From: an uncultured SAR86 cluster bacterium
GTDB lineage: Bacteria > Pseudomonadota > Gammaproteobacteria > Magnimaribacterales > D2472
Length of the DNA: 64,000 nucleotides
Assembly (NCBI GenBank): GCA_902622845.1
Contig: CACNRI010000004.1
Coordinates: forward strand, 1-64,000
Direction: 5' to 3'
Positions 1-64,000 of this stretch are shown piece by piece. Under the pieces are notes generated by a model that was not told where the DNA came from, did not search any database, and saw only the letters and a program-made list of their open reading frames with translations. Position 1 is the stretch's first letter; the number at the start of each line of letters is the position of its first letter. The position numbers were made by a program, and so were the translations under genes.

Positions 1-1005
1 TGAATACTCAAATACTCTAAGAATTATAGTTAGTAAAACTGCTGAAATTAGCAAAGGCGCAAAAGCATAAACAGAAAATACAATTGAAAAAATTACTCCA
101 TAAGAAAATAAAATTAATTTGATTCCAAGCCTTTGAACTATATAGGAAGTAAGGAATATTTGTGTGAATCCTGCAATTAGGCTAACTGCCAGCTCGATAT
201 CTGCAAAAAGTGCCACCCTCTCAACAGAGCTCTCTATCGCATCCTCAAATATTATTGCTGAAGTTATCCAATGAATAGTCATTAATGATGTAAATAAGAA
301 CATATAAAATGCAAGAAGCCTTACATCTCTTGAGTCAAAAAGATTTTTAAACGCATCTTTAGCAGTTCCACCTAATGCAATTTTTTCACTTTTTGCTCTG
401 CTTATACAATATAAACCAATCAATAAGCCAATTATCAAAAGGCCCAATGTAAAAAAAGCGAAGACTGAAATATTTACTTCCTCAGGACCGCCATTAATAG
501 GCGTAATAGAGTGATTATTTGCAATATATTTTGATAATCTTGAGCCAAAGGCAGCACCTAGAGTTCCTCCAAACGAAATAAATCCAAAATATTGCCTTGC
601 TTTATTTTGTCGAAATAAATTTATTGCTACAACCCAAAAAATGGCTACAACAAAAAAACTATAAATATTGCACCAAACATAAAATGATCTTCCTATCCAA
701 ACATTTGATGAGAAATCAAGATTTATAAAAACTATCAGGTTGCTCGCAAGAAAAAGATAACAAAAAATAATTAGTTGCTTTAAGTTTGTTTTGGATGCAG
801 TCCATGAATAAATAAAATTAGCAAAAAGCATTGCAATTCCAACCATAGCTAAAAGTATTGATATGTTGTCAATATCTTGAACTGCCAATTCATTTCTAAG
901 GGGTCTTAAGGTATACCATGAAGAAAGGATAAAAAAGAAAAACAGGCTAGCTGAAAAAGAATCCCTTGAAAAGGATTGCTTTAGTGTATTTAGATAATCA
1001 TTCAT
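1..1005 (-). CDS. MFS-type multi-pass membrane transporter (C-terminus beyond window edge)
   Basis: Reverse-strand frame open from ATG at 1005 to the window start (MNDYLNTLKQSFSRDSFSASLFFFFILSSWYTLRPLRNELAVQDI...); many hydrophobic helices. Confidence 0.6.
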   Translation of the reverse strand, partial: MNDYLNTLKQSFSRDSFSASLFFFFILSSWYTLRPLRNELAVQDIDNISILLAMVGIAMLFANFIYSWTASKTNLKQLIIFCYLFLASNLIVFINLDFSSNVWIGRSFYVWCNIYSFFVVAIFWVVAINLFRQNKARQYFGFISFGGTLGAAFGSRLSKYIANNHSITPINGGPEEVNISVFAFFTLGLLIIGLLIGLYCISRAKSEKIALGGTAKDAFKNLFDSRDVRLLAFYMFLFTSLMTIHWITSAIIFEDAIESSVERVALFADIELAVSLIAGFTQIFLTSYIVQRLGIKLILFSYGVIFSIVFSVYAFAPLLISAVLLTIILRVFEYS

Positions 1006-1008
1006 AAC

Positions 1009-1084
1009 TGGTGGGTCGCACAGGATTCGAACCTGTGACCAATTGGTTAAAAGCCAACTGCTCTACCAACTGAGCTAGCGACCC
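1009..1084 (-). tRNA. tRNA-Lys (anticodon TTT), CCA encoded
   Basis: Reverse complement GGGTCGCTAGCTCAGTTGGTAGAGCAGTTGGCTTTTAACCAATTGGTCACAGGTTCGAATCCTGTGCGACCCACCA folds as a cloverleaf; tRNA-Lys after cpoB is a known gammaproteobacterial arrangement. Confidence 0.97.
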
Positions 1085-1107
1085 ATTCATAATACTAAAG
1101 ATGGTGA

Positions 1108-1749
1108 TTATTCCATATTTTCCAATATCTGCAAGACAATTGATGATACAGAATTGTTGGGATAGTTTTTTAAAACAAAATTATATTTAGCTTTAGCATT
1201 ATCCTTGTCATCTTTGGAAAGATAAATGTCGCCAAGACGCTTATGAGATTGAGGAGCTCTCCAATGATCTTCATGATTAGAAACAAGTTCTAGAAAATAA
1301 ATGAAGCTCTCATCAATATCTCCATTTATAAAGGATATCTCTCCTAACCAAAATAAAACAAGTGGAATTCGTTCTGCATCTGGGAAATTAATTAGAAAAA
1401 AATCTAATAGTCTTTTTGCATTTTCGAGATCATCATTTTCAAGTGCATCTATAGCAGAATCATAGACTTCATCTATGCTTTGTGAATCATTAATGCCCTC
1501 AAATCTAAAAATATCTTCATCAACAATTTCATCTGTCAAACCTTCCTCTGACTGATCCCCAATAGATTCCAACTCGTTTAGAAGCTTTTCAAGCAGATAT
1601 GCTTGTGTTTCTAGTTCATTTCTAAGCTCTGCAATTTCTTGTTCAAGCTCTTGTATTTTGAGGAATAAAATATCAGACTCTGTACTTTCAAAATCTTGCG
1701 AAAAAGATTGAAAGGAAGAAAGCGCAAAGAAAATGAATGCAAATCGCAT
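1108..1749 (-). CDS. cpoB: Tol-Pal system protein CpoB/YbgF (coiled coil + TPR)
   Basis: Signal peptide, coiled coil, TPR-like repeats; last gene of tol-pal operon. Confidence 0.85.
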   Translation of the reverse strand: MRFAFIFFALSSFQSFSQDFESTESDILFLKIQELEQEIAELRNELETQAYLLEKLLNELESIGDQSEEGLTDEIVDEDIFRFEGINDSQSIDEVYDSAIDALENDDLENAKRLLDFFLINFPDAERIPLVLFWLGEISFINGDIDESFIYFLELVSNHEDHWRAPQSHKRLGDIYLSKDDKDNAKAKYNFVLKNYPNNSVSSIVLQILENME

Positions 1750-1753
1750 AAAT

Positions 1754-2236
1754 TTATTTTATTTCTACTCTTCTATTCCTTGCCCAAGCTCTCTCATTAG
1801 ACTCAGAAACCGCTGGATTTTCCTCTCCATAACTTTTGATTACTAGTCTTGACCTATTTATTCCTCTTGATTCAAGATAATCTGCAACAGATTCAGCTCT
1901 TCGTTGTCCCAGAGCTAAATTATATTCTCTAGTCCCTCTTTCATCAGCATGCCCCTCAAGAACAAGTGTCATGGATGAATTGTCTTCCAAGGCAGAAATA
2001 ACACCTCTCAAAGTTTGAATAGATCTAGATGTCAAATTGTATTTGTCAAAATCAAAATAAATTGTTGCAGAAGTTGATACAGCTGTTGTTTTTGTTTCAA
2101 AAGTATCAGATGTTGATACCTCCACAGTTGCAATACTTGATTCTCTTACAGACTCCTCAGTGACCTGAACAGAGCTACATGAAATAACAAATATTGATAC
2201 TAAAAAAATTGTCAATAAAGATTTGGCTAATTGCAT
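1754..2236 (-). CDS. pal: Peptidoglycan-associated lipoprotein Pal
   Basis: Lipobox (VISCSS), OmpA-like domain (IYFDFDKYNLTSRS...EGHADERGTREYNLALGQRRAESV); start chosen at MQLAKS after GGGAGA. Confidence 0.95.
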   Translation of the reverse strand: MQLAKSLLTIFLVSIFVISCSSVQVTEESVRESSIATVEVSTSDTFETKTTAVSTSATIYFDFDKYNLTSRSIQTLRGVISALEDNSSMTLVLEGHADERGTREYNLALGQRRAESVADYLESRGINRSRLVIKSYGEENPAVSESNERAWARNRRVEIK

Positions 2237-2248
2237 TTTGTCTCCCAT

Positions 2249-3538
2249 TTACTTTAAGAAACCCGACCAAGCTGGTTCTCTTACCTGACCTTTTGCAGAG
2301 GGTAAACGGAACTTGGCTCCACTTAAAGTTACTCCTGCCAAAATGTCATTATTTTGTTCACTTATAGAATAGATTATCACATTACCATTTGGAGAAACAC
2401 TAGGAGATTCATCCATTTTTGCATCAGTGAGGGGAATAACAAAATTGTCCTCAAAATATTTTATCGCTATTTGAAATTTATCAGAGGATCTATGAACAAA
2501 AACAATACCCTCTCCACCTGGAAGATAGGAACCCTTTGCATTGTAATTTCCTTCAAATGTTAAGCGTTTTGGTTTTTTGTTTAGCTTTCGTAAATCTAGC
2601 TCATACAATTGAGGTGAACCAGATCTTCCTGACGTGAACATCAGTTTCCTCCCATCTGGCGACCATTGAGATTCTGTATCAATGGAATAATGATTTGTTA
2701 ATCTTGTTAAGTTTCTTTTTTGGAGGTTATAAATATAAATCTCGGCATTTCCATCTTGATATAAAGTTAATGACAGATACTTCCCATCTGGCGACCAAGA
2801 AGGAGAGCTAATTTGCTCATTAGAGATACATGTCAAACACCTCTTCTCAATAATTGATCGTCTCTCTCCGGTTGAAATATCCTGGATGTATACATTTGCA
2901 ATGCCAGTTTCAAAAGAAACATAAGCGACCTTCTTGGAGTCAGGTGACCAAGCTGGAGATATTATTGGCTCAGGACTTTTCACTAGGAGTTGCTCATTAA
3001 CTCCATCAGCATCTGCTACGTAAAGCCTATATGAGGTATCAACTTCATTTGACTGACTTACATAAAGAATCTTTGTTGATGCGATACCTTGGATTCCTGT
3101 AATTGCTTCATAAATTCCATCGCTGACATAATGTGAGAGCTGCCTAACATTGTTAGTGACTCCATAGACCTTTGAGCTTCTGATTTTAGATTTTTTTCTA
3201 ACATCAAATATTTCATATCTTGCTTCAATACCCGAATCGCTATCAATTACTGATGTAAGAAGTAAATAATCAGCATTTATAAGCCTCCAGTCACTGTAAT
3301 TAATATCATCCTCGCCAGATGGGTATGCAATCAAAGACTTTTCATCAAAGATATAAAATTCTCCTGTTCTAATAAGATCATTTTTCACAATCTCATTAGC
3401 TTGTTTTGTAGCGCCAGATTCTCCCTTGAATGGAATTAATGCTATTCGATATGGATTATCCGAGCCTTGTGTAATCTCAATTACTAGCTCAGCATTCAGG
3501 AAAAGGGGAATTATCAAAAAAAATTTTAAAAATTTCAT
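2249..3538 (-). CDS. tolB: Tol-Pal system beta-propeller protein TolB
   Basis: WSPDGK/SWSPDSK propeller repeats, operon position. Confidence 0.95.
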   Translation of the reverse strand: MKFLKFFLIIPLFLNAELVIEITQGSDNPYRIALIPFKGESGATKQANEIVKNDLIRTGEFYIFDEKSLIAYPSGEDDINYSDWRLINADYLLLTSVIDSDSGIEARYEIFDVRKKSKIRSSKVYGVTNNVRQLSHYVSDGIYEAITGIQGIASTKILYVSQSNEVDTSYRLYVADADGVNEQLLVKSPEPIISPAWSPDSKKVAYVSFETGIANVYIQDISTGERRSIIEKRCLTCISNEQISSPSWSPDGKYLSLTLYQDGNAEIYIYNLQKRNLTRLTNHYSIDTESQWSPDGRKLMFTSGRSGSPQLYELDLRKLNKKPKRLTFEGNYNAKGSYLPGGEGIVFVHRSSDKFQIAIKYFEDNFVIPLTDAKMDESPSVSPNGNVIIYSISEQNNDILAGVTLSGAKFRLPSAKGQVREPAWSGFLK

Positions 3539-4158
3539 TTTGTTGGATTAAATCTAAAGATAATGTTCTTAAAAGTTTCTTCATAAACTTCTCTTTCCAT
3601 CTCTTTAAAGATAGAAAAAGTTTCAACCCTTCTTACCGCCTGCATAGCAGAATTATCAAATCTTATATTCCCACTACTTTTTGAAAGATTTAAGCCAACT
3701 ACTCTGCCTTGCGGATTAATTGTAATTTTTAGATCACATGAAAGGTTCGATGGAATATTTCTTGGCTTAATCCATGCTGACTCAATCTTAAGTTTTATTG
3801 CATTATAAAATCTTACAATATCCGCATCATAAGCTTTATCAGAATCTTTTTCTTCACTCAATAACGTATCTATTCCAGAGTCAAATATCTCATAAGATTT
3901 TGTTTTCACAACTTCCTGAATAATTTCTACTGATTCAACAATAGGTTCCTTATAAATATCTGGCTGCATTTTTACATAGTTCTTTTTTTGAGTGTTTGGA
4001 GTTAGTTCCTCGACAAGCATTTTTACGCTGAGAGGTGAGCTAAGTATTTTGTTTGGCTTTGCAGTTTGTTCAAAATATCCAAAAAATCCTAAAAAGAGTC
4101 CGGCATGAATTAAGAAAGAATAAAAGGATGCAATAAGTATATTAGTGCTAGTCATCAT
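3535..4158 (-). CDS. tolA: TolA-like protein (short central domain)
   Basis: N-terminal TM helix, C-terminal TonB/TolA-like domain, operon position. Confidence 0.8.
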   Translation of the reverse strand: MMTSTNILIASFYSFLIHAGLFLGFFGYFEQTAKPNKILSSPLSVKMLVEELTPNTQKKNYVKMQPDIYKEPIVESVEIIQEVVKTKSYEIFDSGIDTLLSEEKDSDKAYDADIVRFYNAIKLKIESAWIKPRNIPSNLSCDLKITINPQGRVVGLNLSKSSGNIRFDNSAMQAVRRVETFSIFKEMEREVYEETFKNIIFRFNPTK

Positions 4159-4570
4159 ATCCCGAAGTTACAATTCCTATTTTTGCAATGCCAACACTTT
4201 GGATTGCTGCCATTGCAGCAGCCACACTTTGAAAATCAGCTGCCTCATCTCCTTTGAAAACAACTTCAATTTCTGGATTAGCATCAAAAATAACAAATGC
4301 CTTGTCTTTAAGCTCATCAAGCGAAATGGCAATTTCTTCTTCTCCCAGATTGAGAAAATAATTACCATTCTTATCAATTGATACCACCAAAGGCTCATTC
4401 TGAATTGTCATTTTTGTTGTATCTGTTCTTGGAAGATTAACATCTATACCTTGTATCAATAATGGCGATAAAACCATAAAGATTATTAGTAATACAAGCA
4501 TTACATCAATGTAGGGGACTACATTAATTTCTGCATGTAGTTTCTTTCTTCGACCTAGTCTATAGATCAT
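4148..4570 (-). CDS. tolR: TolR/ExbD family protein
   Basis: INVVPYIDVMLVLLIIFMV motif, operon position. Confidence 0.93.
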   Translation of the reverse strand: MIYRLGRRKKLHAEINVVPYIDVMLVLLIIFMVLSPLLIQGIDVNLPRTDTTKMTIQNEPLVVSIDKNGNYFLNLGEEEIAISLDELKDKAFVIFDANPEIEVVFKGDEAADFQSVAAAMAAIQSVGIAKIGIVTSGYDD

Positions 4571-5243
4571 CTTTTTGCTTTACTGATTCTCTATAGAAGA
4601 TGCTTGCAAGCTCTTCAGCAAAAATTGTTGTTGTCTGCAAATAAGAATCTGCTTTTGAAGTAAATCTATTAAAAGCTATTACAGCTGGTATAGCTGCAAA
4701 AAGACCCATAGCTGTTGCAATTAAGGCCTCAGATATCCCTGGTGCAACAGCATTAATAGTAGCCTGTGTTGCATCTGAAAGGCCTTGGAAAGAACCCATG
4801 ATTCCCCATACTGTTCCAAATAAGCCAATATAAGGACTCACCGAACCTATATTTGCAAGTATCGATAAATTTTTATTCATATCCTCTTCATCTCTTGCTA
4901 TAGAAACTCTCATAGATCTATTGAGACCTTCGAGATCCATATCTGTTAGTCTGCCCCTATTAGATATCCTTTTGAATTCTTTGAAAGAATTTTTAAAAAC
5001 ACTTGTTGAGCCAATTAAATCAACATCTAATCCATCAAGTTCAGAATAAAGATCATTTAGATCAGTTCCTGACCAGAATTTATCCTCAAAAATAAATCTA
5101 TTTTCATTAGCTTTCCTAAAAAAAATGTATCTTTCAAATATGATTATCCATGAAATAATCGAAGCAAAGATCAAAACAATCATTACTGACTTAACAACTA
5201 TTCCTGCTTGCAAAAATAACTCTATAGCTGATACTTCATTCAT
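4560..5243 (-). CDS. tolQ: TolQ/MotA-ExbB family proton channel
   Basis: Family motifs (GSVSPYIGLFGTVWGIMGSFQGL...), operon position. Confidence 0.95.
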   Translation of the reverse strand: MNEVSAIELFLQAGIVVKSVMIVLIFASIISWIIIFERYIFFRKANENRFIFEDKFWSGTDLNDLYSELDGLDVDLIGSTSVFKNSFKEFKRISNRGRLTDMDLEGLNRSMRVSIARDEEDMNKNLSILANIGSVSPYIGLFGTVWGIMGSFQGLSDATQATINAVAPGISEALIATAMGLFAAIPAVIAFNRFTSKADSYLQTTTIFAEELASIFYRESVKQKDDL

Positions 5244-5652
5244 TTTTAAAGACTTTTAATAATTTTTTTGGGAAAGCAACTGGTTTATCTTTATTTTGAT
5301 CGTAAAAACATACCTCAACTTTTCCACTACATATAATATCATCACTTTCTTTCCTTTTGATTTGTTGATGAAAGAATAGTCGAGCATTAGATGAGTATTC
5401 AATTTCTGAGGAAACAGCCAGATTGTCCTCAATCTTTGCTGGTTTTATGAACTCAATATTTATAGTCTTTATGATAAAAACTTTTCCTGCAGCAATTTCC
5501 TCACTTTGAGAAATATCAAGGTCTTTAAGGCAGCTTGATCGTGCTCTTTCGAAATATTTCAAGTAATTTGCGTGGTAAACGATTCCTTGAAAATCAGTAT
5601 CCTCAACAAAAACAAAAATGTCGAGATCTCTACACCTGTGGACTTTGCTCAT
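5236..5652 (-). CDS. ybgC: YbgC-type acyl-CoA thioesterase
   Basis: Hotdog motif VEDTDFQGIVYHANYLKYFERAR, upstream of tolQ. Confidence 0.92.
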   Translation of the reverse strand: MSKVHRCRDLDIFVFVEDTDFQGIVYHANYLKYFERARSSCLKDLDISQSEEIAAGKVFIIKTINIEFIKPAKIEDNLAVSSEIEYSSNARLFFHQQIKRKESDDIICSGKVEVCFYDQNKDKPVAFPKKLLKVFKNE

Positions 5653-6055
5653 GTAAGTTAATATCTTCTAAAAATAATTCTTTAATAATCGAAATGAAAT
5701 CTTCCCATGATAGATCAACAGTTATATCTTGGTTTTCAATCTCAGTATTAATGCTCGATGCCAGAATCCTAACTTTTAGTGGTTTCCTATTAAATTTATA
5801 AACCAGAGCTGGTATTTGATTATCATTTCTTGATGCGATAAGCACTTGATTCCACCAATCAGCACTTGGCTCAGAGCCGTCACCATAACGTTTGCATTCA
5901 ATACACCATCTTCCCAACATGAGATCCGGCAATTCTTTGGTTCTAGTCTGCTCAAGGATCCTTTTAACAGGATTCTTTAAGCCTAAATCTTTTACAAGAA
6001 GGTTTCCAATTTCTCTCTCAAAATTAGCCCCCTTTGCTCTAGAATTAACTGGCAT
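5630..6055 (-). CDS. PD-(D/E)XK superfamily nuclease, possible Holliday junction resolvase (Hjc/phage-like)
   Basis: KGANFEREIGNLL ... ELPDLMLGRWCIECKRY: E-x(n)-D-x(n)-ExK motif; lies between yebC and ybgC. Confidence 0.72.
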   Translation of the reverse strand: MPVNSRAKGANFEREIGNLLVKDLGLKNPVKRILEQTRTKELPDLMLGRWCIECKRYGDGSEPSADWWNQVLIASRNDNQIPALVYKFNRKPLKVRILASSINTEIENQDITVDLSWEDFISIIKELFLEDINLHEQSPQV

Positions 6056-6798
6056 TACTGCTCCGAAGGTTTAAAGTCGTCAGGAAATTCTGCATTTGAA
6101 TGAACTTCTTGAACATCATCTACTTCATCTAAAAAATCAAGAATCCTTAGAACTTTTTCTCCCATTTCTTGATCAACAGGTACGCTTGTATCAGCTTTCA
6201 TTGTGACCTCTGCATTTTCAACTTCTATCCCTTGCTCCTTAAGCTTCTCTACAAATGCAGAAAGATTTTGAGATGGCACAGTCGCTACAAAATTATCTCC
6301 AGTATCTTCTAGGTCTTCACCATCAAAATCCAATAAAATTTCCATTACAGCATCTTCATCTTGATTTTTTTCAATCATCGCAAGGCCAATTTTGTTAAAT
6401 AAGTAACTAACTGAACCATCTGTGCCAAGATTACCTCCAAACTTCGTGAATGCATGTCTAACATCTGCAACAGTTCTATTTCTATTATCAGTCATTGCCT
6501 CAACTAAAACAGCAACTCCTCCTGGACCGTAACCTTCATATGTAATTTCCTCAAGGTTTCCAGCTTCTCCTGCACCAGTTCCCCTCTCTATAGCCCTATT
6601 TATTGTATCTTTTGGCATATTTTCAGAATTAGCTTTATCAAGAGCCAATCTTAATCTAGGGTTATCATTGGGGTCACCGCCACCTGCTTTTGCTGCAACG
6701 GTAAGCTCACGGATCAATTTAGTATAAATCTTTCCTCTTTTAGCATCTTGTCTGGCTTTTCTATGTTTTATATTTGCCCATTTGGAATGACCAGCCAT
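6055..6798 (-). CDS. yebC: YebC/PmpR/TACO1 family protein
   Basis: MAGHSKWANIKHRKARQDAKRGKIYTKLIREL. Confidence 0.97.
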   Translation of the reverse strand: MAGHSKWANIKHRKARQDAKRGKIYTKLIRELTVAAKAGGGDPNDNPRLRLALDKANSENMPKDTINRAIERGTGAGEAGNLEEITYEGYGPGGVAVLVEAMTDNRNRTVADVRHAFTKFGGNLGTDGSVSYLFNKIGLAMIEKNQDEDAVMEILLDFDGEDLEDTGDNFVATVPSQNLSAFVEKLKEQGIEVENAEVTMKADTSVPVDQEMGEKVLRILDFLDEVDDVQEVHSNAEFPDDFKPSEQ

Positions 6799-6801
6799 TA
6801 T

Positions 6802-8565
6802 TTATTCCTCATCAAGATCTTTTTTAATATGCAGTTCATTAAGTTGAGACTCATCAACAATATTTGGTGCATCTGTAAGAAGACATGATGCGCTCTGAGT
6901 CTTAGGGAATGCAATTACATCTCTAATATTTTCAGTTTGAGTAAGCAACATGACAATTCTATCAAGACCTAGAGCTATACCGCCATGAGGAGGACATCCA
7001 GTTTTAAGAGCATCAAGCAAAAATCCAAACTTAAGACTTGCTTCCTCACTTGAAATATTTAGAGCATCAAAGATAGCCGATTGCATTTTAGAGTCATGAA
7101 CCCTCAAAGAACCTCCGCCAATTTCATAACCGTTGAGAACTAGATCATAAGCATAAGCTTGAGCATCAGACGGATCCTTTCTAAATTTTTCTAGATCCTC
7201 TTTGGGTCTTGTAAATGGATGATGAAGCGCCTTCAAATTGCCTGCATCACTTTCAAACATTGGGAAATTAGTTATCCAACATGGCGCCCAATCTTTTTGA
7301 TATAAATCTAAATCTTTTCCAAGTCTCTTTATTAAAGAGCTCATACTTAAATTAACTACTTCAGAAGGTCCTGCACCAAAGAAAATCAAGTCATCATTAA
7401 CAGGATTCAACTTGCTTAAAAGAGCAGTTATGAAGTCTTTAGAAAGGAACTTAAGAATTGGAGATTGGAGTCCATTTTCGATGTCAGAAGCATCATTAAT
7501 TTTTATATAAGCAAGCCCTTTTGCTCCTAATTTACCTACAAAATTTGTATATTCATCTATTTGAGATCTTGTTAGTTTATTTCCTCCGTCTACTTTTAAA
7601 GCAACAACTCTTGATCCATCATTTTTTGCAGGATCAGAGAAAACTTTAAATTCCTCCTTTTTAGCTTCATCAGAAATATCTATCAGCTCAAGAGGTATTC
7701 TCAGATCAGGCTTGTCTGAGCCGTATTTATTAATAGCATCCTCATAATCAAGTTCATCAATATTATCTATATTGTAATTTGCAAAATCTTTAAGCAGAAG
7801 CTTTAGTAAGCTTGAGCCAAGCTCAATAATATCTTTCTCCTCAACAAAAGAAGCTTCTATATCAATCTGAGTAAATTCAGGCTGTCTGTCTGCTCTTAGA
7901 TCTTCATCTCTAAAACATCTTGCAACTTGATAGTATCTGTCCATTCCCCCCATCATGAGCATTTGCTTAAAAAGTTGAGGAGACTGGGGAAGAGCGTAAA
8001 AGCTTCCAGGGTGAACACGACTTGGCAAAATATAGTCCCTTGCTCCTTCAGGAGTAGCTCTTGTGAGTATTGGAGTTTCTATTTCATTGAAGCTTCTTCC
8101 TTCTAAAAAATTTCTAATGGTAGATACAATTTTAGATCTTTTAAGAATCCTATTATTCATTTCGGGTCTTCTTAAATCTATGATTCTATTTTTTAATCTA
8201 ACATCCTCATTAACATCTTGGTAATCATCTAGTGGAAATGCTGGTGTTGCAGCAGAGTTTAAAATCTCTAATCCGCTGACTTCTATTTCAATCTCCCCAG
8301 TCTTCATTTTAGAGTTAACAGTGCCCTCAGGTCTCTCACGTACACTTCCTTTAATCTGAATAACAAACTCGCTTCTACATTTATCTGCAAGAGAAAATGC
8401 CTCTTCGTTGGATGGATCGATAACTGCCTGACAAATACCCTCAAGATCTCTAACATCAAGAAAAATAACTCCACCATGGTCTCGCCTTCGATGGACCCAA
8501 CCACATATTGAAACATCTTTTCCTAAATGTTCTTTAGTTACATTCCCACAGTATTTAGTTCTCAT
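6802..8565 (-). CDS. aspS: Aspartate--tRNA ligase
   Basis: Full-length bacterial AspRS with class II motifs. Confidence 0.97.
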
Positions 8566-8836
8566 TGCTTACCTTTCCGCTATCCTTGTTCTTTTTTTTA
8601 GACTTTGTGGTGTCTTTGGTATCTTTTTCTTTGTTTAGTATGTTCTTTTTATTACCTGTTTTAAAGTCAGTTTCATACCATCCACTGCCCTTAAGCCTAA
8701 ATGATGGGCTGGATATTAACTTATTTAAAGCATTTTTATCACAATTTGGACATTTTTTTAGTGGATCATCCGAAAATTTCTGTATTTTTTCAAATTGGTG
8801 CCCACAATTTGAGCATTTGTATTCATAAATGGGCAT
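8555..8836 (-). CDS. FmdB-type zinc-ribbon protein
   Basis: [19 protein letters not shown]...CPNC; internal Met preferred as start. Confidence 0.88.
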
Positions 8837-8901
8837 ATAACTAAAAAAAACTATAAAATTATAAACTATAAGTATTTTTAATATGCAAAAATAAAATAGA
8901 T

Positions 8902-10167
8902 ATGTTTTGGTCAAATTATTTCATTCCTACGCTAAAAGATACTGCTTCCGAGGATGCTCAAGTTATAAGTAATAGCCTCATGCTCAAGTCTGGCATGATA
9001 AGAAAAAATGCTTCTGGCATTTATACATGGCTTCCGCTTGGTTTGAGGGTCTTAAATAAAGTTGAAAATATTGTTAGAGAAGAGATGAACAATGCAGGAG
9101 CGCATGAAGTACTAATGCCGATGGTGCAACCAAAGGACTTATGGAAGGAATCAAAGAGATGGGACAAATTTGGTCCAGAATTGCTTAGATTTAAAGATCG
9201 TCACGATAGAGATTTTTGCCTAGGCCCTACTCATGAAGAAGTAATAACTGATTTAATTAAAAATAATGTCAAAAGTTATAAAGAGCTTCCTTTGAATATA
9301 TATCAAATACAAACTAAATTTAGAGATGAAATAAGACCAAGGTATGGAGTGATGAGGAGTAGAGAATTCTTAATGAAAGATTCTTACAGCTTTCATCTTT
9401 CTGAAGAAAGCTTGGAAGAAACATACCAAATAATGAGAAATGCCTACTCAAAAATTTTTGAAAGAATAGGTCTAGATTTCAAAATAGTAAAAGCAGACTC
9501 AGGAGCAATTGGTGGAGATAAATCTGAGGAATTTCATGTACTTGCAGAAAATGGTGAAGATACTCTTGCAGTGTCTGATAAATCTGATTATGCAGTTAAT
9601 GCTGAGCTTTTGCTTGAAAATGGTCAAGATTCAAAATCACTAGTTGGACAAGAATCACCTGATGGGAATGGATTGCTGGAAATTACAAAAGGTATTGAGG
9701 TAGGACACATATTCCAATTGGGTAAGTTGTATAGCGAAAATATGAATGCGACTGTTTTAGATGACTCTGGTAAAGCTAAAAACATGCATATGGGATGTTA
9801 TGGAATAGGTATCTCAAGGATAGTCGCGGCTGCAATAGAACAAAATTTTGATGATAAGGGAATTATTTGGCCAAAATCTATTTCTCCTTTTGATTTAAAT
9901 ATAATTACAATCGGGGCTGATAAAGACAAAAATATTGAAGCATCATCCAGAAAACTTTATAAAGAACTCACTAAGAAAGGGTTTGAGCTAATATTGGATG
10001 ATCGAGATGATGGTTTTGGAAAAAAGATTAAAGATTCTGAGTTAATTGGCGTTCCTGTATCGATCGTTTTTGGTAAAAATTTTACGGATCATAACAAGGT
10101 TGAAATTATCTTCAGGAATGGAGAGAAAGTGGCTTCTGCTTTGAATGAAGTAGAGGAGATAATTTAA
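8902..10167 (+). CDS. proS: Proline--tRNA ligase, short form without INS editing domain
   Basis: Class II ProRS motifs; 421 aa; [10 protein letters not shown] joined to [11 protein letters not shown] by a short linker. Confidence 0.95.
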
Positions 10168-10181
10168 AAAGGAGAAAAAAT

Positions 10182-10703
10182 ATGAGTATTTCGCTCAGCG
10201 ATGCATCACTTAAAACTTACAGACAGCTTCTTCCTGCATCTTTAGCTATTATGAAGAAAGCTGAAAAATATTTTACTGATGAAGGTGCAAACTTAAATGA
10301 TCTAGCTGAAATGAGATTGATAGAGGACATGGCCCCATTAACTTTCCAAGTTTTTAGTGTCGTACATCATTCTGTAGGTGCTATAGATGCACTAAAAACA
10401 GGTGAATTCGCTCCTCCAAGAATGCCAGAGAATTTAAGTTTCAATGATCTTATTGATATGCTTGAGAATGCTGAGGAAAAATTAAATCATTTTTCTGATG
10501 AAGATATAAATTCTCTTTCAGGGAAAGAAGTAATGTTTAGAATGGGGCAAATAGAATGGGCCTTTACAGCAAAGGACTTTATTCTTTCTTTCTCACTCCC
10601 AAATTTCTATTTTCATGTTACAACATTATATGATCTGTTTAGAGTTAAGGGTCTTGAAATAGGTAAACTTGATTTTGCTGGAACACTAAGAATAAAAAAC
10701 TAA
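10182..10703 (+). CDS. DUF1993 family protein
   Basis: Overall resemblance (YRQLLPASLAIMKKAEKYF...FHVTTLYDLFRVKGLEIGKLDFAG). Confidence 0.75.
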   Translation: MSISLSDASLKTYRQLLPASLAIMKKAEKYFTDEGANLNDLAEMRLIEDMAPLTFQVFSVVHHSVGAIDALKTGEFAPPRMPENLSFNDLIDMLENAEEKLNHFSDEDINSLSGKEVMFRMGQIEWAFTAKDFILSFSLPNFYFHVTTLYDLFRVKGLEIGKLDFAGTLRIKN

Positions 10704-10713
10704 ACTAATACTC

Positions 10714-12156
10714 TTAAGTGCCACAAAATGTTACAAATGGTGCATTTGTTTCAGAGGGCTTCTTAAAAGTTTCAGTATATTCATTCTCATCAAAGGGATT
10801 ATTATATAGCTTATGAATTTCATTAATAAGATTCATATCGCCATTTACAGCATTTTCAAGTGCATCCTCAATAATATGATTCCTTGGGATATAACATGGA
10901 TTAGTTAAATCCATTTTCTTTGTAATGTCTTTAAGATTGGTCTTTTCTGTAATAATTTTTATCATCCAATCTTCAGTCCACTTCTTGAAATCGCCTGAAT
11001 TTTTAAAAACTGAATCCTCTATACTCTTTGTCTTGTTAAGGATTTTTGATAAGTCTCTAAATGACAGAGTGAAATCAATTGAATTTGAATCTAATATTTT
11101 AAGATAATCCTCTACAAGGTTTATATTGTTTTGATTTATCGAATCAATACCTAGCTTTTCCCCCATTTCCGAGTAAAAGTACTTTTCGAAGGAAGGCATT
11201 ACTGCTTGAAGAACTTCAGTTAATTTTTCAATTGATTTTTGCTCATTATCATGAATGAGGGGGATGAGAGCTTCAGCTAATTTAGAAAGATTCCAAACAA
11301 GAATTGCAGGTTGATTTCCGTAACAATACCTTCCTGCAACATCTATTGAGCTAAAAACTGTCTTTGGATCATAATAATCCATAAAAGCGCATGGTCCATA
11401 GTCAATCGTTTCTCCAGAAATAGTCATATTATCTGTATTCATAACGCCATGAATAAAGCCAATATTCATCCACTTAGAAACTAATCTTGTCTGACTCTCA
11501 CATACAGCAGCAAAAAACTTTATATATCTTTCATTGGTATTTTTTAATTCAGGGTAATGTCTAAGAATAGAATAATCCGCTAACTTTTTTAATATCTGAG
11601 TGCCTTGCATAGCAGCAAACTCGAATGTACCTATTCTTATATGACTATTAGCAACTCTTGCAAGAATACCTCCAGGAAGCTTAGTGTCTCTTGTAACACT
11701 TTCATTAGTTTTTAAAGCAAGTAGTGCTCGAGTTGTTGGAATCCCAGCTGCATTCATGAATTCGCTTATTATGTATTCTCTTAATACAGGACTAAGAGCA
11801 GATTTTCCGTCTCCCCTTCTAGAAAAAGGCGTTTGTCCAATACCTTTTAATTGAATATCTAGATTGTTAATCTCTCCAAGCAAGATCGCTCTTCCATCAC
11901 CAAGATTTGGATTAAATTGTCCAAATTGATGTCCGGAGTATGCTTGTGCAATAGGTATTGAATCTCTAAGTAATGCATTACCACTGAAAATATTTAGACA
12001 TTTATCAGAGTCTAAGAACGTTCTACTAAAACCAAGCTCTTCGCCAAGTTCATAATTTTTAAGAATTATTTCAGAATCCTGGAAACCGGAAGGAATACAC
12101 TTCTTTGATAACTCAGGCAAATCCTGGGCATAAGAATTCTTAAGGCCTGATTGCAT
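10714..12156 (-). CDS. selO: SelO/YdiU protein adenylyltransferase
   Basis: AYSGHQFGQFNPNLGDGRAILLGE; C-terminal Cys retained (TFCGT). Confidence 0.93.
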   Translation of the reverse strand: MQSGLKNSYAQDLPELSKKCIPSGFQDSEIILKNYELGEELGFSRTFLDSDKCLNIFSGNALLRDSIPIAQAYSGHQFGQFNPNLGDGRAILLGEINNLDIQLKGIGQTPFSRRGDGKSALSPVLREYIISEFMNAAGIPTTRALLALKTNESVTRDTKLPGGILARVANSHIRIGTFEFAAMQGTQILKKLADYSILRHYPELKNTNERYIKFFAAVCESQTRLVSKWMNIGFIHGVMNTDNMTISGETIDYGPCAFMDYYDPKTVFSSIDVAGRYCYGNQPAILVWNLSKLAEALIPLIHDNEQKSIEKLTEVLQAVMPSFEKYFYSEMGEKLGIDSINQNNINLVEDYLKILDSNSIDFTLSFRDLSKILNKTKSIEDSVFKNSGDFKKWTEDWMIKIITEKTNLKDITKKMDLTNPCYIPRNHIIEDALENAVNGDMNLINEIHKLYNNPFDENEYTETFKKPSETNAPFVTFCGT

Positions 12157-12187
12157 AACAATTTAAGAGTATCTACTTAGGGTTTCT

Positions 12188-13369
12188 TTAACTTACTCTT
12201 TTTATTATGGTCGCATTTGCAGTTCCACCACCTTCACAAATTGCTTGGAGACCATATTTTGACTCTCTTCTCTCCATTTCATGAAGAAGTGTAGTCATTA
12301 GTTTTGCACCCGTAGCTCCAAGGGGATGACCTAAAGCCATTGCACCCCCATTTACATTAAGCTTTTCCTTATCAGCATGTAACTCAGCTGCCCATGCAAG
12401 AGGAACAGGAGCAAATGCTTCATTGACCTCATAAAGATCTATATCATCTATTGATAAATTTGCAGCTTCTAATGCTTTTTTTGAAGCAGGAATTGGACCA
12501 GTAAGCATAAATACTGGGTCATCTCCTACGACAGAGATTGATACTATTTCTGCTCTTGGGTTTGCTTGAATTTTCTTGAGGCCTGATTCATTACAAACTA
12601 AAACTGCTGCAGCTCCATCAGTTATTTGGCTTGCATTTCCAGCGGTTATAACCCCGCCTTCGGTGACAGTCTTCAAGCCAGCCAATTTATCAAAGCTTGC
12701 ATCAAATCTTATTCCCTCATCAGCGATTACCATATCTTCAATACCTTCAGCATTCTTGCCTTTAACGGGAAGAATTTCACGATCAAAAAAATTAGATTCT
12801 GTTGCATTAGCTGCTTTTTGATGACTTTCTAGGGCAAATTGATCAAGGTCTTCTCTTGAAAGATTCCATTTATCTGCAACAAGTTCAGCACCAGTAAATT
12901 GTGAAAAGAATATCCCCGGATATCTCTCTTTCATTCCCTCTGAATCAAATGGGAGTCCATGACCTGCATCAAAACCGTCTTTAACTGCGGCACCAATTGG
13001 AACCATTGACATAACTTCTACACCACCACCTATCACGATATCCTGTGTACCAGACATTACTGCTTGAATAGCAAAATGAATTGCTTGTTGAGAAGAACCG
13101 CATTGTCTATCCACAGAAGTACCAGGAACAGATTCAGGAAAAGAGGAAGAAAGAACTGCATTCCTTGCAATATTTCCTGACTGGGCTCCAACTTGATCAA
13201 CACAACCAAAGATTACATCATCTACTAGCTTAGGATCCATATCCAGTCTAGAGACTATCTCATCAAGTACTTTTGCCCCTAAATCTGCAGGATGCCATAA
13301 ACTTAATCTTCCATCTCTTTTTCCACCAGCAGTTCTAACTGCCTCTACAATAAATGCTTTTTCTGCCAT
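12188..13369 (-). CDS. Acetyl-CoA acyltransferase (thiolase)
   Basis: Catalytic motifs DRQCGSSQQAIH, GHPLGATGAK, CEGGGTANA. Confidence 0.93.
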   Translation of the reverse strand: MAEKAFIVEAVRTAGGKRDGRLSLWHPADLGAKVLDEIVSRLDMDPKLVDDVIFGCVDQVGAQSGNIARNAVLSSSFPESVPGTSVDRQCGSSQQAIHFAIQAVMSGTQDIVIGGGVEVMSMVPIGAAVKDGFDAGHGLPFDSEGMKERYPGIFFSQFTGAELVADKWNLSREDLDQFALESHQKAANATESNFFDREILPVKGKNAEGIEDMVIADEGIRFDASFDKLAGLKTVTEGGVITAGNASQITDGAAAVLVCNESGLKKIQANPRAEIVSISVVGDDPVFMLTGPIPASKKALEAANLSIDDIDLYEVNEAFAPVPLAWAAELHADKEKLNVNGGAMALGHPLGATGAKLMTTLLHEMERRESKYGLQAICEGGGTANATIIKRVS

Positions 13370-13380
13370 AAAAACTCCAA

Positions 13381-13420
13381 AAAAAAATGATTGAGTAAAT
13401 TCTAATACTCAATCATTTTT
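13381..13420 (-). terminator. Rho-independent terminator downstream of recA
   Basis: Inverted repeat TGATTGAGTA/TACTCAATCA with flanking A/T runs. Confidence 0.8.
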
Positions 13421-13437
13421 CAGGCAAATATATTAGA

Positions 13438-14442
13438 TTATTTTTTCTTTGATTTTGATTTGATGTGGGCTGCTTTTATTTGTTTTACGAGAGCATTTCG
13501 TATTTTTTTATTTTCCCTTAAAAAATTGCTTGCATTAGTTTTGCCCTGACCAATCTTTTCATCATTGTAGCTATACCAAGAACCTGCTTTCTCAATGAGG
13601 CCTAGTTTTTGCCCAAAGTCGATAATTTCACCTTCAACATTAATTCCCTTTCCATATAAGATTTGGAACTCTGCTTTTGTAAATGGTGGAGAGACTTTAT
13701 TTTTTACTACTTTTACTCTCGTCTCATTACCTATGACTTCTTCTCCTTCTTTTACTGCACCAATTCTTCGTATATCTAATCTAACTGACGAGTAGAATTT
13801 AAGAGCATTACCTCCTGTGGTAGTTTCAGGATTACCAAACATAACTCCTATTTTCATCCTTATTTGATTGATAAAGATTACAGTGGCATTTGACCTTTGA
13901 ATGTTTCCAGTAATTTTCCGTAAAGCTTGTGACATTAGTCTGGCTTGAAGTCCAACATGATGATCTCCCATTTCACCTTCAATTTCTGCTCTTGGCGTTA
14001 AAGCTGCAACTGAATCGACAACCAACAGATCTACACTATTAGATTTAACAAGCATATCAGCTACTTCAAGAGCTTGTTCGCCAGTATCTGGTTGTGAGAG
14101 CAGAAGCTCATCAACATTAACTCCAAGTTTTTTTGCATAAAGCGGGTCTAAAGCATGTTCTGCATCAATAAAAGCTGCTGTCCCACCTGCCTTTTGGCAT
14201 TCTGCAATCACTTGCAAAGTAAGTGTTGTTTTTCCAGATGATTCAGGTCCGAAAATCTCAATAACTCGACCTTGTGGAACTCCCCCAATTCCAAGAGCGA
14301 TATCTAATCCCAAAGATCCTGTAGAGATAGAGGGAATATCGACAACTTCTCTATCGCCCATTCTCATCACAGTTCCCTTACCAAATTGTTTTTCAATCTG
14401 ACTTAAAGTCTCGTTAAGTTGCTTTGATTTATCTTCTGCCAT
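13438..14442 (-). CDS. recA: Recombinase RecA
   Basis: [19 protein letters not shown]; full length. Confidence 0.98.
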
Positions 14443-14454
14443 AATTAACTCCTA

Positions 14455-14470
14455 CTGTATATTTGTACAG
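14455..14470 (-). promoter_or_regulatory. LexA (SOS) box upstream of recA
   Basis: CTGTATATTTGTACAG = CTG-N10-CAG just upstream of the recA start; TTGACA (-35-like) at 14484-14489 on the minus strand. Confidence 0.85.
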
Positions 14471-14556
14471 TATATTAGAAAAATGTCAAAATTTAAAGAC
14501 TTTATATACAATTTTTCATTGTTGTTAGCTAGAATCACCCTATCTAATAAGTAATC

Positions 14557-14880
14557 ATGGCATTTGTAGTTACTGAAGCTTGTATAAAGTGTAAATACAC
14601 TGATTGTGTAGAAGTTTGCCCTGTTGATTGTTTTTACGAGGGGCCAGAATTTCTTGTCATACATCCGGATGAATGTATTGACTGTGCTTTGTGTGAGCCA
14701 GAGTGCCCTATTGATGCAATCTTATCGGAAGATGAACTACCAGAAGATCAAATCGATTTTATAGAAATAAATGCAAAATTAGCTGATGTTTATCCAAATA
14801 TCTCGGAGGCAAAAGAACCTCTGCCTAATGCCGATGAATGGAAAAACATTAAAGAAAAAAAACACCTTCTTGATTATTAA
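14557..14880 (+). CDS. fdxA: 7Fe-8S ferredoxin FdxA
   Basis: [22 protein letters not shown]...[12 protein letters not shown]. Confidence 0.96.
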
Positions 14881-15563
14881 ATTATTGAAGAGCCAGCACC
14901 AAGAATAAAACCTGCGAAAATCATATAGATATTCTTATCAAATTTAGATAGAAGCTTTTCTATTAATTTTGGCATAGTAATTAATGAAAAAAGCATTCCT
15001 ATAGCAAAAGGAAGAAGCACTAATAAGTTTAGGTCTGCTACTGATCCAATAATTAATGGATAAATCCCTATTGCTAGCAGAAAAGCGCTCCCGGATATCC
15101 CTGGTATCAAAAGAAAAGAAAACGCAATAAATCCATATATTATTAAAGGAAAGGTGCCAACAGATGCATCCAAACCAGATAAATTTCCAATTGCGACTCC
15201 AATAGCTACTGAAATAACAAACAATAAAGAAAAGAAAAATAGTTCTTTTCTTTTAGATTTTTGAATATTGCTTAAGAATAAATAAGCACCATAGAAAATC
15301 ATAAGAATTCCAATAAAAAACTCGAATAAGTTGGTGTAATTTAAAAATAAAAAATTTATCAGTTTTGAAAAACCAAAAACACTTACAGCCATTCCAAGCA
15401 ACAATGGAACAAGAAGATCTAGATCTTTTAGTTTGGAAATACATTCAATAAGTTTTTTATATATGCCAAACATCAGAGCTACTGTTGCCCCTGAAATCCC
15501 TGGGAGCAACTCGGCAAGACCTATACAAAAACCAGCCAAAAGAAATCTTAGTCTAATACTCAT
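14877..15563 (-). CDS. DUF368 polytopic membrane protein
   Basis: [24 protein letters not shown]...[25 protein letters not shown] start gives ATGA overlap with pcm. Confidence 0.88.
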
Positions 15564-16225
15564 TTTGAAGTACCACCTAGCATTGGAACAAATGAAACTT
15601 TTTCGCATTCTTGTTCATCAAAACCCTTTTTAGTTTTAGTAACTATTTTTAATTTCTGAGATTTGCTTCCACCCACTGGAAGAACAAGACAACATCCAAC
15701 CTTTAAAAAAGCTAAAAGGCTTTTGGGTATTTCTGGGGGTGCTGCTGCACAAAGAATGCCATCATATTTAATTTCTTCATCCCAACCTTCAAAGCCATCT
15801 CTATTTTTAATTAGGACATTATGAATTCTTAGATCTGATAGATTCTCACGAGCCTTGCTAACTAATTGTTTAATTCTTTCCACGGAATGCACCTCGTCAG
15901 CAAAGTAAGAAAGAACAGCAGATTGGTATCCACAACCAGATCCTATCTCAAGAATCTTTTCAAATTTCTCGTTTTGTTTTGCTGAATTTCGGACCAATAG
16001 TTCTGTCATTTTTGCAACAATATATGGCTGCGATATGGTTTGTTTGAACCCAATAGGTAAAGACATATTTTCATAAGCTCTGGACCTTAAGGCTTCATCA
16101 ATAAAAATATGTCTTGGCACCCTTCTCATTGCATCTAAAACATTAAAGTCTTTGATGCCCATTTCAAACAATTTTCCAATCATCTCTTCAAGCGGTCTTT
16201 CATATATTGCTTTAGGGTTATTCAT
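15560..16225 (-). CDS. pcm: Protein-L-isoaspartate O-methyltransferase
   Basis: SAM motif LEIGSGCGYQSAVLS, TISQPYIVA; next to surE. Confidence 0.95.
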   Translation of the reverse strand: MNNPKAIYERPLEEMIGKLFEMGIKDFNVLDAMRRVPRHIFIDEALRSRAYENMSLPIGFKQTISQPYIVAKMTELLVRNSAKQNEKFEKILEIGSGCGYQSAVLSYFADEVHSVERIKQLVSKARENLSDLRIHNVLIKNRDGFEGWDEEIKYDGILCAAAPPEIPKSLLAFLKVGCCLVLPVGGSKSQKLKIVTKTKKGFDEQECEKVSFVPMLGGTSK

Positions 16226-16970
16226 TTATGAAGTTCTCAAACTCAAGACTATTAAAATTAGGATCTAGTAATTCATAATCTAAAATTGATATAGATACAT
16301 ACCCAAGTTTCACAGCTTCAGCATCGGTAAGAAAATCTTCCTTTATTGGCGCTCCAGATGCCGCATACCTAAATGATTGAATGTCAGAATTATTTTTTAG
16401 AATATCAGGAGTTGGCGGAATATCTCTTTTAGCAATTGGAACCACTTTAATGCCCTTATAAGATTTTTCATCAATATCAGGAAAGTTTATATTTACGACT
16501 TTATTTAAAATTTCCTGTTTTTCAAAAGAAGTTATTAATTCAAATAATTCACATGACTTATTTGCTATAAACTCAAGAGATTTAGGCTTATACTCACATG
16601 AAGAAATTGCAATTGGCGGATACTTCAGCTTTCTTCCTCCAAGCGCAGCTCCTACAGTCCCAGAATACAAAACATCATTCCCAATATTTGCTCCAAGATT
16701 GATGCCTGATACAAGCACATCTATTTCATCATTTAGAAGATTTAATAAGCCAATATATGCACAATCAGCTGGAGTTCCTTTAACAATGTAAAGTCTTTCT
16801 GATTCCTTCTTGATTTCAATTTCTTTCATGTACGAGATAGATGCACTAAGGCCACTGCAATTTTTTTCTGGAGCTACAACATAGACATTATGACTCTTTT
16901 CTAATGCAGTTCTAATGGCCTTAATTCCATCAGCATCAAAACCATCATCATTTGTAAGAAGAATATTCAT
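16218..16970 (-). CDS. surE: 5'-nucleotidase SurE
   Basis: MNILLTNDDGFDADGIKAI. Confidence 0.97.
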   Translation of the reverse strand: MNILLTNDDGFDADGIKAIRTALEKSHNVYVVAPEKNCSGLSASISYMKEIEIKKESERLYIVKGTPADCAYIGLLNLLNDEIDVLVSGINLGANIGNDVLYSGTVGAALGGRKLKYPPIAISSCEYKPKSLEFIANKSCELFELITSFEKQEILNKVVNINFPDIDEKSYKGIKVVPIAKRDIPPTPDILKNNSDIQSFRYAASGAPIKEDFLTDAEAVKLGYVSISILDYELLDPNFNSLEFENFINE

Positions 16971-16972
16971 AT

Positions 16973-18106
16973 TTATCTCTTTAGTGTTACAGATGTCATA
17001 ACTGCAAGAGCCTGCTCTTTTCCGATTGTTCCAATTTTTTCCATAGTTGAGCCTTTCAAACCTATTTTACTTGAATCAATTGAAAAAATTTCAGATAAAG
17101 ATTTTATGATCTGATTCCTAATTGGACTAATTTTTGGGATCTCAGATATAACTGTGATATCTATATTATTTAGATGATATCCCCTCTTTTTCATCAAATC
17201 CAAACAGTGCGTAATTATTTCTCGACTATCTAAATCTTTACTATTTGGATCATCTTCTGGAAAAGAAGTTCCAATATCGCCTTCAGATAATGCACCTAAA
17301 ATTGAGTCAGCTAAAGAATGTAAAATTACATCGCCATCGGATATTGCCTCAATTCCAAATTCGAATGGAAATTTGACTCCACCAAAGACTATTGAATTTC
17401 CCTCACAAAATCTGTGTAAATCAAACCCATTCCCAATAAGAATATCCTCTTTTATTAAATCCTCTTGAAAAGTAATTTTTATATTTTTTTGCGACCCCTC
17501 AATAAAATTTATACTGTATCCAGAGTTCTCCATTGCTGAGCTCTCATCAGTAGGATAAATATTTTTCGAAGTTAGTACTTCAAGAGCGTTCTTTAATTTC
17601 TTAGATTCACAGATTTGAGGTGTTTGAACCAAAATAAAATTATCTCTTTCTTCAACCTTACAAGATCCTCCCTCTAATCTTTTAATTGAATCTTTTGGCT
17701 TAATCCCATAAAAAATACAATCATAATCAGATTCCAAGATAGATGCATATATCTTTTCTAAAGAATCAAGGTCAATATATGGCCTTACTCCATCATGAGT
17801 CATTACATAGTCATATTTTTCAATATTTTCACTTCTAATTCCGTTTAATACAGATTCTGACCTAGAATTTCCTCCACTTACAATTGAGAATCTTTCATCT
17901 AGTTTGATACTTATTTTTTTTTGGAAACTTTCAGGATCTTTTACAACAACTACAATCTTTGAAGCAGGCTTAAACATCATAAAAGTATCTAAAGTTGTCT
18001 CAATAACTGATAAATCTCCCAAACTAGCATGCTGTTTTTCAATTTGTGACGAAAATCTATTACCTATTCCAGCACATGGAATAATTACCAAAAGGTTGTT
18101 ATTCAT
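16973..18106 (-). CDS. ispDF: Bifunctional IspD-IspF (MEP pathway)
   Basis: N-terminal IspD (IPCAGIGNRF, MTHDGVRPY, TDESSAME) fused to IspF (GNGFDLHRF...SDGDVILHSLADSILGALSEGDIG). Confidence 0.93.
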   Translation of the reverse strand: MNNNLLVIIPCAGIGNRFSSQIEKQHASLGDLSVIETTLDTFMMFKPASKIVVVVKDPESFQKKISIKLDERFSIVSGGNSRSESVLNGIRSENIEKYDYVMTHDGVRPYIDLDSLEKIYASILESDYDCIFYGIKPKDSIKRLEGGSCKVEERDNFILVQTPQICESKKLKNALEVLTSKNIYPTDESSAMENSGYSINFIEGSQKNIKITFQEDLIKEDILIGNGFDLHRFCEGNSIVFGGVKFPFEFGIEAISDGDVILHSLADSILGALSEGDIGTSFPEDDPNSKDLDSREIITHCLDLMKKRGYHLNNIDITVISEIPKISPIRNQIIKSLSEIFSIDSSKIGLKGSTMEKIGTIGKEQALAVMTSVTLKR

Positions 18107-18398
18107 TTTCATCCTCTTCTTCAAAAACTATGAACTCTTCTTCAGGCATTGTGAGGTTAAATTTTTCACGAGCAATATTTTCAATATGCATATTTGGGTT
18201 TTCTTGAGCTTGTTTAATACTTTCAGATAACTTTTTATTTTCATCCATTAGTCTTTGATTTTCTTCTAGCAACTCTTTGTTGCTCTCAACAATCATATTT
18301 CTCTCATTAATACCGCTTTCACTGAAAAATAATGCATACAAAAGGGCTGCAATAAGAAAGAAAAATAAAATTATAATTAAAGGCGCTAATCTCATCAT
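18099..18398 (-). CDS. ftsB: FtsB/DivIC-like septum formation initiator
   Basis: Single TM helix plus coiled coil; between eno and ispD. Confidence 0.82.
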   Translation of the reverse strand: MMRLAPLIIILFFFLIAALLYALFFSESGINERNMIVESNKELLEENQRLMDENKKLSESIKQAQENPNMHIENIAREKFNLTMPEEEFIVFEEEDENE

Positions 18399-19669
18399 CA
18401 GCCATATGAAAAGCTATTTTTCTTATCAATCCAATAAAGCCTATTATATTTTGCAACCCTTTCAGATCTGCATGGTGCTCCCGTTTTAATTTGACCGGCT
18501 CCTGTTCCAACTGCGAGATCAGAAATTGATGAGTCCTCGGTCTCTCCAGATCTGTGCGAAATAATATTTTGATAGTCGTTATTTAAGGCAATAGAAATCG
18601 TTTCAAGTGTTTCTGATATTGTTCCAATTTGGTTATATTTTATTAAAACTGAATTAGCAATCTCATCACTTATTCCTTTTTTGAGGACTTCAGGGTTTGT
18701 AACAAAAAGATCATCACCAACAAGCTGACATTTTCCTCCAATTTGTTTAGTAAGCATTTTCCATCCCTCTAGATCATTTTCATCCATCCCATCTTCAATA
18801 GATATTATTGGGAAATCATTTGCCAAACCCTCTAAATATTCAGCAAATTCTGAACTAGTAAGTTCTCTATCTTCACCCTTAAGATGATAAGCGCCATTTT
18901 CATAAAATTCACTTGCAGCACAATCCAAGGATATACAGATATCTGAACCTAACTTAAGATCAGTTTTATCTACCGCCCTTGCTATTAACTCAAGAGCTTC
19001 TCTATTTGTGTTGAGATTTGGAGCAAACCCACCTTCATCACCTACTGCAGTTGATAGGCCTTTTTCTTTAAGAATAGATTTAAGATTCCAATATATCTCA
19101 GAAGACCACTGCATAGCTTGCGAAAAATTAACAGCTCCTTTTGGAATAATCATGAATTCTTGTATATCGATATTGTTGTCGGCATGCTCACCACCGTTAA
19201 GAATATTTAACATGGGTATTGGAATAACTTGGTCAATTGTTTTGCCCATTTTATTACCAAGCAAAATGTTAAAATAATTATGTAAATCTAAATTCTCTGA
19301 TTTAGATGATGCTTTTGCAGAAGCTATTGATACAGAAAGAATTGCATTAGCTCCAAGATTAGATTTGTCACTTGTACCATCTAAGTTATTTAAGATTTGA
19401 TCGATATAATCTTGGTCAAGAGGATTCTCTCCTATAAGAGAATTCTTTATGCGATCGTTAACATTATCTATGGCTTTTGTAACGCCTTTACCGAGGAATG
19501 CTTGACCTCCATCTCGTAGCTCAAGAGCTTCTTTTTCCCCAGTTGAAGCGCCGCTTGGGACCATTGCAACTGCACTAGTTCCATCATCTAATAGTATTTC
19601 AGTAGAAATTGTAGGAAGTCCTCTTGAATCCAGAACTTGAATGGAGGTTAGATTTTCAATTTTGGGCAT
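18398..19669 (-). CDS. eno: Enolase
   Basis: Canonical motifs (SHRSGETEDSSISDLAVGTGAGQIKTGAPCRSER). Confidence 0.98.
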   Translation of the reverse strand: MPKIENLTSIQVLDSRGLPTISTEILLDDGTSAVAMVPSGASTGEKEALELRDGGQAFLGKGVTKAIDNVNDRIKNSLIGENPLDQDYIDQILNNLDGTSDKSNLGANAILSVSIASAKASSKSENLDLHNYFNILLGNKMGKTIDQVIPIPMLNILNGGEHADNNIDIQEFMIIPKGAVNFSQAMQWSSEIYWNLKSILKEKGLSTAVGDEGGFAPNLNTNREALELIARAVDKTDLKLGSDICISLDCAASEFYENGAYHLKGEDRELTSSEFAEYLEGLANDFPIISIEDGMDENDLEGWKMLTKQIGGKCQLVGDDLFVTNPEVLKKGISDEIANSVLIKYNQIGTISETLETISIALNNDYQNIISHRSGETEDSSISDLAVGTGAGQIKTGAPCRSERVAKYNRLYWIDKKNSFSYG

Positions 19670-19670
19670 T

Positions 19671-22150
<2,480 letters not shown>

Positions 22151-22198
22151 TCATGATGGGATAACAGAATAACAGATATTAAAGATTATATAAATAAT

Positions 22199-23290
22199 TT
22201 ATGGAGCTAACTCTGCAGTTTCTTTGAATAATGGTCTTGATAGATCAGCCCAGTCGATGTCAGCATCACTTGCATCGTCTTCGTACTCAAGAATACCAAG
22301 TTTCTCGAATTTTGGTCTGATTGAATCAGTTAGTAGTCCAATTCTCTTCAGATTTGGCATAACTCTTTGAAAAAGAAGTTTTTGGAATGTTTGCATTATT
22401 TCGGAACTTAGCTGAAATTGTCTTGCATCTTCAACGTTCCAACCAAAGTGTTCATAGACTTCTATGGAAACAAGTCTTTCTTTACTTAAGTAGCATGCCT
22501 CGTAGGCAAACTGAGCTCTTTCCTCAATCTCTTTTTCGGATAAAGTTGTTACAAACTCTTCTAAATAATTAATGCCAAAAGTAACATGCCTTGCTTCATC
22601 TCGGATTATTAAATCAAGCATATCTTTTAAGACAGGATCTGGTGTTAAGTCCCTTGAAGTTCTGAAAGCTGCTAGTGCCAGTCCTTCAATAATTAACTGC
22701 ATCCCAATGAACTTAAGATCCCATCTTGGATCTGTAAGGATTTTATCTAAAATTGATTTAAGAGCGTTACCTATTGGATACATGAGCTCCATTCTCGATT
22801 GAACATATCTGTTAAAGCTTTCCACATGTCTAGCTTCATCAAAAGTTTGTGAAGCTGCATAAAGCTTTGCATTATAAGTTGGTGCACAACTAGTTAGCTG
22901 GGATGCTACAAGCAAAGCTCCCTGCTCGCCATGCAGGAACTGGCTCATGCTCCATGCCTGTCTATGCCTTAAAAATCTCAACTTTTCATTGTCTGACATC
23001 TTAATATAAGGCTCATAATCGTCCCAAAATATTGGTGGTGGTTCATCTAAATGAACTACGGGTCTATCCCAGTTAATATCCATGTTAGAGTTCCAATTTA
23101 GCTCTTTCCCTAACTCATAGAGCTTTTTTATTCTATTATCTTGGATTGTATAGTCCCAATTATATGATCCTGTTAAAGGCGTATTAAAAATTTCTACAAC
23201 ATCAGTAACATCATTCTCAGACATATATTCAGGCAAGTCATCTGAGTCAATTACCTTTCTAGGTGTATTATTAAGATAGTTAATTTTCAT
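22199..23290 (-). CDS. Ferritin-like diiron protein (function unknown)
   Basis: Carboxylate/His motifs HGEQGALL...DEARHVESF and IEGLALAAF...DEARHVTFG. Confidence 0.75.
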   Translation of the reverse strand: MKINYLNNTPRKVIDSDDLPEYMSENDVTDVVEIFNTPLTGSYNWDYTIQDNRIKKLYELGKELNWNSNMDINWDRPVVHLDEPPPIFWDDYEPYIKMSDNEKLRFLRHRQAWSMSQFLHGEQGALLVASQLTSCAPTYNAKLYAASQTFDEARHVESFNRYVQSRMELMYPIGNALKSILDKILTDPRWDLKFIGMQLIIEGLALAAFRTSRDLTPDPVLKDMLDLIIRDEARHVTFGINYLEEFVTTLSEKEIEERAQFAYEACYLSKERLVSIEVYEHFGWNVEDARQFQLSSEIMQTFQKLLFQRVMPNLKRIGLLTDSIRPKFEKLGILEYEDDASDADIDWADLSRPLFKETAELAP

Positions 23291-24343
23291 CTAAATTACT
23301 TTTACTTTTACTCTGTTACTGATTCTAGTCATAAGCTCATATGAAATCAATCCATTATTGTTTGAAAATTCATTGATTGGAAGTTCTTCACACCAGAATG
23401 AAACAAGATCGTTTTCTGAGACTTGAGGAAGATTTGTAATATCTATTGATACTAAATCCATACTCACTCTCCCAAAAATAACTGCCTGCTTGTCATTTAC
23501 CAACACCTTGGTCCCATCAATTGTTGTCTGAGGGATTCCGTCAGCATACCCAGCATAGACTATCGCAATTCTCATATCCTTAGATGCTTTCTTTCTTCCA
23601 CCATATCCAACTCTTTCTCCTTTTCTAATCTTTCTTATCGAAATTATTGGAGCTCTGAATGTCATTGCTGTTTTTAAATTTAAATTTTTTGATTCTCCAC
23701 CGTAAGCTGCTATACCTGACCTAACCCAATCAAATGAAAGATGAGGGAAATTCATTAAGCATGCGCTATTACAGATACTTCTTTTTGTTTTCCTCTCAAC
23801 TATATCAAAGGCTTTTTCAAATTTATTTATTTGCATTTCATTCATTGGATCATCCGGATTATCTGCACATGCCATATGTGTCATAAGCACAGAATCAGAA
23901 CTTATGATCCCATTTTCGTAGGCTTCTTTTAATTCTTCATGTGAGAGTCCTAATCTATTCATGCCAGTATTTACCTTTACCCAAAGGCCAAGCTCATTAT
24001 CATCCTTTCCAATAAATTTAAATTGGCTCATTTTGTGAATAGCTACTTGAATGTTATTTTCTCTAGCTATATTTATTTCATGCTCTGTATAAATACCTTG
24101 CATAAGAAGAATGGGCTTGCTGGTAGTTTTTCTGACTAAAATAGCCTCTTCCATTCTAACGACACCGAAAGCATCAACATAACTTTCAAGATTTTTTATA
24201 ATCTCTTTTAAACTGTGTCCATATGCATTACTTTTCACAATGAACATAAATTTTGAATCACTGCTTATGAGTGATTTTAGATGAGAAATATTGCTAATAA
24301 TTTTAGAGCTATCGACAATTAGCTCAGCTGAGTGAGTTGTCAT
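23291..24343 (-). CDS. alr: Alanine racemase
   Basis: FIVKSNAYGHSL PLP site; downstream of dnaB. Confidence 0.96.
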   Translation of the reverse strand: MTTHSAELIVDSSKIISNISHLKSLISSDSKFMFIVKSNAYGHSLKEIIKNLESYVDAFGVVRMEEAILVRKTTSKPILLMQGIYTEHEINIARENNIQVAIHKMSQFKFIGKDDNELGLWVKVNTGMNRLGLSHEELKEAYENGIISSDSVLMTHMACADNPDDPMNEMQINKFEKAFDIVERKTKRSICNSACLMNFPHLSFDWVRSGIAAYGGESKNLNLKTAMTFRAPIISIRKIRKGERVGYGGRKKASKDMRIAIVYAGYADGIPQTTIDGTKVLVNDKQAVIFGRVSMDLVSIDITNLPQVSENDLVSFWCEELPINEFSNNNGLISYELMTRISNRVKVKVI

Positions 24344-25731
24344 TCAAACTTACTATAAAGACCCTCCTCTGGGAGCCGGTCGTCAGGAACAAAGTCCTCA
24401 AATCTTGCATACTGCTTTAAAAAAGTAAGATAAGTTTTTCCAATTGGGCCATTTCTTTGTTTTCCAATAATTATCTCAGCCTTATTTCCTTGATCAGTAT
24501 CCTCATTGTAAACTTCGTCTCTGTAAATAAATAAGATTACATCCGCATCCTGCTCAATTGCACCAGAGTCTCTTAAATCAGCCATCATAGGTCTTTTATC
24601 TGTTCTTTGTTCAACAGCCCTGTTTAGCTGTGAAAGAGCTATGACGGGAACATTTAATTCTTTAGCCAAAGATTTTAAGGATCTCGAGATTTCAGAAATC
24701 TGATTCACACGATTTTCAAGAGTTCCAGGAACCTGCATTAACTGCAAATAATCTACTACAATTAGAGAAAGTCCATTTGGCTCTTGTCTATTTATTCGTC
24801 TTGCTCTGGCTCTTAGCTCCATAGGCGAGAGTAGAGAGCTATCATCAATGTATAGAGGAAGTTCGCGCAACCTTTTGCTTTGCTCAACCACCTGAGTGAC
24901 TTGTTTATTGTCAAGCTTTCCTGATCGTACGTCTTGTTGATCCAGTCTAGACATTCCTGAAAGTAATCTAGTAGTTAGTGATTCTGCGGGCATCTCAAGA
25001 CTAAAGACAAGAACTGCTCCTGTATTTTCATCATTCTCTACTAAAACATTCTCAGCTATATTCATCGCAAATGCAGTTTTACCCATACTTGGTCTTCCTG
25101 CTACGACAATAAGATCTCCGTCTTGAAGTCCCTGCAATTTATTATCAATTGCTTTAAAGCCAGTTGAACTTCCCAAGAGTTGAGAGCCGCTTTCAGCCAA
25201 TTGATGAAGTCTATCAATCGATTTTGGTATTAATTCCTTCATTGATTGAATGCTAGATTGAGACCTGTTAGCTTCATCATTTAAAGAAAATATTTTTCTT
25301 TCAGCCTCATCTAGAAGGCTAAAACCATCCATTCCTTGAGGATTGTTTATTAATTCAGCAATTTCAGAATTTGCTTTCATAAGTTGTCTTGCTACAGATC
25401 TTTGTCTTATGATTTCGGCATATGCCTCGAGGTTCGCTGCAGTTGGGGTTTCGGTTGCTAAAGATATAAGATAATCTTTACCTCCGATTTTATTGAGAAG
25501 GTTCTTACTATCGAGCTTTTCAGAAACTGTAAGTGGATCAAGTGGCTTATTCTCATTAATAAGCTCTCCCATGCTCTCAAAAATTAATTGGTGATCTTTG
25601 CCATGGAAGTCTTTATCAGAAATTTTGAGTATAACTGAATCAAATCTCTCAGTTTCCAACATGAGGCCACCTAAAACGGCTTTCTCTGCTTCTCTTGCTT
25701 GTTTGTTAAAATTGCTAGTTATTTCTGACAT
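24340..25731 (-). CDS. dnaB: Replicative DNA helicase DnaB
   Basis: Walker A VAGRPSMGKTAFAMNIA. Confidence 0.97.
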   Translation of the reverse strand: MSEITSNFNKQAREAEKAVLGGLMLETERFDSVILKISDKDFHGKDHQLIFESMGELINENKPLDPLTVSEKLDSKNLLNKIGGKDYLISLATETPTAANLEAYAEIIRQRSVARQLMKANSEIAELINNPQGMDGFSLLDEAERKIFSLNDEANRSQSSIQSMKELIPKSIDRLHQLAESGSQLLGSSTGFKAIDNKLQGLQDGDLIVVAGRPSMGKTAFAMNIAENVLVENDENTGAVLVFSLEMPAESLTTRLLSGMSRLDQQDVRSGKLDNKQVTQVVEQSKRLRELPLYIDDSSLLSPMELRARARRINRQEPNGLSLIVVDYLQLMQVPGTLENRVNQISEISRSLKSLAKELNVPVIALSQLNRAVEQRTDKRPMMADLRDSGAIEQDADVILFIYRDEVYNEDTDQGNKAEIIIGKQRNGPIGKTYLTFLKQYARFEDFVPDDRLPEEGLYSKFE

Positions 25732-25769
25732 GGGTTTATGATTTTTACATCATATTCAAAAATAAACAA

Positions 25770-26216
25770 CTACTCTGATTCTACTTTTACTATGATTTCG
25801 GTTGAAACCTCTTGGTGGAAGTATATTGTTACTGAATGCTCGCCTATTTCCTTAATTGGACCCTCTGGAAGTTGAACTTGACTCTTATCAATCTGAATAT
25901 CTGATGACTGACATGCTTCTTCTATTTCTCTAGTTCCAATTGAACCATACATAGAACCCTCTTCGGAAACAGCAACTTTGATTACTACTTCTTTTCCGGA
26001 TACAGCATCTGCTGCTGCTTGAGCCTGAACTTTAAGATCTTCTGATTCTGCAGCTAATTCAGCTTTTTTTGCTTCAACTATTTTTATATTCTCTTCATTA
26101 GCAAACATTGCTTTTTTTTGAGGTATTAAATAATTTCTTGCAAACCCTGACTTCACATTAACAACATCACCAATGTCACCAAGGCGAATAATTTTATCAA
26201 GTAATATAATTTTCAT
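25770..26216 (-). CDS. rplI: 50S ribosomal protein L9
   Basis: MKIILLDKIIRLGDIGDVVNVKSGFARNYLIP. Confidence 0.97.
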   Translation of the reverse strand: MKIILLDKIIRLGDIGDVVNVKSGFARNYLIPQKKAMFANEENIKIVEAKKAELAAESEDLKVQAQAAADAVSGKEVVIKVAVSEEGSMYGSIGTREIEEACQSSDIQIDKSQVQLPEGPIKEIGEHSVTIYFHQEVSTEIIVKVESE

Positions 26217-26218
26217 AT

Positions 26219-26410
26219 TTAGTTATGTGAATCTGTATATGGCAATAGAGCCATATATCTGGCAACCTTAATTGCTTTTGTAATTTTTCTTTGCTGAGAA
26301 GAGGTTACTCCAGAAACTCTTCCGGGTACGATTTTTCCAGTTTCGGTGATGTACCTCTTAAGTAAATCAATGTTTTTATAATTTATAAATTTTGAATCGA
26401 GATTACTCAT
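26219..26410 (-). CDS. rpsR: 30S ribosomal protein S18
   Basis: [21 protein letters not shown]...[13 protein letters not shown]; start set by AGGAGG six nt upstream of ATG. Confidence 0.9.
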
Positions 26411-26903
26411 CTTTAGCCTCCTCTTTTTCATTCTCAGCTTGTTTATCTTCAGTTACTTTTTCCTCTTCGCCCGCTTCGTTTGCGGTTTCCTTAGCATCAC
26501 CTGATTTTTTGTCACCATCTTTTTTTGTATCTTCTTTTTTGTCGGCTGATTTCGAGGCTTTTTTAGATTTATCCTCTTCTTTCGCAGAGTCTTCTTTTAA
26601 ATCAGATTCAAAGTCTGGAACATTATTAATTTTTACGAATAAATGTCTAATTATCATATCGTTAAACTTTATCTTGTTTTCAATTTCAGAAACATTTTCT
26701 GGGATACCTTCTACATAATAGAAAAGGTAGTGGCCTTTGTTATGGTCATCTATTGAGTATGCAAGCTTTCTTCTTCCTACATCTTCTAACCTAGATATGG
26801 AAAAATTATTATCTGATAATAGTTTTTCAAAACTAGTAAAGAACTTATCAATATCCTTTGAAAGATCAGGATTAATTATTAAAGCTATTTCGTAATTCTG
26901 CAT
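26403..26903 (-). CDS. rpsF: 30S ribosomal protein S6 with long charged C-terminal tail
   Basis: [15 protein letters not shown]; upstream of rpsR-rplI. Confidence 0.94.
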
Positions 26904-26981
26904 TTTTACCCTATGGTTATAAGATTTAACACTTATTTGCTAAATCAAGGTGAGTGAATTATATATAAAATTTGTTTCTAA

Positions 26982-28211
26982 TCAATAATTATTTTTAAGC
27001 CAACTCCATGCTTTGGATACAAAGCTATCTCCTGAGTTTGATACAAGTCCGTTTTTAATTCTGTCATTGCCATAGGCTAATAGACCTATTGAAGTTGCAT
27101 ATATTGGATTTCTAAGAACATTTTCCATTCCTGAAAACTTCTCTGGGACTCCCAATCTAACACTTGTCTGAAAGATTGATTCTGCTAATTCAACTACGCC
27201 CTCCATTTTTGAAGTCCCGCCAGTTAGAACTATGCCAGCAGGAATCTTATGTTCAAATCCATTTCTTTCAATCTCAGCTCTTATCAACTCGAACAACTCA
27301 ACATATCTAGGCTCTATGATCTCTGCCAGTGATCTTCTTGCTAACTCTCTTGGAGGTCTTCCTCCAACTCCCTGAACCTCTATCATGTCTTCGTCATTTG
27401 TAAATTCAGCAACTGCACATCCATATGTTTGTTTTATTTCTTCAGCTTGAGATGTTGGTGTTCTTAAAGCAACGGCAATATCACTTGTTACTTGATCACC
27501 TGCAATTGGTATTACACCTGTAAAAATAATTGATCCAGAATTAAGAATTGCAATATCTGTAGTGCCCCCTCCAATATCAACAATACAAACTCCTAAATCT
27601 TTTTCATCCTCAGTTAGAATTGAATATGAGCTTGCAAGTTGCTCTAGCACAAATGCATTTGCATTTAAATCACAAGAACTAATACATTTCTCAATATTTG
27701 AGATAGCATTTGATGCACATGTTACTAGGTGAACACTAGATTTCAGTCTGACACCAGTCATGCCGATAGGTTCCTTTATTGAGTCTTGCTCATCAATAGT
27801 ATATTCCTGAGGTATAACATGAAGCATTGTCTGATCTGATGGAACAGCTACTGCTCTTGCAGATTCAATAACTGCATCCACGTCAGATTGTTTTACTTCT
27901 TTGTCTTTTATACCAACTACGCCCTCTGAGTTTAGGCTTTTAACGTGATTCCCAGCTATTCCTACAAATATATTTCTAATCTTTTCATCTATTAAAGATT
28001 GAGCCTGTTCAACAGCTTTCTCTATTGCATCTGTTGTTGCATCGATATTAACAACTACACCTTTTTTTAGGCCACTTGATGGATATGTTCCTAATGAAAG
28101 TATTTCTAGATTATCAGATGAGTCATACCTTCCAACTAAACAAACAACTTTTGAGGTACCAATATCTAAACCAACAATAAGATCTTTATTTTTTGATTGA
28201 TTATTTGTCAT
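26982..28211 (-). CDS. ftsA: Cell division protein FtsA
   Basis: DLIVGLDIGTSKVVCLVG; next to ftsQ. Confidence 0.97.
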   Translation of the reverse strand: MTNNQSKNKDLIVGLDIGTSKVVCLVGRYDSSDNLEILSLGTYPSSGLKKGVVVNIDATTDAIEKAVEQAQSLIDEKIRNIFVGIAGNHVKSLNSEGVVGIKDKEVKQSDVDAVIESARAVAVPSDQTMLHVIPQEYTIDEQDSIKEPIGMTGVRLKSSVHLVTCASNAISNIEKCISSCDLNANAFVLEQLASSYSILTEDEKDLGVCIVDIGGGTTDIAILNSGSIIFTGVIPIAGDQVTSDIAVALRTPTSQAEEIKQTYGCAVAEFTNDEDMIEVQGVGGRPPRELARRSLAEIIEPRYVELFELIRAEIERNGFEHKIPAGIVLTGGTSKMEGVVELAESIFQTSVRLGVPEKFSGMENVLRNPIYATSIGLLAYGNDRIKNGLVSNSGDSFVSKAWSWLKNNY

Positions 28212-28830
28212 ATTTCAGAGAAATTCCTGCATTACTTCTTAAGTCTACTATACTTACATTTTTTCTTTTTGCGTATAAGTATTCAATAGTTTTTAAAAGA
28301 TTTTCAAACTTGTAGCTATCTAAACTTTTACCCAATTTTGCTTCAAAATCTTCAAATTTGAATATCCATCCCTCGACTGAGTTGTAGTTTATAGAAATAA
28401 GCTTATTTTCAACTAAGTCAATCGGATACTTTATCCAGTCAAAAACTTCATAAAGTAATGGCTCTGGACAATTAATCATAAGAATATTGTTAGACAAGGA
28501 ATTCTCATTTTTTGGAAAAATAACTAAATTTTTATCTACATAACTATCACTGTTCCAAACAAAAATAGGTTTTCTTGAATAAATGTTTATAGATGAGGGT
28601 TTGAAAAAGTTTCTTTTAATTTCATATCTTTCAATCCAGTGCTTTTGATCTAAGAAAGTTTTAATTCTTTTAATATTATTTTCATATTTTAATTCTTGTA
28701 TAACCTCAATCATGTAATTTTCATCAAAGGTTTCAACAAAATTAATTTCAAATTCGGCAGAGTGCGAAGGAATGAAAAATAGGATTAAAAAACTTGCTAA
28801 AAAAGTTCTTTTCTTACTTTGTAATTTCAT
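28201..28830 (-). CDS. ftsQ: Cell division protein FtsQ
   Basis: Position between ddl and ftsA, N-terminal TM, POTRA/FtsQ-like sequence. Confidence 0.88.
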   Translation of the reverse strand: MKLQSKKRTFLASFLILFFIPSHSAEFEINFVETFDENYMIEVIQELKYENNIKRIKTFLDQKHWIERYEIKRNFFKPSSINIYSRKPIFVWNSDSYVDKNLVIFPKNENSLSNNILMINCPEPLLYEVFDWIKYPIDLVENKLISINYNSVEGWIFKFEDFEAKLGKSLDSYKFENLLKTIEYLYAKRKNVSIVDLRSNAGISLKYDK

Positions 28831-29722
28831 TTACTAGCTCATCAAAACTAAATCCCTTTAAGCTTGCAGCATAAGGAAAAAGACTATGATCAGTCATACC
28901 TGGAACAGTATTAAGTTCTAATACAAAAAAATTTCCTTTTTGATCCTGCAGAATATCTACTCTGCCCCATCTTGAAAGTCCAAATACTTTGAAACAACTT
29001 TTAGCTATTTCTTTTAATGTATCCAAGTCATTTTCGTTTAAATCAGCTTTAATAATCTGAGTTTCATCATCATCATATTTAGCTTCATAATCATAGAATT
29101 CTCTTTTAGTAATTATTTCTAAGGGTTCAAGAATATGATCATTTAAAAAACCGACGGTAAACTCCCTACCCTCAATAAATCTTTCGACTAAAAATTTTCT
29201 TTCTCTGTCAACTAAATCTACTTTTATCTTCTCTAGATCATATTTTGAGAAATCTGTTACCTTAATAATATCTATACTAGAGCCTTCTTTGCAGGGTTTT
29301 ATAAACACACCTTCTTGAAACTGCTCTTCTATTTTATTTTTAGACTCAATTATTTCTTGAAATGTTTTATACACAGAAAAATCGGGAGTAGGAAGATTGT
29401 GCTGTCTTAATATATTTTTGCAGATTTCTTTGTCCCAGCTATTCTTGCAAGCTTCAAAACCAGAGCCGGTATAGTCAATTCCTGCTTTATCCATTTTGGA
29501 TTGAAGAATACCACTTTCGCCCTCTTCACCATGCAATGCAATAAAAACAAGATTAAAATCTTTTAGCTTTTCCAGCTCTGTTAGATCTGCATAATCAATT
29601 AAGTGAGCTTTATAACCATTCTTTACTAGAGATTTATGAATAAATTTACCGCTTTTAAGTGAAACCTCTCTTTCGGAGGAATTACCTCCGTAGAGTACAC
29701 AGACTTCTTTCATATCTTCCAT
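28814..29722 (-). CDS. ddl: D-alanine--D-alanine ligase
   Basis: LYGGNSSEREVSLKSG, ELNTVPGMTDHSLFP. Confidence 0.97.
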   Translation of the reverse strand: MEDMKEVCVLYGGNSSEREVSLKSGKFIHKSLVKNGYKAHLIDYADLTELEKLKDFNLVFIALHGEEGESGILQSKMDKAGIDYTGSGFEACKNSWDKEICKNILRQHNLPTPDFSVYKTFQEIIESKNKIEEQFQEGVFIKPCKEGSSIDIIKVTDFSKYDLEKIKVDLVDRERKFLVERFIEGREFTVGFLNDHILEPLEIITKREFYDYEAKYDDDETQIIKADLNENDLDTLKEIAKSCFKVFGLSRWGRVDILQDQKGNFFVLELNTVPGMTDHSLFPYAASLKGFSFDELVNEITK

Positions 29723-31104
29723 TTCTTGATTAAACCCTTTGAAACCATAGAAACATCTCCTGCCCCTTGAGTTATTACAACATCATATTTATCTATATAT
29801 TGCTCAACCATATCATTTACATTTTCATGTTTTACGAGACTGCAAAAGTCTTTCCCATTTATTGTATTTAATTTTTGTGCCATATTTTTTGAAGAGACTC
29901 CCTTAATTTCTTTTTCGCTTGCAGAATAAATTGGCAATAAAAATACTTTATCAACTTTGCTTAATGTTGAAATGAAGTCCTTGAAAAGCATTTTTGTTCT
30001 TGAAAATCTATGAGGTTGAAAAATCATAAGAACTTTTTTTTTCTTAAAATGTCTTCTTATAGAAACTATTACTTGCTCTATTTCTCTAGGATGATGTCCA
30101 TAATCATCAATATGGGTAACTTGCTTGTTTTTAATTATCAGCTCAAATCTCTCTAGTCTCCTTTCGACACCAGAAAAAGATTTCAATGCAGCCCTGATTG
30201 TTTGAATACTAATTCCCTCCTCTATAGCAACTGCTATAGCAGCAACAGCATTATAAATATTATATTTCCCCTGAAGTGATAGCCTGAATTTATGTTTTTT
30301 ATTTGTGTCTTTTATATAAATTTTAAAATCAACGTAATCAAAGAAGTAATTGATTTCACTAATTGTAACGTTACTGTTTTTATTTAAACCAAATGTGATT
30401 ACCCGTCTTTTTATATTGTTTAATATATCTCTGGTATTTTTATCATCATAATTAGCAATGACATATCCAAAAAAAGGAATATTATCTGAAAAATCTAAAA
30501 AAGATTTCTTCAAATTGTTAATATTACCCTCATAAGCCTCAAGATGATCATCATCTATATTTGTTATAACAGCAGAATCAGGATAAAAACTTAAAAAAGA
30601 TTTATCACTCTCATCTGCCTCAAATATGAAAAAATCTCCGTCACCAAGACGCGAGTTACCATCTGAACTAAGTATTTTTCCTCCAATTACATAAGTTGGA
30701 CTTAATAAAGCTTGATTAAAGATATGAGCAATTAAGCTTGTTGTGGTTGTTTTTCCATGGCTGCCAGCAACTGCTATTCCTTGGTATCCTCTGGAAATAC
30801 CACTTAGCATTTCAGCCCTAGGAATAATTGGTATATTTTTCTTTTTTGCAGAGAATACCTCAATATTTGAAGAATCAATTGCGGAGGATAAAACAATTAA
30901 ATCTTTATTGTTTATGTTTTTGCTTTTGTGCGAGTAAGTTACGTCGACGCCTGACTTTGCTAACACATCCAAATCTTTTGTTTTGGAGATATCTGAACCC
31001 GAAATGTTATATCCTTTCTTGTGAAGAATTGTTGCAATTCCTATCATTCCAGACCCACCAATGCCTATAAAATGAATATTTCTAATTTTCTTAAATTGCT
31101 GCAT
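29710..31104 (-). CDS. murC: UDP-N-acetylmuramate--L-alanine ligase
   Basis: IHFIGIGGSGMIGIA, AVAGSHGKTTTTSL. Confidence 0.97.
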   Translation of the reverse strand: MQQFKKIRNIHFIGIGGSGMIGIATILHKKGYNISGSDISKTKDLDVLAKSGVDVTYSHKSKNINNKDLIVLSSAIDSSNIEVFSAKKKNIPIIPRAEMLSGISRGYQGIAVAGSHGKTTTTSLIAHIFNQALLSPTYVIGGKILSSDGNSRLGDGDFFIFEADESDKSFLSFYPDSAVITNIDDDHLEAYEGNINNLKKSFLDFSDNIPFFGYVIANYDDKNTRDILNNIKRRVITFGLNKNSNVTISEINYFFDYVDFKIYIKDTNKKHKFRLSLQGKYNIYNAVAAIAVAIEEGISIQTIRAALKSFSGVERRLERFELIIKNKQVTHIDDYGHHPREIEQVIVSIRRHFKKKKVLMIFQPHRFSRTKMLFKDFISTLSKVDKVFLLPIYSASEKEIKGVSSKNMAQKLNTINGKDFCSLVKHENVNDMVEQYIDKYDVVITQGAGDVSMVSKGLIKKWKI

Positions 31105-32134
31105 TATCTTTATGAATTTCAGCCAACATTAAAGAAGCTGCTTTTGAATGATCAATTGGCGGCTCTTTCTTTTCCCAATTCTGATAAATTTTTTCATGAA
31201 TTATTTTTCTAAGAAGATAAGAGAGACTATCTAGTGAGTCTTTTTCTTGAAAAATCTTACCTTGATTGTTTTCCTCATAAAATACTGCATTAAAGTATTG
31301 ATGATTATCAATTGATTCTGGAAGAGGAATCATGATCATCCCCCTCTTTTTTTGAGAAATATCACTAAGAGTTCCTGCCCCACATCTACAAATAGCAAAG
31401 TCGCACCACTCAATATATTCATCTAAATTATCTATAAATTCTAAAATTGATACATTAATTTCTTGATTGTAGTCTGAAACATTTTGAATCTTACCCAAAC
31501 CGCATTGATGGATTACATTTAATTTAATATTTAAAGTATTAAGGGCAATGGGTATATTTTTATTAATAAAATTCGCTCCTTGGCTCCCTCCAGTAACTAA
31601 AATATTTAAATTATCATTTTGATTGATATCTATAGCTTTTTTATTTTGTATATATGATGGATTTCCAACAAAAAAGTATTTTTTAGTTTTGCTGAGCGGG
31701 AATGCGGTGAACATCCTATTTGCGAAGAATGAAAGAAGTCTATTTGAAGATCCTACAACTGAGTTTTGCTCATGCAAATATAGTTTCCTTAAGCTGATGA
31801 TGCTAGCAAAACCTACTGGGACCGTTATAAATCCACCAAAACAAACCACTGAAGATATTTTTCTTGAAATAATAATCGCTATGACTTGAAAAAAAATTAG
31901 AGGTAACTTAATTAAAAAGATTAATTTTTGAGTAATGCTTTTTCCTCTGAAGCCATCCAATTCAAATTTTATAAAATCTATATTCTCATTTTGCTGAAAA
32001 ATCTTTTTTTCAAGATCGGTATTGGTGCCTAAGAATGTAATTTTATAATCATTTTTAAGAGCCTCCTTAGCAAAACCAAGTGCTGGAAAAATATGTCCGC
32101 CTGTTTTAGCAGCGCAAATGATTATATTTTTCAT
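31091..32134 (-). CDS. murG: MurG N-acetylglucosaminyltransferase
   Basis: KTGGHIFPALGFA, GGSQGANFIN; dcw position. Confidence 0.95.
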   Translation of the reverse strand: MKNIIICAAKTGGHIFPALGFAKEALKNDYKITFLGTNTDLEKKIFQQNENIDFIKFELDGFRGKSITQKLIFLIKLPLIFFQVIAIIISRKISSVVCFGGFITVPVGFASIISLRKLYLHEQNSVVGSSNRLLSFFANRMFTAFPLSKTKKYFFVGNPSYIQNKKAIDINQNDNLNILVTGGSQGANFINKNIPIALNTLNIKLNVIHQCGLGKIQNVSDYNQEINVSILEFIDNLDEYIEWCDFAICRCGAGTLSDISQKKRGMIMIPLPESIDNHQYFNAVFYEENNQGKIFQEKDSLDSLSYLLRKIIHEKIYQNWEKKEPPIDHSKAASLMLAEIHKDNAAI

Positions 32135-33237
32135 TTATAGAATTTATTTTCGTTATTAATTCTAACAACTATAGCTATTAGACTCATCATTACAAGCAAA
32201 CTTGTGCCTCCGTAACTAATGAACGGAAGGGTTAGTCCCTTTGTAGGAAGCAGCCCAATATTAACTCCTATATTTAAGATTACTTGAAGTGATATTAAAA
32301 ATCCTATTCCAAAACAAAGGTAACCCTGGAATGGTCTAATTTTATTAAATGATTCAAAGGAAACTTTGAAAATACTAATTAATAAGAATACATAAATCAA
32401 AATTAGGCATACACCTCCTATTATTCCAAGCTCCTCAACTAATATTGCAAAGATAAAATCTGTATGTGCCTCGGGTAAAAAAAGATTCTTTTGAATGCTA
32501 TTCCCCAACCCTAAGCCAAACCATCCTCCTTGACCTAAGCTTATTAAGGATTGAGCTAGCTGCCAACCGCTATCTTGAATATCCTCAAAAGGATCAATAA
32601 AACTTAATAATCTTATCAATCTGTATGGTTCTAAAAATATTGCAACTGCTCCTAGTATTAAAAAAAGCGTTACCAAAATTAAAAATTGGTAAAAAGAAAT
32701 GCCAGCGAAGAAGAGTAAAACCATCACGATCAAGCAAAGTACGGCCGTAGATCCATAATCTGGTTGAATTAATATTAGAGAAGCAAAAAGAGTTAAAACG
32801 AAAAGAGGTCTTAAAAAACCAGATGTTGATGATATTTCTTCAAGCCTTCTTACGCAATATCCAGAAATATAAATAAGCATACAGAACTTGGCAACTTCAG
32901 ATGGCTGGATATTGATTGGTCCAAACCTTATCCATCTCATGCTTCCGTTGACCTCAGTACCAACTCCTGGAAAGAATAATGCGACTAGCAAGATAAGAGA
33001 TAGTATCAATAATAACCAATCAAATTTTCTTAAAAAATCTGATGGAATAAGGAGAAAAAAACAAAAAATAATAAAGCCAATTGAAATAAAAATGGCTTGC
33101 CTTGAAGCAAAGAAAAAAGGATTATCATAAATTGATTCAGCCCTCACCATACTCGAGGATAGAACCATAATTTCTCCAAAGATTAGTAAGAGGACAAAAG
33201 TAAAAAGAATTTGAAAATTATTGCTTTTAAGTTCCAC
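32131..33237 (-). CDS. ftsW: SEDS glycosyltransferase FtsW
   Basis: SEDS motifs (GSMRWIRFGPINIQPSEVAK...LPFISYGGTSLL). Confidence 0.96.
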   Translation of the reverse strand: MELKSNNFQILFTFVLLLIFGEIMVLSSSMVRAESIYDNPFFFASRQAIFISIGFIIFCFFLLIPSDFLRKFDWLLLILSLILLVALFFPGVGTEVNGSMRWIRFGPINIQPSEVAKFCMLIYISGYCVRRLEEISSTSGFLRPLFVLTLFASLILIQPDYGSTAVLCLIVMVLLFFAGISFYQFLILVTLFLILGAVAIFLEPYRLIRLLSFIDPFEDIQDSGWQLAQSLISLGQGGWFGLGLGNSIQKNLFLPEAHTDFIFAILVEELGIIGGVCLILIYVFLLISIFKVSFESFNKIRPFQGYLCFGIGFLISLQVILNIGVNIGLLPTKGLTLPFISYGGTSLLVMMSLIAIVVRINNENKFYK

Positions 33238-34261
33238 TCTTTTCCTCTATAAGTTTATTGAATGCCTTTCCCCTTTCTTCAAAATTAATATAGTCATCGC
33301 CGCTTGGATATCCTGGGGAAAAAAGAATATTTTTAATATTAGCTTTTTCGATCTCTCTGACTGCTAAACTTAGATTTTCACATGCAACTTTATTCTCATG
33401 TTTTACACATGAGAAGATTTCATTTGCATGTTTGCCGCATATTACTACTAATGATGGATTCGAAATCTCAACTTCTTTATATCCTTCTTTTTTAGGATTG
33501 CCTATTAGGATCAAAGCAAAGTCATTAAATATCTTACTTGCTTCACATAAAGCAAATTTTAAGGAATGAGAGTTAGTCGATTTAGAATCATTGATAGTAT
33601 TTTGATTTATTTTTTGAAACCTAAATGGAAGATCTTTTAGTTCTTTCTTTGGGGGGATAGATCCAGTAACAAATTTATATATAGTCTCAATATCATCATT
33701 CTGGATACTTTTTTTAGCCTCCAATATTCTTTTTTTTGATCGAACATAGTCTTCAATATTTTCGTGATAATCAAGATGATCACTATCTATATTGAGAAGT
33801 ATCCCATAATCAAGATCAATATTTGAAACCTTATCTAATTGAAAACTAGAAAGTTCAATAATTGAATATTTTTTTCCATTATTCAAAACATCTAGGACTG
33901 GCTTTCCAATATTTCCAACTAAGTTTGTAGAGTATTTTTCCTCTAATAGTTGCATTAAATGATAGCAGGTGGTGCTTTTTTTATTTGTACCGGTTATTCC
34001 TATTTTTATAGAGTCATCTTCATCGAAAAAGATATCCATGTCAGTAATAACTGTTGAATATTTCTTTAAATTTATAAACTTCTCTTTAGGCACTGAGGGA
34101 CTTACGTAGATATTTTTATAAAAACCATCCTCAATCTTTGAAGTAATTTTTAATGAATCACTATGCAAAGTGTCATATATTTCAAACTCTTCACCTTTGA
34201 TGTCAAGATATCTTTGAAATGACTTTCCAGTTACACCGAAGCCATATATCAAAGATGGCAT
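33227..34261 (-). CDS. murD: MurD-like UDP-MurNAc-L-Ala--D-Glu ligase, shortened
   Basis: dcw position, NIGKPVLD, NIDSDHLDYH, INDSKSTN; only 344 aa. Confidence 0.85.
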   Translation of the reverse strand: MPSLIYGFGVTGKSFQRYLDIKGEEFEIYDTLHSDSLKITSKIEDGFYKNIYVSPSVPKEKFINLKKYSTVITDMDIFFDEDDSIKIGITGTNKKSTTCYHLMQLLEEKYSTNLVGNIGKPVLDVLNNGKKYSIIELSSFQLDKVSNIDLDYGILLNIDSDHLDYHENIEDYVRSKKRILEAKKSIQNDDIETIYKFVTGSIPPKKELKDLPFRFQKINQNTINDSKSTNSHSLKFALCEASKIFNDFALILIGNPKKEGYKEVEISNPSLVVICGKHANEIFSCVKHENKVACENLSLAVREIEKANIKNILFSPGYPSGDDYINFEERGKAFNKLIEEKSGT

Positions 34262-34264
34262 AGA

Positions 34265-35350
34265 TTATCTTAATTTGAGTGTTGCCAGGGCAACTAAAAT
34301 TAGAACAAGAGTGATAATCCAGAATCTGACAATAATTTTTGGCTCTGGCCACCCTTTTAGCTCAAAGTGATGATGGATTGGCGCCATTAAAAAAACTCTT
34401 TTTTGTCTTAACCTGTAAGAAGTGACTTGAATCATGACACTTAGGGTTTCAGCTATGAAAACTCCTGCCATAATTGCATAAACTATTTCATGTCTCAAAA
34501 TTACAGCAAGGACTCCAAGAATTGCGCCAAGAGTGAGAGAACCAACATCTCCCATAAAAACTTCTGCTGGATATGAGTTGTACCATAAGAAGCCAATTCC
34601 GGAACCTATAAGCGCTCCGCAAAAAACAATTAGCTCACCTGCAATTTGAAGATGAGGTATAAATAAATATTCTGCTATTAACTGGTTACCCATTGCATAT
34701 GCTATTAATCCTAAGCCACCACCAATTAAAATAGTTGGCAATATTGCTAACCCATCAAGGCCATCTGTTAGATTTACTGCATTTGATGAGCCAACAATTA
34801 CTAATGAGCCAAACAAAATAAATGAAAGCATGCTCATTTCAAAGATCCAGTCTTTGTTAAAAAGGAGTATTAATGATATTTCTGCTGAATCTTCGGCAGA
34901 GAAGTATAAAAAGCTTACTGCGATAATTGAAACTATGGTTTGAGATAATAGTTTAACCCTTCCAGATATGCCTTTTGAGTCCTTATATTTAATTTTAAAG
35001 AAGTCATCAAGAAAACCTATGATGGTGAAACCTAATGTAATAAAAAGGCAAACCCAAATATATCTATTACCTAAATCTGCCCACAATAAAGTAGATATTA
35101 GCAATGAGGAAATTATTAGTAATCCTCCCATGGTTGGGGTACCAGACTTTTGTTTGTGGGAATCTGGACCTCTCTCCACTCCATATTGTTTAAATTGCAT
35201 TCTTTGAAGCCAGCTTATTAGCTTAGGGCCCAAAAGTATTGTCAGCAATAACGCTGTTATTGTTCCTCCAATTGTTCTTACAGTAAGATATCTGAGAACA
35301 TCGAAGCCAGGATCAAAATCTACAAGAATGGTGCCTAAATATTCAAACAT
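34265..35350 (-). CDS. mraY: MraY phospho-MurNAc-pentapeptide transferase
   Basis: KSGTPTMGGLL, NAVNLTDGLDGLA, APIHHHFELKGW. Confidence 0.98.
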   Translation of the reverse strand: MFEYLGTILVDFDPGFDVLRYLTVRTIGGTITALLLTILLGPKLISWLQRMQFKQYGVERGPDSHKQKSGTPTMGGLLIISSLLISTLLWADLGNRYIWVCLFITLGFTIIGFLDDFFKIKYKDSKGISGRVKLLSQTIVSIIAVSFLYFSAEDSAEISLILLFNKDWIFEMSMLSFILFGSLVIVGSSNAVNLTDGLDGLAILPTILIGGGLGLIAYAMGNQLIAEYLFIPHLQIAGELIVFCGALIGSGIGFLWYNSYPAEVFMGDVGSLTLGAILGVLAVILRHEIVYAIMAGVFIAETLSVMIQVTSYRLRQKRVFLMAPIHHHFELKGWPEPKIIVRFWIITLVLILVALATLKLR

Positions 35351-36681
35351 TAAATAAACCTCTCCATTCTCATTCCTCTAGATCCTTTAATTAAAACAAT
35401 ATCATTCTTTTTGACAAAGTTAGCAATAAATTCCTTGAGTTGCTCTTCATTATAAAAATTATAAGATTTTTTTTGAAATCCGCTGGATGCAAATTTTGAA
35501 AGCTCTCCAAAAGTTATAAGAATATCAATCTTGGAATTTTTTGCATAAGAGCCTATATCAACATGAAGTTTTTTTCTAAACCTTCCTAACTCAAACATAT
35601 CTCCGAAAACAAAAATCTTTCTGCCTGAAAATTCTGATAGTACATCTATACTTCTCTTGACTGATTCGGGGTTTGCATTATAAGTATCATCAATCAGTGT
35701 GGATTTATTTCTCCAGGAAAGGATTCTTTGTCTTGAAATAGAACTTGATATATTTTTTAGAGATTTAAGCATTTTTGAGTTACTCTCACCTAAGATATTA
35801 AGACATGTATGACATACCAAAATATTTTGAACGTTATGCTTTCCTAGGAGTGATGAAGAAATAGAAATAGCTTTAGATTTTTTATCTCCACTACAGCTCT
35901 TGATGATATCAAAAGTCATTACTTTTTTATCTTTTGAGATTTTCTCATTCTTTGCAATAAATTTTTTAGGGACAGGGATTACATTGATGCCTTTTGCCAT
36001 ATTTTTCCATCTAAAAAGATAGTTCTTATCATTTGGGACTATCAAAGTTCCTCCTTTACGGATATTTTTTATAAGCTCAGACTTAACTTTGAAAACACCT
36101 TCAATATTTATAAGTTTTTCTAGATGCGAGTTTCCGATATTTGTGATTATTCCTATATCAGGCTTAACTATCTTTGATAAATATTTAATATCTCCTTTTT
36201 TTGCTGCGCCAGCTTCTAAAACCATATATTTACAATCCTTTTTTGACGACATAATGCTAATCGGAAGGCCAATTTCGTTATTAAAATTTTTAATTGTAGT
36301 CGAGCACTTGGGGAGTGATTTTGAGATGATATTTGTTGTTGATGTTTTTCCATTACTCCCAGTAATTAATATTTTTTTTCCTTTAAAATCAGATGCAATC
36401 TCCGATGATATTTTTGAAAGTGCTTTCCTAACACTAGGAACATAGATGGCATTATTTTTATTAATATAAGATTTATCAGAGCATAAAACTGCAGTTGCTC
36501 CAGATGAGAAAGCTTTTTCGATAAATTTATTTCCATTGAAATTTTCTCCCTTCAAAGCAATAAAAAGTGAGTCTTTTTTGATGGTTCTAGTATCAATTGA
36601 AATATTTTTGAATTTAATATTTTTTTTTGCCTTTAAACCAAGATACTTTCTAATGTCGTTTGTGCTTGAAATGAATTTCAT
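35350..36681 (-). CDS. murF: MurF UDP-MurNAc-tripeptide--D-Ala-D-Ala ligase
   Basis: LITGSNGKTSTTNI, LLGKHNVQNIL; MKFISS start forms TAATG overlap with the preceding ORF. Confidence 0.95.
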   Translation of the reverse strand: MKFISSTNDIRKYLGLKAKKNIKFKNISIDTRTIKKDSLFIALKGENFNGNKFIEKAFSSGATAVLCSDKSYINKNNAIYVPSVRKALSKISSEIASDFKGKKILITGSNGKTSTTNIISKSLPKCSTTIKNFNNEIGLPISIMSSKKDCKYMVLEAGAAKKGDIKYLSKIVKPDIGIITNIGNSHLEKLINIEGVFKVKSELIKNIRKGGTLIVPNDKNYLFRWKNMAKGINVIPVPKKFIAKNEKISKDKKVMTFDIIKSCSGDKKSKAISISSSLLGKHNVQNILVCHTCLNILGESNSKMLKSLKNISSSISRQRILSWRNKSTLIDDTYNANPESVKRSIDVLSEFSGRKIFVFGDMFELGRFRKKLHVDIGSYAKNSKIDILITFGELSKFASSGFQKKSYNFYNEEQLKEFIANFVKKNDIVLIKGSRGMRMERFI

Positions 36682-37268
36682 TAAAATTTTCTTTCTTTTT
36701 TTGTGCAATTTCCTTTTGCCAAGATTTCTAACTTAGGATTCTTATTTTTGCCACCATCTTTACTTTTTAGCCAGACATCTCCAAAAATTCTCCCTTTACC
36801 TGTATACCAGTTGATAGAGTTTGAGATTCCATAATACTCGACACTATAATTATCAAAAAGTGGATGATCTTCTCCCAAAGTCATTGATGATATTACCTCT
36901 ATGCCATTTTCACTTATCTTTTTACTCCAATTCGCTTTAGGATTTACCCAAATTGGTGAAGGATCAAATGTATAATTGAGTTTAATAAGGTTATCGCTTT
37001 CATCAATTTCCCAATACTGAACAACCTGCAAAGATTCTTTTTGCCAATCGTCTTTGTCAAAATTTGTTTTTGCTTTATTGATAAGAAAAATAGACTGTTG
37101 CGTCTGAGTTGCCAAGTTTTTAAAAAAGTCTAAGCCTTCCGATATTACTGTTTTGGAAAGATCTCTATAGGTTACAGAAAATGATCCATCAAGCTCACAG
37201 ATTATCTCTTTTTTTTCAGAGAAAGAGAATGTTGAAAAAACTAACATTATAAGGGTGATATATTTCAT
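36681..37268 (-). CDS. Predicted secreted protein of unknown function inside the dcw operon
   Basis: 195 aa, N-terminal signal-like segment MKYITLIMLVFSTFSFSE; ATGA overlap with murE stop, TAATG overlap with murF start. Confidence 0.85.
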   Translation of the reverse strand: MKYITLIMLVFSTFSFSEKKEIICELDGSFSVTYRDLSKTVISEGLDFFKNLATQTQQSIFLINKAKTNFDKDDWQKESLQVVQYWEIDESDNLIKLNYTFDPSPIWVNPKANWSKKISENGIEVISSMTLGEDHPLFDNYSVEYYGISNSINWYTGKGRIFGDVWLKSKDGGKNKNPKLEILAKGNCTKKERKF

Positions 37269-38689
37269 AATATTTCCTCCACAACCCTTTGATCGTTAAA
37301 TGGTATCTTAGTTCCTTTTATTTCTTGGAATTCTTCATGCCCTTTCCCGAGAATCAATAAAATTTCATCTTCTTTTAAGGCATCTATACCATTTTTTATT
37401 GCTTTTTTCCTATCTGGTTCAACAATTAAGTTACTATACTCCTGATCTTTTCTAGAATCATCCAAAATTGACTGGAAACTTTCATTTCTACAATTGTCAG
37501 AAGTAAAAATGACTTTTCGTGAATTAGTGCATGAAAATTTCATGATTTTTCCTCTTTCAGAACTATCTCGCTCTCCTCCACATCCATAAACAATAATTAA
37601 ATCATGATAGATATTTGAGACTGAATTAACTATAGCTCTGATGCCCCCGTAATTATGAGCATAGTCAATTAAAATATTTTTATTGTTTTTAGATATTATC
37701 CTTGCCCTGCCAGAAGGCAGATCTATTGAGTTAATAAGCTCCTTATCAAAAAAAATATTTTTTTCTATTTGATCAAGACATGCTATCGCAAAAACTAAAT
37801 TATAAATGTTATGTTTTTGAAAAAATCTTACTTTTAAATCGATACATCTATCATTTGACATTAATCTAAAATTACAGCCATTTTTATTAGTTTTATCTAT
37901 CGAAAAAAAGTAATCTGCTTGTTTATTGGAGCAACTCACTATGCATTTTTCATATCCTGCTAATTCTTTATCTATGAGTGAAGCAGAAGTTTCACAGTCC
38001 CCATTTAAGATTATCTTATTGTGAGAAGAGAAATTTAATATCTTCAGTTTTGAGTCAATATAATTTTGAATATTTTTGTGAAAATCTAGATGATCTTGCT
38101 CAATATTCAAAATTGCTCTAGTTTCAGCATCTATTCCTATAAGTCTATTCTGATCTAGGCCGTGAGAAGAAGCTTCAATACAAACAAATAGCTCATCTTC
38201 ATATTTTTCTCTAGATATAAATTCAAAAAGTTCAAAAAGATTTGGAGTTGTGTTTCTTGTTTCCTTAAATCTTGTTTTACTTTCAAGTCCTAAGGTCCCT
38301 GCTAGGACAGCATCTTTATTGGTTTTTAAGAGAATTTGATAAGAAAAAAATGCAGTCGAAGTCTTTCCATTTGTCCCTGTAAAAACAAGAAACTTTAAGT
38401 TTTTTTCACGAATATTATAAAAATTAAGACATATTTCTTTTTGTCTCTCAAATAAATCTTCTACAAAAAAGCAAGGTATCTCATGTTGTTTAAAATAATC
38501 TTTTTTATTATGCAAGACACAGCTGGCTCCATTAGCAATAGCTTCGTCAATATAATCAAGTCCGTGAGATCTTAAACCTTGAAGAGCTATGAAACATTGT
38601 CCTTTCTCTATTAATCCTGAAGAGCTTGTCAATCCAGATATAAATATGTCTTCATTAATATTTATGTCTAGATCTCGTAGAACTTTCAT
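37265..38689 (-). CDS. murE: MurE UDP-MurNAc-tripeptide synthetase
   Basis: FTGTNGKTSTAFF, NTTPNLFELFE, DNCRNE (DNPR-motif variant). Confidence 0.95.
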   Translation of the reverse strand: MKVLRDLDININEDIFISGLTSSSGLIEKGQCFIALQGLRSHGLDYIDEAIANGASCVLHNKKDYFKQHEIPCFFVEDLFERQKEICLNFYNIREKNLKFLVFTGTNGKTSTAFFSYQILLKTNKDAVLAGTLGLESKTRFKETRNTTPNLFELFEFISREKYEDELFVCIEASSHGLDQNRLIGIDAETRAILNIEQDHLDFHKNIQNYIDSKLKILNFSSHNKIILNGDCETSASLIDKELAGYEKCIVSCSNKQADYFFSIDKTNKNGCNFRLMSNDRCIDLKVRFFQKHNIYNLVFAIACLDQIEKNIFFDKELINSIDLPSGRARIISKNNKNILIDYAHNYGGIRAIVNSVSNIYHDLIIVYGCGGERDSSERGKIMKFSCTNSRKVIFTSDNCRNESFQSILDDSRKDQEYSNLIVEPDRKKAIKNGIDALKEDEILLILGKGHEEFQEIKGTKIPFNDQRVVEEIL

Positions 38690-40299
38690 TTATTGAAATA
38701 TCCCATATAGCTAAAGACATCATTTGAGATTTTTTTAAAAAGTGGAGCTGCGACAGATCCTCCAGAATATTTTTGCGATCCTAAGCCATCAATGTTTACA
38801 AAGATAGTCAACTCATTTGAAGGATTAGGCCCAATTCCAATAAAAGAGGCTGTATATGTTGAACTTTTATAGTTTCCATCTCTTAGTTTTTCTGTTGTTC
38901 CTGTTTTACCGCTCACATCAAAGTTTTCTAACTTTGCAAGAGCTCCTGTTCCATCTTCGACAACTGTTCTCATTGAAAATAAAATATCATTAGCAGTTGA
39001 TTCGCTAATAATTTGTTCTGAGAAAATTTCAGATTCATTATTTTTAATGATCTTAAAATCATAATAGGTGCCCTTATTGGCGAAGATTGCATAAGCTTGT
39101 GAAATTTGGAAAGGTGTTGCAGTTAGTCCATAACCATATCCAAGTGTAGCTATTTCAATATCAGAAATTTCATCTCTAGAATTAATCTCACCAAATGATG
39201 TAGAAGGAAAATTAATATTTATAGGTTTTGAAAATCCAAATTTTTTATAGTTATCAACTAGTCTTTCTGCTCCTAGAAGAAATGAAATCTGAGTTGCGCC
39301 AACTTGGCTAGACTCCTTAATAATCTCAAATGCTTTAAGTTGCCCATATTTCTTTCTGTCATTAATAATGCTTCCATCAACTTCGATTTTTATTGGTAGC
39401 TCTAATTCTGTATCAATATCAATAAGATTGTTTTCAATAGCTCCGGCAAGAGCTAATGGCTTAACGATTGATCCCGGCTCATAGCTTTCAAGAAAAGCTC
39501 TATTTTTTTTTATGCTTCTCATTGGATTATTTGGGTTGTAAGAAGGATAACTAGCCAGAGCAAGAACTTCTTTAGCTGAATTATCTAAAATAATAACTGT
39601 CCCGCCAGTACCAGCATTATTTTTAATGGCTTCAACGAGATACTTATATGCAATATATTGAATATTACTATCAATAGTGAGATGAATATCTTTTGAGTTT
39701 TCACCAAATTCTACAACTTCAAGCCTTTGTATTGTGTTTCTCGCACCATCTTTCAAGACTTTCTCTCTAAGAGGCTTTCCAGTTAAAATTGAGTTATAAC
39801 TTTTTTCTAGGCCCTCTAAACCATATCCATCCCTTCCAGAAAAACCAACCAATGGAGCAACCTGCTCTCCAAGAGGATAATGACGTTTATAAGTCTTCTC
39901 TAACTCCAACCTATCTATTTTTAGAGATCTAATTTTTCGCATTTCCTCAAAAGATAATGAGTTCTTTATTAATGATTTTTTATTGAAAGGTTTGTATTTT
40001 AAATCTCTGAGTTGAAGAGTATTTTTAATTTTTAGGAAATCATCTTCGCTAAGCCCGCTCAGTGCAAATAAATCAAAACCTGTAATACTTATTGCAAGAG
40101 GAATGCCATTTTTATCATAAATAGATCCACGCTTAAATTTTATTACTCTTTCTGAAGTGTTTTGATTATTCCCTTTTTGTAGAAGAAAATTGCCCTCCTC
40201 AACTTGAACATATATCATTCTAGAAATAATTGCTGCTATTGATAAGAAAAGAAATAAAAAAATTAAAAATAATCTCCAATTTTTATAATAAATCTTCAT
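38686..40299 (-). CDS. ftsI: Peptidoglycan transpeptidase FtsI/PBP3
   Basis: SxxK (EPGSIVKPLA), KTG (SGKTGTTEKL), dcw position. Confidence 0.96.
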   Translation of the reverse strand: MKIYYKNWRLFLIFLFLFLSIAAIISRMIYVQVEEGNFLLQKGNNQNTSERVIKFKRGSIYDKNGIPLAISITGFDLFALSGLSEDDFLKIKNTLQLRDLKYKPFNKKSLIKNSLSFEEMRKIRSLKIDRLELEKTYKRHYPLGEQVAPLVGFSGRDGYGLEGLEKSYNSILTGKPLREKVLKDGARNTIQRLEVVEFGENSKDIHLTIDSNIQYIAYKYLVEAIKNNAGTGGTVIILDNSAKEVLALASYPSYNPNNPMRSIKKNRAFLESYEPGSIVKPLALAGAIENNLIDIDTELELPIKIEVDGSIINDRKKYGQLKAFEIIKESSQVGATQISFLLGAERLVDNYKKFGFSKPININFPSTSFGEINSRDEISDIEIATLGYGYGLTATPFQISQAYAIFANKGTYYDFKIIKNNESEIFSEQIISESTANDILFSMRTVVEDGTGALAKLENFDVSGKTGTTEKLRDGNYKSSTYTASFIGIGPNPSNELTIFVNIDGLGSQKYSGGSVAAPLFKKISNDVFSYMGYFNK

Positions 40300-40556
40300 T
40301 TAATTTTCTTTGGTCTGACTTTTACCATTCCAAGATCTTCTCTGGCCCTCTGCTCAATTCTAGCCGGAGAGTTAAGAAAGAATTCTTCTGTTAAGAGCTG
40401 ATAATAAAGATTTTCCAATTCTTCATTTTGAATAGTTAGCATTTCTTGTGACTTAAAGCCTGATCTTATTTCCCATCTAACATCAACGACTACGAAAGAT
40501 AAGTAAGTAATTATTACTAGCTGTAAAAATATTATTGGTAGATAAAAATTTTTCAT
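40296..40556 (-). CDS. ftsL: Cell division protein FtsL
   Basis: Small bitopic protein between rsmH and ftsI, RIEQRAREDLGM. Confidence 0.92.
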   Translation of the reverse strand: MKNFYLPIIFLQLVIITYLSFVVVDVRWEIRSGFKSQEMLTIQNEELENLYYQLLTEEFFLNSPARIEQRAREDLGMVKVRPKKIK

Positions 40557-41452
40557 TATATCTTTTCAAAAACTCTCATAATTGCACTTCGTGACCTCAT
40601 GTTTTTTTGAATCTCAGAAGCACTTGGCTTAATTTTTTTAGCAACTACTTTAAATTCTTGAATAACTTCATTATTTATTGGAATCTCTTTTGGATAACTT
40701 ATCTTTTTTGGAGCAAAAGATTGCTTAACTGATCTATCTTCGAGGGAGTGGAAAGAAATGCAAACTATTCTTCCTCCAGTTTTGAGCAAATCTTTTGATT
40801 TATTTAATCCAATGTTTAGATTATTTATCTCATCATTTAAATAAATTCTTAGAGCTTGAAAAGTTTTCGTTGCGGGATGTGTTTTATTGGGTAACCTTGT
40901 TTTTGATTTTTTAATTACTTCAGCCAAATCAATAGTATTTAAAATCCTGCCGTCCTTGTAAGAATTAATAATTGCTAGTGAAATCTTTCTAGACTCTCTC
41001 TCATCACCGTATCGATAAATAATATTTGCTAAAGTCTCTGGGTCAACAGTTTGAAGTAAATCCTCAAGTTTTTTGCTTTGCCTTAGATCGATTCGCATAT
41101 CGAGTGGCCCAGCCTTACTAAAACTAAAGCCTCTTGATGGATCATCATAATGAGTAGAACAAAGACCAAAGTCAAATAATATACCGTCGGCTTGTTTTGC
41201 TAAATTTATTGAGTCTAAATCTTCAAAGCCGGCATGTTTAATTGAAAAATTTTTGTCTTTGAAATTTTCTTTTGCAAATCTAATTGCTTCAATATCTTTA
41301 TCTAAAGCCAGAAGAGCCCCATCTTTTGATATTGAATCTAATATCTTCCTTGAATGGCCACCTCTACCAAAGGTTGCATCAATATATTTGCCAGAAAGAT
41401 TAGTAATTAAAAAATCAATCGATTCTTCCAGCAATACTGGAGAATGAAGCAT
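40556..41452 (-). CDS. rsmH: 16S rRNA m4C1402 methyltransferase RsmH
   Basis: HSPVLLEESIDFL, DATFGRGGHSRKIL. Confidence 0.97.
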   Translation of the reverse strand: MLHSPVLLEESIDFLITNLSGKYIDATFGRGGHSRKILDSISKDGALLALDKDIEAIRFAKENFKDKNFSIKHAGFEDLDSINLAKQADGILFDFGLCSTHYDDPSRGFSFSKAGPLDMRIDLRQSKKLEDLLQTVDPETLANIIYRYGDERESRKISLAIINSYKDGRILNTIDLAEVIKKSKTRLPNKTHPATKTFQALRIYLNDEINNLNIGLNKSKDLLKTGGRIVCISFHSLEDRSVKQSFAPKKISYPKEIPINNEVIQEFKVVAKKIKPSASEIQKNMRSRSAIMRVFEKI

Positions 41453-41455
41453 CTC

Positions 41456-42574
41456 TTAATCTACTTGCTTTCTCATAAAAGTTGGCACATCGAGGAAATC
41501 AATTGCCTCTGCAGACGATGCACCAACTTGTTGAACTTCTTTAGTTGTGAGATCTTTATCCAACCCAACCGGTGAAAGCTTAATAGATGCTTTAGGTTTA
41601 TCTATAGAAAGCTTAGGAGATTTCTGATTTACCCCTGTTGCAACAATCGTAACCATAAGTTCATCTTTTAGAGATGGATCAATTACAAGTCCGTATATGC
41701 ATGTCGCATCATCAGCTGTAAACTCCTCAACAACCTCACTTACCTCAGTAAAATCTCCCATTGTTGGATCTTTTGCAGAAATATTTACTAAAACCCCTCT
41801 TGCATCCTTTAGATTAATATCTTCAAGAAGTTCACTTCCAACAGCTAATTCTGCTGCATCTCTTCCACGGTCTTTTGTATTAGATTTTCCAGTACCCATC
41901 ATTGCAATGCCCTTTTCTGACATAACAGTTTTAACATCAGCATAGTCCACGTTTATGAGACCTGGCTTCATAATAATGTCTGAGATCCCTTGGACAGCTC
42001 CCTTTAAAACATCATCTGCCTGCGCAAAAGCTTCAGGAATTGGTGTATTTGCTCCAAGAACGTCTATTAACTTCTGATTTGGTATTGTTATTAAGCTATC
42101 AACTTCTTCAACGAGAGCAGCAAGGCCTTTTTCAGCCGAACTCATTCTTGGCTTACCTTCAAACTTAAATGGTTTGGTAACAACAGCAACTGTTAAAGCA
42201 CCTAGTTCTTTTGCAATCGATGCAACTACTGGTGCAGCTCCTGTTCCAGTTCCACCACCCATGCCAGCAGTTATAAAAACCATATCTGAACCATGAAGTA
42301 ATTGTTCAATTGCTTCCCTGTCTCTCTCTGCAGCTTGTTTACCAACTTCAGGATTTGCTCCAGCTCCTAGACCTTTTGTCATGCCGCCTCCAAGCTTTAA
42401 AATAGTGGCGCCCTTAGCATTTTCCAAGGCTTGCGAATCAGTATTAGCGCATATAAATTCGACACCTTGTATCTTGTGATTCATCATATGGATCACTGCA
42501 TTGCCTCCGGCACCACCCACCCCAATAACTTTTATTTTTGCTTGATCAATATCATCTACAACTTCCCAATTCAT
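41456..42574 (-). CDS. ftsZ: Cell division GTPase FtsZ
   Basis: IKVIGVGGAGGNAVIHM, GGGTGTGAAPVVA, C-terminal peptide LDVPTFMRKQVD; AGGGGAG upstream of ATG 42574. Confidence 0.98.
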   Translation of the reverse strand: MNWEVVDDIDQAKIKVIGVGGAGGNAVIHMMNHKIQGVEFICANTDSQALENAKGATILKLGGGMTKGLGAGANPEVGKQAAERDREAIEQLLHGSDMVFITAGMGGGTGTGAAPVVASIAKELGALTVAVVTKPFKFEGKPRMSSAEKGLAALVEEVDSLITIPNQKLIDVLGANTPIPEAFAQADDVLKGAVQGISDIIMKPGLINVDYADVKTVMSEKGIAMMGTGKSNTKDRGRDAAELAVGSELLEDINLKDARGVLVNISAKDPTMGDFTEVSEVVEEFTADDATCIYGLVIDPSLKDELMVTIVATGVNQKSPKLSIDKPKASIKLSPVGLDKDLTTKEVQQVGASSAEAIDFLDVPTFMRKQVD

Positions 42575-42585
42575 TTTATCTCCCC

Positions 42586-43056
42586 TTAAAAACTCATATC
42601 CTTTATGGATTCTGGAAGAACAATATCTAGGATCTCTGTTGCAAGACTTCCCCCAGTTTGTCTTTGCTCCCAATTTTCTTGATTCCAAATTTCAAATTTA
42701 TTCCCCATTCCTATTAAACATATTCTGTTTGCGTCCTCTATTTGTGCATATTTTTTAAGATCAGCTGAAATTAAAACTTGCATTCTCCCATTTGGCTCAA
42801 AATCGCAAACGCTGGCATTACCTAAAATTGTCCATTGAAGATTTCTTACTATTGGATCCAGGCCCTGAAGAGAAGAAAGCTTTTTAGAAATTTGATTCCA
42901 CTCACTCCCTAAGTAGACTTTGAGTGATGGATATTGAGGATCTTTGGTAATTACAATCTGATTTTCGTTTGAATTAATAAAAGCATCTCTATATTTAGCA
43001 GGAAATGAGAATCTACTTTTTTTATCAATAGAAATATTATTAAAGCCGAACATCAT
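42586..43056 (-). CDS. mraZ: Transcriptional regulator MraZ
   Basis: MraZ/AbrB-like repeats, first gene of dcw cluster. Confidence 0.93.
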   Translation of the reverse strand: MMFGFNNISIDKKSRFSFPAKYRDAFINSNENQIVITKDPQYPSLKVYLGSEWNQISKKLSSLQGLDPIVRNLQWTILGNASVCDFEPNGRMQVLISADLKKYAQIEDANRICLIGMGNKFEIWNQENWEQRQTGGSLATEILDIVLPESIKDMSF

Positions 43057-43061
43057 TACAT

Positions 43062-43115
43062 ATTATAAAGTATTTACACACTTTACAATACTTTTTACGC
43101 ACTTTTTAACACTTT
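43062..43115 (-). promoter_or_regulatory. Putative mraZ promoter/operator: AAAGTG repeats plus TATAAT
   Basis: Minus strand AAAGTG at 43110-43115, 43100-43105, 43079-43084 and AAAGTA at 43089-43094; TATAAT at 43062-43067. Confidence 0.75.
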
Positions 43116-43128
43116 TCTTGCAAGAATT

Positions 43129-43451
43129 GAGTTGGTCTATAAGCCGGATTCTGTTAAAGATGATCATCTATCTCGATATTATGTTGCCATAATACTCTAG
43201 CGACCTACCCAAGCTCAGAATGAGCATTCCTATTGAGCTTCTATTTGGTCTTGCTTCAAGCGGGGTTTGCACTGCCATAGAATGTTACCATTCATGCGGT
43301 GAGCTCTTACCTCACCTTTTCACCCTTACCCTTAGGCGGTATATTTTCTGCTGCACTTTCCGTAAACTCACGTCTCCCAGGAGTTACCTGGCGCCTTGCT
43401 CATGAAGTCCGGACTTTCCTCTGGAATTTCCAGCGATCATCCGACCAACTC
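43129..43451 (-). ncRNA. rnpB: RNase P RNA (bacterial type A)
   Basis: GAGTTGGTCGGATGATCGCTGGAAATTCCAGAGGAAAGTCCGGAC ... CAGAATCCGGCTTATAGACCAACTC, with complementary GAGTTGGTC/GACCAACTC ends; between rsmI and mraZ. Confidence 0.98.
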
Positions 43452-43487
43452 GGTTACATTTTATTTAAAAAAATTTTTTCTTCAACT

Positions 43488-44297
43488 TTATTTAGTTAGC
43501 CACTTATATAGATCTCTTTTATTTTGTTTAGTAATTAAACTTAAAAGTTTTGCAGCCTCACTTGGGGACATATTCTTTAGAGCTACGTCTTTAATTTCAT
43601 TGTTAAAGTTTATTGAAGATTCTGACAAATTTTGATTTCCTTCAATTAGAAGACATATCTCACCTTTAATGTCTCTTGCTGACATGTGCGTGTGGATCTC
43701 AGAAATCGTTCCTCTTATTACCTCCTCATATTTTTTTGTCATTTCTCTGCATACAACAGCTCGCCTTGTTGATGGAAAAATCTCATTCATCATTGAAAGT
43801 GTTTCAACTAATCTTTTCGGTGACTCAAAAAAAACTAATGTTGCATCATTGTTTAAATTATTTTCAAAGACTTTTTTCCTTTCTGGATTTTTTTTTGGTA
43901 AAAATCCTAAAAACATAAATTTATTAGTCGGGAGCCCAGATAATAGCATTGAGTTTATTACAGCTGAGGGTCCAGGAATTACTGAATACTCAATATTTTC
44001 TCTGATGCATTCATTGACTAATATATATCCTGGATCAGATATCAGGGGAGCTCCAGCATCTGAAATTAAAGATATTTGTTTTCCTGCTTTAGCCTCTTCA
44101 ATTATTTTTTTTGTTTTACTTCTCTCATTATGATCATTATAAGAAAAGCTTTTTTTATTAATTTTATACTTATAAAATATTTTCTGAGCTTTGCGAGTAT
44201 CTTCTGCATATATAAGATCACTGCTATTAAGTATTTCTATTGACCTTAAAGAAATATCATTTAAATTACCTATTGGTGTGCAAATTAAATAAATCAT
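43488..44297 (-). CDS. rsmI: 16S rRNA 2'-O-methyltransferase RsmI
   Basis: MIYLICTPIGNLNDISLRSIEIL, AEDTRKA, SDAGAPLISDPGY. Confidence 0.97.
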   Translation of the reverse strand: MIYLICTPIGNLNDISLRSIEILNSSDLIYAEDTRKAQKIFYKYKINKKSFSYNDHNERSKTKKIIEEAKAGKQISLISDAGAPLISDPGYILVNECIRENIEYSVIPGPSAVINSMLLSGLPTNKFMFLGFLPKKNPERKKVFENNLNNDATLVFFESPKRLVETLSMMNEIFPSTRRAVVCREMTKKYEEVIRGTISEIHTHMSARDIKGEICLLIEGNQNLSESSINFNNEIKDVALKNMSPSEAAKLLSLITKQNKRDLYKWLTK

Positions 44298-44299
44298 AA

Positions 44300-45268
44300 G
44301 TGAAAATTATAAATCTCAACAATATACTAATTATAAGCTTTATTTGCTTTTTTTTTCTTAGTTGCTCCTCAGTCCAATTAATAGATATCTCTGAGGATGA
44401 TCAGCTTGATGATCTTCTTAATGATATTGGGCAAGTAGAATTAAGTATTAACACTAATGAAGAAGTAAAGCAGCTTATTTTTAAATCAATGGTTTATCTT
44501 GATTCAGATATAAGAATAAATTTTGTTGATAAAATTGATAATGAAGTTCTTCTGATATCAAGTAATTTTCTTAACCAAAATTTTACATATTTCTGCAAAA
44601 GTGCAAACGATTATCTTGAAGAAGTTACAGAGAAATATTTATTCAATTTTAAGAAAAATGATGAGGTTTTCGTATTTTATAGTGAAAGATACAAATCTCA
44701 GGCAGAGATTGTAAAAAATAGTTATCCTGGAGTAAGAATCTTTAGCTTGGAAGGTGATTATGATGATTTAGTTAAAACGGTCTTTGAATTATCAGGTAGT
44801 AATAATAGAGGAGATTTAATAAACAGATTGATTCAAGAGGAGGAAGTAAATTTTATACCAAGACCTAGAAAAGATTTTGAAAAGATATATATTATTGCCG
44901 ACTATGATCAATCTAAAAACTTTATCCCTTCTTTGAGATTTAACTATATTTTAGATAAAGAAATATATGTTTCTTCGCAATCAATAACAGGCCTCGAAGA
45001 TAGAAAAAAATTATTAGACTTTTCTAATGTTATTCTCACAGTTCCAAACTCATTTTTGCAAGAAGATAACTTTGAAAACCTTAATGAGCTCTCAAAGTTA
45101 TCTTTTTTACAAGACTTAGTTCTTATTTCTGCAATCAAAAAAAATGATGGAATTTCTCAAACAATTGCTGGACGGTTTGCAAATATTCGCCTTTCCCAAA
45201 ATACTTGCTCTGATATTCAAGCAAATCTAGTTCAAATTAATAATCTAGGAGGATTTACTCAGCTCTGA
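44300..45268 (+). CDS. LpoA/LppC-like lipoprotein, short form
   Basis: Lipobox (FLSCSS), LppC-like RPRKDFEKIYIIADYDQSKNFIPSLRFNYI...IYVSSQSI; divergent from rsmI; GTG start. Confidence 0.75.
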   Translation: MKIINLNNILIISFICFFFLSCSSVQLIDISEDDQLDDLLNDIGQVELSINTNEEVKQLIFKSMVYLDSDIRINFVDKIDNEVLLISSNFLNQNFTYFCKSANDYLEEVTEKYLFNFKKNDEVFVFYSERYKSQAEIVKNSYPGVRIFSLEGDYDDLVKTVFELSGSNNRGDLINRLIQEEEVNFIPRPRKDFEKIYIIADYDQSKNFIPSLRFNYILDKEIYVSSQSITGLEDRKKLLDFSNVILTVPNSFLQEDNFENLNELSKLSFLQDLVLISAIKKNDGISQTIAGRFANIRLSQNTCSDIQANLVQINNLGGFTQL

Positions 45269-45866
45269 GGTCCTTTTCGATTGTTGTCAAACTATCCATA
45301 AAGCAAGGCCTATCAAAAATCTTATTTTGATAATCCAAAAGGGGTTTTAGCTGCTTGTTATAAGGAAGATTAATACCCATAGTTGATAATCTCCACATAA
45401 TTGGAGCAAGGTAACAATCCACAAGAGTGAAATCCTCATTCATAAAAAAAGGAAATTCTCTGAAAATTGGTGAAATAGTTGCAAGTTCTTGAATGAGTTC
45501 TTCTTTAGTCTTTTTCTCATTTGCTTTTTTAAGATTACCTGAAATTATTGCATCTACTAATGGACACCATTCTCTGTCTATTCTAAGCATTAACTCTCTG
45601 CAGTTAGCTCTTGCAACAGGGTAGACTGGTAATAATGGAGGATGAGGAAATCTTTCATCAAGATATTCCATCATTACTGCCGTATCATATAGCGCTAAGT
45701 CTCTGTCAACAAGAATTGGTAGTTTATGATAAGGACTTAAAGAAAGAATATCATCTGGAGCTTCTTCAATATCGAATTCCCTAATTTCACAAGCTATATC
45801 TTTCTCAGCAAGAACTATCCTAACTCTATGACTGTAGTGATTATCTCTATCGGAATATAAAATCAT
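45255..45866 (-). CDS. sspA: Stringent starvation protein A (GST fold)
   Basis: SHRVRIVLAEKDI...YHKLPILVDRDLALYDTAVMMEYLDERFPHPPL; downstream of petABC. Confidence 0.93.
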   Translation of the reverse strand: MILYSDRDNHYSHRVRIVLAEKDIACEIREFDIEEAPDDILSLSPYHKLPILVDRDLALYDTAVMMEYLDERFPHPPLLPVYPVARANCRELMLRIDREWCPLVDAIISGNLKKANEKKTKEELIQELATISPIFREFPFFMNEDFTLVDCYLAPIMWRLSTMGINLPYNKQLKPLLDYQNKIFDRPCFMDSLTTIEKDLRAE

Positions 45867-45878
45867 GTTAATGCTCTC

Positions 45879-46670
45879 CTAGTGGTAGTCTTTTTGATAT
45901 TCTCTATAGAGAAGCGCAGAAAGAAATGTAAATATTATAAAGAATATTATCGCATATACTCCCATTCTTTCCCTTTCCGCCCTACTGGGTTCACCCACAT
46001 AAGTCAAAAAATTTGTGAGATCATATATAAATTCATCAAACTCTTCAACATTTAATAAGCCTGAACCATCTTGATGCTTCAAATATCCACATTTCTCTTT
46101 AGTAATAGTGTTACCAAACTCGTCTCTTTTTTCACCGCCATTTTTAGCTAAGACAGGAACTTCCTTACAACCAAGCTTTTGATTTCCTTGAATTGGCGCC
46201 AATATATTGGGCATATTTACGCCTGGATAAACTAAATTATTAGATCCATATGTTGTTGAAGAATCATCATAAAAAGCTCTTAAATAAGTATAAACCCAGC
46301 TAGAAGTTCTTTTTCTTGCGACCAATGTTAAGTCGGGAGGAGCATTATCTATTTCTAATTCATGAATTGGTGCAACCATTAAATCATATGGTCCTGCATC
46401 CTTATCTGGGACGAGATATTCAAAGAAAATGTCTTCAGGTATTTGGAGATCATTAGCAACTCTTCCCCATCTAGAGTATTTAAGCGAATGACAGCTATAG
46501 CAGTATTTCATAAAGGTTCCTACTCCTCTCTGAAGCGAAGCCATATTATTTAAATCTGGTTTGAACTGATCACAATTTCCGTAGTCTTTGCAAGGTCCTC
46601 CCTCAGCTGAATCCACAAGTGGAACTAATAAGAAGGAAAAAAAGCTAATTATTAATAATGGTTTAATCAC
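45879..46670 (-). CDS. petC: Cytochrome c1
   Basis: Heme motif YCYSCHSLKYSR, C-terminal TM anchor. Confidence 0.95.
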   Translation of the reverse strand: MIKPLLIISFFSFLLVPLVDSAEGGPCKDYGNCDQFKPDLNNMASLQRGVGTFMKYCYSCHSLKYSRWGRVANDLQIPEDIFFEYLVPDKDAGPYDLMVAPIHELEIDNAPPDLTLVARKRTSSWVYTYLRAFYDDSSTTYGSNNLVYPGVNMPNILAPIQGNQKLGCKEVPVLAKNGGEKRDEFGNTITKEKCGYLKHQDGSGLLNVEEFDEFIYDLTNFLTYVGEPSRAERERMGVYAIIFFIIFTFLSALLYREYQKDYH

Positions 46671-47875
46671 AGTCTTTCAGGCACCTCATATGTTTTTTCA
46701 ATGCTTGTATAAATAGGCATTAGAAGAAAAAATGCAAAGTACATTACAGTACATATTATTGACATAATCTTTCCGGTTTCTGTTACAGTAACAGTTCCAA
46801 GATATCCAAGAGTAATAAAACTAACAACAAACATAACTATTGCAATCTTACTCAAGATGCCTTTATACCTTATTGATGCAACATTACTTCTATCAAGCCA
46901 TGGAACAATAAATATTATTGCAACAGCAGCTGCCATAACTATTAGTCCTCCTAAAGGATCAGGAACTGCTCTCAACATTGTGTAATAAGGGGCATAATAC
47001 CAAACAGGAGCAATGTGTTCTGGCGTTACAAGAGGATTTGCTTCCTCAAAATTAGCCAATTCAAGAAAATATCCTCCACCTTCAGGGAAGAAAAACATAA
47101 TTATGCAGAAAACCAACCCAAAGACTCCGATTGCAGGCATAGCACTTAGAACTTTGTAAGGGAAGAAAGGTACGCTATCAAGAGGAACTCCATCTTCATC
47201 AACAAATTCCTCAATATCAACTCCTTCCGGGTTACCAGCACCAACTTCATGAAGAGCCACAAGATGAAGGAATACAAGAGCAATCAATATCAGCGGCAAA
47301 GCCACAACGTGAAGAGCAAAAAATCTTGAAATAGTTATTCCTGAAATATAGTAATCACCTCTTACCCATACTTCTAGTGATTCTCCAATGTATGGAATTG
47401 CACCAAATAGAGAAATAATAACTTGAGCTCCCCAATATGACATTTGACCATATGGCAAAACATAACCTAAGAATCCCTCGGCCATCATTACCAAATAGAT
47501 TGTCGCTCCAAAAATCCAAACAAGTTCCTTTGGTTTTTTATACGATCCATATAGGAGGCCACGAAACATATGAAGATAAACTATTGCAAAAAACATTGAT
47601 GCTCCAGTTGTATGCATATATCTAATAATCCATCCATAATCTACATCTCTCATAATATATTCTATAGATGCAAAGGCCCCCTCCTCAGTATTTGAGTATG
47701 GCATCATTAACCATATACCAGTTACAATTTGGAGAATTAGAACTATCGAAGCTAAAGCACCAAATAAATACCAAAAGTTAACTTTTTTGGGTACCGGGTG
47801 TTTGGAAAGATGTCTCTCAAATGTGTTGACTATGGGTAATCTGTAATTAATCCAATTTAGAACTTTGGTAACCAT
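46667..47875 (-). CDS. petB: Cytochrome b of bc1 complex
   Basis: WLMMPYSNTEEGAF..., GYVLPYGQMSYWGA, paired His residues. Confidence 0.97.
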   Translation of the reverse strand: MVTKVLNWINYRLPIVNTFERHLSKHPVPKKVNFWYLFGALASIVLILQIVTGIWLMMPYSNTEEGAFASIEYIMRDVDYGWIIRYMHTTGASMFFAIVYLHMFRGLLYGSYKKPKELVWIFGATIYLVMMAEGFLGYVLPYGQMSYWGAQVIISLFGAIPYIGESLEVWVRGDYYISGITISRFFALHVVALPLILIALVFLHLVALHEVGAGNPEGVDIEEFVDEDGVPLDSVPFFPYKVLSAMPAIGVFGLVFCIIMFFFPEGGGYFLELANFEEANPLVTPEHIAPVWYYAPYYTMLRAVPDPLGGLIVMAAAVAIIFIVPWLDRSNVASIRYKGILSKIAIVMFVVSFITLGYLGTVTVTETGKIMSIICTVMYFAFFLLMPIYTSIEKTYEVPERL

Positions 47876-48744
47876 TAAGCTTCTTCTCCGATTGTTAATA
47901 TACTCCCTTCAAAAAAATGGGGGGGTACAGTTAAATTTGTTGGCGCAGGAACACCCTTATAAACTCTCCCTACTAAATCAAACATAGAACCATGACAAGG
48001 GCAAAAGAAACCACCTGCCCAGGATGAGTCCCAAGGCTTAGGTTCAACTTCGGGATAGTATTTAGGGGAGCAGCCCAGATGAGTGCAAACTCCAGATAAT
48101 ACAGAATATTCCGTACTTAGAGACCTTGTCGCATTAATGTTTTTGTAAGGTTCATCAATGCTGTCTGAATTTGGATCAGCAAGTTTTGATGTCACTGATG
48201 CAAGACCAGACAATGCTGATGATGAATGCCTAATAATTAATATAGGCTGTTTTCTCCATGAAACTTGTATCTGCTGACCAACCATCATTTTTGAAACATC
48301 AACTTTAACCGCTGATCCTATTGCTTTAGCTCTAGCGCTTGGATTCCAAGTTGTTACAAATGGAGTAGCTGCAAAAGCAACACCAGCAGCAGCAACACCA
48401 GCAGTAAGACCAATTAAAACCTTTCTTCTTCCTTGATCAGGTTCGTTGGTTTTTTGAGAATTTTTGTGTTCATTTTCATTCAAAAGTGAAATGCCAAGGC
48501 TATCCATTGTTCTTCGGGAATTATCACTAATCTCAAGTGTGTCACAATTTTCTAGTTCATTTAGCGCATCTAAGAGATCATCCCTGGTTGAAATAGCTTC
48601 ACTGAGATTTTTTGTCCTAAGTGATATCTTTACAAAACTTGTACCAATAATATCTGCAACCTTTTCACTAACTCTTTTTTGAAAGAAATAAATATCATTG
48701 TTAGCTCCTCTGAGAGTAAGATATTTTTCAGTAATTTCTGTCAT
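47875..48744 (-). CDS. petA: Rieske iron-sulfur protein with integrase-like N-terminal extension
   Basis: C-terminal Rieske motifs CTHLGC and CPCHGS, internal twin-arginine GRRKVLIG + TM; N-terminal about 70 aa resembles the tyrosine-integrase N-terminal domain. Confidence 0.93.
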   Translation of the reverse strand: MTEITEKYLTLRGANNDIYFFQKRVSEKVADIIGTSFVKISLRTKNLSEAISTRDDLLDALNELENCDTLEISDNSRRTMDSLGISLLNENEHKNSQKTNEPDQGRRKVLIGLTAGVAAAGVAFAATPFVTTWNPSARAKAIGSAVKVDVSKMMVGQQIQVSWRKQPILIIRHSSSALSGLASVTSKLADPNSDSIDEPYKNINATRSLSTEYSVLSGVCTHLGCSPKYYPEVEPKPWDSSWAGGFFCPCHGSMFDLVGRVYKGVPAPTNLTVPPHFFEGSILTIGEEA

Positions 48745-48775
48745 TTTTAGTAATAATTAATAATATAATTCACGA

Positions 48776-48904
48776 TTGTACCCATATGCAAAGATTAGGG
48801 TACCCATGATGATAAAAAGTGCAAATGAATTTAAGCTATCAACAAACGTAGAATTTACTGGAATACCTTTCATATCAAGGTATTTCTTTTTTTTGTACCC
48901 ATAT
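48776..48904. repeat. Direct repeats TTGTACCCATAT (48776-48787 and 48893-48904) with a third GTACCCAT at 48800-48807
   Basis: 12-bp exact match read directly from the sequence. Confidence 0.85.
48862..48884. repeat. Perfect 8-bp inverted repeat with 7-nt loop in rpsI-petA intergenic region
   Basis: AATACCTT-tcatatc-AAGGTATT followed by T-rich run. Confidence 0.85.
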
Positions 48905-48988
48905 ACTTCCTTATATATGTTAGTAAAGTACGCACAATATAATACAAAAACATACTTATTGGAAGTAGATTTTAATAATAAATTATAT

Positions 48989-49381
48989 CTATCTTTTTGA
49001 GAATTGAGAGCTCTTTCTTGCCTTCTTCAAACCAGGTTTTTTTCGCTCTACTTTTCTAGAATCTCTAGTAAGAAAGCCTGCTTTCTTAAGCTGTGGTCTA
49101 AGCTCTTCATCATATAAAAGAAGGGCCCTAGATATGCCATGCCTTATTGCCCCTGCTTGGCCAAAACTTCCTCCACCTTTGACTTTTGCATTAATATCAA
49201 CTTTATCGATTAGATTACATAACTCAAGTGGTTGTTTAACAAGCATTTGTGCAACTTCTCTTCCGAAGTAATCAGCAAGTTTTTTATTATTAACTGTTAT
49301 AGAGCCATCCCCTTGAGATAAGTAAATTCTTGCTGAAGATGTCTTTCTTCTGCCAGTTGCATAAAGTCTTTCACTGCTCAT
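48989..49381 (-). CDS. rpsI: 30S ribosomal protein S9
   Basis: [15 protein letters not shown] ... C-terminal SQFSKR. Confidence 0.98.
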
Positions 49382-49812
49382 ATTTTAGGATTCCATTCAG
49401 TTGGATTTTGAGATTCATGAGGGTGCTCAGATCCACTATATATCTTTAGTTTCTTAATCATTGATTTTCCTAGCTTATTTTTTGGCAACATTCCCTTCAC
49501 TGCATTCTCAATAATTCTCTCGGGATTATTCTCAAGAACTTCTTTGTATGATTTTTCTTTTAGCCCGCCCGGATATAAGGAATGTTTATAGTATTTCTTT
49601 TGTTCTGCTTTATTTCCAGTAACTTTTACCTTGTCTGCATTTATTACCACTACAAAATCACCACCATCTACATGGGGTGTAAATGTTGGTTTGTCTTTAC
49701 CTCTAAGCTTGTCTGCAATTTTAGTAGCAAAACGACCCAAAACTTTATCCGCGGCATCAAATACAACCCAATTCCTAACAACTTCAGTATTTTTTAAGCT
49801 AAACGTTTTCAT
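49378..49812 (-). CDS. rplM: 50S ribosomal protein L13
   Basis: [42 protein letters not shown]. Confidence 0.98.
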
Positions 49813-49873
49813 ATCAATTTTGTGTGGACGAATATTATAGGTTAAGAGCTATTTAATCAATAATTTTTATAAT

Positions 49874-50899
49874 TTATTTATCATTAATATCTCTCATTTC
49901 TTCAATCCTGCTTATTGTTCTATCCCATAAGAATGAAAGCTCTTTACCACTATAAAGGTTTCGAATGTCATCGTTATTTATAAAGAACTTAATTTTTACT
50001 TTTTCAATGTAAGCAACATCAATAAAGCCGATAAACCTTCTAATAATATCCTTGCCATAATCATCATTTTGTTCAAAATCGTCAATGAAAAACCAGTCAT
50101 AATTTTTACATATAGCTAAAAAATCAGAAATTGCTAAATTCTGCCTAAAGAATTCTTTATAAGAGAACCAAATAAAGTCTTTAGTATTACCTTTGCATCT
50201 AAAAGTTCTGTCATTTATTTCAAGCTCTTTGTTAAGGTCGCCAATAAAATTAAAGTTTTTCTTAATGAAATCAAAGATCTGACCTTGGCTAAAGTCTTCC
50301 CTTTTCTTTGAAGAATTTAGATTTATATTCTTTAATCTATAGTCCTTATCTCCAATGAATTCATATACCACAAAGCTCTTTCCTAACTGTGAAATATCTC
50401 TAATAAATTTGTCTCTTTGAAGTCCATTTTTATAAAGATTTTCTATATTTGCATTTGATGTAAGCATTATGAAAACATTCATTTTCGATAATAAGTTTAA
50501 AAGTTTGGCGATTATCATTGCATCTGATACATCCTCAACTTGAAACTCATCAATAAAGAGCACTCTATGTTTTGAAGCTATTCTTTTTGCGATTTTCTCT
50601 AATGGATCTTTACTATTTTTGACTAATTCAAGCTCGCTATGAATAAATTTCATAAACTCAATGAAATGATATGAACATTTTGTAAGTTTAATTTCTCTAA
50701 AAATTGCGTTTAGCATCATGGTTTTCCCCCTTCCAACATCGCCATGTACATAACAACCTTTTTTTGGTTTCTTTTTAAAAAAGTTTACAAAAAAGCTCTT
50801 TCTAGGAAGATTTTTTTCAAAAATTCTTAGAAAGTTGTCTTGTTCATCATTTAAATGAATGCCATCTTCTGAAAACTTCTTTAAAATAGTTTGATACAT
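49874..50899 (-). CDS. zapE: ZapE/AFG1-family ATPase
   Basis: Walker A GDVGRGKTMMLN, LFIDEFQVEDVSDAMI. Confidence 0.93.
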   Translation of the reverse strand: MYQTILKKFSEDGIHLNDEQDNFLRIFEKNLPRKSFFVNFFKKKPKKGCYVHGDVGRGKTMMLNAIFREIKLTKCSYHFIEFMKFIHSELELVKNSKDPLEKIAKRIASKHRVLFIDEFQVEDVSDAMIIAKLLNLLSKMNVFIMLTSNANIENLYKNGLQRDKFIRDISQLGKSFVVYEFIGDKDYRLKNINLNSSKKREDFSQGQIFDFIKKNFNFIGDLNKELEINDRTFRCKGNTKDFIWFSYKEFFRQNLAISDFLAICKNYDWFFIDDFEQNDDYGKDIIRRFIGFIDVAYIEKVKIKFFINNDDIRNLYSGKELSFLWDRTISRIEEMRDINDK

Positions 50900-50910
50900 A
50901 CTTTTTAGAA

Positions 50911-51903
50911 ATGGGAAATTATAAGTTTATCATTAGCGGCATTATATTTGCCGCATTTGTTGGTATAGTTTCATTCGAAACCGGTTATAAAAAGGGTTCT
51001 CAAGAAGATTTGTCCTATGCAGCTGAAAAAGCTCTGTCATCTGTAGTTAATATATTTATAAGCAACAGAGGAATTAATAGAGCTAGGAATGCTGTAGGCT
51101 CTGGAGTAATTTTTTCAAAAGAAGGTCACATCGTAACCAATACTCACATATTAACAAATGCTTCATCTGTTTTTGTGGAATTTAATGATGGAGAAATTAC
51201 AGAGGCAATATTAATTGGTGCTGATAAATATTCAGACATTGCGGTATTAAAAATTAGCGGTTTTGAGGATTTAAATCCTATTGATTCAGCTGAATCTAGC
51301 AACATAAAGGTCGGAGATGAAGTCCTTGCTATAGGAAATCCATTTGGTGTTGGAAAAACTGTTACAAGTGGCATCATTAGTGCCACTGGAAGAGATTATG
51401 GAAACCCCTATTTGGAATTACTGCAAACTGATGCAGCAATTAACCCAGGAAACTCTGGCGGCGCACTACTTAATGAAGAGGGAAATTTAATTGGTATTAA
51501 TTCGAGCATATATTCAAAAACCGGGACTTACTCAGGTATTGGTTTTGCGATACCATCTGAAAAAGTAATCCAAGTTGCTTCCGAACTTATAAAGTTTGGC
51601 AAGGTAAGGAATTCATGGATCGGCGACTTTCAGGTAAGACAGATAAGATTAAATTTAAGCAATAATTTAGTACCAGCTTTAAGTATTATAAAAATTGATG
51701 ATACTTCTGGTATTGCAAATCCCCTTGAGCTAAATGGAATATCAGAGGGTGAAATAATATTAAAGATTAATGACTTACCAGCCACATGGAAAAATCTGAC
51801 TACTGCACTTAAATTAACTTTTCCGGGTGATGAGATTTTATTTGAGATTTATGGAAAAGATAAAAATAAAGAAGTTTTAGTTAAGACTATTGCATCTAAT
51901 TAG
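50911..51903 (+). CDS. DegS-like trypsin-type serine protease with PDZ domain
   Basis: Triad in NTHIL, SDIAVLKI, NPGNSGGAL; N-terminal TM. Confidence 0.9.
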   Translation: MGNYKFIISGIIFAAFVGIVSFETGYKKGSQEDLSYAAEKALSSVVNIFISNRGINRARNAVGSGVIFSKEGHIVTNTHILTNASSVFVEFNDGEITEAILIGADKYSDIAVLKISGFEDLNPIDSAESSNIKVGDEVLAIGNPFGVGKTVTSGIISATGRDYGNPYLELLQTDAAINPGNSGGALLNEEGNLIGINSSIYSKTGTYSGIGFAIPSEKVIQVASELIKFGKVRNSWIGDFQVRQIRLNLSNNLVPALSIIKIDDTSGIANPLELNGISEGEIILKINDLPATWKNLTTALKLTFPGDEILFEIYGKDKNKEVLVKTIASN

Positions 51904-53155
51904 GTAATCTTATTATTTCTGCACCCAGATTGGACAATTTCTCTTCTATTCTTTCATAACCTCTATCAATATGATAAATCCTATCTACAATAGTTTCTCC
52001 TTTTGCTATTAAACCAGCCAGTATCAAACTTGCTGATGCCCTTAAATCTGTTGCCATTACTTGAGCCCCAGAAATAGAATCAACTCCATTAATAAGTGCA
52101 GTGGTGCCATTAATTGTAATATCCGTACCCATTCTATTAAGCTCTTGTACATGCATAAATCTATTTTCAAATATAGTCTCTGTTACACTTGATTCACCTG
52201 GTCCGATGCAGTTTAGAACAGTAAACTGAGCTTGCATATCTGTTGGAAATCCAGGAAAAGGAGCTGTAACAATATCAACAGGCTTTATAACATTCTTCGT
52301 CATATCTAGGTAAATAGAATTTCCATTTAAATTTACTTCAGCCCCAGCTCTTTGAAGAGTTTCTATAATTGAACCCATTCTTTTTGGATCAATCTTATTG
52401 ATTGTAATTTTCCCATTAGTAATAGCTGCAGCTACAAGATATGTACCTGCCTCGATTCTGTCTGCAGGAATTTTAAAAGTTGTTCCAGTCAATTCTTCCA
52501 CACCTTTAATCCTAATCTCATCTGTTCCTGCTCCTGAAATCTTAGCTCCCATTGAATTTAAAAAATCTGCCAAATCAGAAATTTCTGGCTCTTTTGCAAC
52601 ATTAGTTAAAATTGTTAATCCCTCAGCTAGTGAAGCAGCCATCATCAGATTTTCTGTGCCCGTAACAGTAACTCCCTCAAACTCTATATTAGCTCCAGTT
52701 AATTTTTTAGCTTTTGCCTCAATATATCCATTATTTAGAGATATTTCTGCACCAAGTTTTTCAAGAGCTTTAAGGTGATAATTCACAGGACGGCTTCCTA
52801 TAGCGCATCCTCCAGGTAATGCGATCTTCGCATATCCATATTTAGCCACCATAGATCCAAGAACTAAGATAGATGCTCGCATAGTCTTTACAAGTTCATA
52901 TCTTGCTTCAAGATTGGAAAGGTTTGATGTGTTTAGTTTAAAATTCATTTTCTCATCAAGAGAAATATCAGCTCCCATTGAGCCTATGAGTTCAAACATG
53001 GTAGTAATGTCTTGAAGATATGGAAGATTTTTAAGCGTTATATCATCTGACGAAAGAATAGATGCTGCAATTACTGGCAAAGCAGAATTCTTAGCTCCTG
53101 AGCAGTCAATCTGACCTGAAAGACTTTTTCCGCCTTTGATTAATAATTTTTCCAA
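51896..53155 (-). CDS. murA: UDP-GlcNAc 1-carboxyvinyltransferase
   Basis: PGGCAIGSRPVNYHLKALEKLGA (catalytic Cys). Confidence 0.98.
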   Translation of the reverse strand: MEKLLIKGGKSLSGQIDCSGAKNSALPVIAASILSSDDITLKNLPYLQDITTMFELIGSMGADISLDEKMNFKLNTSNLSNLEARYELVKTMRASILVLGSMVAKYGYAKIALPGGCAIGSRPVNYHLKALEKLGAEISLNNGYIEAKAKKLTGANIEFEGVTVTGTENLMMAASLAEGLTILTNVAKEPEISDLADFLNSMGAKISGAGTDEIRIKGVEELTGTTFKIPADRIEAGTYLVAAAITNGKITINKIDPKRMGSIIETLQRAGAEVNLNGNSIYLDMTKNVIKPVDIVTAPFPGFPTDMQAQFTVLNCIGPGESSVTETIFENRFMHVQELNRMGTDITINGTTALINGVDSISGAQVMATDLRASASLILAGLIAKGETIVDRIYHIDRGYERIEEKLSNLGAEIIRLPN

Positions 53156-53386
53156 CTAGACCTCGCTTGGTGCCTTTAAATCTAAACTAATTGCATGAAG
53201 TTCACCTGATTGTAGAAGATCTTTAAACAATTTCATAATGATTTTATGTCTATCTATGGTGCTCATATTTATGAAATCTTTAGAAACAATTTTTATAGAG
53301 AAATTACAATCCTGACCACTAATGGATAGGTCTGAGACATCGTCTAAATAAGATTTGATAAGTTCTTGTATCTGATTATTATCCAT
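53156..53386 (-). CDS. ibaG: BolA/IbaG family protein
   Basis: Small BolA-like protein directly upstream of murA. Confidence 0.82.
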   Translation of the reverse strand: MDNNQIQELIKSYLDDVSDLSISGQDCNFSIKIVSKDFINMSTIDRHKIIMKLFKDLLQSGELHAISLDLKAPSEV

Positions 53387-53996
53387 CTATGAAAGCATCC
53401 GATTTCCATTCACTGATAATTGAAGAAATATTCTCATTCTTTTCTAAAGCAAGTGCTTGAAATTGATTATGAAAGGTTTGCCCTAAATTGATTCCATTAA
53501 TAATTATATTTACTATCTTATAAGTTCCATTTTTGTATTCCCTCAGTTTATAAATTATTGGATACGCATTATTAGTGGTAAGTAGTTCTTGCTTAACGCT
53601 TACAATCTTATTTTTTTTCTCATCATAAGAAAAATCAGTAACTATTTCTGCATCTCCCCATTGGGCAAGGGTTTCTGCATAAGTATCAAGAAGTGAAATC
53701 TTAAAAACTTCTATAAATTGAGCTCTCTCCTCTTTAGTTGCACTCAAATAATACTTTTTCCCCATAACACTTGCGCTAACTCGATTAAAATCTATCAAGG
53801 GTTCAAAGATATTTTTTATCTTATTTTTGAATAGTTCTGGATTGGTATTGAATAATTCATTTTCTGTTGTTAAAACTACCACCATTTCTTGTGATTTAGT
53901 ATCTATGAGCTCAAATGGATTTTTATTAATATCAGATAAGATTGGGAATGATAGAAATAAAAATAGGGCTAATAAATTTCTTTTTAGGTACGACAT
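53379..53996 (-). CDS. mlaC: MlaC/Ttg2D periplasmic phospholipid-binding protein
   Basis: Signal peptide; MlaC-like FNRVSASVMGKKYYLSATKEERAQFIEVFKISLLDTYAETL; upstream of ibaG-murA. Confidence 0.85.
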   Translation of the reverse strand: MSYLKRNLLALFLFLSFPILSDINKNPFELIDTKSQEMVVVLTTENELFNTNPELFKNKIKNIFEPLIDFNRVSASVMGKKYYLSATKEERAQFIEVFKISLLDTYAETLAQWGDAEIVTDFSYDEKKNKIVSVKQELLTTNNAYPIIYKLREYKNGTYKIVNIIINGINLGQTFHNQFQALALEKNENISSIISEWKSDAFIDG

Positions 53997-54031
53997 TGCA
54001 TTATTATACACTTGTTAGTTTTTAAAATTTT

Positions 54032-54445
54032 ATGCAAAAGATATTTCTTGTCGGCTTAGTTATTTCAATATTTGGAATACTCAATGCTGCTGAAATGAGC
54101 ATAGATATATCAGAAAAAATAGATATTTCTTCAGATAATATAGAAATTAAAGAAGGAAAAATCGAATTTAAAAATAATGTTATTTTTCAGTCAGAGTCTT
54201 TTAGAATATTTGGAGAGTTTGCAGAATATAATCGAGATTTAGAGCTTATCAAAATTGAAGGGTCGCCTGTAAAATTTAAAATAAGCACCGAAGATAATGA
54301 TTTCAATGGTTTTTCAAACTTAGTCTTCATTCAAGATAATGAGATAGAAATCTCTGGAAGTGTTCTAATAGAGGATAAGAACTCGCGAATAAGAGGTAAA
54401 ATAATAAAATTCAATATGGGTTCTGGAGAGCTACAAATTAACTAG
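54032..54445 (+). CDS. lptA: LptA-like LPS transport periplasmic protein
   Basis: OstA-like beta-strand pattern, signal peptide, upstream of lptB. Confidence 0.78.
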   Translation: MQKIFLVGLVISIFGILNAAEMSIDISEKIDISSDNIEIKEGKIEFKNNVIFQSESFRIFGEFAEYNRDLELIKIEGSPVKFKISTEDNDFNGFSNLVFIQDNEIEISGSVLIEDKNSRIRGKIIKFNMGSGELQIN

Positions 54446-54446
54446 T

Positions 54447-55166
54447 ATGAAAGTCCTAAGCGTTAGAAATATATCAAAGTCTATTAAAAATAAGCAAATT
54501 ATTAACGAAATATCATTTAATATTTCGGAGGGCCAAATTGTTGGGCTTTTAGGGCCTAATGGCGCTGGTAAAACGTCAACTTTTTACTCAATTTTGGGAT
54601 TAATAAAAATAGATAGTGGAGAAGTTTTTCTTAATGACAAGAATATAACTATGATTCCTCCTCATAAAAGAGCCGAAGTCGGAATGAGCTATTTGCCTCA
54701 GGAACCATCAATATTTAGAAACCTATCAGTAAAATCAAATATTTTAGGCGTCGCAGAAAGAAATTTTTTAGAAAAAGAAGAGCTTATTAATTTTTATCAA
54801 AATACAATTGAAGAGTTTGGTCTTGAGTCTATTGAGAATTCAATGGGTTATGTGTTATCAGGCGGTCAAAGAAGAAAAGTTGAAATAGCTCGATGTTTAG
54901 CTGCAAAACCAAAAATAATACTTTTAGATGAGCCCTTTGCTGGCATTGATCCTCTTGCTATTGAAGATATTAAAAATGTTTTAAAGAGCCTTTCTGATAA
55001 AGGTATTTGTATCTTAATAACTGATCATAATCTGAGAGAAACTATAGATATATGCAATTATTCAATTGTCATAAAAGATGGAAGCATCCTCGATAAAGGT
55101 GAAAAAGATTATCTTATAAACAGCTCGCTCATTAAAAAGGAATACTTTGGAACAGTTTTTGATTGA
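54447..55166 (+). CDS. lptB: LPS export ABC transporter ATPase LptB
   Basis: GLLGPNGAGKTSTFYSILGLI, YVLSGGQRRKVEIARCL. Confidence 0.96.
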   Translation: MKVLSVRNISKSIKNKQIINEISFNISEGQIVGLLGPNGAGKTSTFYSILGLIKIDSGEVFLNDKNITMIPPHKRAEVGMSYLPQEPSIFRNLSVKSNILGVAERNFLEKEELINFYQNTIEEFGLESIENSMGYVLSGGQRRKVEIARCLAAKPKIILLDEPFAGIDPLAIEDIKNVLKSLSDKGICILITDHNLRETIDICNYSIVIKDGSILDKGEKDYLINSSLIKKEYFGTVFD

Positions 55167-56503
55167 TGGAAACCTACAATCAAGAGAAGATTTTTGAAAT
55201 ATTAAGCAAAAAATCTGAGGATAAATTTATTCAGATTCAAAGAATCCTCTCCAAAATGGATTCACATGAAATTGCTCACTGTCTTGAATCAACTCCCTCA
55301 GAGCAGCGAAAAGTAATTTGGTCAATTATAGATAAATCGAATGAAGCAGACGTGCTGAGCGAATTGGGCGAGGAAATTCAGCAAGATTTATTTGATGAAA
55401 TATCGAATGAAGAACTTCTAGATTTAGTTCAAAATCTAGAATTAGATGAAATGGTTGATATTCTTCAAAACCTTCCACAGCAAAGAATAAGTTTTCTTCT
55501 ATCAAAGATGACTAAAATTGATAGGGAAAGGGTTGAAATGGTTTTAGAGTATCCTGAGGATTCTGCAGGTGGCTTGCTTAATAATGATATTATAAGTGTC
55601 CAAAAAGATTCTTCTCTTAATTTAGTTCTTGAATATCTCAGATCAATTGGTGATATTCCAGAAAATACAGATAAATTATTTGTAGTCTCTAAAAATAATA
55701 ATTTTATTGGCGAGCTAAAGATTTCAAAAATTATCAGCTCAAATCCAGAGCTAAAAGTTTCAGATGTTATGAATGACAAACCACATACTTTTATGGTCAA
55801 TGAATCTGATAAAGAGGTTTCTAAATTTTTCGAACAAAATGATCTTATTTCTGCTGCGGTAGTTAATCATAAAAATGAGCTCATTGGCAGAATCACCATT
55901 GATGATGTCGTAGATGTCATTATTGAAGATGCAGATCAGAACTTTTTGAGTATGGCTGGAATTGCTGAAGATACTTTTTCACCTCCAGCAAGAGCTGCGC
56001 GAAGAAGGATTGTTTGGCTTGGTCTTAATCTCATCACAGCATTTGTAGCAGCTTTAGCAATAAATATTTTTCATGATGCAATTGATAAAATAGTATACCT
56101 AGCTGTTTTGATGCCAATTGTTGCAAGCATGGGAGGAGTTGCGGCAACTCAGACTTTAACGATTGTATTAAGGGGATTAACGTTAGAGCAAATCTCAAGT
56201 TCGAATCTTGGGTGGCTTTTCAAAAGGGAGCTAGCGGTTGCAATTCTCAATGGAATTGTTTTGTCTTTAATAATTAGTTTAGTTACTTATGTTTGGTTTA
56301 ATCAGTTTATTCTTTCAGCACTAATTGCTGCAGCAATGATAATCAATCTTCTTAGCTCAGTTGTTGCAGGTGTCTTTGTACCTATTATCTTAAGAAGACT
56401 AAATCAGGATCCTGCTATAGCTGGAAGTGTTATTGTGACAACAGTGACTGATGTTGTAGGTTTTGTTTCATTTCTGGGCCTAGCAACAATATTTTTACTA
56501 TAA
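55163..56503 (+). CDS. mgtE: Magnesium transporter MgtE
   Basis: MgtE N domain, CBS domains, C-terminal TM region (LMPIVASMGGVAATQTLTI). Confidence 0.96.
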   Translation: MMETYNQEKIFEILSKKSEDKFIQIQRILSKMDSHEIAHCLESTPSEQRKVIWSIIDKSNEADVLSELGEEIQQDLFDEISNEELLDLVQNLELDEMVDILQNLPQQRISFLLSKMTKIDRERVEMVLEYPEDSAGGLLNNDIISVQKDSSLNLVLEYLRSIGDIPENTDKLFVVSKNNNFIGELKISKIISSNPELKVSDVMNDKPHTFMVNESDKEVSKFFEQNDLISAAVVNHKNELIGRITIDDVVDVIIEDADQNFLSMAGIAEDTFSPPARAARRRIVWLGLNLITAFVAALAINIFHDAIDKIVYLAVLMPIVASMGGVAATQTLTIVLRGLTLEQISSSNLGWLFKRELAVAILNGIVLSLIISLVTYVWFNQFILSALIAAAMIINLLSSVVAGVFVPIILRRLNQDPAIAGSVIVTTVTDVVGFVSFLGLATIFLL

Positions 56504-58459
56504 CCTTTCAAGGCTTGGAGAATTCAGTGGCCCCTTCACTGAGTATTCTATAGTTGAAATATCTTCGATCTGATCTTCAAAAACATTTCCAATGATTGCT
56601 GTTCCAGCAGCTACGCCAAGACCACCAAAAATTGCTGCATACCAGGGTATATTTTCTTGAAGATTTAATTTTAAAGATAGCTCAAGATCTAACTTTTCAA
56701 AAGAACCAGCATTATTTTTAATAATAAAGCCATTCCAATCCATATTTCCGAAATCAGCCTCAAAAGAAAAATCATCAACAATTCTCCCATAATTTTGAGA
56801 AAAAATTATACTTCCGCTCCCCCTTTTAAACTTAATATATTGATTAGTTGACGATCCATCATAGCCATCAAAAAATGATTGAATGTTTAATAAGCCGATT
56901 AGATTTAGTAAAGCGGAATTTGGATTGCTTTGGTTTATTTGAAAATCTTTAGCTAAAAAATCTAAGCTTCCTTCTATATTTCTAAGTTCTAGAAGATTAT
57001 TCCACTGAATATTTATATTAGATTTAAAATAATTTATTGGTGGGAAATTTTGAAGCTTTAAAGCGTCTTTAATATCGTAAAATTCATATAAACCTTTAAT
57101 TTTGTAAAAATCTTGATTTGTATTAATGGATAAATAGGCAGGCTCATTTTCATAGTCAGATATTTTCAAGAAATCGCTATCGATATTTATGTTGTTTAAT
57201 GTAAGGACATCTCCATTCTTGAGATAGTAAAAATCTATTGCATTAAATACCGCGTCATTAAAAATGATATTGTCTCCAGTAACTCTGAACTTTAAGTTAG
57301 GGAGGGCAAAGCTTTCTTCTTCGGAATTCCCAAACTTAAAATTAATATTTGAGTCATAAAGATTAATTCTGAAAAAACTTGAATCATCTCTAACCAAAGA
57401 TCCTTTAAGATTTTCACTATTAAAATCTAAAGTGAGATTTCCTTCATTGAAGCTTCCTGATAGCTCAATACCAGATTTTTGATCTGAAAAGAAATTGAAT
57501 GCAGATGAATTTTGTATTTCATTACCTGATAGATATAGATTTATACTGAGGTCATTGAATGAAATAAAATTTTGTGAAAATACGTTATTGAAGTCTTCAA
57601 TAAATATATTAGTCTTAATATTAAATCCATCTTGTAGATATTTAATATCTGAAAGGTCTTGAAAACTTATAAAACCAAAATTTTTATTTTTGTTGTTTCT
57701 GAAGTCAGCAAAACCTGTTGTAAACAACTGAATGTCATTTTTAAAGTTTAAAACTCCCAGTGGAAGAATATTTTCAGCATATTCATTAATAGATTTGTGA
57801 TAAGAAATATAATTCAATTGCATTGTATCTACATTTAAGAATCCCGAAATTTCTTCAAATGGAAGGTCTTCGAATGAGCCTTTATCTAGTTTTATCTTAA
57901 CTTCTTGGGGGTCTGCAGTTATGAATGCTCGTTTAGCTGTTAATTTTCTCTCAGATCCTAAATTAAGAATTACATCTGAAATTATTAGTTCATTATTGAT
58001 GCTGATATCACCTTCATCTATATATTCAAAATATAACTCCTCGATATTGCCATCATCAATTATGTTTAATAAATTATTCTTTAGTCCAATAGAGTTTTCT
58101 GGGAGTAACGAAATATAATTCTCTGTTTTAATTTGAGTTGCATATATTTTTAAATATTTAAGTCTTCCCACATTATCAAAGAAATATCCAAGCAGATTAA
58201 ACCCAATCTTAATACTAATAATTTTAATGTCGCTACTTTTATTTTTGAGAACAACATCTTCAAATATTAATTCTGGATATAAGGGATTCTTGTTTGTTGT
58301 GACTTCCTTAAAACTAAATGAGTAATCTTGATACTTATATCTTTCTAAACTATTAGAAAAAATCTCTGGCTTACTTAAAAATAAAAAATAGGATAATGAA
58401 ATTACTATAAGTGGTGTAAATATCACTAAAAAAAATCTTAGTAAAAAAGTCTTCATCAT
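56498..58459 (-). CDS. YhdP/AsmA-like envelope protein (short)
   Basis: N-terminal TM, long beta-rich region, C-terminal YhdP-like GLLNIQSFFDGY...; downstream of mreBCD. Confidence 0.72.
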   Translation of the reverse strand: MMKTFLLRFFLVIFTPLIVISLSYFLFLSKPEIFSNSLERYKYQDYSFSFKEVTTNKNPLYPELIFEDVVLKNKSSDIKIISIKIGFNLLGYFFDNVGRLKYLKIYATQIKTENYISLLPENSIGLKNNLLNIIDDGNIEELYFEYIDEGDISINNELIISDVILNLGSERKLTAKRAFITADPQEVKIKLDKGSFEDLPFEEISGFLNVDTMQLNYISYHKSINEYAENILPLGVLNFKNDIQLFTTGFADFRNNKNKNFGFISFQDLSDIKYLQDGFNIKTNIFIEDFNNVFSQNFISFNDLSINLYLSGNEIQNSSAFNFFSDQKSGIELSGSFNEGNLTLDFNSENLKGSLVRDDSSFFRINLYDSNINFKFGNSEEESFALPNLKFRVTGDNIIFNDAVFNAIDFYYLKNGDVLTLNNINIDSDFLKISDYENEPAYLSINTNQDFYKIKGLYEFYDIKDALKLQNFPPINYFKSNINIQWNNLLELRNIEGSLDFLAKDFQINQSNPNSALLNLIGLLNIQSFFDGYDGSSTNQYIKFKRGSGSIIFSQNYGRIVDDFSFEADFGNMDWNGFIIKNNAGSFEKLDLELSLKLNLQENIPWYAAIFGGLGVAAGTAIIGNVFEDQIEDISTIEYSVKGPLNSPSLERL

Positions 58460-58462
58460 TTT

Positions 58463-58936
58463 CTAAAGTTTGATTTTATTGGTTAATAATTTTCCGAGAC
58501 TAGGAATAACAAGATAAGAAACAAATGCAGAAAAAAAACTCAAAAAAACCAACAGATATTGAAAATTCATAGTGGTTAGCAAAATGCTCTTAAATCCAAC
58601 AAAAAAAGCAGTAAAAAAACTAAAAGCAATTGTTATCTGAAATGTTGAAAACATCCTTAGCCTAAAATAATTATAGTTTATAAGAAGAACTGTAAGTGTG
58701 AATAATGTTGCATGAAGGCCAAAAAAAACATTTTGGTGAAGATCTATAAAAAAACCAATATATGCTGCAAATAGCGAATTTATTTTTTGAGGGTTCACAA
58801 AGCACAAATAACATAAAAATAAATAGGTAAAATTGGAAACTATAAAAAAATCTATTAAGAATAAATTAACTTGCATATCAATTGAACTAAGGATAAGAAA
58901 TAATATAGTCAAAAAAATAAATCCGGATACTCTCAT
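58463..58936 (-). CDS. mreD: Rod shape-determining protein MreD
   Basis: Polytopic small protein in mreBCD operon. Confidence 0.85.
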   Translation of the reverse strand: MRVSGFIFLTILFLILSSIDMQVNLFLIDFFIVSNFTYLFLCYLCFVNPQKINSLFAAYIGFFIDLHQNVFFGLHATLFTLTVLLINYNYFRLRMFSTFQITIAFSFFTAFFVGFKSILLTTMNFQYLLVFLSFFSAFVSYLVIPSLGKLLTNKIKL

Positions 58937-59757
58937 TATTGAAGGACTCCAAAATAATTAGAGGATAGTGGATTTGCATTTAACTCGATAATTAATCTTA
59001 CCTCTTTAGGAGAAATATCTTGAATTTCATAAATACTTCCAATTTCGATTCCTTTTGGAAATATACCACCTAATCCGGATGAGAAAATCTGCTGATCTAA
59101 TTCAAAACTTTTCTCTTCTAAAGTCAAATCAACATCGCAAAATATTTTTCTAGGGATGCCTAATCCATTTGCTTCACAATAAAATTCATTTTCATTTTGA
59201 ATTGGTATCTTGTGACTTTTATCACTTAACAAAATTACTTCAAAAAGGTTTCTATTAATCCTAATTGATTGTCCTATTATGCCCTCAGAATTAATAACAA
59301 CTTTGAAAGAATCTACAATAGTTGATACTTCAGGCAATAAAAACATTCTGTGCTTATCGCAACAACGATACTTATTTACATCAAAACTCGCAACTTTAGC
59401 AGGAAGAAGATTTAAATTAGTGTTCTCTAAATTACTTATATCAGAGAAAAAATTCCTATTTAAAATTTTTTTATTTGAAATAACATAATTCTCAATTAAT
59501 TGCTTTTCTAGTTCTTCTTTAAGGTATTGAATTTCATCCTTAGCTCTTTTCGTATCCCAAATACTTGAAACTAATCTATATATTGGGCTGCTAATGTAGT
59601 CTTTAGAAAGTATCTGAATAGATATCGAAGAAGAATTATAGAAATTCTGAACAGGTTTAAAAGTACCAAATCTAAAATCTATAAATAAAACTAAAAGACA
59701 AATAATAAAAGTGGATATCAATAAAAACCTTGATGATCTATCGGGCAATCTTGCCAT
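58936..59757 (-). CDS. mreC: Rod shape-determining protein MreC
   Basis: TM + coiled coil + beta domain; between mreB and mreD. Confidence 0.93.
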   Translation of the reverse strand: MARLPDRSSRFLLISTFIICLLVLFIDFRFGTFKPVQNFYNSSSISIQILSKDYISSPIYRLVSSIWDTKRAKDEIQYLKEELEKQLIENYVISNKKILNRNFFSDISNLENTNLNLLPAKVASFDVNKYRCCDKHRMFLLPEVSTIVDSFKVVINSEGIIGQSIRINRNLFEVILLSDKSHKIPIQNENEFYCEANGLGIPRKIFCDVDLTLEEKSFELDQQIFSSGLGGIFPKGIEIGSIYEIQDISPKEVRLIIELNANPLSSNYFGVLQ

Positions 59758-59758
59758 A

Positions 59759-60820
59759 TTAATCAGTAGATAATAGGTCTATATTATATTTATCTATGAT
59801 TTCTAACGCTTGACCTCCCCCTCTTGCAACGCATGTCAAGGGATCTTCAGCGATGATTACAGGTATTCCAGTTTGAGATGAGATTAATCGATCTAGATCT
59901 CTCAAAAGCGCACCACCCCCAGTTAAAACAATACCTCTTTCTGCTATGTCAGCAGAGAGTTCAGGAGGAGATAGCTCGAGCGCATCTCTTATTCCTCTTA
60001 CTATTCCATTAAGTGGATCTTTCATAGCATCGTAAACATGATCACTAGAAAGACTGAATGTTTCAGGTATGCCCTCCGCTAAATTTCTGCCAGTAACCAT
60101 CATTTCTTGTTTTTCTGAGTCTTCAGAAGCACAACCAATTGTTTGTTTAATTTTTTCAGCCGTTGATTCTCCGATGACACATCCATAGTTCCTTCGAATA
60201 TAGGAAACGATTGATTCATCCATCTTATCTCCTCCGATTTTTACCGATTCAGCGTAGACAACTCCATTTAATGCAAGTATTGCAATTTCAGATGTGCCTC
60301 CTCCAATATCAATAACCATGCTTCCGCTGGCTTCTTCTACAGGCAGACCTGCACCAATTGCTGCAGCCATTGGTTCTTCAATAAGTTTTACATCTCTGGC
60401 ACCTGCACCAAGAACAGATTCTCTTATAGCTCTTCTTTCAACTTGGGTTGACCTACATGGAACACAAACTAGAATCCTAGGACTTGGTTTTATAAATCTT
60501 TGCTCATGGACAGTGGCGATAAAATGTTGAAGCATTTTCTCTGTTACCTGGAAATCAGCTATAACTCCATCTGATAAGGGTCTTATTGCTGTAATATTTC
60601 CTGGTGTTCTTCCAAGCATCTTCTTTGCTTCAGCACCAACTGCAACAACAGTTTTTTGACCTCTGGATTCTCTTATCGCTACAACCGAAGGTTCATTTAG
60701 CACTATTCCTACATCTTTTGTGTAAATTAAGGTATTTGCAGTCCCAAGATCTATTGATAGATCATTTGAAAAAAGCCCTCTAGCTGTTTTGAATAAGTTA
60801 AATTCCACAATTTTCCTCAA
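59759..60820 (-). CDS. mreB: Rod shape-determining protein MreB
   Basis: [29 protein letters not shown]. Confidence 0.98.
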
Positions 60821-60882
60821 AAATATATAAAATTACACTGCGTTAGGTTAACATCTCGCAACTTTAATATAATATCCTATAT

Positions 60883-61164
60883 ATGGACAATAAAACAGTT
60901 GAAACTATCTCTTATTTAGCTAGATTAAAGCTAGATAAGGATAAAAAAGAAAAAATTACCAAAGACCTAGAAAATATAATTGATTTCGTTGCTGAACTTC
61001 AAGATCTTAATACTGAAGATATAGTTCCACTTTCCAATCCGTTAGAAAAAGTAGCTCCTAAAAGAGAAGACTCAGTAACTTCAAAAAATAGAAAAGAAGC
61101 TTTTCTCTCGAACTCTCCTGAGTCAGATCAAGATTATTTTATGGTCCCAAAAGTCGTTGAATGA
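60883..61164 (+). CDS. gatC: Asp/Glu-tRNA amidotransferase subunit C
   Basis: Small GatC-like protein upstream of gatA. Confidence 0.93.
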   Translation: MDNKTVETISYLARLKLDKDKKEKITKDLENIIDFVAELQDLNTEDIVPLSNPLEKVAPKREDSVTSKNRKEAFLSNSPESDQDYFMVPKVVE

Positions 61165-62612
61165 GTATTAGATTTAAAACATTAGCTGAATTAAAAAGAC
61201 TTCTAGAAAATAAAGATATATCTTCCTATGAGCTGGTAAACGAAACCTTTAAAAATATTTCGTCAAGTAAAACGAATTCATTCATTACATTGGATGAAGA
61301 AGTTGCATTAAACAAAGCGAGAGATTTTGATGAGGGTAAAGTTGATGGTGATCTCGCAGGGATACCAATTGCCCAAAAAGATCTGTTTTGTACAAAAAAT
61401 TTAAGGACAACTTGTGGTTCAAAGATTTTAGAGAACTTTATTCCTCCTTATGATGCTACTGTTGTAGATAATCTCTCAGCAGCTGGCAGCATTTGTGTTG
61501 GAAAAACTAATATGGATGAGTTTGCAATGGGGTCCTCAAATGAAACTAGCTATTATGGGACAGTAAGAAATCCTTGGGATCTTGAAAGAGTTCCTGGAGG
61601 AAGCTCTGGAGGTTCAGCTGCAGCCGTTTCAGAAGGTCTTGTTTGCGCTGCAACTGGAACAGATACAGGCGGGTCTATAAGGCAACCAGCTGCATTATGT
61701 GGAATTACTGGTATAAAGCCTACCTATGGAAGAGCTTCAAGGTGGGGAATGATAGCTTTTGCTTCCAGTCTTGATCAAGCCGGAGCCTTTGCAAGAAATG
61801 CTGAGGATTGTGCTCTTTTACTAAATCATATTTGTAGTCATGACTCAAAAGACTCAACCTCAATTAGCGATGAACGAGAAAATTATCTAGATAATATTAA
61901 TAATGATCTAAAAGGTAAGAAAATTGGCATTATTAAAGAGTTCGATATTTCTAGTCTGAATAGAGAAGTTCAGGATTCTTTTGAACAATCAAAAAGAATA
62001 TTTGAAGCTTTGGGAGCAAGCTTTGTAGAGGTTTCAATGCCAAACATTAGACTCTCTGTTCCAACTTATTATGTAGTTGCTCCAGCTGAATGCTCATCAA
62101 ACCTTTCTAGATTCGATGGAGTTAAATACGGCTATAGAGCAAAAGATGTCGATAATTTAGAAGAACTATACGTAAAATCAAGATCTGAAGGTTTTGGGGA
62201 CGAAGTTAAAAGAAGAATCCTAATAGGAACATATGTTTTATCAGCGGGTTTCTATGACGCTTATTATAAGAAAGCTCAGCAATCAAGAAGAATGATAAAA
62301 AATGATTTTGTGGATGCTTTTAATGAAGTTGACATAATAATGTCTCCTTCATCACCAAGCTCTGCTTTTAAAATTGGTTCAAAAACAGAAGATCCGATTG
62401 AGATGTACCTAGAAGACTTGTTTACGATTTCTTCAAATCTTGCTGGTGTACCAGCAATGTCGATACCTCATGGTTTTTGTAACGGTCTGCCTATTGGTTT
62501 GCAGCTTATTGGAAATTATCTAGAGGAATCAAAGATATTAAATTTTGCTCACCAATATCAAAAAAATAGTGATTGGCATTTCAAAACTCCTGATCTTGGA
62601 GAGAGCTCATGA
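61161..62612 (+). CDS. gatA: Asp/Glu-tRNA amidotransferase subunit A
   Basis: Amidase signature VPGGSSGGSAAAVSEGLV...GTDTGGSIRQPA. Confidence 0.98.
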   Translation: MSIRFKTLAELKRLLENKDISSYELVNETFKNISSSKTNSFITLDEEVALNKARDFDEGKVDGDLAGIPIAQKDLFCTKNLRTTCGSKILENFIPPYDATVVDNLSAAGSICVGKTNMDEFAMGSSNETSYYGTVRNPWDLERVPGGSSGGSAAAVSEGLVCAATGTDTGGSIRQPAALCGITGIKPTYGRASRWGMIAFASSLDQAGAFARNAEDCALLLNHICSHDSKDSTSISDERENYLDNINNDLKGKKIGIIKEFDISSLNREVQDSFEQSKRIFEALGASFVEVSMPNIRLSVPTYYVVAPAECSSNLSRFDGVKYGYRAKDVDNLEELYVKSRSEGFGDEVKRRILIGTYVLSAGFYDAYYKKAQQSRRMIKNDFVDAFNEVDIIMSPSSPSSAFKIGSKTEDPIEMYLEDLFTISSNLAGVPAMSIPHGFCNGLPIGLQLIGNYLEESKILNFAHQYQKNSDWHFKTPDLGESS

Positions 62613-64000
62613 GTTGGGAAACAGTAATTGGTTTAGAAGTTCATGCGCAACTGTCTACAAATACTAAACTCTTCTCCAGTGCATCTACTAAGTTTGGTTC
62701 AGAGCCTAACACTCAAGTTGATTTAGTTGATTTAGGTTTACCAGGAGTTCTGCCTGTTGTTAATAAGGATGCATTTAAAAAAGCAATAAGATTTGGATTA
62801 GCAATTGAAGCAGATATTAATCAGGAATCTACTTTTGATAGAAAAAATTATTTTTACCCCGATCTGCCAAAAGGTTATCAAATAACTCAAATGACAAAAC
62901 CTATAGTAGAGGGAGGATCTATCGATATTGATGTGGATGGAGATAAAAAAACCATAAACATTACAAGAGCGCATCTTGAAGAAGATGCTGGAAAGTCAAT
63001 ACATGATGCCTATCCAGATAAATCTGTTATTGATTTAAACAGAGCAGGAACTCCCCTGCTTGAGATTGTATCTGAGCCAGAAATATCTAGCGCCAAAGAA
63101 GCTGTTTCTTACATGAAGGCTTTGCATCAACTTGTTACATTTCTAGATGTGTGTGATGGTGACATGTCGCAAGGATCTCTTCGCTGCGATGCGAATGTTT
63201 CTATTAGAAAAGTTGGTGATGCTGAGTTAGGTACTAGAACTGAGATAAAAAATATTAATTCATTTAGGTTTATTGAAAAAGCTATTAATTTCGAAATCAA
63301 AAGACAAATTAAAGTACTAGAGAGCGGTGAAAAAGTTACCCAAGAAACAAGGCTTTATGATAGTGGAAGAGATGAAACAAGGCCGATGCGATCAAAAGAG
63401 TTTGCGAATGACTACAGATACTTTCCTGATCCTGATCTGCTACCAGTGGTTATTTCTGATGATGAGATGGAGGAAATTAGAAGTACTTTCCCTGAACTTC
63501 CTGCAGATAAATCAAGAAGATATATTTCAGAATTCCAAATTGACGAAAGTGAGGCTGAAATTATTTCCTCGTCAAGAGAACTATCTAATTTCTTTGAGGT
63601 TGCAGTAGAATCTAAAAATGATCCAAAACTTGCTGCTAATCTTATAGTTGGTGAAATTGGCTCCCTTCTTAATAAGGATAATATAAAGATAGATGAATCT
63701 AAACTTTCGTCAGATAATTTTAATATTCTGCTTCAAAGAATATCTGATGGAACAATATCTAAAAAAATAGCAAAAACTATACTTGCTGAAATTTGGGAAA
63801 CAGGCAGAAATGCAGATGAAATAATTAATGACCAAGGATTGGTTCAGATTCAAGATGAGAGCCTTCTTGAAGAAGTAATCACAAAAGTAATCGAATCAAA
63901 TACAAAACAAGTTGAAGATTATAAAAATGGTAAAGATAAGCTATTCGGTTTCTTTGTTGGCCAAGTAATGAAAGAAACTCAAGGGAAAGCTAACCCTAAA
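62609..64000 (+). CDS. gatB: Asp/Glu-tRNA amidotransferase subunit B (3' end beyond window)
   Basis: MSWETVIGLEVHAQLST...; frame open to window end. Confidence 0.97.
   Translation, partial: MSWETVIGLEVHAQLSTNTKLFSSASTKFGSEPNTQVDLVDLGLPGVLPVVNKDAFKKAIRFGLAIEADINQESTFDRKNYFYPDLPKGYQITQMTKPIVEGGSIDIDVDGDKKTINITRAHLEEDAGKSIHDAYPDKSVIDLNRAGTPLLEIVSEPEISSAKEAVSYMKALHQLVTFLDVCDGDMSQGSLRCDANVSIRKVGDAELGTRTEIKNINSFRFIEKAINFEIKRQIKVLESGEKVTQETRLYDSGRDETRPMRSKEFANDYRYFPDPDLLPVVISDDEMEEIRSTFPELPADKSRRYISEFQIDESEAEIISSSRELSNFFEVAVESKNDPKLAANLIVGEIGSLLNKDNIKIDESKLSSDNFNILLQRISDGTISKKIAKTILAEIWETGRNADEIINDQGLVQIQDESLLEEVITKVIESNTKQVEDYKNGKDKLFGFFVGQVMKETQGKANPK

Follow-up and report, generated by a model that had tools for sequence, protein, structure and literature searches.

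The Neisseria competence gene dca is an extra gene of the dcw cluster and does not encode a wall enzyme. The gene content of dcw varies by lineage, and murE-murF is among the sub-clusters usually kept, as described for the Neisseriaceae (PMC9395523). Lineage-specific extra dcw genes are a known kind of event, and the open reading frame (ORF) considered here, from the SAR86 cluster, is likewise an extra gene in dcw; however, it is unrelated by family to the others, is restricted to SAR86 in the genomes sampled, and separates murE from murF. At the protein level, the closest described systems are the lipocalin-like periplasmic carriers, such as the YceI family (PF04264) and the bacterial lipocalins, which are beta-rich periplasmic proteins of near 190 aa with a signal peptide, and the beta-barrel lobes of TbpB.

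The window, that is, the whole stretch of 64,000 nucleotides analysed, belongs to an uncultured SAR86 bacterium and contains a dcw operon transcribed in the order mraZ, ftsZ, rsmH, ftsL, ftsI, murE, ORF, murF, mraY, murD, ftsW, murG, murC, ddl, ftsQ, and ftsA, with genes named from Pfam for the proteins scanned and otherwise from sequence and operon order. An initial annotation had described a 195-aa ORF joined to murE by ATGA and to murF by TAATG; all of these details were right, and the strand is minus:

37265..38689, minus strand: murE (474 aa), upstream neighbour, assigned by Pfam Mur ligase domains and operon position
37276..37280, minus strand: GGAGG Shine-Dalgarno sequence of the ORF, within the 3' end of murE
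37265..37268, minus strand: ATGA overlap of murE stop and ORF start
36681..37268, minus strand: gene for the 195-aa orphan, probably secreted protein, stop codon included, assigned by homologues and purifying selection
36679..36683, minus strand: TAATG, ORF stop and murF start
35350..36681, minus strand: murF (443 aa from the coupled ATG), downstream neighbour, assigned by Pfam Mur ligase domains and operon position

The ORF initiates with ATG, 8 nt downstream of the GGAGG, and the plus-strand translation of the same span is riddled with stops. Within TAATG, the TAA of the ORF occupies 36681-36683 and the ATG of murF 36679-36681; this coupled ATG was taken instead of a longer TTG-started murF frame in the ORF list. 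The junction motifs are identical in all seven congeners with an intact murE-ORF-murF, the GGAG core and TAATG included, and the lineage of genome G005 has TGATG. Two side observations concern other genes of the operon. ftsZ (41456-43056, minus strand) is placed at the start of the cluster, flanked by mraZ and rsmH, and not at its usual position after ftsA; G005, G007, and G010 share this arrangement. At 344 aa, the murD product of the window (33227-34261, minus strand) is short, and its P-loop, GTNKKST, carries Lys in place of the Gly usual in MurD; G010 has Arg at the same position (GTNRKST). The window murD may be weakened or altered.

Homologues of the ORF occur in 72 of the 203 genomes of the order, SAR86, and dN/dS among congeners is 0.03-0.06, compared with 0.13-0.16 for murE and 0.08-0.15 for murF. 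Because of these homologues, this low dN/dS, and the junction motifs shared by seven congeners, the ORF is a genuine gene, far beyond chance, and the real, translationally coupled, and conserved protein of the initial annotation is borne out; it is neither confined to a single genome nor decaying. The family was absent from all 365 Gammaproteobacteria sampled outside the order, a class-wide sample of 369 genomes gave matches in two, both SAR86, and the records carrying the family bear SAR86 titles. A 70% identical copy lies on a nominal Opitutia MAG contig, L064 (NZKY01000112.1), which is probably mis-binned, since its dcw neighbours are near-identical to those of the SAR86 genome G005. Within SAR86, most genera of family f1 carry the gene, as do genus g14 of f2 and a single f4 genome. 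Most genus g9 genomes lack it, and so do family f3 and G010, the latter with its dcw operon complete; f3 yielded one match, in G086, which is weak (E 0.005) and spans stop codons. Almost all copies are intact, the exception being a broken one in G014. The family is thus restricted to SAR86 in the genomes sampled and is under strong constraint.

The genomic address of the family is another matter. In the genus of the window, murE-ORF-murF is found in seven genomes and ftsI-ORF-murF in G005. Among 65 named family loci, six adjoin murE and murF and two adjoin ftsI and murF, all eight coming from this genus or being near-identical to it. The other 57, outside the genus, have other neighbours at every one: hflX is the neighbour at 31 of the 65, glycoside-hydrolase-like and yeiH-like genes flank the ORF at 15, and the remainder adjoin a rhodanese, a PDZ protein, a psiE-like gene, or genes without an assigned identity. 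SAR86 genomes in which the ORF lies elsewhere or is absent have murE and murF adjacent or overlapping, which agrees with the earlier remark that the two are normally neighbours. Conservation of the insertion, proposed as a check, therefore extends to the genus of the window only. The six sequences of the genus group together in a single clade (support 98/99) in which G005 branches first, and the simplest history is that the ORF entered the operon once, in the common ancestor of the genus. G007 appears to have lost the ORF later, because a short 3' tail of murE meets murF directly via ATGA without it; the loss perhaps took place between the similar ATGAAAT starts of the ORF and murF. Since the copies of relatives adjoin unrelated genes, the position in dcw reflects a local rearrangement and does not argue for cell-wall building by the protein.

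This bears on the proposal, drawn originally from the coupling, that the protein is a peptidoglycan or division factor, acting on or near new wall material in a genus that gains from its co-translation with murE and murF. Such a role would suit the ATGA and TAATG junctions with their good ribosome-binding site, the predicted export, and the strong constraint. Moreover, eight congeners keep the ORF ahead of murF, among them G005, which lacks murE; the coupling on both sides maintained in these eight counts against the account preferred below, as selection for co-expression with wall genes is possible. However, the chief argument for the proposal falls away, since adjacency to murE and murF is not conserved across the 57 loci elsewhere and the other SAR86 genera, where the two genes abut each other. 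G005 keeps the ORF without murE, G007 has no ORF yet retains murF, mraY, ftsI, ftsW, and murG, the ORF is wanting in most of g9, in f3, and in G010 despite a complete operon, and no peptidoglycan-binding or peptidoglycan-active domain was matched by Pfam in 36 members or by NCBIfam in the window protein. A wall-building role is therefore considered unlikely.

The features of the protein itself are as follows:

37218..37268, minus strand: signal-peptide-like N-terminus MKYITLIMLVFSTFSFS, codons 1-17, judged by eye from the sequence and family alignment
37197..37199, minus strand: codon of invariant Cys24, in the first predicted beta strand (66/66 in the alignment)
37050..37148, minus strand: low-confidence helical insert between strands 1 and 2, codons 41-73, from AlphaFold models
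36705..36707, minus strand: codon of invariant Cys188 (alignment), in the last predicted beta strand, presumed disulfide partner of Cys24

Signal cleavage after S17 is suggested, and no lipobox was seen by eye, Ile preceding Cys24 in EIIC and Cys24 lying beyond the predicted cleavage site. Of the earlier statement that the protein is secreted, the signal-like N-terminus stands, as read by eye, and export is probable. Exactly two cysteines, 24 and 188, are present in 66/66 aligned mature homologues. Given that both are invariant and that DsbA-family proteins occur in all ten SAR86 genomes tested, the first and last strands are probably linked by a Cys24-Cys188 disulfide. The alignment also has W75, Q84, Y85, W86, W107, H135, Y146, N150, N153, and K158 invariant, and a C-terminal Phe in 64 of 66 homologues (Phe or Tyr in all 66). 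As in the initial annotation, no family was recognised, of unrelated function or otherwise: Pfam gave none over cut-off in 36 members, the window protein had no NCBIfam match near cut-off and no PHROGs family, and PDB sequences searched with the family profile gave no convincing match; no literature on this gene was found. Two candidates were rejected, namely DUF5361 (PF17318), at 16.8 bits against a gathering cut-off of 26.8 and over 14 residues only, and YceI, for which there was no profile match in the 36 members or in ten SAR86 genomes, with controls positive in 6 of 14 genomes.

The same eight strands and one helical insert are predicted in two AlphaFold models (mean pLDDT 81.5 and 80.1); pLDDT is near 90 in most strands and averages about 50-54 for residues 41-70 of the second model. 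An antiparallel beta-rich fold, barrel-like or a curved sheet, with a helical insert is therefore predicted. In several strands, the first and last included, a cysteine-bearing hydrophobic face is set against a highly charged one. Foldseek gave nothing at E<=0.001 against the PDB for both models or against viral models for the first, and matches to MHC and GFP were dismissed (TM-scores 0.11-0.18). Structure prediction, recommended at the outset, thus yielded a beta-rich model and no convincing structural relative. The best Foldseek match of the second model is TbpB (E 7e-3, probability 0.91, TM-score 0.29 of the query, rmsd 9.3). Its lobes share antiparallel barrel-like strands with the predicted protein, whereas TbpB is a 500-aa surface lipoprotein and the ORF product is 195 aa, lacks a lipobox, and has no sequence similarity to it; the likeness is at most one of predicted fold. 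The lipocalin-like carriers resemble the protein in size, signal-like N-terminus, beta-rich character, and inferred periplasmic location, although there is no YceI profile match and neither YceI nor lipocalins are among the best structural matches shown. By analogy, the protein may work like such a carrier; its roughly eight predicted strands may or may not close into the eight-stranded up-and-down barrel of lipocalins and other calycins.

The same models raise the question of whether the product might be a small outer-membrane beta-barrel instead of a soluble periplasmic protein. The long antiparallel predicted strands and the C-terminal Phe or Tyr throughout the family point in this direction, and OmpA and phage outer-membrane-barrel models are among the weak Foldseek matches. 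On the other hand, the predicted last strand stops at residue 190, five residues short of the C-terminal Phe and before the charged tail KERKF, placing the Phe outside a typical Bam signal strand, and the hydrophobic face bears both invariant cysteines. A membrane barrel is considered unlikely.

The account favoured as a whole, with a probability of roughly 55%, is that the ORF encodes a SAR86-specific, Sec-exported, Cys24-Cys188-bonded, beta-barrel-like periplasmic protein whose gene moved once into the dcw operon. The protein would leave the cytoplasm by the Sec route, be held together by its one disulfide, and most likely be soluble in the periplasm. A small hydrophobic or polar ligand may be bound, lipocalin-style, in a cavity lined by the invariant aromatic and polar residues; binding or carrying of a small molecule or lipid is a best guess by analogy, held with low confidence. 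At the base of the genus, the gene would have been moved by a chance rearrangement to directly upstream of murF, where it would be co-translated with murE and murF. The new site would confer growth-linked, steady expression, for which the ORF is proposed to have been kept there, without this turning the protein into a peptidoglycan enzyme or partner. Given the poor helical region in AlphaFold and the lack of a confident structural match, the fold and ligand are putative.

A further reading, which we hold to be a long shot, has a SAR86-specific periplasmic envelope factor brought into the dcw operon of one genus because of a real function in handling intermediates of the wall or the lipid carrier, possibly connected with the unusual absence of murC, murD, and murE from some members of that genus. 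Apart from any such reading, the G005 operon runs ftsI, ORF, murF, mraY, ftsW, murG, ddl, ftsQ, and ftsA, without murE, murD, or murC, and its ftsI-ORF-murF junction recurs in the independent contig L064; G007 has no murD, and of murE just the 3' tail. The dcw clusters on L043 (G005), L064, and L194 (G007) all lack murE and murD and retain murF, mraY, murG, ftsI, and ftsW, mpl being located elsewhere in the genome in these congeners. Mur-ligase profiles matched two proteins only in each of G005 and G007, one being MurF and the other 65-80% identical to the Mpl (muramyl-peptide ligase) of G006; Mpl is carried by most SAR86 genomes. Mpl joins tripeptide from recycling to UDP-MurNAc (PMC3060825), so that a salvage pathway could conceivably stand in for MurC, MurD, and MurE. 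Alternatively, the three genes may possibly have been relocated to the unassembled 18-20% of the genome, the G005 and G007 assemblies being only 80-82% complete.

As a separate observation on SAR86 wall genes, the Asp/Glu racemase family (PF01177, MurI) exceeded its cut-off in 0 of 71 SAR86 genomes, with weak matches in some, the majority of them in frames about 270 aa long, which suggests that MurI has diverged or that D-glutamate is supplied in another way.

A decaying, selfish, or phage-derived insertion without cellular role, as might be imagined for an orphan family that is patchy in the order and found in several different genomic places, is highly improbable, being contradicted by the purifying selection, by the intactness of nearly all copies save that in G014, and by the lack of any relative in phage records or IMG/VR contigs and of a PHROGs family.

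SAR86 bacteria abound in surface ocean waters, and many envelope proteins of the group are unnamed; to our knowledge, it is not readily cultured. Because the neighbours of the ORF change between genera, exact translational coupling in a conserved operon does not have to reflect a common function when it is seen in a single genome. The family is a fair candidate for structural work, since it is more constrained than MurE and MurF in the same operon and has no family match in the libraries searched.
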